A DNA stretch of 64,000 bases from Saccharopolyspora shandongensis. GTDB taxonomy: Bacteria; Actinomycetota; Actinomycetes; Mycobacteriales; Pseudonocardiaceae. The notes beneath the pieces are model-generated. The model ran no database searches, had not been told where the DNA came from, and was given only the letters and a program-made list of their open reading frames with translations. A program made the position numbers and the translations under genes. Shown piece after piece: positions 1-64,000 of this stretch. The DNA is taken from positions 1 through 64,000 of the forward strand of contig NZ_FNOK01000050.1 in NCBI RefSeq assembly GCF_900106995.1, given 5' to 3'. Every line of letters starts with the position of its first letter. Position 1 is the stretch's first letter.

Positions 1-801
1 GCGGTGGGGGCGGAGGAACAGCGGCAGGACGATCGCGACGTAGCCGACCCAGACGACGGCCTCGACCACGGTGGTCTGCGGGGAGAAGTTGAAGATCCCC
101 TTCAGCAGCGCGCCGTACCAGGACGTCGGCGGGATGATGTTGCTGACGTCGAAGGCGAGCGTGTTCAGGCCGGGCAGGATCCCGGCCTCCTGAAGGTCGT
201 GCACGCCGTAGGCGAAGACCCCGGCGGCGACGAAGACCAGCAGCACGCCGGTGACGGTGAAGAACTTCGACAGGTTGACCTTGATCGCCCCGGCGTAGAG
301 CAGCCAGCCGAGCAAGATCGAGATCGCGATGCCGATCAGGAAGCCGACCAGCGGCAGCACGGTGCCGCCGCCGGCGGACTGGACGCTGGAGAAGAAGAAC
401 ACCGCGGTCTCCATGCCCTCCCGTGCGACCGAGAGGAACGCCACGGTGGCCACGGCGACCGGGCCGAGCTGCAGCGCCTCGTCGAGCTGCCCGCGCAGCT
501 GGGCCGCCAGGGTGCGGCCGGCGCGGCGCATCCAGAAGATCATGCCGGTGACGAAGGTGACCGCGATGATCGAGGCGATCCCGCCGAAGGCTTCCTGCGC
601 CTCGAAGCTGAGCGTCGCCGCGGTGTAGGTGAGCACCGCGCCCAGGGCCACCGAGAGCGCGACCGCCACGGCGACCCCGAGCCAGACGTGCGCCAGCGCG
701 CGGCGGCGATCGGTCCGGACGAGGAATGCGACCAGAATGCTGACCACGAGAACGGCCTCCAGCCCTTCCCGCAGTCCGATCAACGCATTACCGAACAACA
801 T
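1..801 (-). CDS. efeU: FTR1-family iron permease EfeU (3' end outside window)
   Basis: This is the N-terminal 267 residues of a high-affinity iron permease of the FTR1/EfeU family, which moves iron across the cytoplasmic membrane. The two iron-binding REGxE motifs are visible as REGLE at residues 11-15 and REGME at 127-131, each inside a hydrophobic helix, and further membrane segments follow. The ATG at 801 is chosen because it puts the first motif at the family's usual position. The gene runs off the left edge of the window. An IdeR/DtxR-type iron box lies about 28 bases upstream, so repression by iron is likely. Partners EfeO and EfeB would be expected outside the window. Confidence 0.93.
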   Translation of the reverse strand, partial: MLFGNALIGLREGLEAVLVVSILVAFLVRTDRRRALAHVWLGVAVAVALSVALGAVLTYTAATLSFEAQEAFGGIASIIAVTFVTGMIFWMRRAGRTLAAQLRGQLDEALQLGPVAVATVAFLSVAREGMETAVFFFSSVQSAGGGTVLPLVGFLIGIAISILLGWLLYAGAIKVNLSKFFTVTGVLLVFVAAGVFAYGVHDLQEAGILPGLNTLAFDVSNIIPPTSWYGALLKGIFNFSPQTTVVEAVVWVGYVAIVLPLFLRPHR

Positions 802-828
802 TCGCAAATTCCTTCAACAAGGAAGAAT

Positions 829-847
829 TCAGGCAAGCCTCACCTTA
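829..847 (-). promoter_or_regulatory. IdeR/DtxR iron box upstream of efeU
   Basis: Read on the minus strand the site is TAAGGTGAGGCTTGCCTGA, which matches 14 of 19 positions of the IdeR/DtxR consensus TTAGGTTAGGCTAACCTAA and keeps its palindromic core. It lies just upstream of the iron permease start, the expected place for an iron-dependent repressor operator. The assignment rests on sequence match and context. Confidence 0.7.
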
Positions 848-872
848 TTCACAACGAGGTTGCCGGGCTCCA

Positions 873-887
873 GGGCCGATCGGCTCT
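873..887. promoter_or_regulatory. DosR/DevR-like box upstream of USP gene
   Basis: GGGCCGATCGGCTCT is a near-palindrome about 70 bases upstream of the USP start at 957. It matches the shared pattern GGnCC-n3-GGnCCT seen before several stress genes here and resembles the mycobacterial DosR consensus GGGACTTTNGGCCCT. Confidence 0.5.
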
Positions 888-956
888 ATCCGCACGGCGA
901 CCGTGGTTGGCAGCGTGGTCGGCGTTGTGGCACGACCATCGCGGAAGGCGCGAGGC

Positions 957-1775
957 ATGACGCGAGCGAAACAGCCCATCGTGGCCGGCGTCGACGGTTC
1001 CGAATCGTCCATGCAGGCGGCGCTGTGGGCTGCGGGCGAAGCGCAACTCCTGTCGGCACCGCTGCTCCTGGTCCTGGTAAACAACGACCCCATCCGAAAG
1101 CCGTACGCCGAGGAAGTGGTGCGCGACATCGGCAGCCGCTGCCAGGAGGCCGTGACCGAGCTCGAAATCTCCGAGGAGGTCACCTACGGCCACCCCGCCG
1201 AAGAACTGGTACACCGATCGGCTTCCGCGCGGCTCGTCGTGGTGGGATCCCGAGGACAAGGCGCGTTCCGGGACACGTTACTCGGTTCGACCAGCGCCGC
1301 GGTCGCCACGCACGCCTCGTCCCCGGTGGTCGTCGTACCGAGCGACAGTGCGGATCTGCCGGGCCCGGTCGTCGCCGGTGTCGACGGCTCCCCCGGATGC
1401 CGGCCGGCGTTGCGGTTCGCGTTCGAGATCGCGAACCGCAGGCGCAGCGAGCTGGTCGCATTGCAAGCGCTACCGAACGCCTACTTCATACCAGGTCCAT
1501 ACGACCACCCGGATCGCGACGAACTCCTGGCCCACGCCAAGCAGCAACTCACCGAACAGCTGTCGCCCCTGACCGCGTCCTACCCGGAGGTGGTCGTGCG
1601 CCAGGTGGTGTCGAACATCCCTCCGGTACAGGCATTGCACGAGGCCGCCGAGCACGCGCAACTGCTGGTCGTCGGCCACCGCGGCCGCGGTGGGTTCACC
1701 GGACTGCTGATCGGATCGGTGGCCCGGGGCGTACTGCACCACGCGCCGTGCCCAGTCGCAGTGGTTCCCGGTTGA
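957..1775 (+). CDS. Universal stress protein, tandem UspA domains
   Basis: A 272-residue protein of two UspA domains (about 6-140 and 148-272). Both nucleotide-binding loops are intact: GSRGQGAFRDTLLGS in the first and GHRGRGGFTGLLIGS in the second, fitting the ATP-binding pattern G-2x-G-9x-G(S/T). The ATG at 957 is chosen because it leads straight into the first beta strand, IVAGVDGS; the open frame runs further upstream without homology. The protein is strikingly similar to the one at 16854, including the phrase YFIPGPY in domain two, so the two are probably recent duplicates. A DosR-like box lies about 70 bases upstream. The specific role is unknown; the family serves in survival under hypoxia and stress. 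Confidence 0.93.
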   Translation: MTRAKQPIVAGVDGSESSMQAALWAAGEAQLLSAPLLLVLVNNDPIRKPYAEEVVRDIGSRCQEAVTELEISEEVTYGHPAEELVHRSASARLVVVGSRGQGAFRDTLLGSTSAAVATHASSPVVVVPSDSADLPGPVVAGVDGSPGCRPALRFAFEIANRRRSELVALQALPNAYFIPGPYDHPDRDELLAHAKQQLTEQLSPLTASYPEVVVRQVVSNIPPVQALHEAAEHAQLLVVGHRGRGGFTGLLIGSVARGVLHHAPCPVAVVPG

Positions 1776-1875
1776 CTTCGTATCGTCCAGAAGATCCACC
1801 AGAACCCGCGTGCCGCTCCAGCTGGGCGCCCGGGCGGCGCTAGCCACGGCACATGGTGTCGGGAGGTTGATCGCG

Positions 1876-2775
1876 ATGCCGATGCTCCAGTCCAGCGGGG
1901 TCGTCGTCGGATTCGATGCCTCAGCCGAATCACGAAGGGCCGTGTGGTGGGCGGCGCTCGAGGCCGTCACCCGCGGGCAGCCCTTGCTGCTGGTGCACGC
2001 CATCTCCGTCCCGCTCGAGGAGCTGACCCGCATCCACCTCCCCACCGAAACCGTCACCTTCGAGCCCCTGCGCAGCTCCGCCGAGCGCGCAGCGGCGGAC
2101 ATGGCTGCGGAATGCCGCCGGCAGCTTCCGGGCCTGTCGGTGCGGACAGCGGTACGCATGGGACATCCGGCGAGTGTGCTGCTGGACTCAGCCACGCATG
2201 CGAGCGTCCTCGTGCTGGGCCCGCCCAGATTGGGCCGCGTTCACCGGGTCCTGCTCGGCTCAACCGCCGGCGAACTGGTACGCACCGCGCACGTCCCGGT
2301 TATCGTCGTGCGCGGCGAGCGAGAGCCGGCCTCGGCACGACCTCCCGCTGGTTTCGAACGCGTCGTCGTAGGGGTGGACGGCTCCGAATGCAGCCAGCGG
2401 GCGGTCGGTTTCGCCTACGACTTCGCTTCCCGCCACCACTCTGAATTGACTGCATTGCTGGCGTTCGCCGAGGAACCGTCTGACGCCCTGCGCCCGAACC
2501 AGGGATGGATCTCCGGCTCCGACGTCGTCGATGACTGCCGCCGGGTTCTGGCCGAATCCGTGGCGGGCTGGAGGGACCGCTATCCAGACGTTGTCCTGCA
2601 CCAGACCGTGACCACTACCGAAGGCCCGACCGAAGCCCTACTCACCGCTGCGGTCGACGCCGATCTCCTCGTGGTCGGCACTCGGGGACGCGGAATCATC
2701 CGCTCCACACTGCTCGGTTCGGTCAGCCACGCCGTAGCGCACTACGCGCCCTGCCCTGTGGCCATAGTCCGCTGA
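1876..2775 (+). CDS. Universal stress protein, tandem UspA domains, first ATP site degenerate
   Basis: A 299-residue tandem USP. Domain two has an intact ATP loop (GTRGRGIIRSTLLGS), but domain one reads GPPRLGRVHRVLLGS, where arginine replaces the second glycine, so only one domain probably binds nucleotide. ATG 1876 is preceded by GGGAGG at good spacing. The motif VGFAYDFASRHH in domain two is shared with the USPs at 7406 and, in part, at 48943, which marks a subgroup. The gene follows the USP at 957 on the same strand after a 100-base gap, so the two may be co-transcribed. Confidence 0.92.
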   Translation: MPMLQSSGVVVGFDASAESRRAVWWAALEAVTRGQPLLLVHAISVPLEELTRIHLPTETVTFEPLRSSAERAAADMAAECRRQLPGLSVRTAVRMGHPASVLLDSATHASVLVLGPPRLGRVHRVLLGSTAGELVRTAHVPVIVVRGEREPASARPPAGFERVVVGVDGSECSQRAVGFAYDFASRHHSELTALLAFAEEPSDALRPNQGWISGSDVVDDCRRVLAESVAGWRDRYPDVVLHQTVTTTEGPTEALLTAAVDADLLVVGTRGRGIIRSTLLGSVSHAVAHYAPCPVAIVR

Positions 2776-2945
2776 ACATCGACGCTCGCCGACGGCGTCC
2801 GCACGGTGCCCACGTAGACGGTGACGCACCGGAACTCGACGTCGATGACTCACCACGAGCCCGAGAGATGCCAATGGGCTCTGTTCGTCGTACTCGCGCT
2901 TGGCGATGCTTTCCCCAGCAGGCTGGTCGAGCTCCGGAGGAAGTC

Positions 2946-3212
2946 ATGCTTCGACGATACGAACGCCGGCTCCTCGACGAGATCGAGCGGCACCTGAACG
3001 CCGAAGACCCGGCATTCGCGCGGAAGATCAACGACGTCCGTCCGCTCACCCGTTTCCGCGCATGGCTGTCGGCTCGAAGGGCACTTGGGATCACGTCGGC
3101 AGGCCTTGCCGTACTTTGCCTGTTCCTCGGTGATGGCGCGGGTTTTTTCGCGACCGGGGCGCTGGCCGGGGCGCTGCTCCTGCTCGACGGCTGGAAGCTT
3201 CAGACCGAGTAG
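2946..3212 (+). CDS. DUF3040 family small membrane protein
   Basis: An 88-residue protein of the actinobacterial DUF3040 type. The N-terminal half is a charged segment (MLRRYERRLLDEIERHL), followed by two hydrophobic helices at about 44-62 and 64-80. ATG 2946 has GGAGGAAG just upstream, and it starts exactly at the family's usual N-terminus. It ends 13 bases before the DUF1876 gene, so the two form a small operon. The function is unknown. Confidence 0.8.
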   Translation: MLRRYERRLLDEIERHLNAEDPAFARKINDVRPLTRFRAWLSARRALGITSAGLAVLCLFLGDGAGFFATGALAGALLLLDGWKLQTE

Positions 3213-3225
3213 CGAGGAGCCGGAC

Positions 3226-3495
3226 ATGACGTCGACACAACGCTGGACCGTCGACATCGATCTTTACGAGGATGCCGACCACACGCACGCCGAAGCGCGA
3301 CTGCACACCCGAGACGCGACCGACCTCCGTGGCAAAGGTGCGGCCCGGCGCAATCCGGGGGATCAGAACGTGCCGGAAATCGGGGATGAGTTGGCAGCCG
3401 CCCGGGCGTTGTACGACCTGGCTCACCGCTTGCTCAAGAGCGCCGAAATCGACGTCGAGCAAGTGACCGGCGAGCCCGCGCACCTTCACAGCTAG
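3226..3495 (+). CDS. DUF1876 protein (Rv1738/Rv2632c-like)
   Basis: An 89-residue cytoplasmic protein of the DUF1876 family. Visible family features are the opening strand WTVDIDLYEDADHTHAEARL and the later helix with DELAAARALYDLAHRLL. The Mycobacterium tuberculosis member Rv1738 is strongly induced by DosR under hypoxia and structurally resembles ribosome hibernation factors, so a role in translational quiescence is plausible but inferred. ATG 3226 follows GCGAGGAG and lies 13 bases after the DUF3040 gene. Confidence 0.85.
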   Translation: MTSTQRWTVDIDLYEDADHTHAEARLHTRDATDLRGKGAARRNPGDQNVPEIGDELAAARALYDLAHRLLKSAEIDVEQVTGEPAHLHS

Positions 3496-3508
3496 CTAGG
3501 GACGGTGG

Positions 3509-4325
3509 CTAGATGAGGCGCTTGCGCAGTCGTTTGTCGGCGGCGACGGTGAGCAGTTTGCTGAGCCAGGCCATCTTCCGCGTCAACGGGGTGGCCAGTT
3601 CCTCGGCCGAAGCGACCAGTCGGTGAATGTTGCCCAGCTCGGTGTCCGCCCCGGTGGCCACCGCGATGCCCAACCCAGCTCCGGTAGCGACGAGCGTCCC
3701 GAGTACAGCATGTTGCGGCGATCAGCCACGGGCGTCGCCGCCGGCAACTCGGCTGTCTCCTTGAGCACCGGGACGGATTCGCCGGTCAGTGCCGATTCGT
3801 CGACGCGGAGATTGGCCAGCCGGATTAGGCGGAGATCCGCCGGTACTTTGTCGCCCGCATCGAGCAGCACCACATCACCGGGCACGACGTTGTCGGATGG
3901 CACCGTGCGCTCACGGCCGTCACGGAGAACTATCGCGGCCGTGCGCACCATCATCTGCAGCTTGTCCAGCGCCGCTTCGGCCCTCGACTCCTACACGAAG
4001 CCGACGAGCATGTTCACCAGGACGACGCCGAAGATCACGCTTGCGTCGACGGCTTCGCCGAACGCCAACGCGCCTGCCCCGGCAACGAGCAGCACATAGA
4101 TCAACGGGTGGTTGAGCTGCCGCAGCAGCCGAATGAACGGGCCTGCCGAACCCGCTCGGGGCAGCACATTCGGGCCATACCGCTCCAACCGCGCTGGAGG
4201 TCGGTGTGCAGGGATCGCACGACGTCCTGCGCCGAAAGGCTGTGGGAACCTGCGGCTGCATCCAACGCTGCGGAACCGATTGGCGAGGCGAAGCGCCCAC
4301 TGCCCCGGAAATCGCGCGATACCAC
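3509..4325 (-). pseudogene. Cation P-type ATPase, N-terminal remnant with several lesions
   Basis: Three frames together give the N-terminal third of a P2-type cation ATPase: the cation-ATPase N domain (AQDVVRSLHTDLQRG then LERYGPNVLPRAG), two membrane helices, and the actuator domain with VPGDVVLLDAGDKVPADLRL and LTGES. Lesions are a frameshift near 4170-4200, an in-frame TAG at 3991-3993 where the family has glutamine (GFVQE, so CAG to TAG), and a one-base deletion near 3700. After the last shift the frame reads on as TLVATGAGLGIAVATGADTE before stopping at 3509. The phosphorylation and nucleotide domains are absent, so this cannot be functional. Confidence 0.85.
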
Positions 4326-4343
4326 GACAATCGGCTACCCGCG

Positions 4344-5462
4344 TCAGCGCGGGGCCGGGACAGCGGCTTCGGGCATCGATTGCCACCGGTCGGCCAGGAG
4401 CTTCTCCAAGTCCGCCATGGTGGTGTACTCCAGGTCCTCCAGGGGAAGCCGGTGCGGCTCGAACGGCCCGTGGCGGCGAAGGTAGTCCATGACCTCGTTG
4501 GTCTGCGCCCTGGCGCGGTCGAACGACGGGTCGTCGAACAGGTCACGTGGCCCGATCAGCTTGCCCTGATGCACCTGGAATCCCAGGGCGACCACGCGGG
4601 GTGGTCCGTCGAACCGTGCCGGGTGGGCGTCGTTGACGCTGACCGGCATCATCGGTGCGTGGTGCGATCCGCGCATGCACCCGCCCGCGGTGTAGGCGAA
4701 GGAGAACGGCTCCAACACCTCACCAAGGGCGGGCAGCCCCGACTGGCAGCGCACGATCATCACCGGGTCGTCCTTGCCGACGTATTTGCCCGCGATCAGC
4801 GACAACCGCTGAGTGGAGGTTGCCACCGCCTGCTCGTGCAGGGTCTTCGACTCGACCGAGTGGATCACGTACCGGGCCGGCGCCCCGATGAACATCAGCA
4901 TCTCGTAGAGCTCGCGAGGGCAGTCGAACCAGATCCGCTTCTCCTCGTACAGGTCGTAGACCTCGAACCGGAACCCTGCGTGCATCTTCGCATCGATCAC
5001 CAGGCCCGCGGTGTTGAACGGATCCGCGAACATCTTGTACAGCGGCAGGTTCCACGCCCCCGGCTCGGTCTTGTCCGCCAGGAAGCACACCACCGGTTCA
5101 CTCGGGCGTTCGGTGAACTCTAGCTCCGCGTACCCCGGGCCCATCCCCCGCAGGTTCCCGCTGAACGCATCGGAAAGCAGGTCCTGCCCCGCACCGTAGA
5201 GCCCGAGCCCCTTGGCGATCTCCGTGGTTCGCAGGAACACGTCCCAGGCGAAGGAATGCACTTCCTCGGCATCGGCACCGTGCTCGTGGGTCATGATCAA
5301 CGACAGGTCGTCTCCGCAATGACCGACCTTGCCGTCCAGCAGCAGACCGTCGGCGACCGCGCTGCTCAGCGCATCCTGCCCGGCGGCCAGCATGTCGGGG
5401 TGCACCGCCGAGTGCCCGACGAACCCTCCGGTGTCGGCCTTGATGATGCTCAGCGTAACCAT
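4344..5462 (-). CDS. fbp: Archaeal-type fructose-1,6-bisphosphate aldolase/phosphatase
   Basis: A 372-residue class V enzyme (FBPA/P), which both condenses triose phosphates and dephosphorylates FBP to fructose-6-phosphate, committing carbon to gluconeogenesis. The protein is recognisable from end to end: the N-terminal metal and substrate region TLSIIKADTGGFVGHSAVHP, GHCGDDLSL, and the active segment YVGKDDPVMIVR with Tyr227 and Lys230 at the places of the known catalytic Tyr and Schiff-base Lys. ATG 5462 is preceded by CTGGAGG. The family is mainly archaeal and deep-branching bacterial, so transfer is likely. A DosR-like box lies about 55 bases upstream, which suggests use under oxygen limitation. 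Confidence 0.93.
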   Translation of the reverse strand: MVTLSIIKADTGGFVGHSAVHPDMLAAGQDALSSAVADGLLLDGKVGHCGDDLSLIMTHEHGADAEEVHSFAWDVFLRTTEIAKGLGLYGAGQDLLSDAFSGNLRGMGPGYAELEFTERPSEPVVCFLADKTEPGAWNLPLYKMFADPFNTAGLVIDAKMHAGFRFEVYDLYEEKRIWFDCPRELYEMLMFIGAPARYVIHSVESKTLHEQAVATSTQRLSLIAGKYVGKDDPVMIVRCQSGLPALGEVLEPFSFAYTAGGCMRGSHHAPMMPVSVNDAHPARFDGPPRVVALGFQVHQGKLIGPRDLFDDPSFDRARAQTNEVMDYLRRHGPFEPHRLPLEDLEYTTMADLEKLLADRWQSMPEAAVPAPR

Positions 5463-5517
5463 CACAACCTCCAGCTCGAGCTCTCGCACTCTGCGCCCGC
5501 TGCGCAACCGGTCGCTA

Positions 5518-5532
5518 GAGCCTTCCGGCCCT
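5518..5532. promoter_or_regulatory. DosR/DevR-like box upstream of FBP aldolase/phosphatase
   Basis: GAGCCTTCCGGCCCT lies about 55 bases upstream of the start at 5462. It matches the site at 16778 at 11 of 15 positions and keeps the GGCCCT half of the proposed regulon box. Confidence 0.45.
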
Positions 5533-5640
5533 TGGTCGTCGGTCCCCGCTCTTCCACCTCGAACGAACCGTCGTCATGAACGCAGGACGAGGTGCGACGT
5601 GCAGGGCCTCGGCAGGTCCCGCATCCTGGGGAACGACACC

Positions 5641-5653
5641 GGGCCAATGCCCT
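5641..5653. promoter_or_regulatory. DosR/DevR-like box upstream of USP gene
   Basis: GGGCCAATGCCCT is a short palindrome about 60 bases before the USP start at 5712, in the divergent gap with the FBP aldolase/phosphatase. It resembles mycobacterial DosR sites of the GGGACCATCGCCCC kind. Confidence 0.45.
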
Positions 5654-5711
5654 AGTGGCACACGAAGCTCGCGTTCTGCGGTGGGCCCGGATTCGCGTTG
5701 TGGGGGCTGAA

Positions 5712-6530
5712 ATGACGAACGCGCCGGTCATTGCGGGTGTCGACGGATCCGAACGATCCACTACCGCTGCCGTCTGGGCCGCTCGCGAGGCCGACCTGCG
5801 GCAGGCGGCGCAGGTTCGCGTCGTGATGGTCACCGACAATCCCCTGCAGGACGATGAGGCGTGGGACACCGTCGGGGCCGTATCTGATCAACTCGTCGCC
5901 CGCTGGCCGCAACTGAAAATCGAGCCGGCCGTCGTCCACGGGCATCCGGCCGACGTGCTCGTGCACCTGTCCAGCAACGCACAGCTGGTCGTCGTCGGGT
6001 CACGTGGACGCAGCACTCTGAGTGCGACGGTACTGGGGTCGGTCAGCAGCCAGGTCGCGACGCACGCGAACTGCCCGGTCGTCGTGGTCCGCGACCACCG
6101 CGACACCGGTCCGGTGGTCGTCGGGCTGGACAACTCCCGGTACAGCCGCCCAGCCCTCCAGTACGCATTCGATGCTGCATCCCGGTACGGCACCGAACTC
6201 GTGGCCATGCAGGTTTGGCGGGACGTCGAGTACGCCCCGATCGTGCCCAGGCTGGAGTACGAGCTGCTCGACCTGCGAGCGGAAGCCCTGCGCGGGCTGT
6301 CCGAACAGCTCGCCGGGTGGGCGGAGGCCTATCCGAACGTGCCGGTGCGACAAGTCGCGCAACGCGGCCACCCGGTTTCCGAGCTGGCCGCCACCGGCGA
6401 AGAAGCACGGCTGCTCGTCATCGGGCATCGAGGACGGGGCGGGTTCACCGGACTGCTGCTGGGCTCAGTGGCCGCCGGCCTGCTCCACTACGCGACGTGT
6501 CCGGTGGCCGTTGTCCGCGGCGAAAGCTGA
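5712..6530 (+). CDS. Universal stress protein, tandem UspA domains
   Basis: A 272-residue tandem USP with two intact ATP loops, GSRGRSTLSATVLGS and GHRGRGGFTGLLLGS. ATG 5712 follows GGGGGCTGA and opens directly into the first strand VIAGVDGSERS. It is followed after 13 bases by another USP on the same strand, so the pair is a two-gene operon. It is divergent from the FBP aldolase/phosphatase, and the shared gap holds two DosR-like sites. Confidence 0.92.
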   Translation: MTNAPVIAGVDGSERSTTAAVWAAREADLRQAAQVRVVMVTDNPLQDDEAWDTVGAVSDQLVARWPQLKIEPAVVHGHPADVLVHLSSNAQLVVVGSRGRSTLSATVLGSVSSQVATHANCPVVVVRDHRDTGPVVVGLDNSRYSRPALQYAFDAASRYGTELVAMQVWRDVEYAPIVPRLEYELLDLRAEALRGLSEQLAGWAEAYPNVPVRQVAQRGHPVSELAATGEEARLLVIGHRGRGGFTGLLLGSVAAGLLHYATCPVAVVRGES

Positions 6531-6543
6531 AGAGGAGGGCGAG

Positions 6544-7380
6544 ATGGCGACATCGGACAAGTCCATCGTCGTGGGCGTCGACGGCTCGGAAGACTCCGTC
6601 AGGGCGGCCGTCTGGGCTGTGGCCGAAGCTGACCTCCACAGCGCACCCCTGCGGTTGGTGATCGTCAACGACGACCCCGCACGCGCTGACTACGCGGAGA
6701 AAGCCGTGCAAAAGGCCGCCGCGAAATGCCGCTCTCAAGCACCCCATGTGGACGTGAACACCGAAATCGTCCCCGGTCACCCGGTCGAGCAGCTACTGCG
6801 CCACAGCGAGAAGGCGCAGCTGGTGGTCCTCGGTGCACGTGGGCACGGGGGCTTCACCGACGCCTTGCTGGGCGGAGTCAGCGCGGCCGTGGCCACCCAC
6901 GGCGCGTGCCCGGTGGTCGTGGTGCGCAAGGGTGTTCCGACGACCGTGGGTCCGGTGGTGGTCGGCGTGGACGGGTCGGAATGCAGCCTGGCCGCGCTGC
7001 GGTTCGCCTTCGAAGAGGCGGCCGGCCGCGGAGCGGATTTGGTGGTCATGCAGGTGTGGCACGAGGAGGGGCTGCTCGCCGTACCGCTGACGCCCGTCGA
7101 CCGCGAGCGGGTGCAGCGAGAGATCGCACGCTCGCTCACCGAGTTGACGGCCGCGTTGCGCGCGGAGTTCCCGAAGGTCCACACCCGCGAGGTGGCGCAG
7201 CACGGACACCCCGTAGCAGCGCTGACCGACGCCGGCCGGGACGCTCAGCTACTGGTCGTCGGACACCGCGGGCGCGGCGGCTTCGACGGACTGTTCCTGG
7301 GCTCCGTAGCAGCCGGCGTCCTGCATCACGCCCCCTGCCCGATCGCGGTCATCCGCGGCACCAAGACCCAGGCATCGTGA
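6544..7380 (+). CDS. Universal stress protein, tandem UspA domains
   Basis: A 278-residue tandem USP. Domain two has the full ATP loop GHRGRGGFDGLFLGS; domain one reads GARGHGGFTDALLGG, with glycine in place of the last serine. ATG 6544 sits behind GAAGAGGAGGGCG, one of the best ribosome-binding sites in the region. It is the second gene of the pair that starts at 5712, and it is convergent with the USP at 7406. Confidence 0.93.
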   Translation: MATSDKSIVVGVDGSEDSVRAAVWAVAEADLHSAPLRLVIVNDDPARADYAEKAVQKAAAKCRSQAPHVDVNTEIVPGHPVEQLLRHSEKAQLVVLGARGHGGFTDALLGGVSAAVATHGACPVVVVRKGVPTTVGPVVVGVDGSECSLAALRFAFEEAAGRGADLVVMQVWHEEGLLAVPLTPVDRERVQREIARSLTELTAALRAEFPKVHTREVAQHGHPVAALTDAGRDAQLLVVGHRGRGGFDGLFLGSVAAGVLHHAPCPIAVIRGTKTQAS

Positions 7381-7405
7381 TCCGCGGCATCGCGTGCCGG
7401 AGTTG

Positions 7406-8299
7406 TCACCGCTCGGCGCGTAGCACCGCGACGGGACACGGTGCGCGGTTCGCCACCACGTGGCTCACCGAACCGAGGAAAACCCGGCGGAGCCGACCGC
7501 GCCCGTGGCTGCCCACGACGAGCAGGCTCGCCTCCTGGGCTTCCCGGAGCAGCGCTTCAGCCGGTTGCTCCGGCGTGATCGCCCGCCGCACTTCAACGTC
7601 CGGGTAGCGCTCTCCCCAGCCGGCGAGGGATTCGGCGAGCACCTCTTCGGCTTCACCGCGCACCTCGCCCCAGGGGAGCTCCCAGCCCTGCACGCGCGCG
7701 AAGGGGTCCAGTGGGAGGTCGCTCCAGGCGTGGACCGCCACGAGTTCGCAGCCGTGGCGCGAGGCGAAGTCGTAGGCGAAACCGACGGCGAGCTTGCTAG
7801 TCGCTGATCCATCGGTGCCCACAACGACGGGCGCTGCCTCCAGCGCAGGATGCTCGCGGTCACCACGAACGACGACGACCGGTGCCCCGGACCGGCTCGC
7901 CAGCACCTCCGCCGACGTCGAGCCCAGCACGCCGCCGCCATCGACCTGGGCGCCGCCGAGCACGAGCAGTTCGGCCTTCTCGGCCAGCGCACCCAGCTCG
8001 CCGGCCGGATCCCCGAACAGGAGGTCGGAGTGCACTTCCAGCTCGGGGTCGATCTGCCGGCAGTCTTCGCCCAGAACGGCGAGCTCGCGACGCAGGTTCT
8101 CCTGGAGAGGCTCCAGCATGTCATCGCGGCCCGGAAGGCGAACCATCGTGGCCTCCTCGAACGGCCACGTGAACACGTGCACCAGCAGCAGCGGCCTGCG
8201 TCGGCTGGATGCTTCCCGCGCGGCCCACCTGACCGCATGCCGGGACAACTCCGAATGGTCGAAGCCCACGACCACCGCTTTGCGACCTGCCTCCACCAT
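7406..8299 (-). CDS. Universal stress protein, tandem UspA domains, first ATP site lost
   Basis: A 297-residue tandem USP. Domain two is intact (GSHGRGRLRRVFLGS), while domain one has GGAQVDGGGVLGS, which is two residues short and lacks the G-2x-G spacing, so it probably does not bind ATP. The phrase VGFAYDFASRHG places it in the subgroup with the USPs at 1876 and 48943. ATG 8299 is used; a GTG at 8317 in the same frame is the alternative. It lies downstream of the single-domain USP at 8415-8930 on the same strand. Confidence 0.9.
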   Translation of the reverse strand: MVEAGRKAVVVGFDHSELSRHAVRWAAREASSRRRPLLLVHVFTWPFEEATMVRLPGRDDMLEPLQENLRRELAVLGEDCRQIDPELEVHSDLLFGDPAGELGALAEKAELLVLGGAQVDGGGVLGSTSAEVLASRSGAPVVVVRGDREHPALEAAPVVVGTDGSATSKLAVGFAYDFASRHGCELVAVHAWSDLPLDPFARVQGWELPWGEVRGEAEEVLAESLAGWGERYPDVEVRRAITPEQPAEALLREAQEASLLVVGSHGRGRLRRVFLGSVSHVVANRAPCPVAVLRAER

Positions 8300-8414
8300 G
8301 GCAACCGCCCCAAACACCTACAACCGACCTATCCGCTTCGAGACGCGGCGTTTCGGGTCTTCCGACGATTCTCCGCTACATCCCCGTCCACTGCACCGTT
8401 TCGCAGTCGCCTGC

Positions 8415-8930
8415 TCAACCGAGCACGGGGTCGAGGCCCGGGTTCTCCGCTGCTTCCTCATCGATGTCCCCGATGTCCATTCCGGTGGGGACGATCAGCA
8501 CCGGACACCGTGCTTTGTGGATGCAGCGCAGCGCCGTGCTGCCGAGCACCACGTCGGCAACCCGCCCATGCCGTTGATCGCCCAGCACCAGCATGGCGGC
8601 CTTCATCGAGCGGTCCGCCAGCACTTCGGCGGGGTGTCCTTCCAGGAGCTCGGCATGCACCTCGGGTGCGGACTCCCCGCCCAGGCAGGTTCTGACGATG
8701 CTGGTGAGGTCTCGCCAGCGCTGTTCGCGGGCGTGATGCGGTGCCAGTTCGGGGTGCATCGTCAGCGGCCCGGGCCCGGCGAGAACCGCGTGCGATTGCC
8801 ACACCATGATCGCGTACACCGACGCAGCGCGTACCCGCGCTTCCCTCAGTGCCCACCGCAGGGCGCGAATGCTGGCTTGCGACCCGTCGATTCCCACCAC
8901 CAGCGGCCCGTCATAGTTCACGGTCCCCAC
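8415..8930 (-). CDS. Single-domain universal stress protein, degenerate ATP loop
   Basis: A 171-residue single UspA domain that begins LVVGIDGSQASIRALRWAL. The nucleotide loop reads GDQRHGRVADVVLGS, where the second glycine is arginine, so ATP binding is doubtful. About 20 acidic residues extend the C-terminus (GMDIGDIDEEAAENPG). The start is GTG 8930, with GTG 8921 possible. The gene may be co-transcribed with the membrane protein upstream (stop at 8956, 25-base gap). Confidence 0.88.
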   Translation of the reverse strand: MGTVNYDGPLVVGIDGSQASIRALRWALREARVRAASVYAIMVWQSHAVLAGPGPLTMHPELAPHHAREQRWRDLTSIVRTCLGGESAPEVHAELLEGHPAEVLADRSMKAAMLVLGDQRHGRVADVVLGSTALRCIHKARCPVLIVPTGMDIGDIDEEAAENPGLDPVLG

Positions 8931-8955
8931 ATCGCACTCCCGTCACACCAACGGC

Positions 8956-9552
8956 TCAGTGCTCCAGCCACTTCGCTTCGACGCTCGCCCACTCCCGGCT
9001 CCAGGCACGCACGGCGCATGCGTCGGCGATCTTCCGAACACCCCAGATCGACACTGCGCACAGCAACTGCCCGGTGACCATGATTCCGACCGTGAAACCG
9101 ACAGCAGAGGCCCGCAGCTGGCTTTCGCTCGGCGGCGCAACCGTGATGTGTTCGGCCCTGTCGACCCACACCCAGATCTTGCTGCCAAGCACTGTTCTCG
9201 GCGGGACGGCAGTCGTATCCATGTATCCGTTCCCGTCTGCGCCGATCCACGAGACCTCGGCCGAGTACGTGACGGAGTGGTTCTCCGGTCCGCCGATCAC
9301 GTGGGCTTCGGGTGTACCCGTCACCACCGCTTCCACCGGTCGCCCGGTCGCTGCGGCAACCGCAGCCGCACCTGCCGCACTGGCATAGCTCGCTTTTCCG
9401 GCCGCGATCGCAGCCGGAACCATCAACACGGCCGCTGCGAGCAACGCGAGAATCGCTATCGCAGCGACCCGGTCCAGCCGTCGCCGCAACGGATTCCGCC
9501 CCAGGGAATGGGTGAGCCAACGAACGTGGGCCCCGACCGATTTGGCGTCCAT
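8956..9552 (-). CDS. Rv1733c-like two-helix membrane protein
   Basis: A 198-residue protein with the layout of the actinobacterial Rv1733c family: a short basic N-terminus, one helix at about 29-51 (AIAILALLAAAVLMVPAAIA), an extracytoplasmic domain of about 105 residues, and a second helix near 155-177. Rv1733c is a DosR-regulated membrane protein of unknown function. ATG 9552 is chosen because GGAG lies upstream and translation then starts at MDAKSVGAHVRWL; a GTG at 9579 in the same frame is an alternative. It is upstream of the USP at 8930 on the same strand. Confidence 0.75.
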   Translation of the reverse strand: MDAKSVGAHVRWLTHSLGRNPLRRRLDRVAAIAILALLAAAVLMVPAAIAAGKASYASAAGAAAVAAATGRPVEAVVTGTPEAHVIGGPENHSVTYSAEVSWIGADGNGYMDTTAVPPRTVLGSKIWVWVDRAEHITVAPPSESQLRASAVGFTVGIMVTGQLLCAVSIWGVRKIADACAVRAWSREWASVEAKWLEH

Positions 9553-9608
9553 CACGTGCTCCAGAAGGTTTTCCTCCACTCAAGATTGGACCACCCGCCC
9601 GGCGGCGA

Positions 9609-10090
9609 TTAGGGCATTTCGTCATCGAGACCGGGCCCGTGCGGCCGCGCCGGTCTCGGCGCGCAGTCGCGTGCCCCGTCTCCTGAGCCGTCCGGCCCAC
9701 TCCCAGTCGAGATCCCGGCACTGTGCTGCTCCGGAACAGCGGTCGACCGGGTCCGGCCGCGGTAGCGGTAGAACTCATCGGCACCCCAGACCAGCACGGG
9801 GAAGGACAGCATCAGCGCGTAGGCCCATCCAGGCGGGGGCGCGGTGCCGAACACGGCCTGCAGCGGCGGCAGGTAGATGATCGCGGCGGCGAACAGGATC
9901 TCGAACGCGCAGCCCGCGAGCAGCAGCCGGTTGGTGGCAAGGCCCACTCGGCGCAGCGCGGTGCGGGCGGTGAGCGCGGTTCCGAGCTGGAAGAACACGA
10001 TCGCGACGAAACTCGTTGTCGTGGCTTGCAGGTACGTGTGAAGCAACCCGGGGTCGTTCGAAGCGTCGACCGGAACACCGCTATCGGCTA
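9609..10090 (-). pseudogene. Cation P-type ATPase, C-terminal remnant
   Basis: The reading frame gives only the last membrane helices of a P2-type cation ATPase: [35 protein letters not shown] and SFPVLVWGADEFYRY. These match the C-terminus of the intact ATPase at 36076-38841 ([42 protein letters not shown]). The fragment has no catalytic domain and abuts the end of the pncB gene. It is not simply the other half of the remnant at 3509-4325, because on the minus strand the order would be reversed. Confidence 0.85.
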
Positions 10091-11418
10091 GAGGTGTCCT
10101 CCAGGCCGTACCGGGTTGCCAGGAACCGTTGCAGATCACCCGTCAACCGTCGCAGCTTCGTACTCCACTTCACCTCGACCTGTGTGGGGTCGGTGAGCAG
10201 GCGCGCCGTATCGGGGAGCCATTGGAGATCTCGATCGAATCGCTGGTGCGCCACGGCGACGGGTTCCGGGCCGTCCAGGCGATCTCCGCCGCGCATCATC
10301 AGACGTAACAACGGTTCTCGGTCATCTGGTGGTGTTTCGTCTCGCAGGACGAGGAGGTCCGGCTCTCCGGAATCGCCGCGGTAGACCTGCTTCGCGCCGG
10401 GCGCGGTCAGTTTGCCCGACGATAGTTTCATCACCGGGCGATGGCTGTATTCGACGAGTTTGTAGGCGCTGTCCAAGGACGGCGCATCGGCTGACACACC
10501 CATGCGAGTCCCGATGCCGAAGGCGTCGATCGGGGTGTCGGCGAGGGCCGCGAGCTGGTGCTCGTCCAGCCCGCCGCTGGCCATGATCCGCGCATCGGTG
10601 AAGCCGGCGTCGTCGAGCAGGCGGCGGGAGTGGATCGCCAGCTCGCCCAGGTCGCCGGAGTCGAGCCGGATGCCCAAGTGCCCGCCGGGACGTGCCTCCG
10701 CGGCGACCTCAATGGCGGTGCGCACACCCTGCAACGTGTCATAAGTGTCCACCAGGAACACCGTGGCACCGGGAAAGTCTTCCGCGAAGGCCCCGAAAGC
10801 CGCCCGCTCATCTTGGAACGCCTCCACATAGGAATGCGCCATCGTCCCGGCAGCCGGAAGGCCGAACTCCCGCGCCGCGGCCACGTAGCTGGTGCCTGCG
10901 AAGCCGACGATCGCCGATGCCCGCGCGACCGCCCTGGCGGCTTCCAGGCCATGGGTGCGCCGTGCGGCGAAGTCGATCAGATCCGCCCGCGGCGCGGCGA
11001 TCCGGCACCGTGCCGCCTTGGCCGCCACCGACGACTGGTACGTCACGAAGTTCAGCAAAGCCGTCTCCGCCAGCTGCGCCTGCGCAATAGGTGCGGTGAC
11101 CTCCAGGAACGGTTCGTCAGCGAAGACCACCCGCCCCTCGGGCACCGCCCACACCTCGCCGGTGAACCGCAGCTCGTCCAGCGCCGCCAAGTCGTCCTCG
11201 CGCAGCCCGACCACGTCGGCGAGGTAAGTCAGCTCGTCATTGTCGAAATGCAGGTGCTGGAGGAAATCCAGGCAGTCGGCAAGGCCAGCGGAGACCAGGA
11301 ATCCCCGATCACGCGGCAACTTCCGGGCGAACAGGCTGAACGTCGCCAGCGCGGTCATGCCACGGCGCAGATAGCTGGCCGCCATCCTGATCTCGTACAG
11401 ATCGGTGCACAGCGACAT
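10081..11418 (-). CDS. pncB: Nicotinate phosphoribosyltransferase
   Basis: A 445-residue enzyme that converts nicotinate and PRPP to nicotinate mononucleotide in NAD salvage. The segment FAARRTHGLEAA carries His156, the residue that is phosphorylated in this family, and the PRPP-site phrases GIRLDSGDL and IMASGGLDE follow. The length fits the family. It lies 12 bases downstream of the SRPBCC gene, so they are probably one transcript. In M. tuberculosis the paralogue pncB2 belongs to the DosR regulon, which fits the surroundings. A NAD synthetase gene lies at 26101. Confidence 0.95.
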   Translation of the reverse strand: MSLCTDLYEIRMAASYLRRGMTALATFSLFARKLPRDRGFLVSAGLADCLDFLQHLHFDNDELTYLADVVGLREDDLAALDELRFTGEVWAVPEGRVVFADEPFLEVTAPIAQAQLAETALLNFVTYQSSVAAKAARCRIAAPRADLIDFAARRTHGLEAARAVARASAIVGFAGTSYVAAAREFGLPAAGTMAHSYVEAFQDERAAFGAFAEDFPGATVFLVDTYDTLQGVRTAIEVAAEARPGGHLGIRLDSGDLGELAIHSRRLLDDAGFTDARIMASGGLDEHQLAALADTPIDAFGIGTRMGVSADAPSLDSAYKLVEYSHRPVMKLSSGKLTAPGAKQVYRGDSGEPDLLVLRDETPPDDREPLLRLMMRGGDRLDGPEPVAVAHQRFDRDLQWLPDTARLLTDPTQVEVKWSTKLRRLTGDLQRFLATRYGLEDTSSR

Positions 11419-11430
11419 CGCGGCCGCCGA

Positions 11431-12069
11431 CTATGCCGCCTGCTCGGCGGCCGTGCGCAGGGTGGCCCGCATGATCGCCCGGACGAACGGCTTCACCGTC
11501 CGCCAGTACACCCCGAACACCCGACGGGTCATCGGATCGCAAAGCGTCGTGCGGATGTCGTACGTCACCAGACTGCTGTTGCGGCCGTAGGGGCGTACGG
11601 ACAGCGATGAGATGATCTTGCCTCGGCCGGGTTTGCCGTACTCGCGGAACTCCTCGGCCGGCACGGGCTCCCAGCGCACGATCGGGGTCCAGAACCGGCC
11701 TGTCGCGCCGAAGACGACCTCGCGTCCCGGTTGCTCGCCGAGCAGCACCCAGTCCTCACTGGCGACGAGGTCGTCGTAGGTCAGCCGGGTCGGTTGCCGT
11801 GGCGGAACGCGTCTCTTGAGCCGTTCGGGCAGCGCGCGCACCCACATCGCCAGGTCAGCGGTGCGGGACCGGATCGTGAGCAGATCGAGGTGGCGGAGGG
11901 CGGAGTACACCGCATCCGGCGGCCTGTTCACCACGAGGTGTTCCACTGCGTCGAAGTCGTATTCGGCGGCGAAGTCGTCGATCGTCACGGTTCGGCCGGT
12001 GACCTCCCAGGGCGTCGAGGTGACGGTGGTGTCAGGCGTGGTACCGGTCTCCTTCGTTTCCTTGTTCAT
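11431..12069 (-). CDS. Hypothetical SRPBCC-fold protein
   Basis: A 212-residue soluble protein. After a polar, threonine-rich N-terminus the sequence has features of a START/SRPBCC lipid-binding fold: VEHLVVNRPPDAVYSALRHL, WVRALPERL, WTPIVRWEPVPAEEF and a closing helix RTVKPFVRAIMRATLRTAAE. ATG 12069 is preceded by GGAGAAGATCCG. It is followed 12 bases later by pncB. I do not recognise a specific function; similar proteins are found in actinobacterial stress clusters. Confidence 0.7.
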   Translation of the reverse strand: MNKETKETGTTPDTTVTSTPWEVTGRTVTIDDFAAEYDFDAVEHLVVNRPPDAVYSALRHLDLLTIRSRTADLAMWVRALPERLKRRVPPRQPTRLTYDDLVASEDWVLLGEQPGREVVFGATGRFWTPIVRWEPVPAEEFREYGKPGRGKIISSLSVRPYGRNSSLVTYDIRTTLCDPMTRRVFGVYWRTVKPFVRAIMRATLRTAAEQAA

Positions 12070-12184
12070 CGGATCTTCTCCCCGTCCTGAAAACGAATTC
12101 GGTTGCTGGAAGGCGTCGGCGCACGATCCGCATGCCTCGGGTACCACCACCGCGAAGGGGCGATACATCCGGCGCCGCAGCACG

Positions 12185-12442
12185 TCATGTTCTCCGGCGA
12201 CCGTGCTCCGACAGCGCCTGCAGCCGGCGGCGGTATTCCTCTTCGTCGATGTCTCCACGAGCGAACCGCTCCCCGAGGATCTCTTCCGCGGAGCCGGTGC
12301 CCTTCTCGGCCCGCCCGGTGCGCCCGAGGTAGCGGACCAGTGCAACGATGGCGGCGATGATCAGTGCCCAGAACAGCACCATGCTCACCGTCATCATCGC
12401 GAACCCCCATACCCCCACTCCGTAGCCGTCCCAGTAGTGCAT
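12185..12442 (-). CDS. SHOCT-domain small membrane protein
   Basis: An 85-residue protein with one N-terminal membrane helix (about 12-40, rich in Ile, Ala and Val) and a C-terminal SHOCT motif, EILGERFARGDIDEEEYRRR. SHOCT segments are short helices at the ends of oligomerising membrane proteins. ATG 12442 is preceded by GGAAGGAGAGGGCG. It follows the USP gene whose stop lies at 12472, so it may share that transcript. Confidence 0.82.
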   Translation of the reverse strand: MHYWDGYGVGVWGFAMMTVSMVLFWALIIAAIVALVRYLGRTGRAEKGTGSAEEILGERFARGDIDEEEYRRRLQALSEHGRRRT

Positions 12443-12471
12443 CGCCCTCTCCTTCCGGGAATTCCCCGACA

Positions 12472-13359
12472 TCAATGCACCACTAGCAGCAGGCACGGTG
12501 CGTGGTGCACGAGCTGCTGGCTCGTCGAACCCAGCAGCAGGCCGGTGAAACCTCCTCGTCCGCGCGCACCGACGACGACGAGCTGGGCGTGTTCGGCTTG
12601 TTCGAGCAGTGCTCGTGCTGGTCGGCCGTGCGCAACGACGCGTCGCACCGCGACATCCGGATACTTGTCGCCCCAGCCGGCCATCGTTTCGGCGAGGAAA
12701 CGTTCTTCCTCGGCTTGTACGGCGGCGCCACGGCCCTCTGCGTGGAAGCTGTACCAGGCTTGTTCGGACCCGGCTTCGTGCCAGGCGTGGACTGCGACCA
12801 GCGGGGCGCTGCGCATTGCGGCGGCGTCGAACGCCGCTGTCAGAACCAGCTCCTGCCCGTCCCGGGCGTCCACGCCGACGACGACCGGCGCGTCGGGCCT
12901 CAGGTCGGTCGCCGGTCGCCGCACGACCGCGACCGGGCATTGACCCTGCGCGCACAAGGCCACCGCGACCGATCCCACGACCAAGCCGGTGAAGCCACCG
13001 AGTCCGCGGCTGCCCACGACCATCAGCTGCGCCTTGCGCGATTCCTCGATGAGCACGGACGCGGCGTCGCCGGCGCGGACGAAGGTCCGCACTTCCACCA
13101 CTGGGGCGGCGGCGTGCGCCTCTTCCTTGGCGCGGTGCAGCCAAACCTGGGCCTGTCGTGCCAGCGCGTCGCTATAGGTCTGCGGCGGCGGCATCGTCGG
13201 CAGATCCGGAAGGTACATCTGCGCGAGGACATCGCAGAAGACGACCCGCAACCACGTGCTGCGGCGAACAGCCTCGGCCGCCGCCCAGCACGCCGCGTCG
13301 AGCGCCGACGAGGAGCCGTCGATGCCCACCGTCACCGGTTTCGGCCCAGGAATCGTCAC
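12472..13359 (-). CDS. Universal stress protein, tandem UspA domains
   Basis: A 295-residue tandem USP with two intact loops, GSRGLGGFTGLVVGS and GARGRGGFTGLLLGS. Start GTG 13359 overlaps the stop codon of the upstream Acg-like gene (GTGA), which indicates translational coupling. Domain one has an insert of aromatic and proline residues (QMYLPDLPTMPPPQTYSD) after the second strand, compared with the other USPs here. Confidence 0.92.
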   Translation of the reverse strand: MTIPGPKPVTVGIDGSSSALDAACWAAAEAVRRSTWLRVVFCDVLAQMYLPDLPTMPPPQTYSDALARQAQVWLHRAKEEAHAAAPVVEVRTFVRAGDAASVLIEESRKAQLMVVGSRGLGGFTGLVVGSVAVALCAQGQCPVAVVRRPATDLRPDAPVVVGVDARDGQELVLTAAFDAAAMRSAPLVAVHAWHEAGSEQAWYSFHAEGRGAAVQAEEERFLAETMAGWGDKYPDVAVRRVVAHGRPARALLEQAEHAQLVVVGARGRGGFTGLLLGSTSQQLVHHAPCLLLVVH

Positions 13360-14009
13360 GGCTGCCCCCTGCGGTTTCCGGGCGTCGCCTCCGCTGGATG
13401 CCCGAACCGCATCAGCGCCTGCGGCACCGTCGACAACCCGAGGCGGACCGCCAGCGCATCCCTGACCTCTTCCAGGTGCAGCGGCTGCGTCATGATCGAG
13501 GCCGCCAGTCCGGCGCTGGTGGCCTCCAGCCACGCTTGTTCGACGGCCTCGCCGGCCCGGATGTGATCAAGCGACTCGTCACCCCGGCTGCTGACCACGA
13601 GCAGGGATTCACGCTCGATCCGGGCGGCGAGCACGGACTCATCCGGAATCCGGGTCCGGGAGGTGGCCAGGCCGACCGCCCCCAAACCCGCCGAAAATAG
13701 GTCGTCCCAGGCCAACCCAAGCTCGCCCTCCCCTCTCGACTCGCCCGGCGCGTTGGTCCACAAGCTCAACTCGCGCTGGTAGTCGACATTGCCTTGGAAG
13801 GCCCCCGCCGCGTAAGCGAGCAGCCGCACCACCGCGAGCGCTTCGTCTCCACCGCTGATCCACCGGCCGACCACCGACAAGCCGGCTCGTCGAGCCGACG
13901 CCGCTTGCTGCTGGGCAAACCACCCATCAAATGTCACCTCGGCAGACGAAACACCCGCGTCGACGGTTCCGCACCGGCCAGGTGGGCGGGTAGGGCTGAT
14001 GGTCACCAC
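13356..14009 (-). CDS. Acg-like nitroreductase-fold protein, N-terminally short
   Basis: A 217-residue protein that matches the C-terminal two thirds of the Acg/Rv2032 family, flavin-binding nitroreductase-fold proteins induced under hypoxia: WTNAPGESR, VVSSRGDESLDHIRAGEAVE, and the closing AASIMTQPLHLEEVRD and LMRFGHPAEATP. Family members are about 330 residues and begin with a RAPSVHNSQPW region that is absent here, so this copy is probably non-functional or minimal. It starts at GTG 14009 directly after the stop of the upstream acyl-CoA synthetase gene and overlaps the USP start at its end, so the block is transcribed as one unit. Confidence 0.7.
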   Translation of the reverse strand: MVTISPTRPPGRCGTVDAGVSSAEVTFDGWFAQQQAASARRAGLSVVGRWISGGDEALAVVRLLAYAAGAFQGNVDYQRELSLWTNAPGESRGEGELGLAWDDLFSAGLGAVGLATSRTRIPDESVLAARIERESLLVVSSRGDESLDHIRAGEAVEQAWLEATSAGLAASIMTQPLHLEEVRDALAVRLGLSTVPQALMRFGHPAEATPGNRRGQP

Positions 14010-16699
14010 TCACGCCCGCAGCTTGCGGATCAGCGGGTCGACGGGTTCCCGCGGTTCGAGGCGAACGCGCGCGTCGGGAACGCACACGCCCCGTTCGGAG
14101 GCGATCACTGGATTGAGGTCCACCTCAGCGATTTCAGGCAGCACTTCGGCCATGCGAGCGGTGCGCAGCAGCACGTCGATCAGCTTGCCGCTGTCCAGCC
14201 GCGCGTGGCCGAACAGCTGCGGAGCGGCGCGCAGTTCGTGGAGCATGTCTGCGGCGTCGCGATCGGTCAGCGGGACGAGCCGGTGGCTGCGGTCGGCGAT
14301 CAGATCGGTGTCGGTCCCGCCCAGCCCGAACGTGACCACCGGACCGAACGCGGCGTCATTGGTAACGCCGACCAAGAACTCCTGCCCGGCCTCTACCGAG
14401 GGTTGCAGCACGACGCCGCTGAACGCTGCGCCGAAGCGGCCATGCAGCCGAGTCCAGGCGCCGCGCAGCTCGGCGACGGTCGACACGCCCAGCACGACAC
14501 CGCCTGCCTGCGCCTTGTGCAGGACTCCTGCCGCCCGGACCTTCACGACGACGCACCCGCCCAGCTCACGGAATGTGGCGAGGGCCTCAGCCACGGTGGT
14601 GCAGGTCCTCGCCGGCACGACGGGGAGCCCGAAGTGCCTCAGGACAGCCGTCACAGGCTCCGGATCCAGCCACCCTCCCCCGGGCATCTTCTCGAGCGCC
14701 TCTGCGATGAGCGCGCGGGCCGCGGCGATGTCGACATCAGCGAAGTCGGGAACGACTCCGGGAGGGCGAGCCAGCCAGTGCGCGTACTCGGCGAGATCGG
14801 CAAGCACGCGGGCAGCCAGCGAGGGATCGGCGAACGCGGGAACCCGCACATTGCCCGCTTCGAGCGCAGCGACCGATTCCGACTGCCCGCCGCGCACGAC
14901 GAGCACCGGCTTGTCGCATCCACCCGCCCGCACCCGCGCCACCATCTCGGCCAGCCCCGCTGCCGGATCGCTTACCGCGGTGCGAACCACCGGCACGACG
15001 ACGGAGTCGATCGATGGATCGCCGAGGACGGCCGTCACGGTTCGCGCGAACTTGTCGCTGTCGATCGTGGCAGTCGCGTCCACCGGATTGCTCAGGCTCG
15101 CGTGCCCCGGGAGGTTCGCGGCCAACCAGTCGCGGGTGTCCTCACGCAGTGACGGGAATTCCAGCCCCGCTCGTGCGCATGCGTCAGCGGAGAGCACGCC
15201 GAGACCGCCGGCATTGGTCACCACCGCGGCACGCCGCCCGGACGGCACCGCCTGCCAGCAGACAACGCCGATCACGGCCAGCAGTTCCGCGAGATCGTCG
15301 ACGCCGATGACACCGGTCTGCCGCAGCAAGGCGTCCCTGGTCGTGCCCGGCGTCGCGGTGGCCGCGGTGTGCGATGCCGCCGCCTGCTGAGCGACCGGGC
15401 TCGCGCCGCTGCGCAGCACGATCAAAGGCTTGGTGCGGCTCACCCGGCGAGCCAGCCACGCAAATTTCCGCGGATTGCCAAAGGATTCCAGGTACAGCGC
15501 TCCTACCCGGGTGGCCTCGTCGCGCTCCCACCACAGCAGCATGTCGTTGCCGCTCACGTCGTATTTATCCCCTGTGGACACCAAAGCGGAAATCCCCAGT
15601 CCTAGTCCGGAAAGACCTTCGAGCAGAGCGATCCCGACGCCTCCGGACTGGGTGGCGACCCCCACCTGTCCCGCCGGGATGCCGGCCGCAGCGAAGGTCG
15701 CGTTGAGCCGTACCTCGGGATCAGCGTTGATCACCCCCAGGCAGTTCGGCCCAAGCAGCCGCATCCCCCAACAGCGGACCGCTTCCAGCAGCCGCTCGGC
15801 GAGCACCTGGTCCTCGGTGAGCCCCGCAGCGAGCACGACCAGCGCCCGCACCCCGGACCGCCCGCATTCCTCAGCGACATCCGGCACGACGTCCGCTGGC
15901 ACGCACAGAACCGCCAGCTCCGGCGGGTCAGGTAGATCAATCACGCTTCGATGCGCCGGCAGGCCGCAGACCCGGCCACCACGGCGGTTGACCGCGTAGA
16001 CCGCACCGGCGAAGCCGCCGTCGAGGATGTTGCGCAACACGGCGTTGCCGGCGGCGGACGTTCGCCGGCTGGCCCCCACCACCGCCACCGACGCTGGGCG
16101 GAGCAACCACCGCAGGCTCGCGACATCGGCCACCCGTTCCCGGTCGCTGAGCCGGGAGTAGTACTGCTCGCCGATGTGGAGGTCCAGCTTCACCTGGTAG
16201 GTCGTCCCGTCCAGCCGGGTGCTGCACCGCAAGCCGCTGTCGAGGAACACCCGCAGCATCGCCGAATTCTCCGCCAACACCTCGGCCAGGAACATCCGGA
16301 TCCCGCGCTGCCGCGCCGCGGCCACCAGGTGCTCCAGCAGCAACGTGGCCACCCCGTGCGCGTGGAGTGGGGGTCGACCAGGAAAGCGACCTCGGCAACC
16401 TCCCCGACCAGGGTCTCGAAGTGCCCGATCCCGACCAGGTGGTCGACGCGGAACGCGCCGAGGGCCAGCACGTGCGCATCGCCGACGGCCACCAGCCCAC
16501 GCAGGAAACGCTCAAGGCCGGTCCGCGACGGAATCCCGAAGAACCGGAAGTAACGATCCTCCTCGGTGAGCTCGCCGTGCAGGCGTTCGAGTTCGGCAAG
16601 ATCGTCAGGGCGCAGCGGCCGGATCGTGACGACGCTTCCATCGGCCAGAACCACGCGCGCCGCGCGCGGACGACCAGAAACCGGTTCCTCATCCGACAC
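14010..16699 (-). pseudogene. GNAT acetyltransferase / NDP-forming acyl-CoA synthetase fusion, frameshifted
   Basis: An N-terminal GNAT domain (about 165 residues, IRPLRPDDLAELERLHGELT) is joined to an NDP-forming acyl-CoA synthetase: a CoA-binding domain (VAVVGASRRTSAAGNAVLRN), a ligase domain (GPNCLGVIN, SQSGG-like TQSGGVGIALLE) and a C-terminal ATP-grasp part (VVVKVRAAGVLHKAQAGGVVLG). The order resembles Pat-type protein acetyltransferases of Streptomyces. The GNAT frame ends in VDPHSTRTGW, while the main frame resumes as LHAHGVATLLLEHL; one extra C in the C-run near 16370 would restore a single 896-residue frame. Start GTG 16699 lies behind GGAGGGGG. This may be a real lesion or a base-calling error in the C-run. 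Confidence 0.8.
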
Positions 16700-16777
16700 C
16701 GACGTTTGCCCCCTCCTGGTCCCCGCGTGCGAAGCAGCCGTGCTGTGGACGCTCCGCACCCGCAACATCCGAGGCAA

Positions 16778-16792
16778 GAGTCCATCGGCCCT
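16778..16792. promoter_or_regulatory. DosR/DevR-like box between divergent stress genes
   Basis: GAGTCCATCGGCCCT lies in the divergent gap between the acyl-CoA synthetase fusion (start 16699) and the USP gene (start 16854), about 60-80 bases from each. It shares ATCGGCCCT with the site at 22153. Confidence 0.5.
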
Positions 16793-16853
16793 CGCCATGG
16801 CACCAGGCTGATTGAAAACGTGGTCACCGCACGCAAGCGTGGGAGCACGGGAC

Positions 16854-17672
16854 ATGCCGAGGGAGAAGCAGTCCGTCGTGGCCGGGGTGGACGGGTCCGA
16901 GCCCTCGGCTCGGGCTGCGCTGTGGGCGGCTGCCGAAGCGGCCCGACTGGGCGTTCCGTTGCACCTGCTCCTGGTCGGCGACGATCCCGCTCGCGAGTCG
17001 CAGGCCAAGGAGACGGTGCAGGAGATCGCGGACCGCTGTCGGCTCGCCGTACCAACCCTGGAACTCGTAGCCGAGGTCGGCTTCGGGCATCCCGCCGAAG
17101 AGCTGGCCCGGCGATCCGACGCCGCCCGGCTGATCGTGGTCGGGTCGCACGGGCACGGCGCCTTCCATGACGCACTGCTCGGCTCCATCAGCACCGCTGT
17201 GGCCACGCACGCCAGGTGCCCGGTCGTCGTGATGCGTGGTGCAGGCACCGCAACGACGGGACCAGTGATCGTCGGGGTCGATGGCTCACCAGGCAGCAAA
17301 GCGGCGCTGCACTACGCCTTCGACGCCGCCAACCGGCGCCGTACCGACTTGGTCGCCGTGCAAGCACTGCCCGACGCGTACTTCATCCCCGGCCCCTACC
17401 CACACCCGGACCGACACGAAATCCAAGGGTGGGCCGAGCTCCATCTCGCGGAGCAACTTGCCGGGTGGACCGCAGACTATCCCGACGTAGGCGTGCGCAA
17501 AGCGATCACCAACGAACACCCGGTGCAAGCACTGTGCGAAGCCGCTCAGCATGCGCAACTGCTCGTCGTCGGCCACCGTGGGCACGGTGGCTTCGCCGGG
17601 CTGCTGCTGGGTTCGGTGGCCCGAGGGGTGCTTCACCACGCGCCATGTCCCGTAGCGGTGATCCGCACCTGA
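16854..17672 (+). CDS. Universal stress protein, tandem UspA domains
   Basis: A 272-residue tandem USP with intact loops GSHGHGAFHDALLGS and GHRGHGGFAGLLLGS. It is the closest relative in the window of the USP at 957: same length, and shared segments include ALPDAYFIPGPY against ALPNAYFIPGPY. ATG 16854 follows GGGAGCACGGGAC. It is followed 21 bases later by the formate dehydrogenase genes on the same strand, so it may be the first gene of that operon. Confidence 0.93.
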   Translation: MPREKQSVVAGVDGSEPSARAALWAAAEAARLGVPLHLLLVGDDPARESQAKETVQEIADRCRLAVPTLELVAEVGFGHPAEELARRSDAARLIVVGSHGHGAFHDALLGSISTAVATHARCPVVVMRGAGTATTGPVIVGVDGSPGSKAALHYAFDAANRRRTDLVAVQALPDAYFIPGPYPHPDRHEIQGWAELHLAEQLAGWTADYPDVGVRKAITNEHPVQALCEAAQHAQLLVVGHRGHGGFAGLLLGSVARGVLHHAPCPVAVIRT

Positions 17673-17693
17673 TGTGGTGAGGGAGTTGCAGTC

Positions 17694-19373
17694 GTGACAC
17701 ATGACGCGTTCGCCGGATGGGAACAGCGGTTCGGGATTCACGGAACCGACGTGCTCCGCGGGCTGCGAACAGTCCTCGATCTCCGGGGGCACATCAGCAA
17801 TGCCGACGTGCGACGCATCGCAGGCGAGCTGGGTTTGCCGGTTGCTGCCGTCAACGGTGCCGCCTCGTTCTTCGCCGACTTCACCGGCGACGAGGCAATC
17901 CGCCACGTGCGCATCTGCGAGGGCACGTCGTGCTTTGTCTCCGCTGGCAACCACACCGTGCCGTTGGCTGAAGCGGCTCTCGGCGTCAAATGCGGACGCA
18001 CCAGCACCGACGGCTCACTGTCATTGGCCGGGGCGTACTGCCTGGGCTACTGCTACGCCTCCCCCACCGCGCTCGACGGGCAGAACCCCGTCACCGGGCC
18101 CGATCTCGGTGCGCGATTGCTCTCCCCTGCACACCCGCCTCCGCCGCCCCCGGTCCCCTACCGCAACGCCAGCCGCAAGCCGGTCTTACTCGCGGGTCTG
18201 CTCGGCGCGGAGGAGCCCTGGCAGGTGTGGCCGGAAGCCGTGACGGCCGGATCTCCGGCCGCGGTCCTCGCGGAGGTCGCCCGCGCCGGACTGCGCGGCC
18301 GAGGCGGGGCCGAGTTCCCGGTGGCGAACAAGTGGCAGGCGGCGTCTTGTGGCCCCGCCCCGAGGTTCGTCGTGGCCAACGGCGACGAGGGCGATCCGGG
18401 TTCGTTCTGCGACCGGCTGCTGCTGGAAAGCGATCCGGACCGCGTTCTGGAAGGACTCGCCCTCGCCGGGTTCGCGACCGGCGCGACCCGGGGCGTGGTG
18501 TTCGTCCGCTCCGAATACCCAGAGGCAGTGGAGAAAACCCTGTCCGCAGTAGGAGCTGCGCGCGACGCCGGGCACTTCGGGATCGGCGTGCACGGCTCGG
18601 CGTTCGACTTCGACGTGGAGGTCGTTCGCGGTGCGGGTTCCTACGTTGCGGGGGAGGAAACCGCGCTGCTGCGTGCGTTGCAGGGACTTCGCGGCAGCGT
18701 CCTGCCTCGGCCCCCGTACCCGACCAGCGCCGGCTTTGCCGGGCGGCCCACAGTCGTGAACAACGTGGAAACCCTCGCCGCGGTGCCCTGGGTCGTTCGG
18801 CACGGCGGCAGCACATACGCCCGCCTCGGTGCCGACGTCGAGACCGGCACCAAGCTGGTGTGCCTCAGCGAGCGGTTCCGCCGACCCGGCGTGTACGAGG
18901 TCGAGTTCGGGGTGCCGTTGCGCTATCTCGTCGAAACGCTCGGTGGCGGGCTGAAGCCCGGGCACAGGCTGCGGGCGCTGCAGGTCGGCGGGCCCCTCGG
19001 CGGTTTCCTCGGCCCGGACGACCTGGACGTCCCGCTGCTCGCCGAAGCGCTCGCCGAGGCGGGAGTAGCTCTTGGTCACGGCAGTCTCGTGGCGATCGAC
19101 GACGGCATTTCCGCGGCCGAGCTCCTCCGGCATGTGTGGACCTTCGCCGCCGCGGAAAGCTGCGGTGCCTGCACACCGTGCCGGGTCGGATCACGCCGTG
19201 GCCGCGAGCTGGCAGACCTGGTTCCGGGTAGCGCGACAGCCCTGGCCCAGCAGGAAGAACTTCTCGATGTGATGGGTGTTGGCAGCCTGTGCGCCTTCGG
19301 GCGGGGCGTGCCCGGCGCGGTCCGGAGCCTGGTGCGGGTCTACCGCGACGAACTGCTCGCCGGGGGATCTTGA
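17694..19373 (+). CDS. NAD-dependent formate dehydrogenase, fused gamma/beta subunit (NuoE-NuoF type)
   Basis: A 559-residue fusion of a NuoE-like thioredoxin-fold [2Fe-2S] domain (Cys75, Cys80, Cys116, Cys120) and a NuoF-like diaphorase domain. The latter has the FMN/NAD region LRGRGGAEFPVANKW and NGDEGDPGSFCDR, and the [4Fe-4S] motif ESCGACTPCRVG with a further Cys in GSLCAFG. It passes electrons between the catalytic subunit and NAD+. In most FdsGBA systems the two parts are separate proteins. Start GTG 17694 follows GAGGGAGTTG; the stop overlaps the next start (TGATG), which indicates tight coupling. Confidence 0.93.
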   Translation: MTHDAFAGWEQRFGIHGTDVLRGLRTVLDLRGHISNADVRRIAGELGLPVAAVNGAASFFADFTGDEAIRHVRICEGTSCFVSAGNHTVPLAEAALGVKCGRTSTDGSLSLAGAYCLGYCYASPTALDGQNPVTGPDLGARLLSPAHPPPPPPVPYRNASRKPVLLAGLLGAEEPWQVWPEAVTAGSPAAVLAEVARAGLRGRGGAEFPVANKWQAASCGPAPRFVVANGDEGDPGSFCDRLLLESDPDRVLEGLALAGFATGATRGVVFVRSEYPEAVEKTLSAVGAARDAGHFGIGVHGSAFDFDVEVVRGAGSYVAGEETALLRALQGLRGSVLPRPPYPTSAGFAGRPTVVNNVETLAAVPWVVRHGGSTYARLGADVETGTKLVCLSERFRRPGVYEVEFGVPLRYLVETLGGGLKPGHRLRALQVGGPLGGFLGPDDLDVPLLAEALAEAGVALGHGSLVAIDDGISAAELLRHVWTFAAAESCGACTPCRVGSRRGRELADLVPGSATALAQQEELLDVMGVGSLCAFGRGVPGAVRSLVRVYRDELLAGGS

Positions 19374-22054
19374 TGCGTGTGATCGTCGATGGCGCCACTG
19401 TGGACGTTCCGGAGAACGCGACGGTGCTCGACGCCGTACGCGCCTGCGGCAGGTACCTCCCGACGCTGTGCTACGACGCAAGGCTGTCTCCGCGTGGCTC
19501 GTGCCGCACCTGCCTGGTCCGCGCGGGTAGTCGTATTGTTGCCGCGTGCACCGCTCCTGCGGCCGAAGGCATTGCAGTCCAACTGGACGATCCAACCGCC
19601 CACCAGGCTGCGCGCGGAGCCGTTGAGCTGATGGTGTCCGAGCTTCCGGCGCGAGCGCTGGAGATTCCGGCAGAACGCAGCGAATTCGTCCGCGCCTGCG
19701 CCCATTTCGGCATCACGGCCAGCAATTTCTCCGGCGCGGAACACGATCGCGGGGTGGATCATTCGCACCCGTACGTCAAACTCGACCGCGACCTGTGCAT
19801 CGCCTGCGGACGATGCGTCGCCATGTGCGCGGAAGTCCAAGGCACCTTCGCGCTCGAACTCACCGGCCGCGGCTTCGACACCGTCGTGGCACCTGGCGAC
19901 GGCGGCCCGTGGGTCTCCTCGCCCTGCGTCGGCTGCGGCGGCTGCGTCGACAGCTGTCCCACCGGTGCGTTGTCCGAACCCGGCCTGCTCGACCTCCGCC
20001 CCATCACCTCCACCACCACGACCACCTGCGGCTACTGCGGAGTCGGCTGCACCCTAGACGTCCATGTCCGCGACGACACCATCGCCGCGATCACTCCTGC
20101 CCACGGGGCGCCGGTCAACCGCGGCCACGCCTGCATCAAAGGCCGCTTCGCGCACACCTTCATCCAAGCCGAGGACAGGCTGACCGCACCCCTGGTTCGG
20201 CACAACGGACAACTCGTCGAATCAACCTGGGACGAAGCGCTCGGCCTGGTCGCGCAGCGGCTGGCCGCAATCCGAGACCAGCACGGCCCTGACGCGATCG
20301 CCATGATCTCATCGGCCCGAGCCACCAACGAGGAGAACTACCTCGCCCAGAAGTTCATCCGCACCGTCATCGGCACCAACAGCATCGACAACTGCTCGCG
20401 GCTGTGCCACGCACCCTCGGCCGCCGGCCTCACCGCCTCCTTCGGCCTGGCAGGCGGCACCAACCCGCTCGACGACCTCGACCACACCGACTGCATCCTC
20501 CTCGCCGGCGCCAACCCCACCGAAGCGCACCCCGTCGTCGGAGCGCGCATCAAGCAACGCGTGCTCGCCGGAGCCCGGCTGGTCGTCATCGACCCTCGCC
20601 GCACCGAGCTCGCCGCACTCGCCGATGTGCACCTGCAAGCCGCGCCGGGTTCGAACGTCGCCGTCTTCAACGGACTCGCTCACCTCCTGGTCGAGGAAGA
20701 TCACCTCGACCACGCGTTCCTAGACCACCGCACCACGGGTTTCGACGACCTCGCAACACTCCTGGCCGACTACCCGCCCGAGGCGGTGGCAGCCATCGCC
20801 GACGTGCGCTCGGCAGACTTGGTGGCCGCCGCCCGCCTCTTCGGACAGGCTCAGCATCCCGCCATCGTCTACGGGCTCGGCGTCACCGAACACGCCCACG
20901 GCACCGACGGCGTGCGCACCCTGGCCAACCTCGCCATCCTCCGCGGTGCAGTCGGCACCACCGGATGCTGCGGCATCCTCCCCCTTCGCGGGCAGAACAA
21001 CGTCCAAGGCGCCTCAGATATGGGCGCCCTTCCGGATGTGCTTCCCGGCTACCAGCACATCGCCGCCCCAGCGATCCGCGCGCGCTTCGAACGCGCCTGG
21101 GGACGTCCGGTTCCTGAGCGTCCTGGCTTGCGCATCCCGCAGATGTTCGACGCCGCTCTCTCCGGCGAACTGCGAGCCCTCTACGTCATCGGAGAAGACA
21201 TCGCGCAAAGCGACCCGAACTCAGGTCACGTGCGCGCCGCACTCGACGCGTGCGAATTCGTGGTCTGCCACGACGTGTTCCGCTCCCGCACCGCCGAACA
21301 GGCCAGCGTCGTCTTCCCCGCAGCCTCCTTCCTGGAAAAAGACGGGACTTTCGTCAACTTCGACCGGCGCTTCCAACGCGTCCGCCCAGCCCTGGCACCA
21401 CCCGGCCACGCATCCGACGACTTCAACGTCCTGCAGCAGGTCGCCCAAGCGATGGGCGCCGACCTGGGCTGCCCCACCCCGGCCGCAGCACTGGCCGAAT
21501 GCGCCTCCCTGACACCGGTTTTCGCAGGTCTGTCGCACCGGCGCCTCGAGGCCGAAGGCCCCTTGCACTGGCCCTGCCCGACCTCCGACCGGCCGGGCGA
21601 AGCCGTGCTCTACCTCGACCGGTTCGCCACCCCGGACGGCAAAGCGGCGCTGGCCGCTCGCCCCTACCTGCCGTCCGGCGAACAGCCCGACGCCGACTTC
21701 CCCTTCCTGCTGATCACCGGACGCCGGCTCGTCCACTACAACACCGGCTCCATGACCCGCCGAACCGCCAACCTCGAACTCCGCCCCGCCGAAACCCTGG
21801 AGATCCACCCCTCGGACGCAGCCCGCCTCGACATCACCGACGGAACCGATGCGATCATCACCAGCCGCTGGGGGCAGACCGTCCTGACCGCACATCTCAC
21901 CACCGACGTCGCACCCGGCCAGGTGTTCGCCGCCTTCCACTTCCCCACCGCACCCGTCAACGAACTCACCTCGCCGCACACCGACACCGCCACGGACTGC
22001 CCCGAGTACAAGGTCACCGCAGTGCACATCCAGCCGGTAGCGCGGGGCTCCTGA
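19373..22054 (+). CDS. Formate dehydrogenase catalytic (alpha) subunit, molybdopterin type
   Basis: An 893-residue subunit with a NuoG-like N-terminus: a [2Fe-2S] site (Cys33, Cys44, Cys47, Cys59), two ferredoxin-type [4Fe-4S] motifs (CIACGRCVAMC and CVGCGGCVDSCP), then the molybdopterin domain with CGYCGVGC. The catalytic Cys-His pair lies in NCSRLCHAPSA, so it uses cysteine rather than selenocysteine. It oxidises formate to CO2, or the reverse, with NAD+ through the fused partner upstream. The bis-MGD-binding C-terminal domain is complete. Neither fdhD nor molybdenum-cofactor genes are in the window. Confidence 0.95.
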   Translation: MRVIVDGATVDVPENATVLDAVRACGRYLPTLCYDARLSPRGSCRTCLVRAGSRIVAACTAPAAEGIAVQLDDPTAHQAARGAVELMVSELPARALEIPAERSEFVRACAHFGITASNFSGAEHDRGVDHSHPYVKLDRDLCIACGRCVAMCAEVQGTFALELTGRGFDTVVAPGDGGPWVSSPCVGCGGCVDSCPTGALSEPGLLDLRPITSTTTTTCGYCGVGCTLDVHVRDDTIAAITPAHGAPVNRGHACIKGRFAHTFIQAEDRLTAPLVRHNGQLVESTWDEALGLVAQRLAAIRDQHGPDAIAMISSARATNEENYLAQKFIRTVIGTNSIDNCSRLCHAPSAAGLTASFGLAGGTNPLDDLDHTDCILLAGANPTEAHPVVGARIKQRVLAGARLVVIDPRRTELAALADVHLQAAPGSNVAVFNGLAHLLVEEDHLDHAFLDHRTTGFDDLATLLADYPPEAVAAIADVRSADLVAAARLFGQAQHPAIVYGLGVTEHAHGTDGVRTLANLAILRGAVGTTGCCGILPLRGQNNVQGASDMGALPDVLPGYQHIAAPAIRARFERAWGRPVPERPGLRIPQMFDAALSGELRALYVIGEDIAQSDPNSGHVRAALDACEFVVCHDVFRSRTAEQASVVFPAASFLEKDGTFVNFDRRFQRVRPALAPPGHASDDFNVLQQVAQAMGADLGCPTPAAALAECASLTPVFAGLSHRRLEAEGPLHWPCPTSDRPGEAVLYLDRFATPDGKAALAARPYLPSGEQPDADFPFLLITGRRLVHYNTGSMTRRTANLELRPAETLEIHPSDAARLDITDGTDAIITSRWGQTVLTAHLTTDVAPGQVFAAFHFPTAPVNELTSPHTDTATDCPEYKVTAVHIQPVARGS

Positions 22055-22112
22055 CCAGCCGAGCAGCGCTTGGCGGCTCACGATGCGGTTGGGGAGAAAG
22101 TCACCGTCGCCC

Positions 22113-22127
22113 GGGACTGATCGGTCC
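22113..22127. promoter_or_regulatory. DosR/DevR-like box, first of two before CBS genes
   Basis: GGGACTGATCGGTCC is an imperfect palindrome with GGGAC/GGTCC arms, 150 bases upstream of the CBS gene at 22278. It is the closest to the classical GGGACT half of the mycobacterial consensus apart from the site at 23778. Confidence 0.5.
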
Positions 22128-22152
22128 ATCCGAACCGCGACCGGTTGGATGG

Positions 22153-22167
22153 AGGCCCATCGGCCCT
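22153..22167. promoter_or_regulatory. DosR/DevR-like box, second of two before CBS genes
   Basis: AGGCCCATCGGCCCT lies 26 bases downstream of the first box and about 110 bases before the CBS gene start. Paired boxes at this kind of spacing are common at DosR-controlled promoters. Confidence 0.5.
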
Positions 22168-22277
22168 GCCGTGCGCTGTGATGACCTCGGCAAGGTGGGG
22201 GCGCAGGAACGAGTGCTTGCAGTCCCTGTGCCGTCTGCGCCAACAGGCGTGGCCACGGGATAGTCACGGGAGCAACG

Positions 22278-22973
22278 ATGCAAGCCGAAGACATCATGTC
22301 ACGCCCGGTCCTCGCCGTCCGGGAGAACGACTCGATCAGAGCGGCTGCCGGGACGCTGGCCGAACACGGGTTCACCGCCGCACCCGTGGTCGATCGGGAC
22401 GGCATTCTCGTCGGTATCGTCACCGAGGCCGACCTGATCCACGACGCGATCCCGCACGATCCCCGCGCCGCAGAACACCACCTGGACACGCCGAGCGGGG
22501 CACCACCGACCCTCGTCAACCAGGTCATGACCAGGAAAGTGCGCACCGCGGCACCAGACACCGACTGCGCCGACATCGCCAAGACGATGCTCAGCCACCA
22601 CCTGCGTGCCGTTCCCGTCGTGCAGAACCGCGTGGTCGTCGGCATCGTGACCCGGCGCGATCTGATGCGCGGTCTGGCCCGGGACGATCCGGTGATCAGA
22701 GCCGAAGTACGGCGAAACCTCGATCGCAACGGAGGCTTCGACAAGTGGTCCGTGTCGGTGCGCGACGGCGCGGTGCTGATCATCGACCCGGTCGGAGACA
22801 TCGCCGCCCGCCACGTCGCTCGTGCGCTCGCCCTGGCGACTCCGGGAACACGCCAGGTCCAGGTCATCGAGCACCGAGCTCAACCGTCCCCATCGCCCAC
22901 ACGCACAACCGTGCGCGCTTCCCGCGAGGAGGATCCATGCGAGTCGAGGAAGTCTTCCGCCAAGGAACGCTGA
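22278..22973 (+). CDS. CBS-pair protein with C-terminal BON-like domain
   Basis: A 231-residue protein. Two CBS motifs are clear, about 3-55 (DIMSRPVLAVRENDSIRAAA) and 80-133 (VMTRKVRTAAPDTDCADIAK); they usually bind adenine nucleotides and sense energy state. Residues about 140-200 resemble a BON domain (VRRNLDRNGGFDKWSVSVRDGAVLI). The last 36 bases overlap the next gene in another frame, so the two are co-translated. Two DosR-like boxes precede it. Confidence 0.88.
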   Translation: MQAEDIMSRPVLAVRENDSIRAAAGTLAEHGFTAAPVVDRDGILVGIVTEADLIHDAIPHDPRAAEHHLDTPSGAPPTLVNQVMTRKVRTAAPDTDCADIAKTMLSHHLRAVPVVQNRVVVGIVTRRDLMRGLARDDPVIRAEVRRNLDRNGGFDKWSVSVRDGAVLIIDPVGDIAARHVARALALATPGTRQVQVIEHRAQPSPSPTRTTVRASREEDPCESRKSSAKER

Positions 22974-23308
22974 CCTGCGATGCGACCGATTCGATCAAAG
23001 AAGTGGCCGAGAAGATGACCGCCGATCACGTCGGTGCCCTCGCGGTTCTCGAGGACGACCGGATCACGGGCATCATCTCCGAACGAGATGTCGTCCGAGC
23101 CATTTCCCAGGACGTCAATCCGCGAACCACAACGGCAACCACGTTCGCCACCCACCAGATCGAGACCGCCAAGTTCGGCGAGGAAACCCGGGACGTCGCG
23201 CGACGCATGCTCGACGCCGGCGTCCGCCACCTGCCGGTCATGCAGGGCCGGATGGTGGTCGGAGTGATCTCCATGCGAGACCTGCTGGCCATCGAGACGT
23301 GGCTGTGA
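22937..23308 (+). CDS. CBS-pair protein, hypoxic response protein 1-like
   Basis: A 123-residue protein made only of two CBS motifs (about 1-55 and 65-120), with the second ending in MRDLLAIETWL. Length and layout match Hrp1 (Rv2626c), a strongly DosR-induced protein of M. tuberculosis. ATG 22937 follows GAGGAGGATCC, a good ribosome-binding site inside the end of the upstream gene. No zinc-ligand cysteines are visible. Confidence 0.88.
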   Translation: MRVEEVFRQGTLTCDATDSIKEVAEKMTADHVGALAVLEDDRITGIISERDVVRAISQDVNPRTTTATTFATHQIETAKFGEETRDVARRMLDAGVRHLPVMQGRMVVGVISMRDLLAIETWL

Positions 23309-23315
23309 AGCCGCG

Positions 23316-23762
23316 TCACCCGGCAGGCGTGATCAGGCCGTAGTGCCCGTCGTACCGGCGATAAAGCACAGCACCTCGGCCCCGCTCACCGTCCAGGTAG
23401 AACAGGAACGGCAGGCCCAGCGTCCCAAGCCGCTCGGCCGCCTCGGCGGTGGTCAGCACGGGCGTTGGCCGCTCGCTCACGGTGACCGGCACGAAATGCT
23501 CGGCCAACTCCTCCGGGTGCGGGTCGATCTGGGCCATGCGGTAGCCGTCCGGCGTCCGGTACAAGACGCTGTCCTGCTCGGAGCCGAGTTCGGTGAAGAG
23601 GTGGAAGTCGTAGTCCATGTCCTCCATCTCGAACACCGCTTCGTCCACATCGCAGCGCACCAGCGTGAACGACTTGTGCCGGACGACCTCGCGCCGCGAA
23701 CTTGAAAGCGCTACCGGAACCCGCTGAGACAGGCCTGCGATCGCTGATCTGCGGCAAGAACA
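23316..23762 (-). pseudogene. RafH/long-HPF hibernation factor, N-terminal half missing
   Basis: The frame encodes two tandem copies of the C-terminal dimerisation domain of long ribosome hibernation factors: REVVRHKSFTLVRCDVDEAV with DYDFHLFTE, then LGLPFLFYLDGERGRG with VLYRRYDGHYGLI. This layout is that of RafH, the DosR-controlled hibernation factor of mycobacteria. The N-terminal ribosome-binding S30AE domain is absent, an in-frame TGA (23763-23765) lies upstream, and the only early start, GTG 23660, falls inside the first domain. A very good DosR-like box remains just upstream, so promoter and C-terminus survived a deletion. Confidence 0.8.
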
Positions 23763-23777
23763 TCACTCTGGAAACAA

Positions 23778-23790
23778 GGGACTTTCGGCC
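23778..23790. promoter_or_regulatory. DosR/DevR-like box (best match)
   Basis: GGGACTTTCGGCC, preceded by A, is nearly identical to the mycobacterial DosR consensus GGGACTTTNGGCCCT. It lies between the RafH remnant (minus) and the membrane protein gene (plus, start 23860) and could serve either. Confidence 0.65.
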
Positions 23791-23859
23791 GCATGACGCG
23801 TTGCCGGTTGAGGTGAACCCTCGGACATTGATCCCATTTCGAATTTCGAAGGGGAACTG

Positions 23860-24564
23860 ATGAATGAAGGTCACGAGATGCGTTGGGGCGGGCTGGCTGG
23901 TCTCGGCGCGCTGGTTCTCTCCATCATCGCGGGCATCCTGCTCGCCGGCGCCCCGCGCATCACCGAATCCGCAGACACAATCGCCGGGTACCTGCTCGCG
24001 GCACGCGGTGTCGTCCTCACAGCCGTGCTGCTCTACGCCGCCGCGATCGCCCTGTTCCTGTGGTTCGGCGCCACCCTGGCCACCGCCTTCCGGCTCGCGG
24101 ACGACCGGAGCGACGCCCCAGCGGTCGTCCTGGCGGGGTTCGCGCTGACCTCCACGATCGGATTCTTCGGTGCCGCCGTCTTCGGTGGAGCGGTCTTCGC
24201 CATGACCTCGCGCCCCGCCCTGCTCGTGTTCGCCGCCGCTCCCTACACAGTTGTGACCGTCGCAGCCACTGTCGCGGGCATCGCCCTCGCCATTCCACTG
24301 ACAGCCACTGCAGTGGCCATCGCCCGGACCGGGGTGTTCCCGCAATGGGCAGCTTGGTTCTCCGGATTCGTCGCCGTCATCTCAGTTCTCAGCGCGATCA
24401 CCATCCTCTCAGCCGGCGGAGTCCTGGTCCCGGGGGCAGCCCTGACGACCTACATTCCTGGCGGCCTGACCGCGCTCTGGGTGCTGGCCATGAGCGGCCT
24501 GCTGGTCCGCGAACACCTCCCCACCATCTCCGTGCAGAAAGGTCCCGCTGTCGGACCGGCTTGA
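23860..24564 (+). CDS. Six-helix membrane protein, DUF4386-like
   Basis: A 234-residue integral membrane protein with about six hydrophobic helices, at roughly 11-30, 45-72, 85-112, 118-145, 160-185 and 195-215, and a short polar C-terminal tail. The layout resembles DUF4386 proteins of unknown function, but I cannot confirm the family. ATG 23860 follows AAGGGGAACTG. A hairpin terminator lies immediately after the stop codon, so this is a single-gene transcript. Confidence 0.75.
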   Translation: MNEGHEMRWGGLAGLGALVLSIIAGILLAGAPRITESADTIAGYLLAARGVVLTAVLLYAAAIALFLWFGATLATAFRLADDRSDAPAVVLAGFALTSTIGFFGAAVFGGAVFAMTSRPALLVFAAAPYTVVTVAATVAGIALAIPLTATAVAIARTGVFPQWAAWFSGFVAVISVLSAITILSAGGVLVPGAALTTYIPGGLTALWVLAMSGLLVREHLPTISVQKGPAVGPA

Positions 24565-24575
24565 GCCGACGCTGT

Positions 24576-24612
24576 CGTTGCGGCCCGCCTCGGAAGCGGA
24601 CCGCAACGTTTT
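24576..24612 (+). terminator. Rho-independent terminator
   Basis: A 12-base-pair stem with one mismatch (CGTTGCGGCCCGC at 24576-24588 pairs with GCGGACCGCAACG at 24596-24608) and a seven-base loop is followed by TTTT. It lies 12 bases after the stop of the membrane protein gene. Confidence 0.8.
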
Positions 24613-24621
24613 GGAGACAGC

Positions 24622-25053
24622 ATGAGCGAGCAACGCGACTACGCGATCGTCGTCGGTGTCGACGGCTCACCGTCGTCCCGGGTTGCCCTGCGGTGGGCCG
24701 TCCGGCAAGCCCACTTGACCAACGGCCTCGTCACCGCGGTCATGTCGTGGGAGCTCCCTGAGCTCTACGACTGGCCCATGCGCACGTCCGAAGAATGTGA
24801 TCGCGCAACGGAAGAGGCACTCAAGACCGTCATCCGTGAAACCGTTGATGACGCCGACGCCGCTGCGATCCGGAAGGAGGTGGCTCGCGGTCACCCGGCC
24901 AATGCCCTGCTGAAAGCAGCCGGATCGGCGGACCTCCTCGTCGTCGGGCGCAGGGGATACGGCGGCTTCGCCCACGCCCTGCTCGGCTCGGTCGGCCAGT
25001 ACTGCGTCAACCACGCGCCCTGCCCCGTGGTGGTAGTCCGCGACCACGCATGA
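24622..25053 (+). CDS. Single-domain universal stress protein
   Basis: A 143-residue single UspA domain with an intact ATP loop, GRRGYGGFAHALLGS, and the strand IVVGVDGSPSSRVALRWAV. It is most like the single-domain USP at 52809 (shared GSVGQYCVNHAPCPVV against GSVGQHCVLHAPCPVV). ATG 24622 is the first start after the terminator, and GGAGAC lies upstream. It is convergent with the USP at 25092. Confidence 0.9.
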   Translation: MSEQRDYAIVVGVDGSPSSRVALRWAVRQAHLTNGLVTAVMSWELPELYDWPMRTSEECDRATEEALKTVIRETVDDADAAAIRKEVARGHPANALLKAAGSADLLVVGRRGYGGFAHALLGSVGQYCVNHAPCPVVVVRDHA

Positions 25054-25091
25054 CATCAGGCCCGGCAAATGCTGCCGCGGTGTTTCCGTTG

Positions 25092-25937
25092 TCAAGGCGT
25101 GAGACTGGAACGAACGATGGCCACCGGACACTCGGAGTGATGCAACACGCCATGCGCGACGGAGCCCAGCAACAGCTGCTTGAACCCACCGATGCCGCGA
25201 TGGCCGACGACGAGCAACTGGCCGTGAGAGGCCGCCTTCGTCAGCTCCTCGACCGGATGCCCGTAGCGCACGACGTTGCGCACCTCGACGTTCGGATACT
25301 TCTCACGCCACGTGGCGAGCTGCTCGTCCAGCTCCCGCTGCGCGTCATCCAAGCTGAACCACGCCGCCCCCGCCTGGGGGGTCTCGATCCAGGAATACTC
25401 GGCGAGCACCGGTCGCCAGATGTGCATCGCCAGCAAGTCGGTCTGTCGCGCTGCGGCCTCCTCGAACGCGAATCGCAGTGCTGCACGGGCAGGCGCTGAG
25501 TCGTCGACACCGACCACCACGGGGCCGACTGCGAAGCTCGTACGACGATCCCGAACGACCACCACGGGACAATGAGCATGCATGGCCACCGCGGTGCTCA
25601 CCGAACCCAGCACTGCCTCGGCGACCTGGCCGCGCCCACGCGATCCGACCACCAGCAGCTGCGCCCCCGAGGACGCCCAAACCAAGTTCTCGATCGGCAA
25701 CCCGTGCTTGATCTCGTCGAACACCTCGACTCGCGGGCGATCGCTGCGGCACTGCTCAGCCACCCTCGAAAGCAGCTCCAACGCAGCGTCGTCCCGGCTC
25801 GCATCGTCGACGACCGTCACCAGACGAACCGGTGCCGTCCGGAGGTCGCCGTCCATGACAGCCCACTGCGCAGCCACGAGCGACTGCTCCGAGCCGTCCA
25901 CTCCGACCAACACCGGCATCTTCCGTTCCGCCGCCAT
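25092..25937 (-). CDS. Universal stress protein, tandem UspA domains
   Basis: A 281-residue tandem USP with intact loops [15 protein letters not shown] and [18 protein letters not shown] 25937 has GAGGTGCCGAGCC upstream; ATG 25919, directly before the first strand [12 protein letters not shown], is the alternative. It is divergent from the NAD synthetase gene, and the 160-base gap holds a DosR-like site. Confidence 0.92.
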
Positions 25938-25993
25938 GGCTCGGCACCTCGCAATCGCAGCTGGAAAAGCCCCCCAGACTGGCCAACACCCAC

Positions 25994-26007
25994 GGGCCAT
26001 CCCGGCC
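25994..26007. promoter_or_regulatory. DosR/DevR-like box between USP and nadE
   Basis: GGGCCATCCCGGCC lies 57 bases upstream of the USP start (25937) and 94 bases upstream of nadE (26101). It has the GGGCC/GGCC arms of the other boxes. Confidence 0.4.
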
Positions 26008-26100
26008 GTTGTGGATCCAGTGAACCTCGCCCACCCGATGAACGCAGGCGCACTGACCACACGCTGCGCCGGTTCCGAGCGTGTTCGACGATGGTCGGCG

Positions 26101-28155
26101 ATGGCTGATTTCGGATCGCTGTACCGGCACGGCTTCGCGCGGGTCGCGGTCGGCGTGCCCGCAGTCGGCGGGGTCGACCCCGAGCTCAACGCCGACCGCA
26201 CCCTCGACCTCGCGCGCCGCGCCGCCTCGGACCACGCCGTGCTGGCCCTGTTCCCCGAGCTCGGTCTGTCGTCCTACAGCATCGACGACCTCTTCCACCA
26301 AGATGCACTGCTGGACGCCGTGCTGGCCGGGCTGCGCCGCGTGGTGGCTGGGAGCGGTGAGCTGGACACGGTGCTCGTGGTCGGCGCTCCGCTGCGTTTC
26401 GGCGAACGGCTCTTCAACTGCGGTGTGGTGATCCACCGGGGCGAGGTCGTCGGCGTCGTCCCCAAGAGCTACCTGCCCACCTATCGGGAGTTCTACGAGA
26501 AGCGCTACTTCGCCGCGGCGCGTGATGCGATCGCGCGGCGCGTGACCTTGTTCGGCAACGACGTCCCGTTCGGCGACGACCTGCTGTTCGAGGCGCCACG
26601 ACTTCCCGGGTTCACGTTCCACGTCGAAATCTGCGAGGACCTGTGGGTCCCGGTCCCGCCCAGCACGTGGGCCGCGCTGGGCGGCGCCAACGTGCTGGTG
26701 AACCTCTCGGCCAGCAACATCACCATCGCCAAGGCCGACTACCGGCGTCAGCTGTGCGCGTCGCACTCGGCGCGGTGCATCGCCGCCTACCTCTACGCCG
26801 CGGCAGGGCCGGGCGAATCCACCACGGACCTGGCGTGGGACGGGCACGCGCTGATCCACGAGAACGGCCAGAAACTGGCCGAGGGCGTCCGGTTCGGTTC
26901 CGGCCCGCAACTGGTGACAGCGGACGTGGACCTGCAACGGCTGGTGCAGGACCGCATGCGGACCACCAGCTTCGCCGACTCCGCGCACGACCACATGGAG
27001 CGCGTACGCGATCTCCGCCGCGTCCAGGTCGACCTGGCCCCACCGGCCACGTCGGTCCCCCTGCGCCGCGAAGTGCCGCGCTTTCCCTACGTTCCTTCCG
27101 ATCCGGCGACCCTGGGCGAGCGGTGCCGCGAGGTCTACCACATCCAGGTGCAGGGCCTGGCCCGACGGCTGGCCGCCACCGGTGCCGGGAAGGTCGTGAT
27201 CGGAGTTTCCGGCGGGCTGGACTCCACCCAGGCGCTCATCGTCGCGGCGCGGAGCATGGACCTGCTCGAGCTGCCCCGCAGCAACGTGCTCGGTTTCTCC
27301 CTCCCCGGTTTCGCCACCAGTGAGCGGACCCGCAGCAACGCCCACCGCTTGATGGCGGCGCTGGGCGTCACGGCCGAGGAGATCGACATCCGCCCGTCGG
27401 CGATGCAGATGCTGCGCGACCTCGACCACCCGGCGGCCCGCGGCGAGCCCGTCTACGACGTCACCTACGAGAACGTCCAGGCCGGAGAACGCACGTCACA
27501 CCTGTTCCGGCTGGCCAACCAGCGCGGCGCCATCGTCCTAGGCACCGGCGATCTCAGCGAGATCGCGCTGGGCTGGAGCACCTACGGGGTCGGCGACCAC
27601 ATGTCGCACTACAACGTCAACGCCTCGGTGCCCAAAACGCTCGTCCAGCACTTGATCCGGTGGACCATCGACACCGGGGAGCTCAGCGGCGCGGCAGCCG
27701 AAGTCCTGCAGTCCATCCTGGACACCGTGATCTCGCCGGAGCTGGTTCCCGCCGGGAGACCGGGGACGGGCCAACCGGCGCAGAGCTCGGAAGCCACCGT
27801 CGGCCCGTTCGAACTGCAGGACTTCCACCTCTACCACCTGCTTCGGTTCGGGTACCTGCCGAGCCGGATCGCCTACCTCGCGCACCAGGCGTGGTCGGAC
27901 CGCGACCGAGGCAGCTGGCCGTCGCTGATCCCACCCGAGAAGCGCAACGAATACGACCTACCCGCCATCAAGCACTGGTTGGCCGTGTTCCTGCACCGGT
28001 TCGTGCAATCCAGCCAGTTCAAGCGCTCCGCGCTGCCCAACGGGCCCAAGGTCGGATCCGGCGGCGCGCTGTCGCCCCGCGGCGACTGGCGGGCGCCCAG
28101 CGACGCCACCGCCCGCGCATGGCTCGACGAGCTGGAACGCAACGTGCCCGGCTGA
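26101..28155 (+). CDS. nadE: Glutamine-dependent NAD+ synthetase
   Basis: A 684-residue enzyme that amidates nicotinate adenine dinucleotide to NAD+. The N-terminal nitrilase-type glutaminase has the triad Glu53 (FPELGLS), Lys122 (PKSYLP) and Cys178 (EICEDLW); the C-terminal synthetase has the PP-loop motif SGGLDST near residue 365. Length matches the mycobacterial enzyme. ATG 26101 is the first residue of the glutaminase domain. It may be a second nadE of the genome, placed with pncB in the stress island to keep NAD made under hypoxia; that is inference. Confidence 0.95.
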
Positions 28156-28182
28156 GGATTCACCGCGCGGACGCAGTCGTGT

Positions 28183-28238
28183 CCTGCATCAGAGCGCGGC
28201 GGCGTGGTCAGGTACGTAGTTGCGCGGCCTGATGCAGA
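28183..28238. terminator. Inverted repeat between convergent genes
   Basis: CTGCATCAG (28184-28192) and CTGATGCAG (28229-28237) form a perfect nine-base inverted repeat around a 36-base GC-rich centre. It lies in the 142-base gap between the convergent nadE and V-ATPase operons, where a bidirectional terminator would be expected. There is no T-tract, so the role is uncertain. Confidence 0.4.
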
Positions 28239-28297
28239 GGTCCCCCGAAAACGCTGTTCCTGGACGTGATCGCCGAGGTGACTCGGGTTTGGGATCA

Positions 28298-28912
28298 TCA
28301 GGGCTTTGTCCAACGACGCAGCACTGCCTCGGCTCGTTCCCGTTCCTCCAGCGCGAGGTCCATGGCGGTCAGCGCGTCCCGCAGCCGAGGCACCCAGTAG
28401 CGCCGCAGAATGCGCACGCGCTGCCGGGTCGTGGCGATCTCCGCACCGATCAACCGCCAGGCCGCTAGGTCTGCGGCGTGCCGCAGACCCGCGACGAGAG
28501 CTGCCTCGTGCGCTGTTCCTGCTTCGATCACGGCCGCGCTGCAGGGTACTGCGGGCGACTCGGGGCCTCGCCGAGGAAGGGCGCAGGAGACGTCGTCCGG
28601 ATACCGCACCCCCATCGCCGTGGTCCAGTGAACGCCGACTTCGGCGACCTGATCGGGATGCGCGAGCCGAAGCCCGCGCTGCCCGGCGAGCAGGGTCGCC
28701 CGGATCAGCCAGGTCTCGGCCTCCGTCGCGGCTCGCGTCCATTCCCGCTCGCTGATGCGGGCCAGTTGCGCCAGCCGACGCTCTTCTCGTTGCAGAGCAC
28801 GCAGTTTCTGCTCCAGCAGCACGGCGCCCCGCTCGGCGACGTCCAGCCGGCGGCGCAGCCGCAGCCGCCCGGCGCGTCCCGGCGGGACCCGGATCTCGGC
28901 CATCTCGGTCAC
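28298..28912 (-). CDS. V-type ATPase subunit D (central stalk)
   Basis: A 204-residue subunit that forms the rotating central stalk coiled coil of a V-type (A/V) ATPase. The N-terminus RVPPGRAGRLRLRRRL and the long alanine/arginine/leucine-rich helices at both ends are typical. GTG 28912 overlaps the stop of subunit B (GTGA). It is the last gene of the nine-gene operon that starts at 35920. Confidence 0.88.
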   Translation of the reverse strand: MTEMAEIRVPPGRAGRLRLRRRLDVAERGAVLLEQKLRALQREERRLAQLARISEREWTRAATEAETWLIRATLLAGQRGLRLAHPDQVAEVGVHWTTAMGVRYPDDVSCALPRRGPESPAVPCSAAVIEAGTAHEAALVAGLRHAADLAAWRLIGAEIATTRQRVRILRRYWVPRLRDALTAMDLALEERERAEAVLRRWTKP

Positions 28913-30309
28913 CCCGCTTCCTGCTGGGCCGATCGATCGGCGCGACGGCGGTCGAGGAGATCGCTCGGCAGCATGGTCAGTTCACCGGCCGGCAGGTGGA
29001 GGAGCACCTGCCAGGCGCGTTCGAGGGTGTCGTCCAGGGTTCGGGACTCGTCGGGACGCTGGGCGACCAGGTCACGCCGGAACGCCTCCTCGAAATCGAG
29101 GTACGACCGATCGGTCCGGCTCAGCGCCGATGTTCCGATCAGCTCGGACAGCTCCCGCAGCTGCCGGGCCCTGGCGAGCGCGGCCACCAGTTGCGCGGCG
29201 ACGGGCAGGTGGTCGGGCCTCGTGCGGTTCGGGCCCGCCCCGACGCGCATGAGGCGGGACAGCGAGGACAGGGGGTCGATCGGCGGGTAGATGCCCTGCG
29301 CGTTCACCTCGCGGGAGAACACGATCTGACCTTCGGTGATGTAGCCGGTGAGGTCGGGCACGGGGTGGGTGATGTCGCCGCCCGGCATGGTGAGCACAGG
29401 CAGCACCGTCACCGATCCGGGCAGACCGCGGATCCGGCCGCACCGCTCGTACACCGCCGCCAGGTCGCTGTAGAGGTAACCGGGGTAGGCGCGGCGGCCC
29501 GGGACCTCGCCCCGGGCGGCGGAGACCTCGCGCAGGGCCTCGGCGTAGCTGGTCATGTCGGTCATCACCACGAGCACGTGCCGCCCGCCGTCGAAGGCCA
29601 GTGCCTCGGCGATGGTCAGCGCCAGCCGCGGCGTGAGGATGCGCTCGATCACCGGGTCGTCTGCGGTGTTGAGCAGCAGCACGAGCTCTCCGGCAGCCGA
29701 GCGCGGGGCCAGGGCGTCCTGGGCGAACGCGGCATCGGTGTGCGTCAGCCCCATGCCTGCGAACACCACCGAGAAGGGCTCGCCCCCGACGTTGGCCTGC
29801 GCCGCGATCTGGGTGGCCAACTCCAGGTGCGGCAGCCCGGGGAGGGAGAACACCGGCAGCTTCTGCCCGCGCACCAGGGTGGTCAGCGCGTCGATCGCGG
29901 ACAGCCCGGTGAGCACCGGTTCGGCCGGGGGTTCGCGGCGCACGGGGTTGATCGGGGCACCGGCCACCCTGGTGCGCCGCGACGTGAACACCGGAGGTCC
30001 ACCATCGGCGGGATCGCCTCGGCCGTTGCAGACCCGTCCCAGCCAACCAGGCCCGACCGGAACGTGCAGCGGCTCCCCGGTGAACTCCAGCCGGGTACCC
30101 TCGGTGTCCATGCCTGCGGTGCCCTCCAGCACTTCCACGACGGCCAGGTCCCGGTCGACTTCCAACACGAGGCCGTGCCGTATCTCCCGGCCGGACAATC
30201 GGATTCGCACGAACTCGTCCCACCCGACGCCGCGAACACCGGCAACGACCGCCAACGGGCCGCGCAGCTCGCGGACCCCGGTGTACTCGATGCGCTGCTG
30301 GGCTATCAC
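28909..30309 (-). CDS. V-type ATPase subunit B
   Basis: A 466-residue regulatory (non-catalytic) subunit of the V1 head. Recognisable blocks are the beta-barrel start EYTGVRELRGPLAVV, the P-loop-like but non-Walker segment LVRGQKLPVFSLPGLPH, and the conserved VLVVMTDMTSYAEALREVSA and GRRAYPGYLYSDLA. The start is GTG 30309 in a GTGA overlap with the stop of subunit A. The length is typical of the family. Confidence 0.94.
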   Translation of the reverse strand: MIAQQRIEYTGVRELRGPLAVVAGVRGVGWDEFVRIRLSGREIRHGLVLEVDRDLAVVEVLEGTAGMDTEGTRLEFTGEPLHVPVGPGWLGRVCNGRGDPADGGPPVFTSRRTRVAGAPINPVRREPPAEPVLTGLSAIDALTTLVRGQKLPVFSLPGLPHLELATQIAAQANVGGEPFSVVFAGMGLTHTDAAFAQDALAPRSAAGELVLLLNTADDPVIERILTPRLALTIAEALAFDGGRHVLVVMTDMTSYAEALREVSAARGEVPGRRAYPGYLYSDLAAVYERCGRIRGLPGSVTVLPVLTMPGGDITHPVPDLTGYITEGQIVFSREVNAQGIYPPIDPLSSLSRLMRVGAGPNRTRPDHLPVAAQLVAALARARQLRELSELIGTSALSRTDRSYLDFEEAFRRDLVAQRPDESRTLDDTLERAWQVLLHLPAGELTMLPSDLLDRRRADRSAQQEAG

Positions 30310-32030
30310 GGCTGTAACTCCCGCAACGCGGAGAGCACGGCCCCGCAGCGCCGGCGAACGCCGTCGGCATCGTGCGGTGCGGTCTCTTCCCGAACGCGCA
30401 CCAGGGGTGCGAAGTCGAACTCCTCGATCACCTCGACCGAGACGCCTGCGTCGACCAGCTCCTGGCATTCGGTCGTGATCGCGAGCACCGACTCGACCAG
30501 CGCGACCGCTTTGTCTCCACCGCAGAACGAATCCATAGTGGACAACGCGTTCTGCTGTAGGACCGATTCCCGGATCAAGCGCCTGCTCAGCAGCACGATT
30601 CGTTCTCGCCCCGGCAGCGCACCAACACCGACCAGCTCGGCGAACTCTGACAACCTGTCCGATTCGGCGAGCACGCCCAGCACACGCGCCCGCCGCCGAG
30701 GCCACTCCGGGTCGCCCGCACGCACGTGATGTCGCGCCAGCAGGTCAGCGTCCCGGGAGAACGAGTCCGACCACGACACCGCCGGGTAGTGCCGGGCGTA
30801 GGCGAGGTCCCGATCCAGCGCCCACCGGCAGCGCACGAACCGCTCCGTGTGGGCGGTGACCGGTTCCGCCATGTCCCCGCCGGGTGGGGACACGGCGCCG
30901 ATGATGGTCACCGAGCCGGTTGTTCCGCCCAGCGCCTCGACGGATCCGGCGCGTTCGTAGAACGCGGCCAGGGCCGAAGCGAGATCGGCGGGATAGCCCT
31001 CCTCTGCGGGGAGCGCCCCGGTGCGGGACGCGAACTCGCGCAACGCCTCGGCCCAGCGGGACGTGGAGTCCGCGATAACGACCGCGTGATGGCCCATGTC
31101 TCGGAAGTGCTCGGCGACCGTGACGCCCGTGTAGATGCTGGCCTCCCGGGCCATCATCGGCATGTTGGAGGTGTTGGCGATGACGACCGTCCGGTCGGCG
31201 AGCCGACCGCCGGTTCGCGGATCGGCGAGTGCGAACAGCTCGGCGACGACCTCGGCCATCTCGTTGCCGCGCTCACCACAGCCGACGTAGACGATCACAT
31301 CGGCGTCGCACCACTTGGCCACCTGCTGCAGCAGCACGGTCTTGCCAGTGCCGAAGCCTCCCGGCACCGCAGCCGTGCTGCCCTGCGCAACCGGAAACAA
31401 CAGGTCCAGCACGCGCTGCCCTGTGTGCAGGGGCCCGATTTCCGCACGGCGGGCGCGGTAGGGACGCGGCCGGCGCACCGGCCAGTCGGTCCACAAACCC
31501 ACAGGCTTTCCATCGACCCTCGCGACCACGGCGTCCTGCGGTTGCTCGCCCACGGCCAGATCGTCCACCGCACCTGCCACGTCCGGCGGCACCAGAATTC
31601 GGTACTCCGGCGGTCCGCCCCCGCGCACCACTCCGAGCTCGTCTCCCGCCGAGACCTGGTCGCCTGCAGCCACCCGAGGCTCGAACCGCCACGTGCGTGC
31701 AGCACCGGATTCGACAGCGCCCGGAGTCAGGAAGGGCGACGCCATCGACAATGGGCGCAGCAGACCATCGAAGACGTTCCCGAGAAGCCCCGGGCCCAGG
31801 CGCGCCATCAGTGGTTTCCCCCGTGACAGCACGGAATCTCCCGGGGTGAGCCCGCCGGTGTACTCGTAGGCCTGCACGGTGACGACTCCATCGCGAATGG
31901 CCACGACCTCGCCGGGCAGCCGGGCGGCTCCGAGCGAGACGACGTCCGACATCGCCACGGCCCCCAGCCCTTCGGCTTCCACGAGAGGCCCGGCGATACG
32001 CCGGATCCACCCGGGACTCACGGAACCCAC
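30306..32030 (-). CDS. V-type ATPase catalytic subunit A
   Basis: A 574-residue catalytic subunit. Walker A is GGFGTGKT at 224-231, followed by the family signatures [31 protein letters not shown] and [12 protein letters not shown]. The non-homologous region (about 90-190) that separates V-type A subunits from F-type beta is present. It couples ATP hydrolysis or synthesis to ion flow through the membrane sector. Its start overlaps the end of subunit E by 13 bases. Confidence 0.96.
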
Positions 32031-32517
32031 AGCCCCTCCACGTCGGCGCCCAACTCCTCGACCGCCCGGACCGCCGCCGTGTGGAAGCTGAGGTCCAGCA
32101 GCTGCCCCGGCGCCTCGCCGATCACTCCGCCTCCGGGCGCATCACACACCTGCGCATCGTTGCCGAGGACCCTGCGCGCTCGGCTCACCAGCCGATCTCG
32201 GAGCGCTGGATCGTCGCGCCGAGCCAGGGATGCGACGACCTCGTTCGTCAGCTCCTCGAAGGCCTCCCGCCGCGCCACCAGTTCGACGGTTCGTGCGGCC
32301 CGCCGACCGCGAGTCCTTTCGGCGGCAAGCACGGCGTCGGCGTCGGTGCGTCCCCGTGCGGCGGCATCGTCGAGGATGGTCTGCGCTGTCACCTGGGCCT
32401 TGGCGATCAACTCCCCGGCCTCCTGTCGAGCCGCGTGAAGGTCTCGTTCCGCTTCGCGCCCGGCCCGCGTCACCAGCGCCTCGCGCAGCGGGGCCAGCGC
32501 CGCTCGTACCGAGGAGC

Positions 32518-32521
<4 letters not shown>
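32018..32521 (-). CDS. V-type ATPase subunit E (peripheral stalk)
   Basis: A 167-residue peripheral-stalk subunit with a long charged N-terminal helix (about 1-95, rich in Ala, Arg and Glu) and a small C-terminal domain. Start ATG 32521 overlaps the stop of subunit F as ATGA. Identification depends on position between F and A and on the helical pattern. Confidence 0.82.
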
Positions 32522-34553
<2,032 letters not shown>

Positions 34554-34567
<14 letters not shown>

Positions 34568-35477
34568 CGAAGGCCTCCAGCGGCCTACCGCCGCGCGCCG
34601 CGAGTTCCAGCGCGATCCGCACCCGCCGGGCATCGACACCCAGCAACGCGATGCAGCCGACCACCGGGTCGGGTCCGAACCCCGAAGACCGCACCAGCCT
34701 GCGCGCGTCGCTGTCCACCCGGGCCCACCATGCGGCCTCGGCCCGCCACAGTCCGCCCGGTTCCGCCACGCCAGACAAGGACCACCGGGCCTCGCCGGGC
34801 AGCCGGTCGCGGAAGTCGCTCAGCGACGCGGCGTCCAACGCAGCGGCACCCAGCAGAACCGCTGCTCGGCGCGCCGCCGCTTCCGCGAGCGGGCAGTCCC
34901 CGAGGAAACGCTCTCTCGCGACCAGCAACGCCGCGCCTCCCGCGGCCCACGTCTGCGCCTGGGGCACTCGCACGGCGACTCGCACCGCCCACGCGAGCTG
35001 CATCCCGACAGCCACGGACAGTGCGGTGCTCCCGCCAGGGTCGCCCCACGGTGATGCGGCCAGCGCGCGCCGCAGCTCATCCGCCGTCTCCGCGTTGGCC
35101 AGTCGCGGCCAGGAAACCGCCAGCGCACCGAGGTGGTACGGGTCGGGAAGTGCCTCCGCCTCCCCGACCCTGGTCTGCTCCACGACATTGGTGACCTCGA
35201 ACCAACCAGCCAAGGTCCGCACCAGCTCAGCGCCCTCGTGCGGCTGCCATCCCGCCAGCACCCGCAGATGCCACAGCACCGTCGCGGCCACGGCTCGCTC
35301 CGCATCCTCGAGCAACTGCCCGGGCCGGACCTCCTGGTGGTACGGGCCGGCTGCGAGCACGTGCAGGGCCTCGGACAATGACGAGCACGCGGCCACCTCC
35401 CGGGCACCGCCGATCCCCAGCCGCCGGTTGAGCAGCGACCTCGCCCGCACGCATCCGGCGCTCCACCTGGCGCTCAT
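34554..35477 (-). CDS. V-type ATPase subunit C (AC39/V0-d family)
   Basis: A 307-residue helical protein whose position (between the G/H-like and I subunits) and pattern of alanine- and leucine-rich helices fit the subunit that joins the central stalk to the rotor ring. Clear sequence motifs of the family are weak, so the call depends largely on operon order. ATG 35477 overlaps the stop of the upstream gene as ATGA. Confidence 0.75.
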
Positions 35478-35920
35478 GGGACGCGTTCCGGGGGTTCACC
35501 GAGAGCGACCAGAGCCGCGGACACAGCGCGGTCCACCAACGAGGGTATGCGCTCGCGCGCGCGTTCCCGAAGCCGCGCCGCGGCTTCGTCGGCCGACCTG
35601 GCGACGAGCTCCGCTTCCCGCTCTACCGTTCGCCACGCCTCGGCCACGACGTCGGCACGCACCGCTCCGGCACGCGCGTTGGCATCGGCAACGATGGCCT
35701 CCGCTCGTTCGCGGGCCTGCTGCCGGATTCGAGCGGTCTCCTCCCGCCCGTTCGCGCGGACCCGCTGCGCCTCGGCCTCAGCATCCTCAAGCAGCGCGAA
35801 CACGGGTGCCAGCTCGGCGGACGCCTCCGCCACGCGGTCGACCGGCACACCGGGGCGCACCGCCGCTCCTGGCGTTCCCGCCGGGCGAAAGCGCTCGAAG
35901 AAGCCCCGAATTCCTCGCAT
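35474..35920 (-). CDS. V-type ATPase subunit G/H (peripheral stalk), first gene of operon
   Basis: A 148-residue protein, mostly one long charged coiled coil (about 30-130, rich in Ala, Glu and Arg), as expected for the peripheral-stalk partner of subunit E. The N-terminus is basic and aromatic ([15 protein letters not shown]). ATG 35920 follows GAGGGAGCGCGG. Eight further genes follow without a gap, so promoter control must lie in the 155-base divergent region shared with the P-type ATPase. Confidence 0.78.
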
Positions 35921-36075
35921 CCGCGCTCCCTCCCGCACGCGGCCCCGACCCACCGATGGTCGCGCAGACCGCCCGCACACGCAGCCTTGGACGTCCCATG
36001 GCTCCGGCGAGGCCGACCGCTGCGACGGGTAGCCCTGGACGGTGGCGGAACCGGAAGTCGATGGGGGGGTGCCCG

Positions 36076-38841
36076 ATGGCTGAGGCCGTTGATGTGGAGC
36101 CCGGAGTTCGCCTCGACCCGACCGAGCGGGTCGACCTCCTGCTGCGCGACCTGCGCAGCTCCCGGTCCGGGCTCACCACCCGCGAAGCGCAGCGACGGCT
36201 GGTCCACGCCGGGCCGAACGAACTGCGGCGGCGAGGTGGCCTGAAGTGGCCGGGCGAGCTGGCACAGCAGTTCACGCACCCGCTGGCATTGCTGCTGTGG
36301 GCGGCGGCCGGCCTGGCGTGGGCGGTGGGCATCGAACCGGTTGCCATCGCCATTGTCGTGGTGATCGTGATCAACGCCGCGTTCGCGTTCGTCCAGGAAC
36401 AACACGCGGAGAAGGCGGTGGAGGCGCTCGCGGCGTACCTGCCGATGCGTGCGAAGGTCCTCCGCGACGGGCGGGCGTCCGAGGTGGAGGCCATCGAGTT
36501 GGTGCCCGGGGACGTGCTCGTCATCGAGGAAGGCGATCGGGTCTCGGCGGACGCCCGGCTGCTCGACGGCGGCATCGAGGTCGACCTGTCCGCGCTGACC
36601 GGGGAATCGATGCCCGCCTTCCGCTCGGCCGACCTGGTCGACAGCCGCGTCCCCCTGCTGCACGCACGTGACCTCGTGTTCAGCGGCACGACGTGCACCG
36701 AGGGCGAAGCGCGCGCGGTGGTGTTCGCCACCGGCATGCACACCGAGCTGGGCAGGATCGCCGCGTTGTCCGAGCGGGTGAAGAAGGACGACAGCCCGCT
36801 GGAAACACAGGTGCGGCGGGTCGCCTGGCTGATCGCGCTGATCTCGGTGCTGCTGGGAGCGGCTTTCATCCCGGTGGCGACCCTGGGTGCCGGGCTGTCG
36901 TTCCTCAACGCCGTGATCTTCGCGGTCGGTCTGCTCGTAGGCAACGTCCCCGAAGGTTTGCTCCCAGTGATCACCCTGGCGCTGGCGATCGGAGTGCGCG
37001 GACTCGCCCGCCGCGGCGCGGTCGTCAAACGGCTCAGCGCGGTCGAGACGCTCGGTTCAACGGATGTGATCTGCACCGACAAGACCGGAACCCTCACCGA
37101 GAACCGCATGCGCGTCACGATCATCAGCACCGCGACCGGAAGTTCGGCCCCGGACCGAGCATCGCCTGGCGATGTGCCGCTCGCCCACTTAGCGATCGCG
37201 ATGGCGGCGTGCAACAACGCCCGCCTCGACGATCCGGGCGGCGCGGTCGGCGACCCCACCGAAATCGCGCTGCTCAACGCCAGCGCCGAGCTGGGCGTGC
37301 AGGTCGACCCCGACGACCGACAACGCAGACGACGCCGCCAGTTCCACTTCGACCCCGCTCGCAAGCGCATGTCCACCATCGACGAGGACACCGACGGCCA
37401 GATCCGGGTTCACACCAAGGGAGCGCCCGAAGCCGTCCTCCCGCGATGCACCCACGAACTCGACGCCGGCGGCCATCCACGTCCACTCACACCGCAGCGG
37501 CGCACCGCGCTCGACGAACTCGTCGACGCCCAAGCGCAGCGCGGACTGCGAGTGCTTGCAGTGGCAGAAAGAGACCTGGCAACAGGCGAGAACATCCCGG
37601 AAGACCACGAGCAGGCCGAGCGGGACCTGGTCCTGCTCGGCACCACCGCCATGATCGACCCGCCCCGCGCCGAGGTGCCCGACGCGGTCGTCAACTGCCA
37701 CGAAGCGGGCATCCGCATCATCGTCATCACCGGCGACCACGGCCTGACCGCAACCGCCATAGCCGCCCAGGTCGGGATCACCCGCGACGAGCCCGTGGTG
37801 GTCACCGACGACCAGCTCGACCAGATGAACGAGAACGACCTCGACAAGTTGCTCCGGGAGACGACCGAGCTGATCTTCGCCCGGTCGTCGCCGGAAGCGA
37901 AGCTGCGCATCGCCGACGCATTGCGCGACGCCGGGCACGTGGTCGCGATGACCGGCGACGGCGCGAACGACGCCCCCGCCTTGCGGCGCGCCGACATCGG
38001 GGTGGCCATGGGTCGCTCGGGCACGGACGTCGCCCGGGAAGCGTCCACAATGGTGCTCACCGACGACAACTTCGCCACCATCACCGAAGCGATCCAGGCC
38101 GGGCGGCAGGTCTACGACAACATCCGGAAGTTCATCGTCTACATCTTCGCCCACGCCACCCCAGAAGTGACGCCATTCCTGGTGTTCGCGCTCTCCGGGG
38201 GCGCCATCCCGTTACCGCTGTCCGTCCTGCAACTGCTGGCATTCGACGTCGGCACCGAAACCCTCCCTGCGCTTGCGCTCGGTCGCGAACCCGCCGAACC
38301 CGGCCTGATGCGGCGGCCGCCCCGCAAACGCAGCGAACCGGTCGTCACTGCGCCGATGCTGCTGCGCGCCTGGCTGTTCCTCGGCGTGATCGCCGCCGTC
38401 CTGGCGATGGCCGGGTTCTGCTACGTCCTGCTCACCGCCGGGTGGCGTCCAGGCGCCCCCACCGCCCCCGGCACGCCCTTGCACCACGCGTACCTGCAAG
38501 CCACGACCATGACCTTCCTCGGCATGGTCGCCGGCCAGATCGGCACCGCCTTCGCCGCACGCACCGAACACGCGTCGCTGCGATCCATCGGCGCGCTGTC
38601 CAACCCGCTGCTGCTGTGGGGAATCGCGTTCGAACTACTCCTCACCGTCGCGATCATCTACCTCCCGCCCCTGCAAGAACTTCTCGGCACAGCGGCGTTG
38701 ACGCCGGACATGCTCGCCTTCGTCTTGCCCTATCCCGTCATCGTCTGGGGCGCCGACGAGCTGCGACGCTGGCTATTGCGCCGCAGAAAGCACCGCTTCA
38801 CGGAGGACGCGAACCGCGGCAGACCAGTGGAATGTCAGTAA
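36076..38841 (+). CDS. Cation-transporting P-type ATPase (P2 type)
   Basis: A 921-residue intact pump. It has the N-terminal cation-ATPase domain, actuator LTGES, helix 4 with [17 protein letters not shown], phosphorylation site DKTGT with Asp335, and hinge [18 protein letters not shown]; the C-terminal helices end in [12 protein letters not shown]. The PEGL helix-4 motif is that of the Na/K- and Ca-ATPase groups, so Na+, K+ or Ca2+ are candidates. ATG 36076 is used; ATG 36061 is possible. It is divergent from the V-ATPase operon. Two remnants of related genes lie at 3509 and 9609. Confidence 0.94.
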
Positions 38842-39282
38842 GTTGAGGGCCCAGAGGAGGTTCCGTCACCCAAGCTGCGGGAAGTTCGGGGGCGCAGATC
38901 TTGCAGCGCCGCATGCGCCATGAGCGCTATTCTTCAGGTAGTCGTGCTTGCCGGTAATCACCGGCGACGGGACGGGCTCCCCCGGGATTCGACAATCCCA
39001 GTGGTGGATCAACGAGCTAGGGTCGGACACGTAATTACTCCACGAGACGCTTACATCGGCAAGAGGATGCCGGTGTCCGCAGACATGGCGGGTTCTCGAT
39101 CACGGTCGGCGCGATCCACACACCATCGGGGAATCCGACCACACCAGCCGCGGCAGGAGAAGGCTGCGCAGGCCCGTGGTGTGGGAGGGTTTTGTCCCGC
39201 CGAACTTCTTTGGCACCAGCGAGAAACCGCACCCGCCGATATCCGGCACAGCGTCGAGGACATGCCTTTCGGGACCACGTGA
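38842..39282. other. Gap without convincing gene
   Basis: This 441-base stretch lies between the P-type ATPase stop and the end of the hydrogenase operon, which are convergent. Reading frames on both strands lack family resemblance and ribosome-binding sites. I see no clear hairpin terminator, no repeat and no RNA gene in it. Confidence 0.5.
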
Positions 39283-40659
39283 TCAACGATGGTTTCCGCG
39301 GTCGACGGTGAGATTGAGGAAGTGGGCTGAGCAGGAGATGCATGGGTCGTGGTTGCGGATGGCCTTTTCACATAGAAAGGCCAACTCGGCATCCGTTGTT
39401 CGCCCACTGTCCAGGCGTTCTTGCACGAGCCGAAGCAGGTCGTGCTCGATCGCGCCCTGGTTCTGCGCGGTCGGTGGGACGATGTTCGCGTCGGTGATCG
39501 TTCCGTCGTCACGCATGCTGTAGCGGTGGTACAGCAGGCCCCGCGGTGCCTCCGTCGCTCCGTAACCGGTGCCGGCGCGCGGGCGCACGTCGACGCAGGG
39601 CCGTGGCGTCGGCTCGTAGGCGTCGATGATGCGCAGTGCCTCGTCGACCGCGTAGAGCACCTCGATCGCTCGGACGACGATACTGCGGAATGGATTGCGG
39701 CACACCGCGCCCTCACGCGGGTCACCGAGCCCGGCGTCCTGGGCTGCCTCGAGTGCGATCGGGGACAGCCAGCGGCCACTGATCGCGTAGCGGGCGAGCG
39801 TGCCTGTCAGGTGACGGTGCCCGTCGAGACGGGAGTGCAGCGCGGTGGAGTGTGGCACCTGGGTTTCGACGACGTGTTCGTCGAACTCGCGGACATCGAA
39901 GGTGCGGGTGGGCAGCGCGAGGTTGGTGTCGGCGGGTAGTCCGGCCCCGCTCGGGCTGATCATCACCGTCGGGGTGCCCGATTCGATGGCGTAGGTGCCG
40001 GGTTCGGCCAGAGCCAGCAAGTCGTGATCGCACCCGGTGTCGGGGAAGTCGAAACCCGCCACCCAGCGCGCAGTCGCCGCGGCATCGTCCCGAGCGCGAC
40101 GCAACCGCTCGGCCAACGGGCGCAGCTCGGACGATGCGGGGAGGCGGTGGAAGCCGCCGAGGCGCGCGTTGATCGGGTGGATCGCGCGCCCACCCAGCAG
40201 TTCGACGATCGCGTTGCCCGCCTGCTTGAGGCGAAGGCCGCGTTCGACATCGGCGCGGTGGGTACGAGCCAGATCGGTGGCGCTGTCTGCACCGAGGAAA
40301 TCGGGCGCGTGAAGCAGGTAGATGTGCAGGGTCTGGCTTTCGATCCACTCGCCGCAGTACAGCAGCCGACGCAGTGCCGCCAGCTGGCCGCCCACGACGA
40401 CACCGCAAGCATCCTCGATCGCCCGGGACGCGCTCATCTGGTACGCAACCGGACAGATTCCGCATACACGAGCGGTGATGTCGGGTGGCTCGCGGTAGGA
40501 GCGCCCGCGCAGGAACGCCTCGAAGAAACGCGGGGGCTCGTAGATCGCCAGCCGGGCCTCCGCGACCTCGCCATCCTGCAGTCTCAAATGCAGCGCGCCC
40601 TCGCCTTCGACGCGGGCGAGGGCACCGATGCGCAGCACCTTCGACGTACGGTCGGTCAC
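39283..40659 (-). CDS. Group 3b-like [NiFe] hydrogenase large subunit
   Basis: A 458-residue catalytic subunit (HydA/HyhL type). The nickel ligands are in [19 protein letters not shown] (L1) and [10 protein letters not shown] (L2). Twelve residues follow the last histidine, the expected peptide for removal by the maturation protease at 44041. Group 3b enzymes are cytoplasmic, bidirectional and couple H2 to NAD(P). GTG 40659 overlaps the small-subunit stop as GTGA. M. smegmatis induces its 3b enzyme through DosR under hypoxia. Confidence 0.94.
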
Positions 40660-41453
40660 TGCCGCAGTTCCTTTCGCGAAACCTCGTCGAACTCCGGGGC
40701 GGCGGTGTTGAAAGTGCGCAACACCCGCACCACGTCGAGGGTGTCCATCCCGTCTCGGCGCAACAACGGGATGAACGCGCCGAAGTTGGTGGAGTTGGAC
40801 GGGCCAAAGCAGCCGTAGCAGCCGCGTCCATAGGTCGGGCAGAGTGCACCGCAACCGGAATGCGTGACCGGGCCGAGGCATGGCGTGCCGTGCGCGACGG
40901 TCACGCACACGTTGCCGCGCCGCTTGCATTCGAAGCACACGCTGTGGGCGGGCACGTTTGGTGTTCGTCCAGCGAGAAACGCCATTATGACCTCGATCAG
41001 CTGCCCGCGGTCGATAGGGCAACCTCGCAACTCGAAGTCGACAGGGACATGCGCGCTGATCGGAGTGGAGGTAGCCAAGGTCTCGATGTAGTCCGGCCGG
41101 GCGTAGACGACGGAGAGGAACTCGGCCACGTCGGCGTAATTGCGCAACGCCTGCACGCCGCCCGCGGTGGCGCAGGCACCGATGGTCACCAGCCGACTGG
41201 AGACGTTGCGGATGTGCTGGATCCGCTCGGCATCATGCTGCGTGGTCACCGAGCCTTCGACCAGCGACAGGTCATAGGGTCCCGGCCCGGGCGCGCTGGA
41301 AGCCTCGAGGAAGTAGGAGATCTCCATGTTCTCCGCGATGCCAAGCAGTTCGTCCTCGCAGTCCAGCAAGGTCAGCTGACAGCCATCGCAGGACGCGAAC
41401 TTCCACACGGCCAGTTTCGGTAGCCTCTCGCGGTGGTCGGTTTCAGCAGACAT
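40656..41453 (-). CDS. Group 3b-like [NiFe] hydrogenase small subunit
   Basis: A 265-residue electron-transfer subunit (HydD/HyhS type) without a Tat signal, which shows a cytoplasmic enzyme. The proximal cluster starts with [19 protein letters not shown], followed by [21 protein letters not shown] and [13 protein letters not shown] for the remaining iron-sulfur ligands. ATG 41453 lies one base after the stop of the FAD subunit gene. Confidence 0.94.
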
Positions 41454-41454
41454 G

Positions 41455-42273
41455 TCACAGCTCCCGTACTGCGAGCAGGGGCCCGGCACGCGTCCAACTC
41501 ACGACAGGCCCGTCGCGGCACAGCAGCAGCGGTCCGAGTTGGCAGTGGCCGCAATGGCCGGTGCCGCAGTGCATGGTGCGTTCGAGCGCGACGCGGATCC
41601 GGTCGGCTGGAACGCCTCGATGGACCAGGTCGCGGGCGGTGGCCCGGATCATCACCTCCGGGCCGCAGAGGAACGCCGCCGTCTCCTTCGGCTCGAAGGT
41701 CGCCCGGTCGAGCAGAGTGGTGACGACCCCGACATCTCCGGTCCACGCCTCGTCTGGCTGGTCCACAGTGATCAAGACTCGGGCCCCGGCCGCCTGCCAG
41801 CTGCGCGTCTGAGCGGTGTAGAGCAACTCGCCGGGGGCACGCGCTCCGACCAGAACGTTGAGCCGCCCGTACGACTCGGGCTCGGCGAGCGCTTCAAGCA
41901 CCACCGTCCGCAGCGGCGCCAGCCCGATACCACCTGCCACGACCAGCAGATCGCGCCCGCGACTGCGGGGCAGGCCCCAGCCGGTGCCGAACGGACCGCG
42001 CACACCAACCACCTGGCCAGGCCGCACCGTGTGCAGTGCGCTGGAGATCGCCCCGACGGCCCGGATGGTGTGCGTCAAGCGATGCCCGTGGATACCGCTG
42101 ACCGACACCGGGATGTCGCCGACACCGAACGCGTACACCATGGCGAACTGCCCGGGAGAAAACGGGGGCAGCGCCGAACTCGCCGGCTCCAGGACGATCG
42201 TCGCGGTGTTCAGCGTGTCGTCGGTGCGCTCCACGACGCGGTACGGCGATGGAAGAGCGAACCCGGCGGTCAT
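41455..42273 (-). CDS. Hydrogenase FAD/NAD(P)-binding subunit
   Basis: A 272-residue HydG-type subunit of the ferredoxin-NADP reductase superfamily. It has a flavin barrel ([20 protein letters not shown]), the NAD(P) motif [27 protein letters not shown], and a C-terminal [2Fe-2S] cysteine group [14 protein letters not shown] with LLCRDGP. It exchanges electrons with NAD(P)H. ATG 42273 overlaps the upstream stop as ATGA. Confidence 0.93.
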
Positions 42274-42740
42274 ACGCTGCTACCGCCGTCGTCGGTGCCT
42301 CCGACCGCGTAGAGGTCCAGAAGGCGCAGGCGCGCGGCCTTCAACCGCCGTGCGACCACTTGGGCAACGCAGTCAGTCAGCGCCAATCCGAACGCAGGAT
42401 CCGCATCACGCGCGTCGCGCACCTGCTTCGCGTCGAACTCGTACGCCCGCACCGGGCTGCACGTTTGCGCCCCCAAGTGCCAGCGATACGGCTCGAACAT
42501 CCAGGACCAGCCGAGCAGTTCGTCATCACCAATGGTCTCCACGACAACGGAGCCGCGGCCTGGGATGTGGATATCGAGCGCGACCCGTCCCGAACGGATG
42601 ATCCAGAACCGATCGGCCTCGCCATCCTCATCGAAAATGCGGATGCCAGAGGGGAAAGAAGTCTCGTGGGCAAGTCCGAGCAGCCGCTCGCGATGCTCAG
42701 GTGGCAGCGCACCGACAAAGCCGTGCCGAACGACCGTCAC
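42270..42740 (-). CDS. Stand-alone cyclic-nucleotide-binding domain protein
   Basis: A 156-residue protein of one CNB (Crp-like effector) domain: LPPEHRERLLGLAHETSFPSG, FWIIRSGRVALDIHIPGRG and VVETIGDDELLGWSWMF. There is no DNA-binding helix-turn-helix. The phosphate cassette lacks the usual arginine-rich form, so the ligand is uncertain. It lies between the HydB-like and HydG-like genes with GTGA and ATGA overlaps on both sides, so it is made together with the hydrogenase and may regulate it post-translationally. Confidence 0.85.
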   Translation of the reverse strand: MTVVRHGFVGALPPEHRERLLGLAHETSFPSGIRIFDEDGEADRFWIIRSGRVALDIHIPGRGSVVVETIGDDELLGWSWMFEPYRWHLGAQTCSPVRAYEFDAKQVRDARDADPAFGLALTDCVAQVVARRLKAARLRLLDLYAVGGTDDGGSSV

Positions 42741-43906
42741 GATGGATCCTCGTCGAATGCGGCAGGCTCCGATGCGGAGGCAGCCCTCTCGTTGTTCAGC
42801 GCGTGGGCTTCCTCTGTGATGTCGATGCCGACCGGGCACCAGACGATGCACCGCCCGCAGCCAACGCACCCCGAGCTGCCGAACTGGTCATACCAGGTGC
42901 CGAGTTTGTGGGTGGCCCACTGCCGGTAGCGGCTACGCTGCGACGTACGGACCGGGCCGCTCTGCAGGTGGGTGAACTCCAAGTCGAAACAGGATTCCCA
43001 GCGCCGCCATCGCTCGGCATGGTCACCGCTGAGGTCGGTGACGTCCTCGACCGTGGTACAGAAGCAGGTGGGGCAGACCATGGTGCAGTTACCGCAGGTC
43101 AGACAGCGTGATGCGACATCGTTCCAGCGCTCGGCCGCCAACGTGTCACGCATCAGCACATGCAGGTCGACCGCCGGCATGGTGCGACCCATGCGCCCTG
43201 CGGCGTCGGTGACCCGTTCGTGCGCCGCGACACGGGTGGTGTCGTCGGCAGGGCGGCGCGGCAGCTCAGCCAGCACCGACTCGCCCTCCTCGCTGCCGGC
43301 CCGGGCGAGGAAGCGATGCCCTTCGTCGTCGAGCACCTCGGTAAGCACCAGGTCGTAGCCGGGGCCAGCGGCTGGCCCGGCGTCCATGGACGCGCAGAAG
43401 CATGTGGCACCTGGCTCGGTGCACTCCACCGCCACCAGGAAGGCCCGCTCGCGCCGCCCGCGGTACGCAGGGTCCGTGAACTGTCCGCCGGTGAGCACGC
43501 GGTCCTGCACCGCGATGGCTCGCAGATCGCACGGGCGCACGCCGAGGAACGCATACGATGGGGGCGGCGTGGTGTCCTCAGCCACCGTGAAATCGCCTTC
43601 GGCGCCGCGTTCGGCGGTCCACTGCCGTACCCGTTGCGGGTGCAGGAACGTCTTCCACGACTGTGGCCCCGCGCTGTTGGCGAACGCGGCCCCGTCCTCG
43701 CGGGCACGCAGCCGGTAGTAGCCGGCCTCCAGCTCGACGCCCCAGCCGTAGGGGAGCTCGTTGCCGCTGGATATCTCGGCCAGCACGATGGCCCCATCGC
43801 GAACGGTGGGTCCGATGACAGTTCGGCCCCGACCGGCCAGAACCGAGATCAACGCGTCCAGGCCAGTTGAGTCGATCACTGCGGTGGAGCCACCGCTGTT
43901 CGTCAT
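42737..43906 (-). CDS. Hydrogenase iron-sulfur (HydB-like) subunit
   Basis: A 389-residue electron-transfer subunit with two [4Fe-4S] motifs, CLTCGNCTMVCPTCFC and CVGCGRCIVWCPVGID, and an N-terminal domain typical of sulfhydrogenase beta subunits (FLGVRPCDLRAIAVQDRVL, CFCASM). ATG 43906 follows GGGAGGTGGGCG. It is the first gene of the hydrogenase operon (43906 to 39283). Confidence 0.93.
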   Translation of the reverse strand: MTNSGGSTAVIDSTGLDALISVLAGRGRTVIGPTVRDGAIVLAEISSGNELPYGWGVELEAGYYRLRAREDGAAFANSAGPQSWKTFLHPQRVRQWTAERGAEGDFTVAEDTTPPPSYAFLGVRPCDLRAIAVQDRVLTGGQFTDPAYRGRRERAFLVAVECTEPGATCFCASMDAGPAAGPGYDLVLTEVLDDEGHRFLARAGSEEGESVLAELPRRPADDTTRVAAHERVTDAAGRMGRTMPAVDLHVLMRDTLAAERWNDVASRCLTCGNCTMVCPTCFCTTVEDVTDLSGDHAERWRRWESCFDLEFTHLQSGPVRTSQRSRYRQWATHKLGTWYDQFGSSGCVGCGRCIVWCPVGIDITEEAHALNNERAASASEPAAFDEDPS

Positions 43907-44040
43907 CGCCCACCTCCCGGTGCCGAGAGTGCCGCTGGCGGGATTATGGCGACCCACCGGCAGCCCCGCATGGCGGCCACAACCAGCGGCCCACACCATG
44001 ACCCGAGGTGGCCGGCACGAACGGGCGAAGGGAGAAGCGC

Positions 44041-44544
44041 ATGTATGTCCCTGCCCGGATCGCTGTCATCGGAGTCGGCAATGAGTACCGTCGCGACGAC
44101 GGCGTGGGCTGGGCCGTCGTGTCCCGGATGAGCGAACGTGCGCGGTGCCGACCGCTGCCCGGCGAAGCCATCCTCACGGCGTGCGACGGCGACCCCGCCC
44201 GGCTGATCGCCATGTGGGAGGACACCCACCTCACCATCGTGGTCGACGCGGCACACGCCCGCCCCGCCCACCCCGGCCGAGTACACCGGCTGCAGTTCGA
44301 AGGCGACCAGCCATGGAGACCGCGCAGCAAGACCAGTTCGCACGGACTCGGCCTCAGCGACGCCGTCGAACTCGCCCGCGTACTGGACCGGCTGCCGCGG
44401 CAACTGGTCGTCTTCGCGGTCGAAAGCGCGGAGACCAGTCTCGGCTCTGGCCTGTCGCAGCAGGTCTCGGACGTAGTGGAACCCCTCGCGAATCGAATCG
44501 AGGAAGAGATCAGGCACACCGTGGTTCGCGCGATCAACAGCTGA
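44041..44544 (+). CDS. Hydrogenase maturation protease
   Basis: A 167-residue endopeptidase of the HyaD/HybD family that clips the C-terminal peptide of the nickel-bearing large subunit. The nickel-sensing N-terminal motif VIGVGNEYRRDDGVG and the later VVDAAHA and SSHGLGLSDAVELA are clear. It is divergent from the hydrogenase operon across a 134-base gap. No hyp genes are in the window, so nickel insertion factors must be elsewhere. Confidence 0.93.
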   Translation: MYVPARIAVIGVGNEYRRDDGVGWAVVSRMSERARCRPLPGEAILTACDGDPARLIAMWEDTHLTIVVDAAHARPAHPGRVHRLQFEGDQPWRPRSKTSSHGLGLSDAVELARVLDRLPRQLVVFAVESAETSLGSGLSQQVSDVVEPLANRIEEEIRHTVVRAINS

Positions 44545-44630
44545 CGTAAACATCGAGCTGATCTGCCTCCGCAGGGCTGCTGGCGAACGTGATCCGTCGC
44601 CGCGGGGGCGCATACGCGTTTCGCCATGTG

Positions 44631-44644
44631 GGGCCTTTGGGCCT
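44631..44644. promoter_or_regulatory. DosR/DevR-like box upstream of ACP-ligase-acyltransferase gene
   Basis: GGGCCTTTGGGCCT, preceded by G, lies about 155 bases upstream of the start at 44799 in a 254-base gap. It has the TTT centre of the mycobacterial consensus. Confidence 0.5.
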
Positions 44645-44798
44645 ATTCACAGTGCCCTGGCCAGGCGTGAAGGCTGGACGGGGAGCTACGGAGGGGGATG
44701 TCTCAGGGTGGTCTAGCCGCGTTTGAGATGGCCGGTTACCGATCACCTCGGGCAGCCCGGCGCTGGACGTGGATGCAGGCGAGTGGGGAGCGGTCGCT

Positions 44799-47591
44799 AT
44801 GAGCGCAGCCGAACCAACAGCGGCCAGTGATGAGACGCTGTTGGTCAGTGCGGTGCGGGGTTTGGTGGCTGAACGGCGTACCGCCGATCTCGCCGCTGTC
44901 GCCACCCTTGACAGTGCGTTTGATCGCGATCTCGGGCTGGACAGTCTCGCCCTCGCCGAGTTGCTGACCCGGATGGAGGGCGCCTTCGGTGTCAGCCTGC
45001 CGGAGGGCACCCTGGGCAGCATCGAGACGCCTCGCGATCTTCTCGCGGTCGTGCGCCGTTCCTCCCGTACGGGCGCGCCTCGGCCGGCCCAGGACTGGCA
45101 GGTGTTGCCGCCGCAGGCCGAACGGATACCCGACACGATCACTACCTTGGTCGAGGCCCTGGACTGGCATATCAAGGTCCACCCGCAGCGGCAGCATCTG
45201 CGAATCCTGCACGACACCGCTGTCGAGGACCTCAGTTACTCCGATCTCGGGCACGGTGCGGCAACGGTGGCCGCGGGACTGGCGGCTCGAAATGTTCGTC
45301 CCGGTGATGCGGTGGCGCTGATGCTGCCCACCGGTCGGGAGTACTTCGCCTGCTTCGCAGGGGTCATGCTGGCCGGCGGAGTCCCGGTGCCGATCTATCC
45401 GCCTGCGCGTCCGTCGCAGTTGACCAACCATCTTCGTCGCCAGGTGGGTATCCTCGCCAACGCCGAAGCGAGGGTGCTGGTCACCGATTCCGCTGCCGTT
45501 CGGATGACGAAGCTGGTTCGTGGACACGTCGCGTCGCTGCGGCATGTCGTCACATCTTCCGAGCTGACCGGGCACGGCGAGTCTGGTGCGGTCAGGCGGA
45601 ACGCCCGGGATGTCGCGTTGCTGCAGTACACGTCGGGCAGTACCGGCAACCCAAAGGGCGTGATGCTCACCCATGCCAACCTGCTGGCCAACATCCGGGC
45701 GATGGGCCAAGCCGCCGGGGTGTCCACATCAGACGTGTGCGTGAGCTGGCTGCCGTTGTATCACGACATGGGCCTGATAGGGACTTGGTTGTCAAGTCTC
45801 TACTTTGGACTTCCGCTGGTGGCCATGCCACCGTCGGCGTTTCTGACCCGGCCGTCCCGATGGTTGTGGGCCGTACACAACCACCGGGCCAGTCTGTCTG
45901 CAGGAGCGAACTTCGCCTACGAGTTGTGCGTGCGAGAGATCGACGACGCGGAGCTCGACGGGCTGGATCTCAGCTCTTGGCGCTTGGCGTTCAGCGGTGC
46001 AGAACCGGTCCGCGCCGATACCCTCGCGCGATTCGCGGATCGATTCCAGCCATACGGGTTGCGCCGACAGGCGCTGACCCCGGCCTACGGTCTGGCCGAG
46101 TCATGCGTGGGGCTGACCTTTCCGCCCATAGGACGCGGACCGGTCGTGGATCGCGTGGACCGCGAGGAATTCCTGCGATCGGGGCGCGCACGGCCTGCCG
46201 CGAAAGATGATCCGGATCCGCTGCGGTTCGTCGGCTGCGGTGTGCCGCTTCCTGGCCATGAGATCAGAATCGTGGACACCGCAGGCAATGAGACCGATGA
46301 TCGGCGCGAGGGCCGGATCGAATTCCGGGGTCCGTCGGCGACTCCGGGCTATTTCCGCAATCCCCTCGAGACTGCGGCACTGCGCCGGCGCGGCTGGTGG
46401 GACACCGGTGATCTCGGATATCGAGACGTCGGTGAACTGTACGTCACCGGTCGGGTCAAGGACCTCATCATCCGGGCCGGACGGAACCTGCACCCCGAAG
46501 AGCTCGAAGCCGCCGTCGGCGACCTTCCGGGAATCAGCAAGGACTGCGTCGCCGTGTTCGCCACGACATCGCGCGCCGGCAAGGCCGAACGGCTCATCGT
46601 GGTCGCAGAAACACCCCAAACAGCAACAGCCGCACGTGCCGCGCTGCGTGAACGCATCGCCGCCGTCTCCGTTGACCTGCTGGGCGCGGCGCCCGACGAT
46701 GTCGTGCTCGCGCCGCCCGGCGCGGTGCCGAAGACCGCCAGCGGCAAGATCCGGCGCGCGGCCTGCCGTGGCAGCTACGAACAGGGCGTGGTGGGTGCGC
46801 CTGGCCGCCCCGCGTGGTGGCACGGACTTCGCTTCGCCGCGGAGGCGATGACAGGTCCACTGCGCCGCGGTGTGCGGCGAGTGTCCGATGTCGCCTTCAC
46901 AGTCTGGTGTTGGTTCCTGGTCGTGCTGGTCGGCGGCCCGACTGTTCTCGGTGCAGCCGTGTTTCCCAACCGAGCTTTCGACATCGCCCGCCGGGCGGCT
47001 CTGAGCTTGGCCCGTCTCACCCGGACTCGGCTGGCCGTGGACCATGCCGAGTCCCTCGCAGACGTCCAAGGCTGCATCGTGGTCGCCAACCACCCCAGCT
47101 ACCTCGACGTCATCGCGTTGATCGCGGCCCTGCCCGGCCGTTACACATTCGTCGCCGCCGAAATCCTCGCAACCAAGCGAACGACCGGATTCCTGCTGCG
47201 GCGCGTGGGCACGCTGTTCGTCGAGCGGACCGATCGAGAGCAGGGTGTTGCCGACACCGACCGCCTCACTGCTGCAGCGCAGGACGGTCAACGGCTCGTT
47301 CTCTTCCCGGAGGGTGGACTGTCGCCGACGCCTGGCTTGCGGCCATTTCACATGGGAGCGTTCGTGATCGCCGCACGCTCAGGGCGTCCAGTCGTCCCCG
47401 TTGTTGTTCACGGCACACGTGCCATCTTCCCGCCCGGTCAGCACCGCTTCAGTCGCCACAATGCCGTGCACGTCACCGTTGGAACACCAATCTTTCCCAC
47501 GGGTTCGGACTGGGCGGCGGCGATCGAACTGGAGCGGGCGGCCCGCCACGCGATCTCCGAACACTGCGGGGAACCAGATCTCAGCAGCTGA
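44799..47591 (+). CDS. ACP - fatty acyl-AMP ligase - PlsC acyltransferase fusion
   Basis: A 930-residue three-domain protein. An acyl carrier domain (about 12-88) has the phosphopantetheine serine Ser49 in DLGLDSLAL. An acyl-AMP ligase domain follows (about 100-660), with YTSGSTGNPKGVM and TGDLGYRD. A C-terminal 1-acylglycerol-phosphate acyltransferase domain has NHPSYLDV and FPEGG. It could activate a fatty acid, hold it on the carrier and pass it to a glycerolipid in one polypeptide. ATG 44799 follows GGAGCGGTCGCT. A membrane helix lies before the PlsC part. Confidence 0.9.
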   Translation: MSAAEPTAASDETLLVSAVRGLVAERRTADLAAVATLDSAFDRDLGLDSLALAELLTRMEGAFGVSLPEGTLGSIETPRDLLAVVRRSSRTGAPRPAQDWQVLPPQAERIPDTITTLVEALDWHIKVHPQRQHLRILHDTAVEDLSYSDLGHGAATVAAGLAARNVRPGDAVALMLPTGREYFACFAGVMLAGGVPVPIYPPARPSQLTNHLRRQVGILANAEARVLVTDSAAVRMTKLVRGHVASLRHVVTSSELTGHGESGAVRRNARDVALLQYTSGSTGNPKGVMLTHANLLANIRAMGQAAGVSTSDVCVSWLPLYHDMGLIGTWLSSLYFGLPLVAMPPSAFLTRPSRWLWAVHNHRASLSAGANFAYELCVREIDDAELDGLDLSSWRLAFSGAEPVRADTLARFADRFQPYGLRRQALTPAYGLAESCVGLTFPPIGRGPVVDRVDREEFLRSGRARPAAKDDPDPLRFVGCGVPLPGHEIRIVDTAGNETDDRREGRIEFRGPSATPGYFRNPLETAALRRRGWWDTGDLGYRDVGELYVTGRVKDLIIRAGRNLHPEELEAAVGDLPGISKDCVAVFATTSRAGKAERLIVVAETPQTATAARAALRERIAAVSVDLLGAAPDDVVLAPPGAVPKTASGKIRRAACRGSYEQGVVGAPGRPAWWHGLRFAAEAMTGPLRRGVRRVSDVAFTVWCWFLVVLVGGPTVLGAAVFPNRAFDIARRAALSLARLTRTRLAVDHAESLADVQGCIVVANHPSYLDVIALIAALPGRYTFVAAEILATKRTTGFLLRRVGTLFVERTDREQGVADTDRLTAAAQDGQRLVLFPEGGLSPTPGLRPFHMGAFVIAARSGRPVVPVVVHGTRAIFPPGQHRFSRHNAVHVTVGTPIFPTGSDWAAAIELERAARHAISEHCGEPDLSS

Positions 47592-47713
47592 GTGCGCAAG
47601 CCGCAGCCGTGCTGATGCTGTGGACGCTGGGCCTTGAGGAATAAGCTCCACCAACGCCATTCACTCCGGTCGGATTCTGCGGACACGCACCGAGCCGGGA
47701 TTCGACTTGGAAG

Positions 47714-48925
47714 TCAGCGGGGCCGCTGCTGCCCCGGGAACCACCAGTCCGATGGCGGGGGTCTCGTCTCGGGCTCCCAGGTGAGATCGGCCCCTGCGGG
47801 CAGCGTGGCGGTGAGGCTGTGGTCGGACAGGACGCGGGCTACGTCGGAGGGCGAGATGATGCCGCGGAGTTCTCCTGCGCTGCAGACGAGGATCCGGCCC
47901 CGGCTGGTTTGAGTCATGCGAGGCAACACAAGTGCCAATGGCTCCCCCGGCTCGGCCACCGCGATCTTCTCCACCGGGCAGGCCACCTGCCCCAGCGCGG
48001 TCCCGCCGCGTACCTCCACCGGCACTTCACGAAGGTGCTGGAGGGTCACCAGACCTCGCAGCTGCCCGTGCTCGTCCAGCACCGGAAAAGCCGAGTGCCG
48101 GTGAGATACGACGGCATCGCGGAAGAACTGCTCCACCGACTGCCTGGCCTCCACCGTCTCGACGGGGCTGGACATCACGTCCCCGACCGAGATCCCGGCC
48201 AGCGCCACGCCGATGCGGGCCTGGCGTTCCTCAGCGGAGGCCATGTTGACGATGAAAAGGCCCACCAGCACCAACCACAGCCCACCGGTGCTGCGCCCCA
48301 GCACCTCGGCGAGGCCCGCGACGATCAAGAGGAATCCGAAGCCGCGTCCCGCCCACGCCGACCACACCGCCGCCCTGAACCGATCACCAGTCAACGCCCA
48401 CAACGCCGACCGCAACACCCGGCCACCGTCCAGTGGCGCTGCGGGTACCAGGTTGAACACCGCCACCACGGCGTTGAGCACCGCCAGATAGCCCAGCACG
48501 GCCACGATCAACTCATCGGCGCCCAGCCGAACCGCCATCCAGCCGCCCACTCCGAACACCAGCGCGAGCACCGCACTGGACGCCGGACCGACGACGGCGA
48601 TTCGGAAGTCGGCTCCAGCAGTGCGCGCCTCGCCCCGAAGCCGCGCGACTCCACCCAGCAACCACAGGGTGATGCCCTCCACCACGACACCGTTGCGCCG
48701 GGCGACGACCGAATGCGCGAGCTCGTGCGCCAACACCGAACACACCAACAGCACCGCGGAGACGGCCCCGCCGAGCGCGTAGGCAACCGGCGCATGCCCA
48801 GGAAAGGCAACCGGTAGCCAATACACTCCCAGGCCAACCGCCACCAGTGCGACGATGCCCGCCACGCTCCAATGCAAGCCGATCCGCACTCCGGCGAATC
48901 GTCCCAGCGGGATCGTGTCCTTCAT
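47714..48925 (-). CDS. Site-2 protease (M50) with CBS pair, Rip3-like
   Basis: A 403-residue membrane metalloprotease. The zinc site is HELAH at 67-71 with the third ligand in PLDGGR (Asp166), both within a six-helix core. Two CBS motifs fill the C-terminal 170 residues (VMSSPVETVEARQSVEQFF is the first). The fusion and length match Rip3 (Rv2625c), which lies beside hrp1 in M. tuberculosis. It probably cuts membrane-bound regulators in response to energy state. ATG 48925 lies 17 bases after the USP stop. Confidence 0.92.
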   Translation of the reverse strand: MKDTIPLGRFAGVRIGLHWSVAGIVALVAVGLGVYWLPVAFPGHAPVAYALGGAVSAVLLVCSVLAHELAHSVVARRNGVVVEGITLWLLGGVARLRGEARTAGADFRIAVVGPASSAVLALVFGVGGWMAVRLGADELIVAVLGYLAVLNAVVAVFNLVPAAPLDGGRVLRSALWALTGDRFRAAVWSAWAGRGFGFLLIVAGLAEVLGRSTGGLWLVLVGLFIVNMASAEERQARIGVALAGISVGDVMSSPVETVEARQSVEQFFRDAVVSHRHSAFPVLDEHGQLRGLVTLQHLREVPVEVRGGTALGQVACPVEKIAVAEPGEPLALVLPRMTQTSRGRILVCSAGELRGIISPSDVARVLSDHSLTATLPAGADLTWEPETRPPPSDWWFPGQQRPR

Positions 48926-48942
48926 CGTCCCCACCCCGCCCT

Positions 48943-49812
48943 TTATCCGCGGAGCACCGCGACGGTGCACGGCGCGGCGTGCACCACAGCGTGACTGACC
49001 GACCCCAGCACGGCCCGGCGGACCGGACCCCGACCACGGCTACCGACAACCAGCAACCCCGCACCTCGCGAAGCCTCGACGAGCGCTTGCGCCGGACGCT
49101 GGACCGTGACCACTTCGCGCACCAGAACATCGGGATAGCGTTCCGCGTACCCCGACAGAGAGCGCGACAACAGCTCCGAGGCTTCCCGATGCGCCTCGTC
49201 ATGATCAAGAACCCATGCCTGCGGGTAATCCAGAGGCAGGTCGCTCCAGGCGTGCACAGCGACCAAACGGCAATGATGCCGGGAAGCGAAGTCAACCGCA
49301 CGAACGCTGTTCGAGGAGCCGTCCACGCCCACGACCACAACCTGTGGGGATTCCTGCCCAGCCTGATCAGCGCCGCGGGTGATGACCACGGGTGCACCTG
49401 TCTGGTGGGTGAGCAACTCGGCTGCGGTAGAGCCGACCAAGACCAGATCCGGGCTGCCGATGCCCGACGAGCCCACCACCAGCAACTCGGCGTGCTCGGA
49501 CTTCCTCGCGAGCACCTCAACCGGATCGCCGGAGATCATTTCGGTGCATATCTCCAATCCGGGAGCGATCTGGAGGCACTGCTGCAATACCGTGCTCAAC
49601 TCCCGGCACATGGCCTGTTGAAGGGGCTCGTGAGGTTCTGCCGTGCCCGGCTGGCGAAACCGGGTGAGCTCCAGCAATGGCCTGGGGAACACGTGCACCA
49701 GCAACAGCGGACGACGCCTGCTGGCAGCTTCCCGAGCTGCCCACCCTGCAGCATGGCGGGATGCCTTCGAAGCATCAAGTCCCACTACGACCGCATGACC
49801 GACTTCCGGCAT
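48943..49812 (-). CDS. Universal stress protein, tandem UspA domains
   Basis: A 289-residue tandem USP with loops GSSGIGSPDLVLVGS and GSRGRGPVRRAVLGS, both of correct spacing. It belongs to the subgroup with FASRHH in domain two. ATG 49812 precedes the first strand VVVGLDASKAS. It is followed 17 bases later by the Rip3-like protease and was probably co-transcribed with it. Confidence 0.9.
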   Translation of the reverse strand: MPEVGHAVVVGLDASKASRHAAGWAAREAASRRRPLLLVHVFPRPLLELTRFRQPGTAEPHEPLQQAMCRELSTVLQQCLQIAPGLEICTEMISGDPVEVLARKSEHAELLVVGSSGIGSPDLVLVGSTAAELLTHQTGAPVVITRGADQAGQESPQVVVVGVDGSSNSVRAVDFASRHHCRLVAVHAWSDLPLDYPQAWVLDHDEAHREASELLSRSLSGYAERYPDVLVREVVTVQRPAQALVEASRGAGLLVVGSRGRGPVRRAVLGSVSHAVVHAAPCTVAVLRG

Positions 49813-49912
49813 CGGACTCGCCCCTCCCCTCGATGGGCCAGGAATCGACGCAACGAGGAGAAGGGCCATCAATTGGCGATGCCCTGCGCTCGGGTGCGCT
49901 GATCGTTGCGCC

Positions 49913-51238
49913 TCAGGCCCTGCGCCCGACTGCCGCGAGGTGACTGGTGAACCAGTCGCGGGCTAGTTCCGCAGCCTCGTCCAGAGTCCCTTCCTCCTCG
50001 AACAGATGGGTCGCTCCCCGCACGACCGCCATCCGGCTCTCACCGCGCATCAGGGCGTGTGCTTGCTGGTTGAGTTCGAGCACCGCGTCGTCCCGGCTGC
50101 CCACGATCAGCAGCGTCGGTGCCTGCACCTCGGCCAGCCGCTCGGCAGCCAGGTCCGGCCGACCGCCGCGGGAGACCACAGCATTCACCAGGTCCGGTGC
50201 CTCGGCAGCCGCCCACAGCGCTGCCGCGGCACCGGTGCTCGCGCCGAAGTAACCGACGCCGAGGTGCCGGGCTTCCGGCTGGGTGTGCAGCCACCTGGCG
50301 ACCTCGACCAGCCGAGACGCCAGCAGTTCGATGTCGAAGACGTTTCTGCGGTCGAGCTCCTCGGCCCCGGCGAGCAGGTCGAACAGCAACGTCCCCAACC
50401 CGGCGCGGTTGAGTTTCCCGGCCACGTACCGGTTGCGGGGGCTGTGCCGGCTGCTGCCGCTGCCGTGCGCGAACACCACGGTCCCCTGGGCGCGCTCGAG
50501 CACGCTCAGATGTCCCGCCAGCCGCACCGGACCGACTGCGACTTCGACCTCTTCATCCCGCAGCCACGCATCGGGATCCCCGGCCGTGGTGGGAGCGGGA
50601 TGGGCCTGCGCAGCCCGGTCGAGCAAGTCGACCACCTCCGCGTCCAAGGTTTGGCAGAAGTCCGCGTACCACTGGCCGATAGCCCAGAACCCCTCGGGTG
50701 TTTCCAGACAGACCAGTTCGTCCACGGATTCCCGCAGCCTCTCCAGTGCATTGCGCGGGGCTACCGGCACCGCCAACACCACCCGCGCCGCGCCCTGCGC
50801 GCGAGCCACGCGGCAGGCCACCGCAGCAGTGGAGCCGGTCGCGATCCCGTCATCGACGATGAGCGCCGTCCGCCCCGACAGCTCCGCCCGCGCGCGACCG
50901 TCCCGGAACCGCTGGGCCCGCCGGTCCAACTCGACCCGCTCCCGCTGCTCGACTTCGGCCAGCTCGGCGGGCCGCACGCCGGTTCGCCACATCACCTCGT
51001 CGTTGATGATCCGGACATCGCCCTCTCCGATCGCCCCCATCCCCAACTCCGGGTGGAAGGGAACTCCGAGCTTGCGGACGACGATCACGTCCAGCGGGGC
51101 GTCCAGTGCCCGGGCCACCTCGAATGCGACCGGAACACCACCCCGCGGCAATCCCAACACCACGACGTCCTCGTCGCGCAGGTGCTGCAACTGCTCGGCC
51201 AGCCGCCACCCCGCATCTCTGCGATCACCGAACGGCAT
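49913..51238 (-). CDS. Phosphoribosyltransferase - dienelactone-hydrolase-like fusion
   Basis: A 441-residue protein. The N-terminal 210 residues are a type I phosphoribosyltransferase with the PRPP motif ALIVDDGIATGSTA; the C-terminal part is an alpha/beta hydrolase with nucleophile elbow GYFGASTGAA, acid LIVGSRDD and a late histidine in GATHLFEE. The same fusion (Rv0571c) belongs to the DosR regulon of M. tuberculosis. Its substrates are unknown. ATG 51238 follows GGAGGTGACGGC, and a DosR-like box lies about 60 bases upstream. Confidence 0.9.
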   Translation of the reverse strand: MPFGDRRDAGWRLAEQLQHLRDEDVVVLGLPRGGVPVAFEVARALDAPLDVIVVRKLGVPFHPELGMGAIGEGDVRIINDEVMWRTGVRPAELAEVEQRERVELDRRAQRFRDGRARAELSGRTALIVDDGIATGSTAAVACRVARAQGAARVVLAVPVAPRNALERLRESVDELVCLETPEGFWAIGQWYADFCQTLDAEVVDLLDRAAQAHPAPTTAGDPDAWLRDEEVEVAVGPVRLAGHLSVLERAQGTVVFAHGSGSSRHSPRNRYVAGKLNRAGLGTLLFDLLAGAEELDRRNVFDIELLASRLVEVARWLHTQPEARHLGVGYFGASTGAAAALWAAAEAPDLVNAVVSRGGRPDLAAERLAEVQAPTLLIVGSRDDAVLELNQQAHALMRGESRMAVVRGATHLFEEEGTLDEAAELARDWFTSHLAAVGRRA

Positions 51239-51296
51239 GCCGTCACCTCCTACGGCTCCCCGGCCAGTGTTCGCCCGCAGACAACACGCACGCACC

Positions 51297-51310
51297 GGCC
51301 CAACGTCCCT
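51297..51310. promoter_or_regulatory. DosR/DevR-like box upstream of phosphoribosyltransferase fusion
   Basis: On the minus strand the site reads AGGGACGTTGGGCC, a close match to AGGGACTTTNGGCCC. It is 59 bases from the start at 51238. Confidence 0.55.
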
Positions 51311-51422
51311 TCGTCCGTGCTCGGACTCCGTCCGCCGAGTACTTGGGCATGCGCACGAGCGCGACCGCTGGCAACGTCCTACACGGCCTGATGGCGGACA
51401 TCGAGGCGCAGCACGGTGGGTC

Positions 51423-51863
51423 ATGGCGGAAGTCCCGTCTGTGCAGTACTGGCTGTCCGCTTACACCCGGCTGGGCATCGATGGCGTGTCCATCGGCAGC
51501 AACGACCTCACCCAGCTCGTCCTCGGCGTCGACCGCGACTCCGAGGTGTGCACGCAGCTGTTCGACGAGTCCGATCCTGCGGTGCTGGATGCGATCGGAC
51601 GCATCATCGGCGCCGCCCGCCGGAATGGGATCACGTCGTCGCTGTGCGGCCTGGCCCCGACCAACGATCCGGAGTTCGCCGAACACCTGGTCCGGCTCGG
51701 CATCACGTCGATCTCGGTCAACCCCGACGCCGTGCCCGCGGTGCGGCACGTCGTGGATGCTGCCGAACGCAAGATCCTCCTGGAAGCGGCCAGATCAGGT
51801 CTGAGACGTCATCCCCGGGGGAACAACGGCTCGACCACCTCCGACACGGGCGGCGCGGTGTGA
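51423..51863 (+). pseudogene. Phosphoenolpyruvate synthase, C-terminal remnant
   Basis: About 125 residues match the end of the PEP-utilising enzyme TIM barrel of PEP synthase: MAEVPSVQYWLS, DGVSIGSNDLTQLVLGVDRD, the catalytic-cysteine region SSLCGLAPTND and ITSISVNPDAVPAV. Everything before this (nucleotide and phosphohistidine domains) is absent. Homology ends near 51796, and the last 22 residues are unrelated, so both ends are broken. Confidence 0.85.
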
Positions 51864-52714
51864 GCAGGTCGGGGAACTCGCTCGTGACCGGCCACCCCAG
51901 CCGGATCACCATCTGCGGAAAGCCACTTCCACCCAGGACCTGGTCCCGGACCTGATTGCGGGCGGTGGCGACCTCGCCGACCTGGCTCAACGGGCACGTC
52001 GCCAGACGTTGCTCCGTCACGCTGAGAAGGACCGCGCTCCTCCTAGCTGTCGCCGCGAGTGGACAGCACCGCCGGCACCGCGCCGTCGTCCAGGATCGGT
52101 ACCGGCAACTCCCCCTCGGCCTCGGCAACCAGCGCGAAATCGCGTTCAGGCATGCCGCGCAGGTGCTCTGCTGGAAGGCTGTGCGCCGACACTCCCTCGG
52201 CAGACGCGTGCCGGCCCGCCCAGGCGGCGAGCTCCTACCTGTGCTCGGGTTGGTCCCGCTGCTCCGCGCCGGCGTGCTGGATCGCAAGTTCCACTTCGCG
52301 GCGCTCGCCGTCTTCCAGGGCGAATCTGAGCGTGCAGTTCTGGCCGCCGGTCGGTGCGCCGGTTCGCCGCCGCTGCCGCCAGTGTCTCGACGTGCGGATC
52401 GATCTCGGTCAGCTCGGTGAACTCGATCGACGTCAGGTGGTCCGGTTGTGCCGGGTTCGGCAGGCGGTGCACCCGGGCTCGTCGGCTGCGAACGCGATGC
52501 GGGCGTGGTTGAGGACCGCGCCACAGCTGATCACCATCTCCCGCCCGGTCGGGTCGATGACCTCCAACAGCCGGGAACGATCGAGGTAGAGGCGCACCGA
52601 ATACTCGGCCAGCTTCCACCGCCAGGGCTGACTGTTGTGCACCGACGGCGCCCGGCACGCCAGGGCCAGCACCGAACGCATCGTCTCCTGCGACGGGATC
52701 GTTCTGCTCGTCAT
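51809..52714 (-). pseudogene. Acg-like nitroreductase, full-length but frameshifted
   Basis: The N-terminus (ALACRAPSVHNSQPWRWKL, REMVISCGAVLNHARIAF) lies in one frame down to about 52450. The middle (SIEFTELTEIDPHVETLAAA, ANRRTDRRPE) is in a second frame. The C-terminus (LATCPLSQVGEVATARNQV, GSGFPQMVIRLGWP) is in a third, with the last residues PVSEVVEPLFPRG shifted again. Together they span an entire Acg-family protein of about 300 residues. At least three frameshifts make it non-functional. Confidence 0.82.
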
Positions 52715-52808
52715 CGCGACACTCCCCCGCACCACGGGTTTCCCGCTCAACGCCGCCCGGATACCCGCGAGTCGGTCGGCCGGAACGGGGCCGGTCGACC
52801 CCGGGCGG

Positions 52809-53246
52809 TCAGCCGTCGGCGTGGCGGACGATGACGACCGGACACGGCGCGTGGAGCACGCAGTGCTGGCCGACCGATCCGAGGAGAACCCCGGCGAACC
52901 CACCGCGCCCGCGGCTGCCCACCACCAAGAGGTCCGCCTCCTGGGCCTCGTCCAGCAGCGCCCGTGCCGCGTGATCTCGCACCACCGTCTGCTCCACCGG
53001 AACCTTCGCTCCCAGCGAGGCGGCGGTTTCCTCGACCGCTTTCCGCAACTCCCGCCTGGCCTCGGCGGCTACGTCGCCCTCCGACATCGGCAGCACCACG
53101 TCGATGAGGGCCGGATACCCACACGCGATCAACGCGATGACGCGTCCGCTGCTCTGCTCCGCGTACCGCAGCGCCCAGCGCAGTGCAGCTCGGGAGCCGG
53201 GCGAACCGTCCACACCCACCACGATCCGCGGCTCGTCCTCCGTCAT
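52809..53246 (-). CDS. Single-domain universal stress protein
   Basis: A 145-residue single UspA domain with an intact ATP loop, GSRGRGGFAGVLLGS, and the strand IVVGVDGSPGSRAALRWAL. It is the closest relative of the single-domain USP at 24622. ATG 53246 follows GGGGGAGCT. A 15-base palindrome lies 16 bases upstream of the start. It remains intact while its neighbours on both sides are decayed. Confidence 0.9.
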   Translation of the reverse strand: MTEDEPRIVVGVDGSPGSRAALRWALRYAEQSSGRVIALIACGYPALIDVVLPMSEGDVAAEARRELRKAVEETAASLGAKVPVEQTVVRDHAARALLDEAQEADLLVVGSRGRGGFAGVLLGSVGQHCVLHAPCPVVIVRHADG

Positions 53247-53261
53247 AGCTCCCCCGCTTCC

Positions 53262-53276
53262 CCGACCTCAGGTCGG
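53262..53276. promoter_or_regulatory. 15-base palindrome before single-domain USP
   Basis: CCGACCTCAGGTCGG is a perfect palindrome around one central base, 16 bases upstream of the USP start at 53246. It could be an operator or a small hairpin in the leader. It does not resemble the DosR-like boxes. Confidence 0.3.
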
Positions 53277-53495
53277 CACCTGGCAGTCAATGACGCCGGG
53301 TGTACTCGCCACTACGCGAGATCGCACATCGACGCGGCCGAACCCGTGCTGACGAAGTCCTCTAGGGACGGACACCGTTGGCGGCAACGCTGATGGGGAG
53401 AACGGGCGGGTGGCATCCGGCGACGCAGTGCGGAGTCTCCCTGGCTTTCCCCGCGCCGCCGATGACCACACATCGTCCCGGGCTGAGGGGGTCTG

Positions 53496-54090
53496 GTGGA
53501 CACCACGACTGCGCTCGTGCACTTCGCCACGGCGATGGCGATCGGGCTGCTGCTGGGCTTGGAACGCGAGCACAGCACCGCCGGGCAGCCGAGGCGCTCG
53601 GCCCGGCCGTGCTGATCGTCACGATCAGCGCCGCCGGCCTGCTGGTCATCGCCTGGTACGTCCTCATCATCCGGGCTTCCGCCGAGGCCGACGTGGGGGC
53701 GACCACCGAGATCGCGGCGATCGCCACCGTGCTGCTCGGGGCGCTGGCCTGGACCCAGCCGACCTGGGCCGTGCCGATCGCCGTCGCCGTGGTGGCACTG
53801 CTCGCCGCGAAACGACCGCTCCACCGCTTCGCCACCCGCCTGGTCACCGACGACGACATCAGCCACCCGCAACGCCTGGGGCTCCACCGCCCTGGTCATG
53901 GCCGCAGCCGACGCGGTCCTGCTCCTGGCCGCACGCGGCGCGAACACGAGCCGGCTCGCCATCGCAGGCGTGGTCAGCCTGATCAACGCAACGTTCACCC
54001 AGCGAGTCCACCATGTCCGCACAGCCATCCGCACCGGCCGCGCCATCCCCCCCAGCCCGTCTCACCATCACCGTGCTGTGTGCCCCTGAC
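53496..54090 (+). pseudogene. MgtC/DUF4010-type membrane protein remnant
   Basis: A GTG start at 53496 opens VDTTTALVHFATAMAIGLLL followed by GLERE, the MgtC/DUF4010 N-terminus, which stops early. The next frame carries later helices (PAVLIVTISAAGLLVIAWYV and ATTEIAAIATVLLGALAWTQ), and a third frame ends in LAIAGVVSLINATFTQRV. Large internal deletions and at least two frameshifts have removed most of the protein. Confidence 0.7.
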
Positions 54091-54193
54091 GGCCCTCACC
54101 GTGCTGCTTGCCTGCGCAGGCCTGCTCGTGGGACAGTCCCCACCCGCTGGCGCGAACTGGCGCAGATGCACGCACGTTCAGGCCGCATGGTCG

Positions 54194-54694
54194 TCAGGTA
54201 GCTCGCCGAGGGCGCACTACCGTGCCGATCATGACCGTCTCTGGCGATCGCAGACTTCGGAGTCGCTGGTGTGGTTCGGCCGCTCGGGTCGGGTGTCGTG
54301 ATGTGCTGTTCGGCCAGCTTCGGTAGTGGTCGGCGAGGTGTTCGCGGAGCCAGGCGTGGCGGAATTGGTAGACCGCACCAGTTGTGCGGAGTACGCCACG
54401 GTCGTAGGCATCTTCGAGAAAACGCTTCGGGCGCCACGGCAAACGGCCGGTCAGTGGCAGCCACAGGAGTGTGAAGAGCAGCCAACTCCCCCACGCCGAA
54501 ATCACCAAACGAATAATCCCGGCAGATAAACCGAGCGTGAGCCCGAATATGACGAAATTGGCTGGCAGGTACACGAAAAGGACCATGCCAACAACAACGC
54601 CCATGAACATCACTACGGCGACCATTCGAACGAGCGTCACCTTTCGTTCCAGCTCCAAGAGAGCTCGCCTGGGCGCTGCAGACTGGTCCAGCAC
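54194..54694 (-). pseudogene. NACHT-like protein C-terminal remnant
   Basis: The frame has two to three membrane helices (MVAVVMFMGVVVGMVLFVYL) and then FLEDAYDRGVLRTTGAVYQF-RHAWLREHL, a phrase found at the end of the NACHT/NTPase region in large actinobacterial membrane proteins. The NTPase domain is missing. Its upstream edge abuts the IS110 remnant at about 54695, so a deletion beside the element probably truncated it. Confidence 0.5.
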
Positions 54695-55040
54695 CGGGTT
54701 TTTCCAGCAATAGTGGGGAAACCGCGGTCACCAGTTCGGTCAGCTGCTGCTTGTTGTCGGTCAGCACGTGATCGGCGTCGTCGATGGCGAGCGCAAGGCG
54801 GCGGGTTTCGGCGCGTCGCACCGCGTGCTCGGTGGTGTCGCCGTTCTTGCCGCGGCGGCGCGCAATCGAATTCAGCGACTGTCCGTGAGAGGACCGCGAG
54901 CAAGGTCGCGATCAGTGTCATCTCCGACGAGCAGCAATGCCCGCAACCGGTTGATCTGACGGGTCCGTGCGGTAGTGATCTCACGGCGTGCGCTGAGCAG
55001 GATCCGCAGGGCTCCGCGGTCACCGTCAGCGCGCGAGGTG
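54695..55040 (-). mobile_element. IS110-family transposase remnant
   Basis: Two frames give the central part of an IS110-type transposase: ARREITTARTRQINRLRALL in one, and RRAETRRLALAIDDADHVL followed by LTELVTAVSPLLLEKPGAGP in the other. The catalytic N-terminal DEDD part and the C-terminal serine region are absent. It is an immobile relic that marks an old insertion in the decayed 51-55 kb zone. Confidence 0.7.
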
Positions 55041-55221
55041 TGGGTAGCCGCTTCACGGACAGCTCCAGGCTTCTTCGTTCTCGCCGCGGAACAGCGCCCG
55101 GACGCGGTGCGACGGCTGGCCCGTGAACGAATCGGAGAAATCGAAGTAGTCCGCGAACTTCACGCCTCCTTCTTCCTCACCCTCGCGAAGTGCCGGTTTT
55201 GCGCGGAAACCGGCCGTGGCG

Positions 55222-56565
55222 CTAGCGCGGTTCGAGCGTGTGGCGGGTTCGCCACTTGCGGAAGGAGCGGGCGAATTGGCTGGTCAGGTTGGGGAGGACA
55301 AGCGTGATGCCCGCCCATGGCAGCACCAGCATGGCCAGCCGGAGCATGCCGACTGCGGCTCCGGCGGCGTCGCCGGCCTGGATCGAGCCGCCCGTGATGT
55401 TCCACTGCAGGATCAGCGAGTGCCACAGGGTCGGCAGCACGTACGGTGCGAGGAGCAGGAAAGCGGTGATCCAGTACGCCATGAACGGGATCGTCAGCAC
55501 GACCCACACCGTGATCACTCGGCGGACCCAGGGCTTCAGCTCCTGCACGCGGGGGTGCGGGCGGCGGCCCGGTAGCAGGCTGCGCAGCACGGGCCCCATC
55601 CGGTCGAAGAGGTCGGGGGCGCCCACCAGATCACTCAGGATGTAGTAGCCATCGAAGCGGATCGACGGCAGCAACTGCCAGAAGCTCGTCACCTGCCAGG
55701 CCAAGAGTGCCGCCAGCAGCCAGGGGAGCCCGGTCTGCACGTAGCCGATGATCATGATGAGCATCGCGATCACGTTGAAGTAGAGGCCACCGAGATCAGT
55801 GCGCAGCCGACCAACGCGGCTGAGGCGGTAGGAATCGGTGACCGTGCTATACATCGCGGGCCACACCAGATAGATACCCACACCCATCGCGCCCGGCCGC
55901 GCACCGCCATATCGGCAGGCCGCGACGTGCCCGCACTCGTGGAACATCCCAGCGAGGATCAGCACAAGCAGCACCAGGAGGATCTGCTCCGGTTGGTTCA
56001 GCAGCTCCTTCGCGTCCGCAACGACATGCTCGGCGCCGCCGTGCACGGCCAACAAGACGTCGACGACGACGAAAGCCGCCAGGGCCACGACCACCACCGG
56101 AGGCCAGAACAGGGGCTGGAACACGCGGGCGATGACCGCGACGACGTGTTCGGGCACCAGCGCGACGCGGAACTTCAACGCCAGCAACCGATCCCGCCCC
56201 TTCCGTGCGGCTTCCGGCGGCAGGTCGGACTCGAATTCGGCCGCCACAATCCCGGCCAGCCGCAACCTGTTCTCGACGAGGAAGAACACCTGCCCGGCGG
56301 TGATGCCGCGACCCGATTCGTCGCTGAGGCGCGCCGCGAGATCGGCGAAGCTGCGGCGCCCGTCGAGGCCCGCCGCGACCAGGTACAGCAGGTACGACAG
56401 CTGCAGGATCTGACCTTCGGGTCGCCGAACCAGGTACGGCGCTTCGCGATGACCCGAACCTTGGTAGCGGCCGATCAGCTCGGTGCCGGCCACGAGCGCG
56501 GGTACCGCCAGGTGCGCGACGTCCTCGTCTTCCGGTGACGAACCGGCCTGGTGCGGTGCGGCCAT
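55222..56565 (-). CDS. M50 membrane metallopeptidase with PqqD-like N-terminal domain
   Basis: A 447-residue protein. Residues about 25-108 resemble a PqqD-like peptide-recognition domain (LSYLLYLVAAGLDGRRSFAD, then GQVFFLVENRLRLAGIV). The membrane part has the zinc motif HECGH at 209-213 and the third ligand in RFDGYYILSD (Asp305), with about eight to ten helices. This is the peptide-maturation branch of M50, not the sigma-factor-cleaving type. ATG 56565 follows CTGGAGTCGTC. It lies 155 bases downstream of a small glycine-rich peptide gene on the same strand and near two more, so these peptides are its likely substrates. Confidence 0.88.
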   Translation of the reverse strand: MAAPHQAGSSPEDEDVAHLAVPALVAGTELIGRYQGSGHREAPYLVRRPEGQILQLSYLLYLVAAGLDGRRSFADLAARLSDESGRGITAGQVFFLVENRLRLAGIVAAEFESDLPPEAARKGRDRLLALKFRVALVPEHVVAVIARVFQPLFWPPVVVVALAAFVVVDVLLAVHGGAEHVVADAKELLNQPEQILLVLLVLILAGMFHECGHVAACRYGGARPGAMGVGIYLVWPAMYSTVTDSYRLSRVGRLRTDLGGLYFNVIAMLIMIIGYVQTGLPWLLAALLAWQVTSFWQLLPSIRFDGYYILSDLVGAPDLFDRMGPVLRSLLPGRRPHPRVQELKPWVRRVITVWVVLTIPFMAYWITAFLLLAPYVLPTLWHSLILQWNITGGSIQAGDAAGAAVGMLRLAMLVLPWAGITLVLPNLTSQFARSFRKWRTRHTLEPR

Positions 56566-56720
56566 GACGACTCCAGGGTGTTCATCCGGTCTGAAACCGG
56601 CCGACGGGCGCGACATCGTCCCTAGCGGGGGAGGTCGCGCCCGTCGGCGGTTGCTGCTTTCGAACGTTCAGCGGCGCGTTATTTTGGCCGTGAACGCCGC
56701 ACTGCGCAAAGCTTTCGACG

Positions 56721-57026
56721 TCAGCCGGCGATGACGACGCTGTCGCCGCCGATGCCGTCGCCGCCGATGCCGTTGCCTCCGATGCCGTTGCCACCATCGC
56801 CGCCATCGCCGCCGATGCCTCCGATGCCGCCGCCACCACCACCCTGGCCGCCGCCGTTGCCGCCGCCGTTGCCGCCGGAGCCGCTCTGGATGTCGCCGGT
56901 GGTGGCGACATTGGCGTCGCCGTTCGCTGGGAGCCAGAACGTGGACATGACGGTGCGCGCTGGGAGGAACTCGACGCGCTGGTCGTCCAGTTCTGCAGCG
57001 CTCAGCGACCGAGAGGTCTGTCGCAT
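56721..57026 (-). CDS. Glycine-rich small peptide A with conserved leader (candidate precursor)
   Basis: A 101-residue protein. The leader LSAAELDDQRVEFLPARTVM followed by ST (about residues 8-29) is shared with the two paralogues at 57729 and 58184. From about residue 48 the chain is almost only Gly with Asn, Gln, Asp, Ile (for example SGSGGNGGGNGGGQGG) and ends in SVVIAG. There is no signal peptide or membrane helix. ATG 57026 follows GAAGGAGCACCAG. It is upstream of the M50 gene on the same strand, so the two are probably an operon. The function is unknown. Confidence 0.85.
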   Translation of the reverse strand: MRQTSRSLSAAELDDQRVEFLPARTVMSTFWLPANGDANVATTGDIQSGSGGNGGGNGGGQGGGGGGIGGIGGDGGDGGNGIGGNGIGGDGIGGDSVVIAG

Positions 57027-57728
57027 CTGGTGCTCCTTCGCAATTCGAGGGAAATCACCGGGAAAACCGGGACTCGGCCACCCGTTGGATGCGCCACAGC
57101 GGCACGTTCCTGGCGCACGGGCAGAACCTAGGAGCACCGAACGCCTGATGCACTTTGATTCACCCTGCCGTGCAATTAACTTCTCGCCGCTCGTGGGTGT
57201 GCGTGCGCAGTCGTGTCGGGATCCGACCGTCGATCGACCACCGTGCCAGGGGCGGTCGGCGGCACGCAGGGCCGCAGCGGCTGGCCGCATGCCCACAGAA
57301 CCTGATCTTGGTCTCCGCTGATCATCCGACGCCCCGGATGCCGGAAGGAATTGCGCTGCCCGGTCTGCACGGCCGGGTTCCGGTTGACGTTCCTGCAGGG
57401 AAAAATTTACGCGCCGGTTTTTTTCGAAAACGTTTCCGTGTTGGCCGTGAATGCGAGTGCGATTCCGGAGCAGATCCCCCGTTTGCCTGAATTGATTTTT
57501 TTCCAGGGTGTTGGGCTGCGTCGATGCAGACCGCAGGGGTGCTGGTGTGCGCTGGTCGATGGCTTGCGGAATTGTGGTCCGGGTGACCGGAGTTTTCGGG
57601 CTGCGCCGGGGCGCGGGTTCCCTTAGCCTCCGGGCTGCTGCCAACGGATCTCGGGGCGTTGGAATGGGGATCCGAGGGACTTGCAACCTGGGCATCCGAG
57701 CCCATTCGAACGAAGGAGGACCGGCCAA
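57027..57728. other. Long divergent gap between glycine-rich peptide genes
   Basis: About 700 bases separate peptide genes A and B. The middle (57390-57520) is unusually AT-rich for this window, with T- and A-runs around TTTTTTTCGAAAACG. No convincing gene is seen. The right-hand 130 bases are a copy of the region before peptide gene C. Confidence 0.55.
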
Positions 57729-57740
57729 GTGTTCGAAAAG
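57596..57740 (+). repeat. Direct repeat, copy 1 (upstream of peptide B)
   Basis: This block and the one at 58020-58195 share GCGGGTTCCCTTAG followed by C or T, GGCGTTGGAATGGGGATC, and CCCATTCGAACGAAGGAGGA up to the start codon. The shared T-A-G-n-C-T after the CCCT could be a minus-10 element. The repeat includes the ribosome-binding site GAAGGAGG of the peptide gene. Confidence 0.8.
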
Positions 57741-58019
57741 ACTCGACCGCTGAGCTCTGCGGAGCTCCATGACCAGCGCATTGAGTTTCTGCCTGCGCGC
57801 ACGGTCATGTCGACGCTCCCGCTCCACGGAGGCTGGGACCCGATAATGATCAACGGTGGCGGCGCCGGTAACGGCGGCGGTAACGGTGGCGGCCAAGGTG
57901 GCGGCGCCGGTGGTAACGGTGGCGTCAATGTTGACGGTGGCCCCGGTGGCCCCGGCATTGGTGGTAACGGCGTTGGCGGTAACGGCGTTGGCGGCAGTGT
58001 CTTCGTCTGGCCGAAGTGA
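57729..58019 (+). CDS. Glycine-rich small peptide B with conserved leader (candidate precursor)
   Basis: A 96-residue protein that starts at GTG 57729 behind GAAGGAGGACCGGCCAA. The leader LSSAELHDQRIEFLPARTVM followed by ST is nearly identical to those of A and C; then comes LPLHGGWDPIMING and a glycine-rich run (GGGNGGGQGGGAGGNGG) with a later GIGGNGVGGNGVGG repeat, closing in VFVWPK. The codons form imperfect GGT/GGC tandem repeats. It is a tandem duplicate of C and divergent from A. Confidence 0.85.
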   Translation: MFEKTRPLSSAELHDQRIEFLPARTVMSTLPLHGGWDPIMINGGGAGNGGGNGGGQGGGAGGNGGVNVDGGPGGPGIGGNGVGGNGVGGSVFVWPK

Positions 58020-58195
58020 TCCTTTTTGACCGGACTGCGCCGTATCGCGGGTTCCCTTAGTCTCCGTGCTGATGTCAACGAACCTGGGGGCGTTGGAATG
58101 GGGATCTGGGAAACTTTCGACCTTGCTTGGCATCGATCTCCGCGCGGCATCCGAGCCCATTCGAACGAAGGAGGACCGGCCAAATGTTCGAAAAA
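58020..58195 (+). repeat. Direct repeat, copy 2 (upstream of peptide C)
   Basis: The second copy of the duplicated leader region begins just after the stop of peptide B, with the shared blocks GCGGGTTCCCTTAGTCTCC, GGCGTTGGAATGGGGATC and CCCATTCGAACGAAGGAGGA in the same order. The duplication thus covers promoter, ribosome-binding site and gene. Confidence 0.8.
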
Positions 58196-58456
58196 ACTCA
58201 ACCGCTGAGCTCTGCAGAGCTCCATGACCAGCGCATTGAGTTCCTGCCTGCTCGCACGGTCATGTCGACGCTTCCTCTCCACGGCGGCTGGGGCCCCGCC
58301 GTGATCAACGGTGGCGGCGGCGGCAACGGTGGTGGCCAAGGTGGCGGCAACGGTGGCGGCTCCGCCGCCGGTTCCGGTATCGGTGGTTCCGGCATCGGCG
58401 GTGACGGCTTTGGCGGTAACGGCATCGGTGGCAATGTCTTCATCCAGGTGCCGTAA
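58184..58456 (+). CDS. Glycine-rich small peptide C with conserved leader (candidate precursor)
   Basis: A 90-residue protein that starts at ATG 58184. The leader region MFEKTQPLSSAELHDQRIEF-LPARTVMST and then LPLHGGWGPAVING match peptide B almost exactly. The glycine-rich part differs in length and composition (GGGGGNGGGQGGGNGGGSAA, then GIGGSGIGGDGFGGNGIGG) and ends in VFIQVP. A strong hairpin terminator follows. A constant leader with a variable tail is typical of ribosomally made, processed peptides, but a structural glycine-rich protein is also possible. Confidence 0.85.
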   Translation: MFEKTQPLSSAELHDQRIEFLPARTVMSTLPLHGGWGPAVINGGGGGNGGGQGGGNGGGSAAGSGIGGSGIGGDGFGGNGIGGNVFIQVP

Positions 58457-58473
58457 TCCTGCCTGACCTTATG

Positions 58474-58504
58474 GGCGGGCCCGTCGTCTCTGGACGGGCC
58501 TGCC
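58474..58504 (+). terminator. Hairpin terminator after peptide gene C
   Basis: A 12-pair stem (GGCGGGCCCGTC at 58474-58485 with GACGGGCCTGCC at 58493-58504, one G-T pair) and a seven-base loop lie 17 bases after the stop codon. A weak T-rich stretch (TTCTGTCG) follows. Confidence 0.7.
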
Positions 58505-58655
58505 TTCTGTCGTCGCCCCGCAGTGCCGGGCCTGCGATCGTTGCTCCGGTCTGGGTGATCATTTCAAGTGCATGACTGTGGCCGTGGACACCAGGCACGG
58601 ACTTGGGCAGTGGATCAGGGCGCTCGGCCCACGATGATCACGTTGCGGACGTCGC

Positions 58656-59073
58656 TCACTTCGCTGCCTCGGGCACGAGTTCGGCGAGCAGGGCGCGGAC
58701 GCAGCGGTCGATGTCGTCGCGGATCGGCCGGACGTCCTCAATGGATTTGCCGGCGGGGTCGGTGAGTTCCCAGTCGAGGTAGCGCTTGCCGGGGAAGACG
58801 GGGCAGGCGTCGCCGCAGCTCATGGTGATGACGACGTCGGCGGCTTCGACGGCGTCGGCGGCGAGTTCCTTCGGAAATTCCTGGGAGAGGTCGAGGCCGA
58901 GTTCGTTCATGACCTGAAGCACGGCGGGGTTGACGGTGTCGGCAGGTGCGGATCCGGCGGAACGGACGGTGACGCGGCCCTGGGCGTGGTGATACAGGAG
59001 GGCGGCGGCCATCTGGGAGCGGCCAGCGTTGTGCACGCGGTGGAGAACCTCAGGAGACCTCGACGGCGGTCAC
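58656..59073 (-). pseudogene. ArsC-type arsenate reductase, catalytic cysteine lost
   Basis: The main frame (58656 to about 59052) is a low-molecular-weight-phosphatase-type arsenate reductase: VHNAGRSQMAAALL, VVITMSCGDACPVFPGKRYL with its redox cysteines, and DWELTDPAGKSIEDVR. The P-loop should read FVCVHNAGR, but the sequence gives EVLHRVHNAGR, so the nucleophilic cysteine is missing. The likely original start, GTG 59073 (VTAVEVS), is out of frame and runs into TGA. Two small lesions at the N-terminus thus disable it. Confidence 0.8.
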
Positions 59074-59145
59074 CAAAGTTCAACCCGGAGATGGGTCAAA
59101 GAGGGCCAACAAGAGCACGAACGTTGCCCCTACAGATGGGTCGAC

Positions 59146-59814
59146 CTACCTACCCTTGACCTGCGGATTTACCGGCTGCTGCCGGAAGAATCGGCGTAGA
59201 CCCCACCCTCCATCGGTTTCGCCCGGCAGCGTCACGGTGCCCACGGTGCGGGTCTGGTCCAGCGCGGGCACCAGGGCGCTACCGGCCACCGGCCGGGCGA
59301 TCTCCAGCCGCGCCGCGCGGCCCACCAGACCCAGCGCCAGCGCGGCCTCCACCTCGCCGCGCCGCTGCTGCAGCTCGTCCAGCAGCCGCCGCCCGGCCAG
59401 CGCGGTCGCCACCAGCGCGCCGCCGATCAGCTGTCCCACCAGCGGGATCAGCACCAGTCCGGTCAGCGGGACCGCGCCGGTGACGACGAGCAGCAGCACC
59501 GCCGGGGCGACGCCGGCGGCGATCGGCAGCGCCGCCCACAGCCACGTGCGGTTGCCGGTGATCCGCCGCCCGGCGGTGTGCGCGGCGATCGCGAACATCA
59601 GCACGATGAACAGCGCGGCCAGGGCGGTCCACCGGACGATGTAGGCGATCAGCAGCGATACGACGAGCAGCTGCACGGCGCCGCGCAGGCCGGCGAACAG
59701 CACGTCCCGATACCGCGCCAGCCCGCCGAGGCCGGCGACGGCCGCGGCGGTGAGCAGGAGCAACGCGATGGCCACGCCGAGCGCCGACGTGACCGGGATG
59801 GATCCGGAGAGCAC
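59146..59814 (-). pseudogene. FetB/UPF0014 transporter permease, C-terminally truncated
   Basis: A 222-residue protein with about six helices that matches the FetB (YbbM) ABC-permease family up to ALDQTRTVGTVTLPG. In intact members this phrase continues into the last helices (about 40-50 residues); here it breaks into the unrelated GETDGGWGLRRFFRQQPVNP. The break lies at the edge of the decayed arsC region. Start is GTG 59814. It may be non-functional, and no FetA ATPase gene is adjacent. Confidence 0.7.
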
Positions 59815-59823
59815 CGTCCGACT

Positions 59824-60789
59824 CTATGCCGCTCCGCCGGCCTGGCTGCGGCCGTCCTGGAGCTCCACGGGTTCGGTGATCACGTCGACCAGCGCGCCGT
59901 TGCGGGTGACCGTGATCTGCAGCGGCCGGCCGATGGCCTCGGCGAACATCAGCCGCTGCAGGCCCTGCGCGTCGCGCACCGGGCTGCCGCCCGCGGTCAG
60001 CAGCAGGTCGCCGCGGTGCAGTCCGGCCCGGGCCGCCGGGCTCTGCCGCACCACGTCGACCACCCGCAGCCCGGTGTTCTGCCCGGTGCGCGCGGCCAGG
60101 TCGTCCGGCAGCGGCGCCGGGATGGTCACCAGGCCGAGGAAGGCGCGGCGGACCCGGCCGTCCCGCACCAGCGAGTCGACAATGCGCCGGGTGGTGGCGT
60201 TGATCGGGATCGCCAGGCCAAGGCCGACCCCGGCGACCGCGGTGCTCACGCCCACCACGACGCCCTGCGCGTCCGCGAGCGCGCCGCCGGAGTTGCCGGG
60301 GTTGAGGGCGGCGTCGGTCTGGATCACGTCCTCGATGATCCGTGCCGCGTTCCCGCTGCGCACGGGCAGCGACCGGCCCAGCCCGCTGACCACGCCGGCG
60401 GTGACCGATCCGGCGAGCCCGAGCGGATTGCCCACGGCGACGACGAGCTGCCCGACCACCAGCCGGTCGCTGTCGCCGAGCCGGACCGGCGGCGGCGTTT
60501 CCCCCGCCGCCCGGACCACGGCCAGGTCGGAGAGCGGATCCGTGCCGACGACGGTGAACGGGGTGCTGGTGCCGTCGGCGAAGCGCGCCGTGCCGCCGCC
60601 GGCCTGGCCGATGACGTGCGCGTTGGTCAGCATGAAGCCGTCGGCGGTGAACACCACCGCCGATCCGGCGGCCTCTCCCCATTCGCCGGACGAGTGCAGG
60701 CTCGCCACGCTGGGCGTGATCGCCGCAGCGACGGCCGCCACCGTCCGCGAGTAGGCGTCCAGTTCGTCGAACCGATCCTCCGAAGCCAT
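59824..60789 (-). CDS. HtrA/S1C-type serine protease with PDZ domain
   Basis: A 321-residue trypsin-like protease. The triad is His58 (TNAHVIG), Asp88 (DPLSDLAVV) and Ser167 (NPGNSGG), and a single PDZ domain follows at about 225-310 (VVRQSPAARAGLHRGDLLLT). There is no signal peptide or membrane helix, so unlike most HtrA proteins it appears cytoplasmic, or it relies on an unusual export route. ATG 60789 follows TTGGAGGCCTGCG. It lies 9 bases before the FetB-like gene. Confidence 0.92.
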   Translation of the reverse strand: MASEDRFDELDAYSRTVAAVAAAITPSVASLHSSGEWGEAAGSAVVFTADGFMLTNAHVIGQAGGGTARFADGTSTPFTVVGTDPLSDLAVVRAAGETPPPVRLGDSDRLVVGQLVVAVGNPLGLAGSVTAGVVSGLGRSLPVRSGNAARIIEDVIQTDAALNPGNSGGALADAQGVVVGVSTAVAGVGLGLAIPINATTRRIVDSLVRDGRVRRAFLGLVTIPAPLPDDLAARTGQNTGLRVVDVVRQSPAARAGLHRGDLLLTAGGSPVRDAQGLQRLMFAEAIGRPLQITVTRNGALVDVITEPVELQDGRSQAGGAA

Positions 60790-60854
60790 CGCAGGCCTCC
60801 AACCGGAATCTCGTGGTTCTTCCAGAACACCGGGGTGCCCGCGCGAATTCCGGG

Positions 60855-61670
60855 TCAGGGCGAGGGTGCGCGCGCCGCGGTGATCGCGCTCAGCACGGCG
60901 ACCGCGGCGATCATCCCGAGCGTCAGCACCGTCACCTGCGCGTCCGGCGCGGTTCCGGTCACCCCGGCCAGCACCGACTTCACGCCGATGAACACCAGCA
61001 CCACCGCGAGCCCGGTCGAGGCGTCCGGGCTCCGGTCGACCAGGCCGGCGACCAGGCGGAACAGCCGGTGGAAGCCGAGCAGGGAGAACATGCCGGCGCA
61101 GAACGCCAGGTACGCCCCGCCGGCCACCGCCGCCGACACCGAGAACAAGCCCAGAACCGCGGCCGTCGACACTGCCGCAGCCGGTGCGGCTCCGGGCCTG
61201 CCCAGCACCGCCGGGAGCGTCGCCGCGTCGTCGTGGCGGAAGACCGGCCACGCTGCCGCGAGCACGCAGGCGCCGAACAGCGCGGAGATCCAGGCGATGG
61301 CGGAGGCGCTCGGGATGCCGAACGCGATCAGCCCGCACCGGGCCAGCGCGGACGCGGCCACGCCCAGGACCACGACTCGGTGCCGGGCCCGTGCCCCGCT
61401 GGTGATCAGCACGAACACCACCAGCGCATCGACCGTCACCGCCAGCGAACTGCCCCACCCGGCGAAGAACGCCCCGGCGCTCGGGGCACCGCCGACGACG
61501 AGCACCACGACGCCGAACAGCGCGGCGAGCAGGAGGTAGCCGACGACGACGAGCGCGTCGTTGCGCGGCGACGGTTCGGGCCGCGCCCGCCAGCCCGAGG
61601 CCAGATCGCGGGCTACGAGCGCGAGCAGGATTCCCACCGTCGCGAACCACAACAACGCAGGCACGTGCAT
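60855..61670 (-). CDS. TerC-like integral membrane protein
   Basis: A 271-residue protein with about eight to nine helices. Segments such as GAFFAGWGSSLAVTVDALVV and VVVLGVAASALARCGLIAFG correspond to TerC/Alx family helices, where metal-ion efflux or tellurite resistance is known. The acidic residues are fewer than in typical TerC (SLSVDN reads SLAVTVD), so activity is uncertain. ATG 61670 follows GGAGGCGCTC. Confidence 0.78.
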   Translation of the reverse strand: MHVPALLWFATVGILLALVARDLASGWRARPEPSPRNDALVVVGYLLLAALFGVVVLVVGGAPSAGAFFAGWGSSLAVTVDALVVFVLITSGARARHRVVVLGVAASALARCGLIAFGIPSASAIAWISALFGACVLAAAWPVFRHDDAATLPAVLGRPGAAPAAAVSTAAVLGLFSVSAAVAGGAYLAFCAGMFSLLGFHRLFRLVAGLVDRSPDASTGLAVVLVFIGVKSVLAGVTGTAPDAQVTVLTLGMIAAVAVLSAITAARAPSP

Positions 61671-61855
61671 GAGCGCCTCCGGCTGGGAGGATCGCTGGTC
61701 CCCCGCAGGCCGTACTTCGACCCAGCAACAGTGGTTCTAGTCCCGCCGCGCCCGCCATGTCCAGCAGCACCAGGCCGTTCCATCCGTTCGGCCCAGCGAT
61801 CCGTCCCATGTGGACGATCACGCCCGGCGGGCTCGGCAGCGCGCTCCGGAGCGAC

Positions 61856-61868
61856 GCATACTGTATGC
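61856..61868. promoter_or_regulatory. Palindromic operator upstream of GntR gene
   Basis: GCATACTGTATGC is a perfect palindrome around its central base, in a locally AT-rich patch about 93 bases upstream of the GntR start. FadR-subfamily regulators bind short palindromes of this kind, so autoregulation is likely. Confidence 0.55.
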
Positions 61869-61960
61869 TAAAGCCATCGGGCAAAACACCCGCCGCCGAC
61901 CAAGCGCACCAACCGACCAGGACCGCCGGGCGGACCTGGCCCAGCCCCGGAGTTGACCGC

Positions 61961-62647
61961 ATGTCGCTGAGCTCGAAACTGCCGCAGGGCATCGCCGCGC
62001 GCCAGGTCGCGCGCCCGGTCCCACTCCGGGAAACCGTCTACGAGGCCATCCTGGAACTCATCATCACCGGCGAGCTCAAGCCCGGCCAGCACCTGGTCGA
62101 GAAGGAACTCGCCGAGCTGCTCGGCGTTTCCCGGCAGCCGGTGCGCGAAGCGCTGCAATGGCTGCAGAAGGACGAATGGGTCGACCTGCGGCCGGGCTAC
62201 GGCGCATTCGTGCACAGCCCCACCCCGGACGAGGCCGACCAGCTGTTGAGCGTTCGCACGCTGCTGGAGGCCGAGTCCGCCCGGCTGGCGGCGCTGAACT
62301 CGACCAAGGAGGGCGTGGCAGGCCTCAAGCAGGTCCACAAGCGCGGCGTCCAGGCCCTCAAGGCCGACGACATCGACGAGGTGGTCGCGGCCAACGCCGA
62401 GCTGCACGCCCTGATCACCGAGATGTCCGGCAACAAGATCCTCAAGGAGATCGCGGCGCAGGTGGCCCGCCGGGTCCGCTGGTACCACACCCCGGTGGCC
62501 AAGTCCCGGGGCAAGAAGTCCTGGGACGAGCACGCGGCCCTGATCGACGCGATCGGCAAGGGCGAGGCCGACCGGGCGGCCCAGCTGATGCGCGAGCACA
62601 CCGAGCACACCCGCGAGACCTACCTGACGAAGAGCTCCGAGGACTGA
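61961..62647 (+). CDS. GntR-family (FadR subfamily) transcriptional regulator
   Basis: A 228-residue regulator. The winged helix at about 22-85 contains YEAILELIITGELKPGQHLV and the recognition region ELAELLGVSRQPVREALQWL; the C-terminal FCD domain (about 95-220) is all-helical, with candidate metal-binding residues (ELHALITEMSGN, EHAALIDAI). The effector is unknown. ATG 61961 is the first start that begins at the family N-terminus. A palindromic operator precedes it. Confidence 0.92.
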   Translation: MSLSSKLPQGIAARQVARPVPLRETVYEAILELIITGELKPGQHLVEKELAELLGVSRQPVREALQWLQKDEWVDLRPGYGAFVHSPTPDEADQLLSVRTLLEAESARLAALNSTKEGVAGLKQVHKRGVQALKADDIDEVVAANAELHALITEMSGNKILKEIAAQVARRVRWYHTPVAKSRGKKSWDEHAALIDAIGKGEADRAAQLMREHTEHTRETYLTKSSED

Positions 62648-62664
62648 GCGGGAAGATCGTCGGC

Positions 62665-63561
62665 GTGACGGACTTGACCGAGCGGCAGGTGGCTTCGCTG
62701 GCCGCGGATGCGTTGGCGCTGCGCGGCCCGCTCGCGGTGCGCCCGATCGACGAGGGCGGTGAGCACTTGTCCTGGTCGGTGGGCGAACGACACGTGGCGC
62801 GGTTCGCCGCGGACGCCGGATCGACGCACCGGCAACGCCGCGAGCTCGCGGTCCGCGACCTGCTCCGCGACCGCATCGGCGTGGCGCTGCCCCGCTCGGC
62901 GGCCGCCGGCGAATGGGCGCCCGGCCTGGCGTTCACAGTGGACGAACGCCTGCCCGGCGTTTCCGCGGAGGCGCGGCCGGTGTCCGCGGCGGGCGAACGA
63001 GACCTGGCGGTGATGCTGTCCCGGCTGCGGGCGGTGCCCATCGCCACCGCCGCCGCACTGGGCGTCCCGGCCGCTGCCGGGCGCGATGTCCCGGAGCTGG
63101 TGCGCGATGCGGCGGCCGCGGCCGACCGGCTCGCGGCGCAGGACCGGCTCCGGGCGGAGTGCGGCCCGGAGCGGCTAGCTCTGCCGGTCGGCCCGCCGCG
63201 GGCACAGGTCCTGCTGCACGCCGACCTGAAGGGCGAGCACCTGCTCGTCGACGAATCCGGCGCCATTTCCGGCGTGCTGGACTGGACGGACGCCGAAACA
63301 GGCGATCCGGCAACGGATGTCGCGGGGCTCGTCATCTCGGTCGGTGCACCCGCCGCCGCCCGCATCGCCGAGCAGGCGGGGTACGACGAGGACGTCGTCG
63401 CCAGAGGACTCGTGCTCGCCCGTTGCGACACCGTCATCCGACTCGACGACCGGCTCAACGGCGACGACGACAGCCCCGAGGCGCTGCTGCGCGATCAGCT
63501 CGCCCGTGCCTGGCAGCCGACCCCGCTCGACGAGCGCGGCGCGCGCTTCGGGTCGCGGTAG
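62665..63561 (+). CDS. Aminoglycoside-phosphotransferase-family kinase-like protein
   Basis: A 298-residue protein of the APH/choline-kinase fold. The catalytic loop is LLHADLKGEHLLVDESG, where glutamate replaces the usual HGDxxxxN asparagine pattern, and the metal-binding segment is GVLDWTDAETGDPATDVAG. Start GTG 62665 lies 17 bases after the GntR stop, so it may be co-transcribed. The substrate is not evident; many such genes have no link to antibiotic resistance. Confidence 0.83.
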   Translation: MTDLTERQVASLAADALALRGPLAVRPIDEGGEHLSWSVGERHVARFAADAGSTHRQRRELAVRDLLRDRIGVALPRSAAAGEWAPGLAFTVDERLPGVSAEARPVSAAGERDLAVMLSRLRAVPIATAAALGVPAAAGRDVPELVRDAAAAADRLAAQDRLRAECGPERLALPVGPPRAQVLLHADLKGEHLLVDESGAISGVLDWTDAETGDPATDVAGLVISVGAPAAARIAEQAGYDEDVVARGLVLARCDTVIRLDDRLNGDDDSPEALLRDQLARAWQPTPLDERGARFGSR

Positions 63562-63567
63562 CCACCC

Positions 63568-63735
63568 GGAGCGCGCATCAGGACCCCGGCCGGCGGCCGA
63601 AGCGCACCGTTTTCGCGGTCAGCAGGAACAGGTCCTGCCGCCGGTCGATGCTCGCCGGATCGGCCGGATCCAGCAGCCTGTCCAAAGTGGCGACGTCCTC
63701 GGGGTCCAGTCGACGTCTTTCACCGCGCCGCCTCC
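63568..63735 (-). pseudogene. Possible methyltransferase C-terminal remnant
   Basis: A short open stretch reads RRLDPEDVATLDRLLDPADP and then ASIDRRQDLFLLTAKTVRFG, which resembles the end of class I SAM-dependent methyltransferases. No start codon with a usable frame lies upstream, and the frame runs into the thioredoxin-reductase-like gene. It is probably a truncated relic; the resemblance is from memory of the family only. Confidence 0.3.
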
Positions 63736-64000
63736 AGCAGGTCGGCTTCCACCAGATCAGCGTTCACCGCGACCGCGGCCTTCGCACCGGCCGCCGCCGC
63801 GTTCACCACCTGGGCCCGCGGGTCCACCACGTTGCCGACGGCCCACACCCCCGGCACGCTGGTCAGCCCGGCCTGATCGGCCCGCACCCAGCCGTCGTCG
63901 CCGGGCTCGCAGCCCAGCCCGGTCAGCACCGCGTCGTTGGGCACGAACCGGGGCGGCACGAACAACGCGGTCAGCGCCTCGACAGTCCCGTCCGCCAGCC
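63720..64000 (-). CDS. Thioredoxin-reductase-like FAD oxidoreductase (5' end outside window)
   Basis: The last 93 residues of an NAD(P)/FAD-dependent oxidoreductase of the thioredoxin reductase fold. The FAD-binding signature TSVPGVWAVGNVVDPRAQVV and the closing helix NAAAAGAKAAVAVNADLVEA are clear. The gene enters from the right edge of the window on the minus strand. The redox CxxC region lies outside, so a true thioredoxin reductase cannot be distinguished from a related oxidoreductase. Confidence 0.8.
   Translation of the reverse strand, partial: LADGTVEALTALFVPPRFVPNDAVLTGLGCEPGDDGWVRADQAGLTSVPGVWAVGNVVDPRAQVVNAAAAGAKAAVAVNADLVEADLLEAAR

Follow-up and report, generated by a model that had tools for sequence, protein, structure and literature searches.

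A predicted RRE and site-2 protease fusion with leader-sharing, glycine-rich peptides in Saccharopolyspora shandongensis

A 64,000-nucleotide stretch of the genome of the soil bacterium Saccharopolyspora shandongensis (contig NZ_FNOK01000050.1, positions 1 to 64,000; the window) raises the question of whether a membrane protease and three small genes with one conserved leader form a system for the release of short peptides. The sequence-only reading had described three leader-sharing small genes with Gly-rich tails beside a gene for an M50 peptidase containing the motifs HECGH and RFDGYY, and all of these parts are present (Table 1).

Table 1. Features of the peptide and protease locus, in window coordinates
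Feature	Position	Strand	Details
M50 gene, predicted RRE/PqqD-like domain fused to site-2 (M50) intramembrane metalloprotease	55222..56616	-	464 aa, ORF
Predicted leader-binding RRE/PqqD-like domain of M50 protein	56236..56511	-	residues 36-127
Predicted site-2 protease core of M50 protein	55300..56151	-	residues 156-439
HECGH zinc motif of M50 protein	55927..55941	-	sequence
RFDGYY distal motif of M50 protein	55642..55659	-	sequence
pep1, leader peptide with Gly-rich tail	56721..57026	-	101 aa, ATG start
pep2, divergent leader peptide with Gly-rich tail	57729..58019	+	96 aa, GTG start
pep3, divergent leader peptide with Gly-rich tail	58184..58456	+	90 aa, ATG start
Conserved 5' element ahead of pep2	57628..57720	+	75% to query; alignment A7
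Conserved 5' element ahead of pep3	58062..58175	+	90% to query; alignment A7, 21 upstream regions

The window locus and its predicted protease

The gene pep1 has the same orientation as the M50 gene and lies 104 bp upstream of it, and the M50 genes of the other listed Saccharopolyspora loci likewise have a pep1-type gene upstream. Each of pep1, pep2 and pep3 is preceded by a Shine-Dalgarno sequence, and the three encode a common VEFLPARTVMST ahead of the Gly-rich tails, with DQR(V/I)EFLPARTVMST present in all of them. The tails (61-72 aa, 48-49% Gly) contain 0-1 K/R and no Cys, the peptides terminate in AG, PK and VP, and a Pfam scan of them matched no family. The same genome carries two further loci, namely a fuller version of this one (L006, contig C64) and one with a diverged M50 and peptides bearing a different tag (L086).

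The 5' element of about 100 bp matches strongly at just three sites in the genome, all of them directly preceding divergent peptide genes, while the other 22 genome rows have E-values of 0.149 or worse; it therefore reveals no wider regulon. The copy ahead of pep2 is without an internal stretch that most relatives have. A structured-RNA reading was rejected, as 0/12 predicted pairs had two-sided changes and five single folds gave z-scores from -0.68 to 1.71. The best Rfam match within 55000-59000 of the window was a microRNA family (E 0.24, far below the gathering score), and no family reached the gathering score in L066, L071 or L006. The element is treated as a DNA or 5'-UTR element.

The M50 protein is predicted to join an RRE/PqqD-like domain to a site-2 (M50) protease. 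Its AlphaFold model, based on an alignment of 75 sequences (pLDDT 89.7, pTM 0.85) and replacing an earlier one from 18 sequences (pLDDT 75.3), combines RRE and S2P folds in VIA-align structure comparison, where the S2P part finds its top match in SpoIVFB with its pro-sigma substrate; the Foldseek lists contain nothing at E≤0.001. The modelled N-terminal domain has the three-stranded winged-helix fold of RRE/PqqD domains, which agrees with the PqqD-like region suggested earlier, while Pfam PF05402 gives no hit for the protein (relatives at L084 and L083 score 19.2 and 18.0 bits; gathering cut-off 23.4). The remainder possesses the HExxH motif, the distant DG motif and the predicted fold of a site-2 protease. 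In alignment A2, H226, E227, G229 and H230 of the HECGH region are invariant, as are R320, D322, G323 and Y324 of RFDGYY, which we take to be the distal motif carrying a zinc ligand. Among NCBIfam models, daptide_HExxH (NF041824) matches residues 58-425 (E 6.8e-26, 91.3 bits; cut-off 300) and the epipeptide protease NF058609 matches residues 176-328 only (52.2 bits; cut-off 225). Searches of solved structures with profiles of the companion (see below), NAV-peptides and M50 returned nothing usable (6, 0 and 0 rows, respectively).

Conservation of the leader and its pairing with M50 genes

The 36-aa leader of pep2 matches the 10.15-Mb genome five times, always at one of two M50 loci. The leader occurs in 16 of 61 related genomes, which are exactly those encoding close M50 relatives (at least 52% identity). 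Differences between leader codons, mostly at codon position 3, comprise 765 synonymous and 791 non-synonymous changes (178 non-independent pairs of relatives), where random changes would give a synonymous share of 24.5%. On account of the genome matches, the co-occurrence and the codon changes, the leader is shared more than chance would allow.

From at least 279 confirmed M50 loci the best 80 were taken, and the motif count covered 70 of these outside Saccharopolyspora, after L148 (a duplicate of L147) and nine Saccharopolyspora loci had been dropped. In this selection, a loose leader motif lies in a small gene within 1.5 kb at 66/70 loci, two of the four misses carrying a slightly changed leader, and the strict motif lies within the same distance at 61/70, which supports the link to M50 for which a profile search beside M50 genes had been proposed as the test. 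Strict matches at these 70 loci number 124 in the 200 kb near M50 (≤1.5 kb, both sides and both strands) and 4 in the 361 kb lying farther away than 2.5 kb, a 56-fold greater density near M50, with those at 1.5-2.5 kb counted in neither class; 118 of the 124 near matches are upstream on the same strand and 1 is downstream on the same strand. In a phylum sample of 24 M50 loci, 18 show the leader by motif and three more by profile, and up to 26 leader matches occur in one genome showing one to three such proteases; as the profile rows (A3, A4 and A6) were hand-picked, these searches recover some of their own source genomes.

The leaders of the Gly, NAV and Streptomyces/type-B sets, likewise hand-picked rows, match mutually (E 6.5e-10, which also covers tails, 1.4e-6 and 2.5e-5). 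The consensus is LSxxELxxQxxExLPxRxxMS, with a variant written LSxxELxxQ(R)VEFLPARTVMS/T, and it is constant across loci while the tails differ. Tags are specific to the paralogue, as 17 type-A stretches contain 45 LPxRT and 0 LPxRE, and 13 type-B loci contain 0 and 20, respectively. Covariation of the leader was not distinctive for the RRE when compared with that for the S2P part (loci lacking a usable leader were dropped, also L139, L148, L156, L183 and L200). The window locus is one case of a wide actinobacterial system, in which the same pairing is combined with very different tails.

Tail types, companion protein and proposed function

In loci with N/A/V/Q tails, a secreted-looking companion protein with tail-like repeats often adjoins the protease or is fused to it. 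Its profile matches 36 of the best 80 of at least 279 loci, about 21 of which had built the profile; in the same selection it is present in 32/43 non-Gly-tail loci versus 0/28 Gly-tail loci (L148 dropped; eight loci without a scored tail, among them L174 and L175, whose peptides are on the opposite strand). Companion and M50 share a single open frame at L084 and in 7/24 phylum loci, and for each of two tail sets the comparison of tail and companion profiles outscores every one of 60 column shuffles. Sister loci of the window locus encode a secreted-looking Gly-rich protein alongside. A likeness of Cys-containing peptides (L122 and L214) to chaplins was rejected, as their Pfam scan was empty.

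These loci probably constitute a leader-addressed peptide release system, whose leader, core and protease gene anatomy, as judged from sequence, would fit the general RiPP layout. The cell would make short precursors with a constant tag of about 20-30 residues followed by a repeat-like tail; the N-terminal RRE/PqqD-like domain of the membrane protein would hold the tag, the site-2 protease part would cut at or just after its M-S/T, and the released tail would leave the cell. Exit without another exporter is proposed because neither a transporter nor a modifying enzyme was recognised as a constant partner among the 16 neighbour clusters considered (obtained with a simple GC3 gene picker and named by eye) or the nine scanned window neighbours. 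In the window, the tail is a GGX-rich chain of about 60-70 residues, perhaps forming polyglycine-II-like bundles as a surface or matrix element, and in other actinobacteria the tails are N/A/V/Q repeats, often with the companion. Such a structural role is the least certain part and is offered tentatively. Still more speculative, though possible, is a widespread and so far unreported curli- or PGRS-like actinobacterial fibre made by RiPP logic, in which the LPxRxxMS leader would direct unmodified, Sec-less repeat peptides to the RRE and site-2 protease fusion for cutting and delivery to the outside, where they would co-polymerise with the repeat-sharing companion.

The best-surviving alternative, though unlikely, is that the protease frees short peptides that act on membranes or form pores, comparable to daptides or TMcins, for use against competitors. 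The nearest named protease relatives act in daptide and epipeptide pathways, many loci encode several different precursors as bacteriocin clusters do, and ABC-type ATPase genes lie near 10/79 loci; however, neither a constant immunity nor a transporter partner occurs in the 16 clusters or the nine scanned neighbours, and the 0-1 K/R of the window tails and the repeats of the companion fit poorly. Nor is an arms race suggested by the Streptomyces tails, which are near-constant across species, or by the type-B neighbour ORFs, which have counterparts at as many as 12 further loci in the genus among the matches listed.

It is rather improbable that the M50 protein performs only the last step for a modified RiPP whose modifying enzymes are encoded elsewhere in the genome. 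RRE-leader logic is typical of RiPPs, and an RRE is likewise present in a daptide modifying protein (PMC10036551), but the window tails contain no Cys, and no modifying enzyme was found in the 16 clusters (by eye) or, by Pfam, in the nine scanned neighbours, radical-SAM enzymes included, as the sequence-only reading had stated for the locus.

Slightly less probable again is the release of a pheromone sensed by neighbouring regulators, for which a response-regulator gene situated roughly 1 kb away from M50 at L086, and similar genes in other type-B loci, could speak, together with a protein family with a LuxR/AAA-like example near 14 Pseudonocardiales and Geodermatophilaceae loci (a LuxR/AAA protein was Pfam-typed near the locus of G023). 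Products of roughly 30-70 low-complexity residues and as many as 26 leader matches within a single genome do not suit a signal, no constant receptor was seen, and the sole regulator among the nine scanned window neighbours is a GntR/FCD gene (61757-62647). Site-2 proteases often cut regulatory proteins, and SpoIVFB is the top S2P match, yet motif enrichment, co-occurrence, paralogue-specific tags and fusions make it very improbable that the M50 protein is a regulatory protease adjacent by chance to ordinary small proteins.

Leader-addressed release, if correct, may be a hitherto undescribed route for freeing short repeat-like peptides, as no description of an LPxRxxMS leader with an M50 partner was found in titles and abstract openings of open-licence literature. 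It would add a leader-addressed peptide class in which one membrane protein may suffice for recognition, cutting and perhaps export, and RiPP leader logic without chemistry on the core would be shown. The constant tag on unlike tails could be used to detect additional members and to study the passage of a substrate from an RRE to an intramembrane protease, while assembly of the tails would give a new view of actinobacterial surfaces.

Comparison with known systems

Curli, with a subunit (CsgA) and a nucleator (CsgB), likewise combine short repeats of spaced N, A and Q with a second secreted protein that has similar repeats. The analogy is one of working only; eight peptides gave no Pfam match, 14 companions contain no curlin family (E≤0.1), and the peptides have no evident Sec signal (by eye). 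GGX-rich chains are reported or modelled as PPII/polyglycine-II bundles in the PGRS domains of mycobacterial PE_PGRS proteins and in the snow flea antifreeze protein (PMC13243192). The window peptides resemble these in composition only and are without a PE domain, since they contain no Pfam family.

Among proteases, the TMcin protease TmcP (DUF3267) is likewise of the site-2 clan and strips a membrane peptide of its leader; the precursor in that case contains a transmembrane helix, the TMcin cluster also encodes an ABC transporter together with a DsbA-like protein, and the term RRE is not used in the portion of the text consulted (PMC13252029). EpeP/YydH/LiaK (NF058609) is also an M50 protease maturing a small peptide, and EpeP is thought both to cleave and to export it, according to the part consulted (PMC10885120), whereas the window protein scores below the NF058609 cut-off and none of its nine scanned neighbours is a radical-SAM enzyme. 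The closest known relative system is that of the daptide leader protease MpaP (NF041824), whose model the window protein matches over residues 58-425. The window locus falls outside the daptides, with a leader of LPxRxxMS instead of ELExMEAP, no C-terminal Thr in the peptides, no daptide dehydrogenase, aminotransferase or methyltransferase among the nine scanned flanking proteins (47.7-62.6 kb), and an additional companion in many relatives, while its M50 protein, as modelled, shares with MpaP the fusion of an RRE to a site-2 protease.

Gene content and peptides of the window locus

The genome holding the window is 10.15 Mb in size, and its same-genus relatives are Saccharopolyspora. The sequence-only reading claimed an M50 gene and three small genes encoding Gly-rich peptides at 55222–58456, and all are present there (see table), the predicted leader DQR(V/I)EFLPARTVMST being common to pep1, pep2 and pep3 as it described. 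The peptide tails comprise 61–72 residues (48–49% Gly, frequent GG steps, 0–1 K/R, no Cys), and the three peptides have no family match at E ≤ 1 in Pfam and NCBIfam. The M50 protein, a predicted RRE/PqqD-like domain fused to a site-2 protease, matches the NCBIfam model daptide_HExxH with 91 bits (E 6.8e-26; cut-off 300) and the YydH/LiaK model with 52 bits (cut-off 225).

Features of the locus and of the related copy L006 in the same genome
Feature	Position	Strand	Source
M50 gene, 464 aa	within 55222–58456	-	ORF
pep1	104 bp upstream of M50 gene	-	sequence
pep2, pep3	within 55222–58456	+	sequence
Conserved ~100-bp element	57628–57720; 58062–58175; L006 upstream of 8361		alignment A7

The ~100-bp element, conserved in sequence, directly precedes the divergent Gly-rich peptide genes across the genus and matches strongly at just three sites in this genome; a test for RNA covariation within it found none. 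A conventional M50 protease that also carries a CBS domain (47714–48970, ~6 kb from the locus) has strong Pfam matches, unlike the RRE type. The start of the 940-aa open frame at 44769–47591 resembles, by eye, an acyl-carrier domain.

Pairing of the leader with the M50 protein

The pairing of leader and M50 protein is not due to chance. The leader is found in 16 of 61 related genomes, and a close M50 protein (≥52% identity) in the same 16. A leader profile, the kind of search that the sequence-only reading had proposed, matches 31 of 249 genomes of the family, 28 of which also match the M50 profile, the other three having weak leader matches inside large open frames, and a profile of peptides with N/A/V-rich repeat tails (NAV) matches 18 of 396 genomes of the phylum, 17 with an M50 match. 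In the eighteenth, the peptides lie at bases 111–765 of a 5,621-base contig, pointing to its near end. When the phylum sample is read from the M50 genes instead, the pairing is less complete: 18 of the 24 loci with long M50 matches (L107–L130) carry a motif peptide within the flanks retrieved, the profile adds peptides at L114, L123 and L125, the genome of L113 has peptides on a different contig, and none was found by motif or profile at L119 and L130.

A scan of named genomes confirmed at least 279 relatives, the best 80 of which were analysed and include Saccharopolyspora, Pseudonocardia, Geodermatophilus, Blastococcus, Streptomyces, Arthrobacter, Actinomadura, Solirubrobacter and others, as well as Acidimicrobiia, Frankiaceae and some MAGs labelled Chloroflexi. 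Among these 80, a small gene with a Shine-Dalgarno sequence and the strict motif E.LP.[RK]..[ML] lies within 1.5 kb of the M50 gene at 61 of 70 non-Saccharopolyspora loci, and the loose motif at 66 of 70 (≤1.5 kb); of the four loci missing the loose motif, L162 and L183 do carry a leader gene, which has V in place of M/L/I, and the M50 matches of L180 and L191 start 108 and 95 bases from a contig end. Strict matches at the same 70 loci number 124 in 200 kb near the M50 gene (118 upstream on its strand), against 4 in the 361 kb lying more than 2.5 kb away; these four likewise resemble real leaders. The consensus of 144 non-redundant leaders is L(S/T)xxE(L/I)(E/D)xQxxExLPxRxx(M/L)(S/G/T); the search itself imposes L, P and M/L/I, whereas it allowed R or K, of which 99% are R. 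The Chloroflexi-labelled MAGs (L167, L177, L179, L182 and L197), with NAV-type peptides beside M50, may represent transfer or mislabelled bins.

Tags, tails and the companion protein

Leader profiles of different tail sets match one another. The diverged Saccharopolyspora M50 (34–40% identity) has its own peptides nearby: 17 stretches with the window-like type (M50 adjoining in 15) yield 45 LPxRT and 0 LPxRE leaders, and 13 loci of the diverged type 20 LPxRE and 0 LPxRT leaders, L098 yielding none by either pattern because its two leaders are LPERK and LPTRD. At L086 and L094–L105, where this second M50 occurs, nearby peptides are mostly LPxRE-tagged, with tails such as DINTIVAVNTAVALFGSQATAAQVINQV. 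GGX-rich tails occur in Saccharopolyspora, Pseudonocardiales and Geodermatophilaceae, NAV/Q-repeat tails in Thermoleophilia, Acidimicrobiia and Frankiaceae, and tails of nearly constant form in Streptomyces. PMC13243192 lists GGX motifs as forming glycine-rich PPII/polyglycine-II bundles. Cys-containing tails are found at L122 and L214; the same tag is followed by C...GLLGxLGL...C or its Cys-free version at L122 (548–1255), L214, L251 and L085 (5920–6213), with no Pfam match for the three such peptides scanned. The Pseudonocardiales genus g3, with mostly fragmented assemblies, has 5–26 leader matches per genome versus 1–3 M50 matches; several of these leader matches (G484, G023, G619, G598; L228–L237) are at a distance from every M50 match.

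A companion gene adjoins many NAV-type and Streptomyces-type loci. By eye, its product seems to bear a signal peptide, and in most cases it contains two pairs of Cys; the companions scanned reach no Pfam or NCBIfam model at its cut-off. Its profile matches 36 of 80 loci (best 80 of at least 279), ~21 of which are sources of the profile. In the same set it occurs at 32 of 43 loci with non-Gly tails versus 0 of 28 with Gly tails (Fisher p 5e-11, related loci not being independent). Companion and M50 share a single open frame in L084 and in 7 of the 24 phylum loci (L115, L118, L120, L123, L125, L126 and L127). Leaderless tails of two sets align to one and the same part of the companion repeat region, scoring 25.9 and 21.5, whereas 60 column shuffles per set reach at most 17.0 and 12.6; whole-profile values are modest. 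In Gly-type Saccharopolyspora, a secreted-looking Gly-rich protein takes the companion's place at 14 of the 15 loci with an M50 gene and is missing only from that of the window; its gene is close to both pep1 and the divergent peptide gene in L006 and 13 other loci, and in L006 (6451–7749) the protein has 432 aa with NAGxGDDTI-type repeats.

Proposed maturation and classification

The predicted RRE probably binds the leader tag, whereupon the site-2 protease would cut at or after M-S/T of the tag and the tail would be released outside the cell. Neither the 16 neighbour clusters listed nor the nine window neighbours scanned include a recognisable modifying enzyme, and an ABC-type ATPase cluster, near 10 of 79 loci (best 80 of at least 279), does not accompany the system consistently. 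For the tails, a structural or surface role is tentatively and narrowly favoured over action as an antagonist, neither being more likely than not, because the repeats of tail and companion match and the Streptomyces tails are near-constant.

No description of this leader–M50 pairing was found in the open-licence literature searched. The system resembles the last step of daptide maturation in its working; however, it is not a daptide system, as it lacks the daptide leader motif and C-terminal Thr, the daptide modifying genes are absent among the nine window neighbours scanned, and the M50 protein falls below the equivalog score. On a bolder reading it may be a leader-addressed surface-assembly system; it is best classed as a new variation on RRE–site-2-protease peptide maturation.
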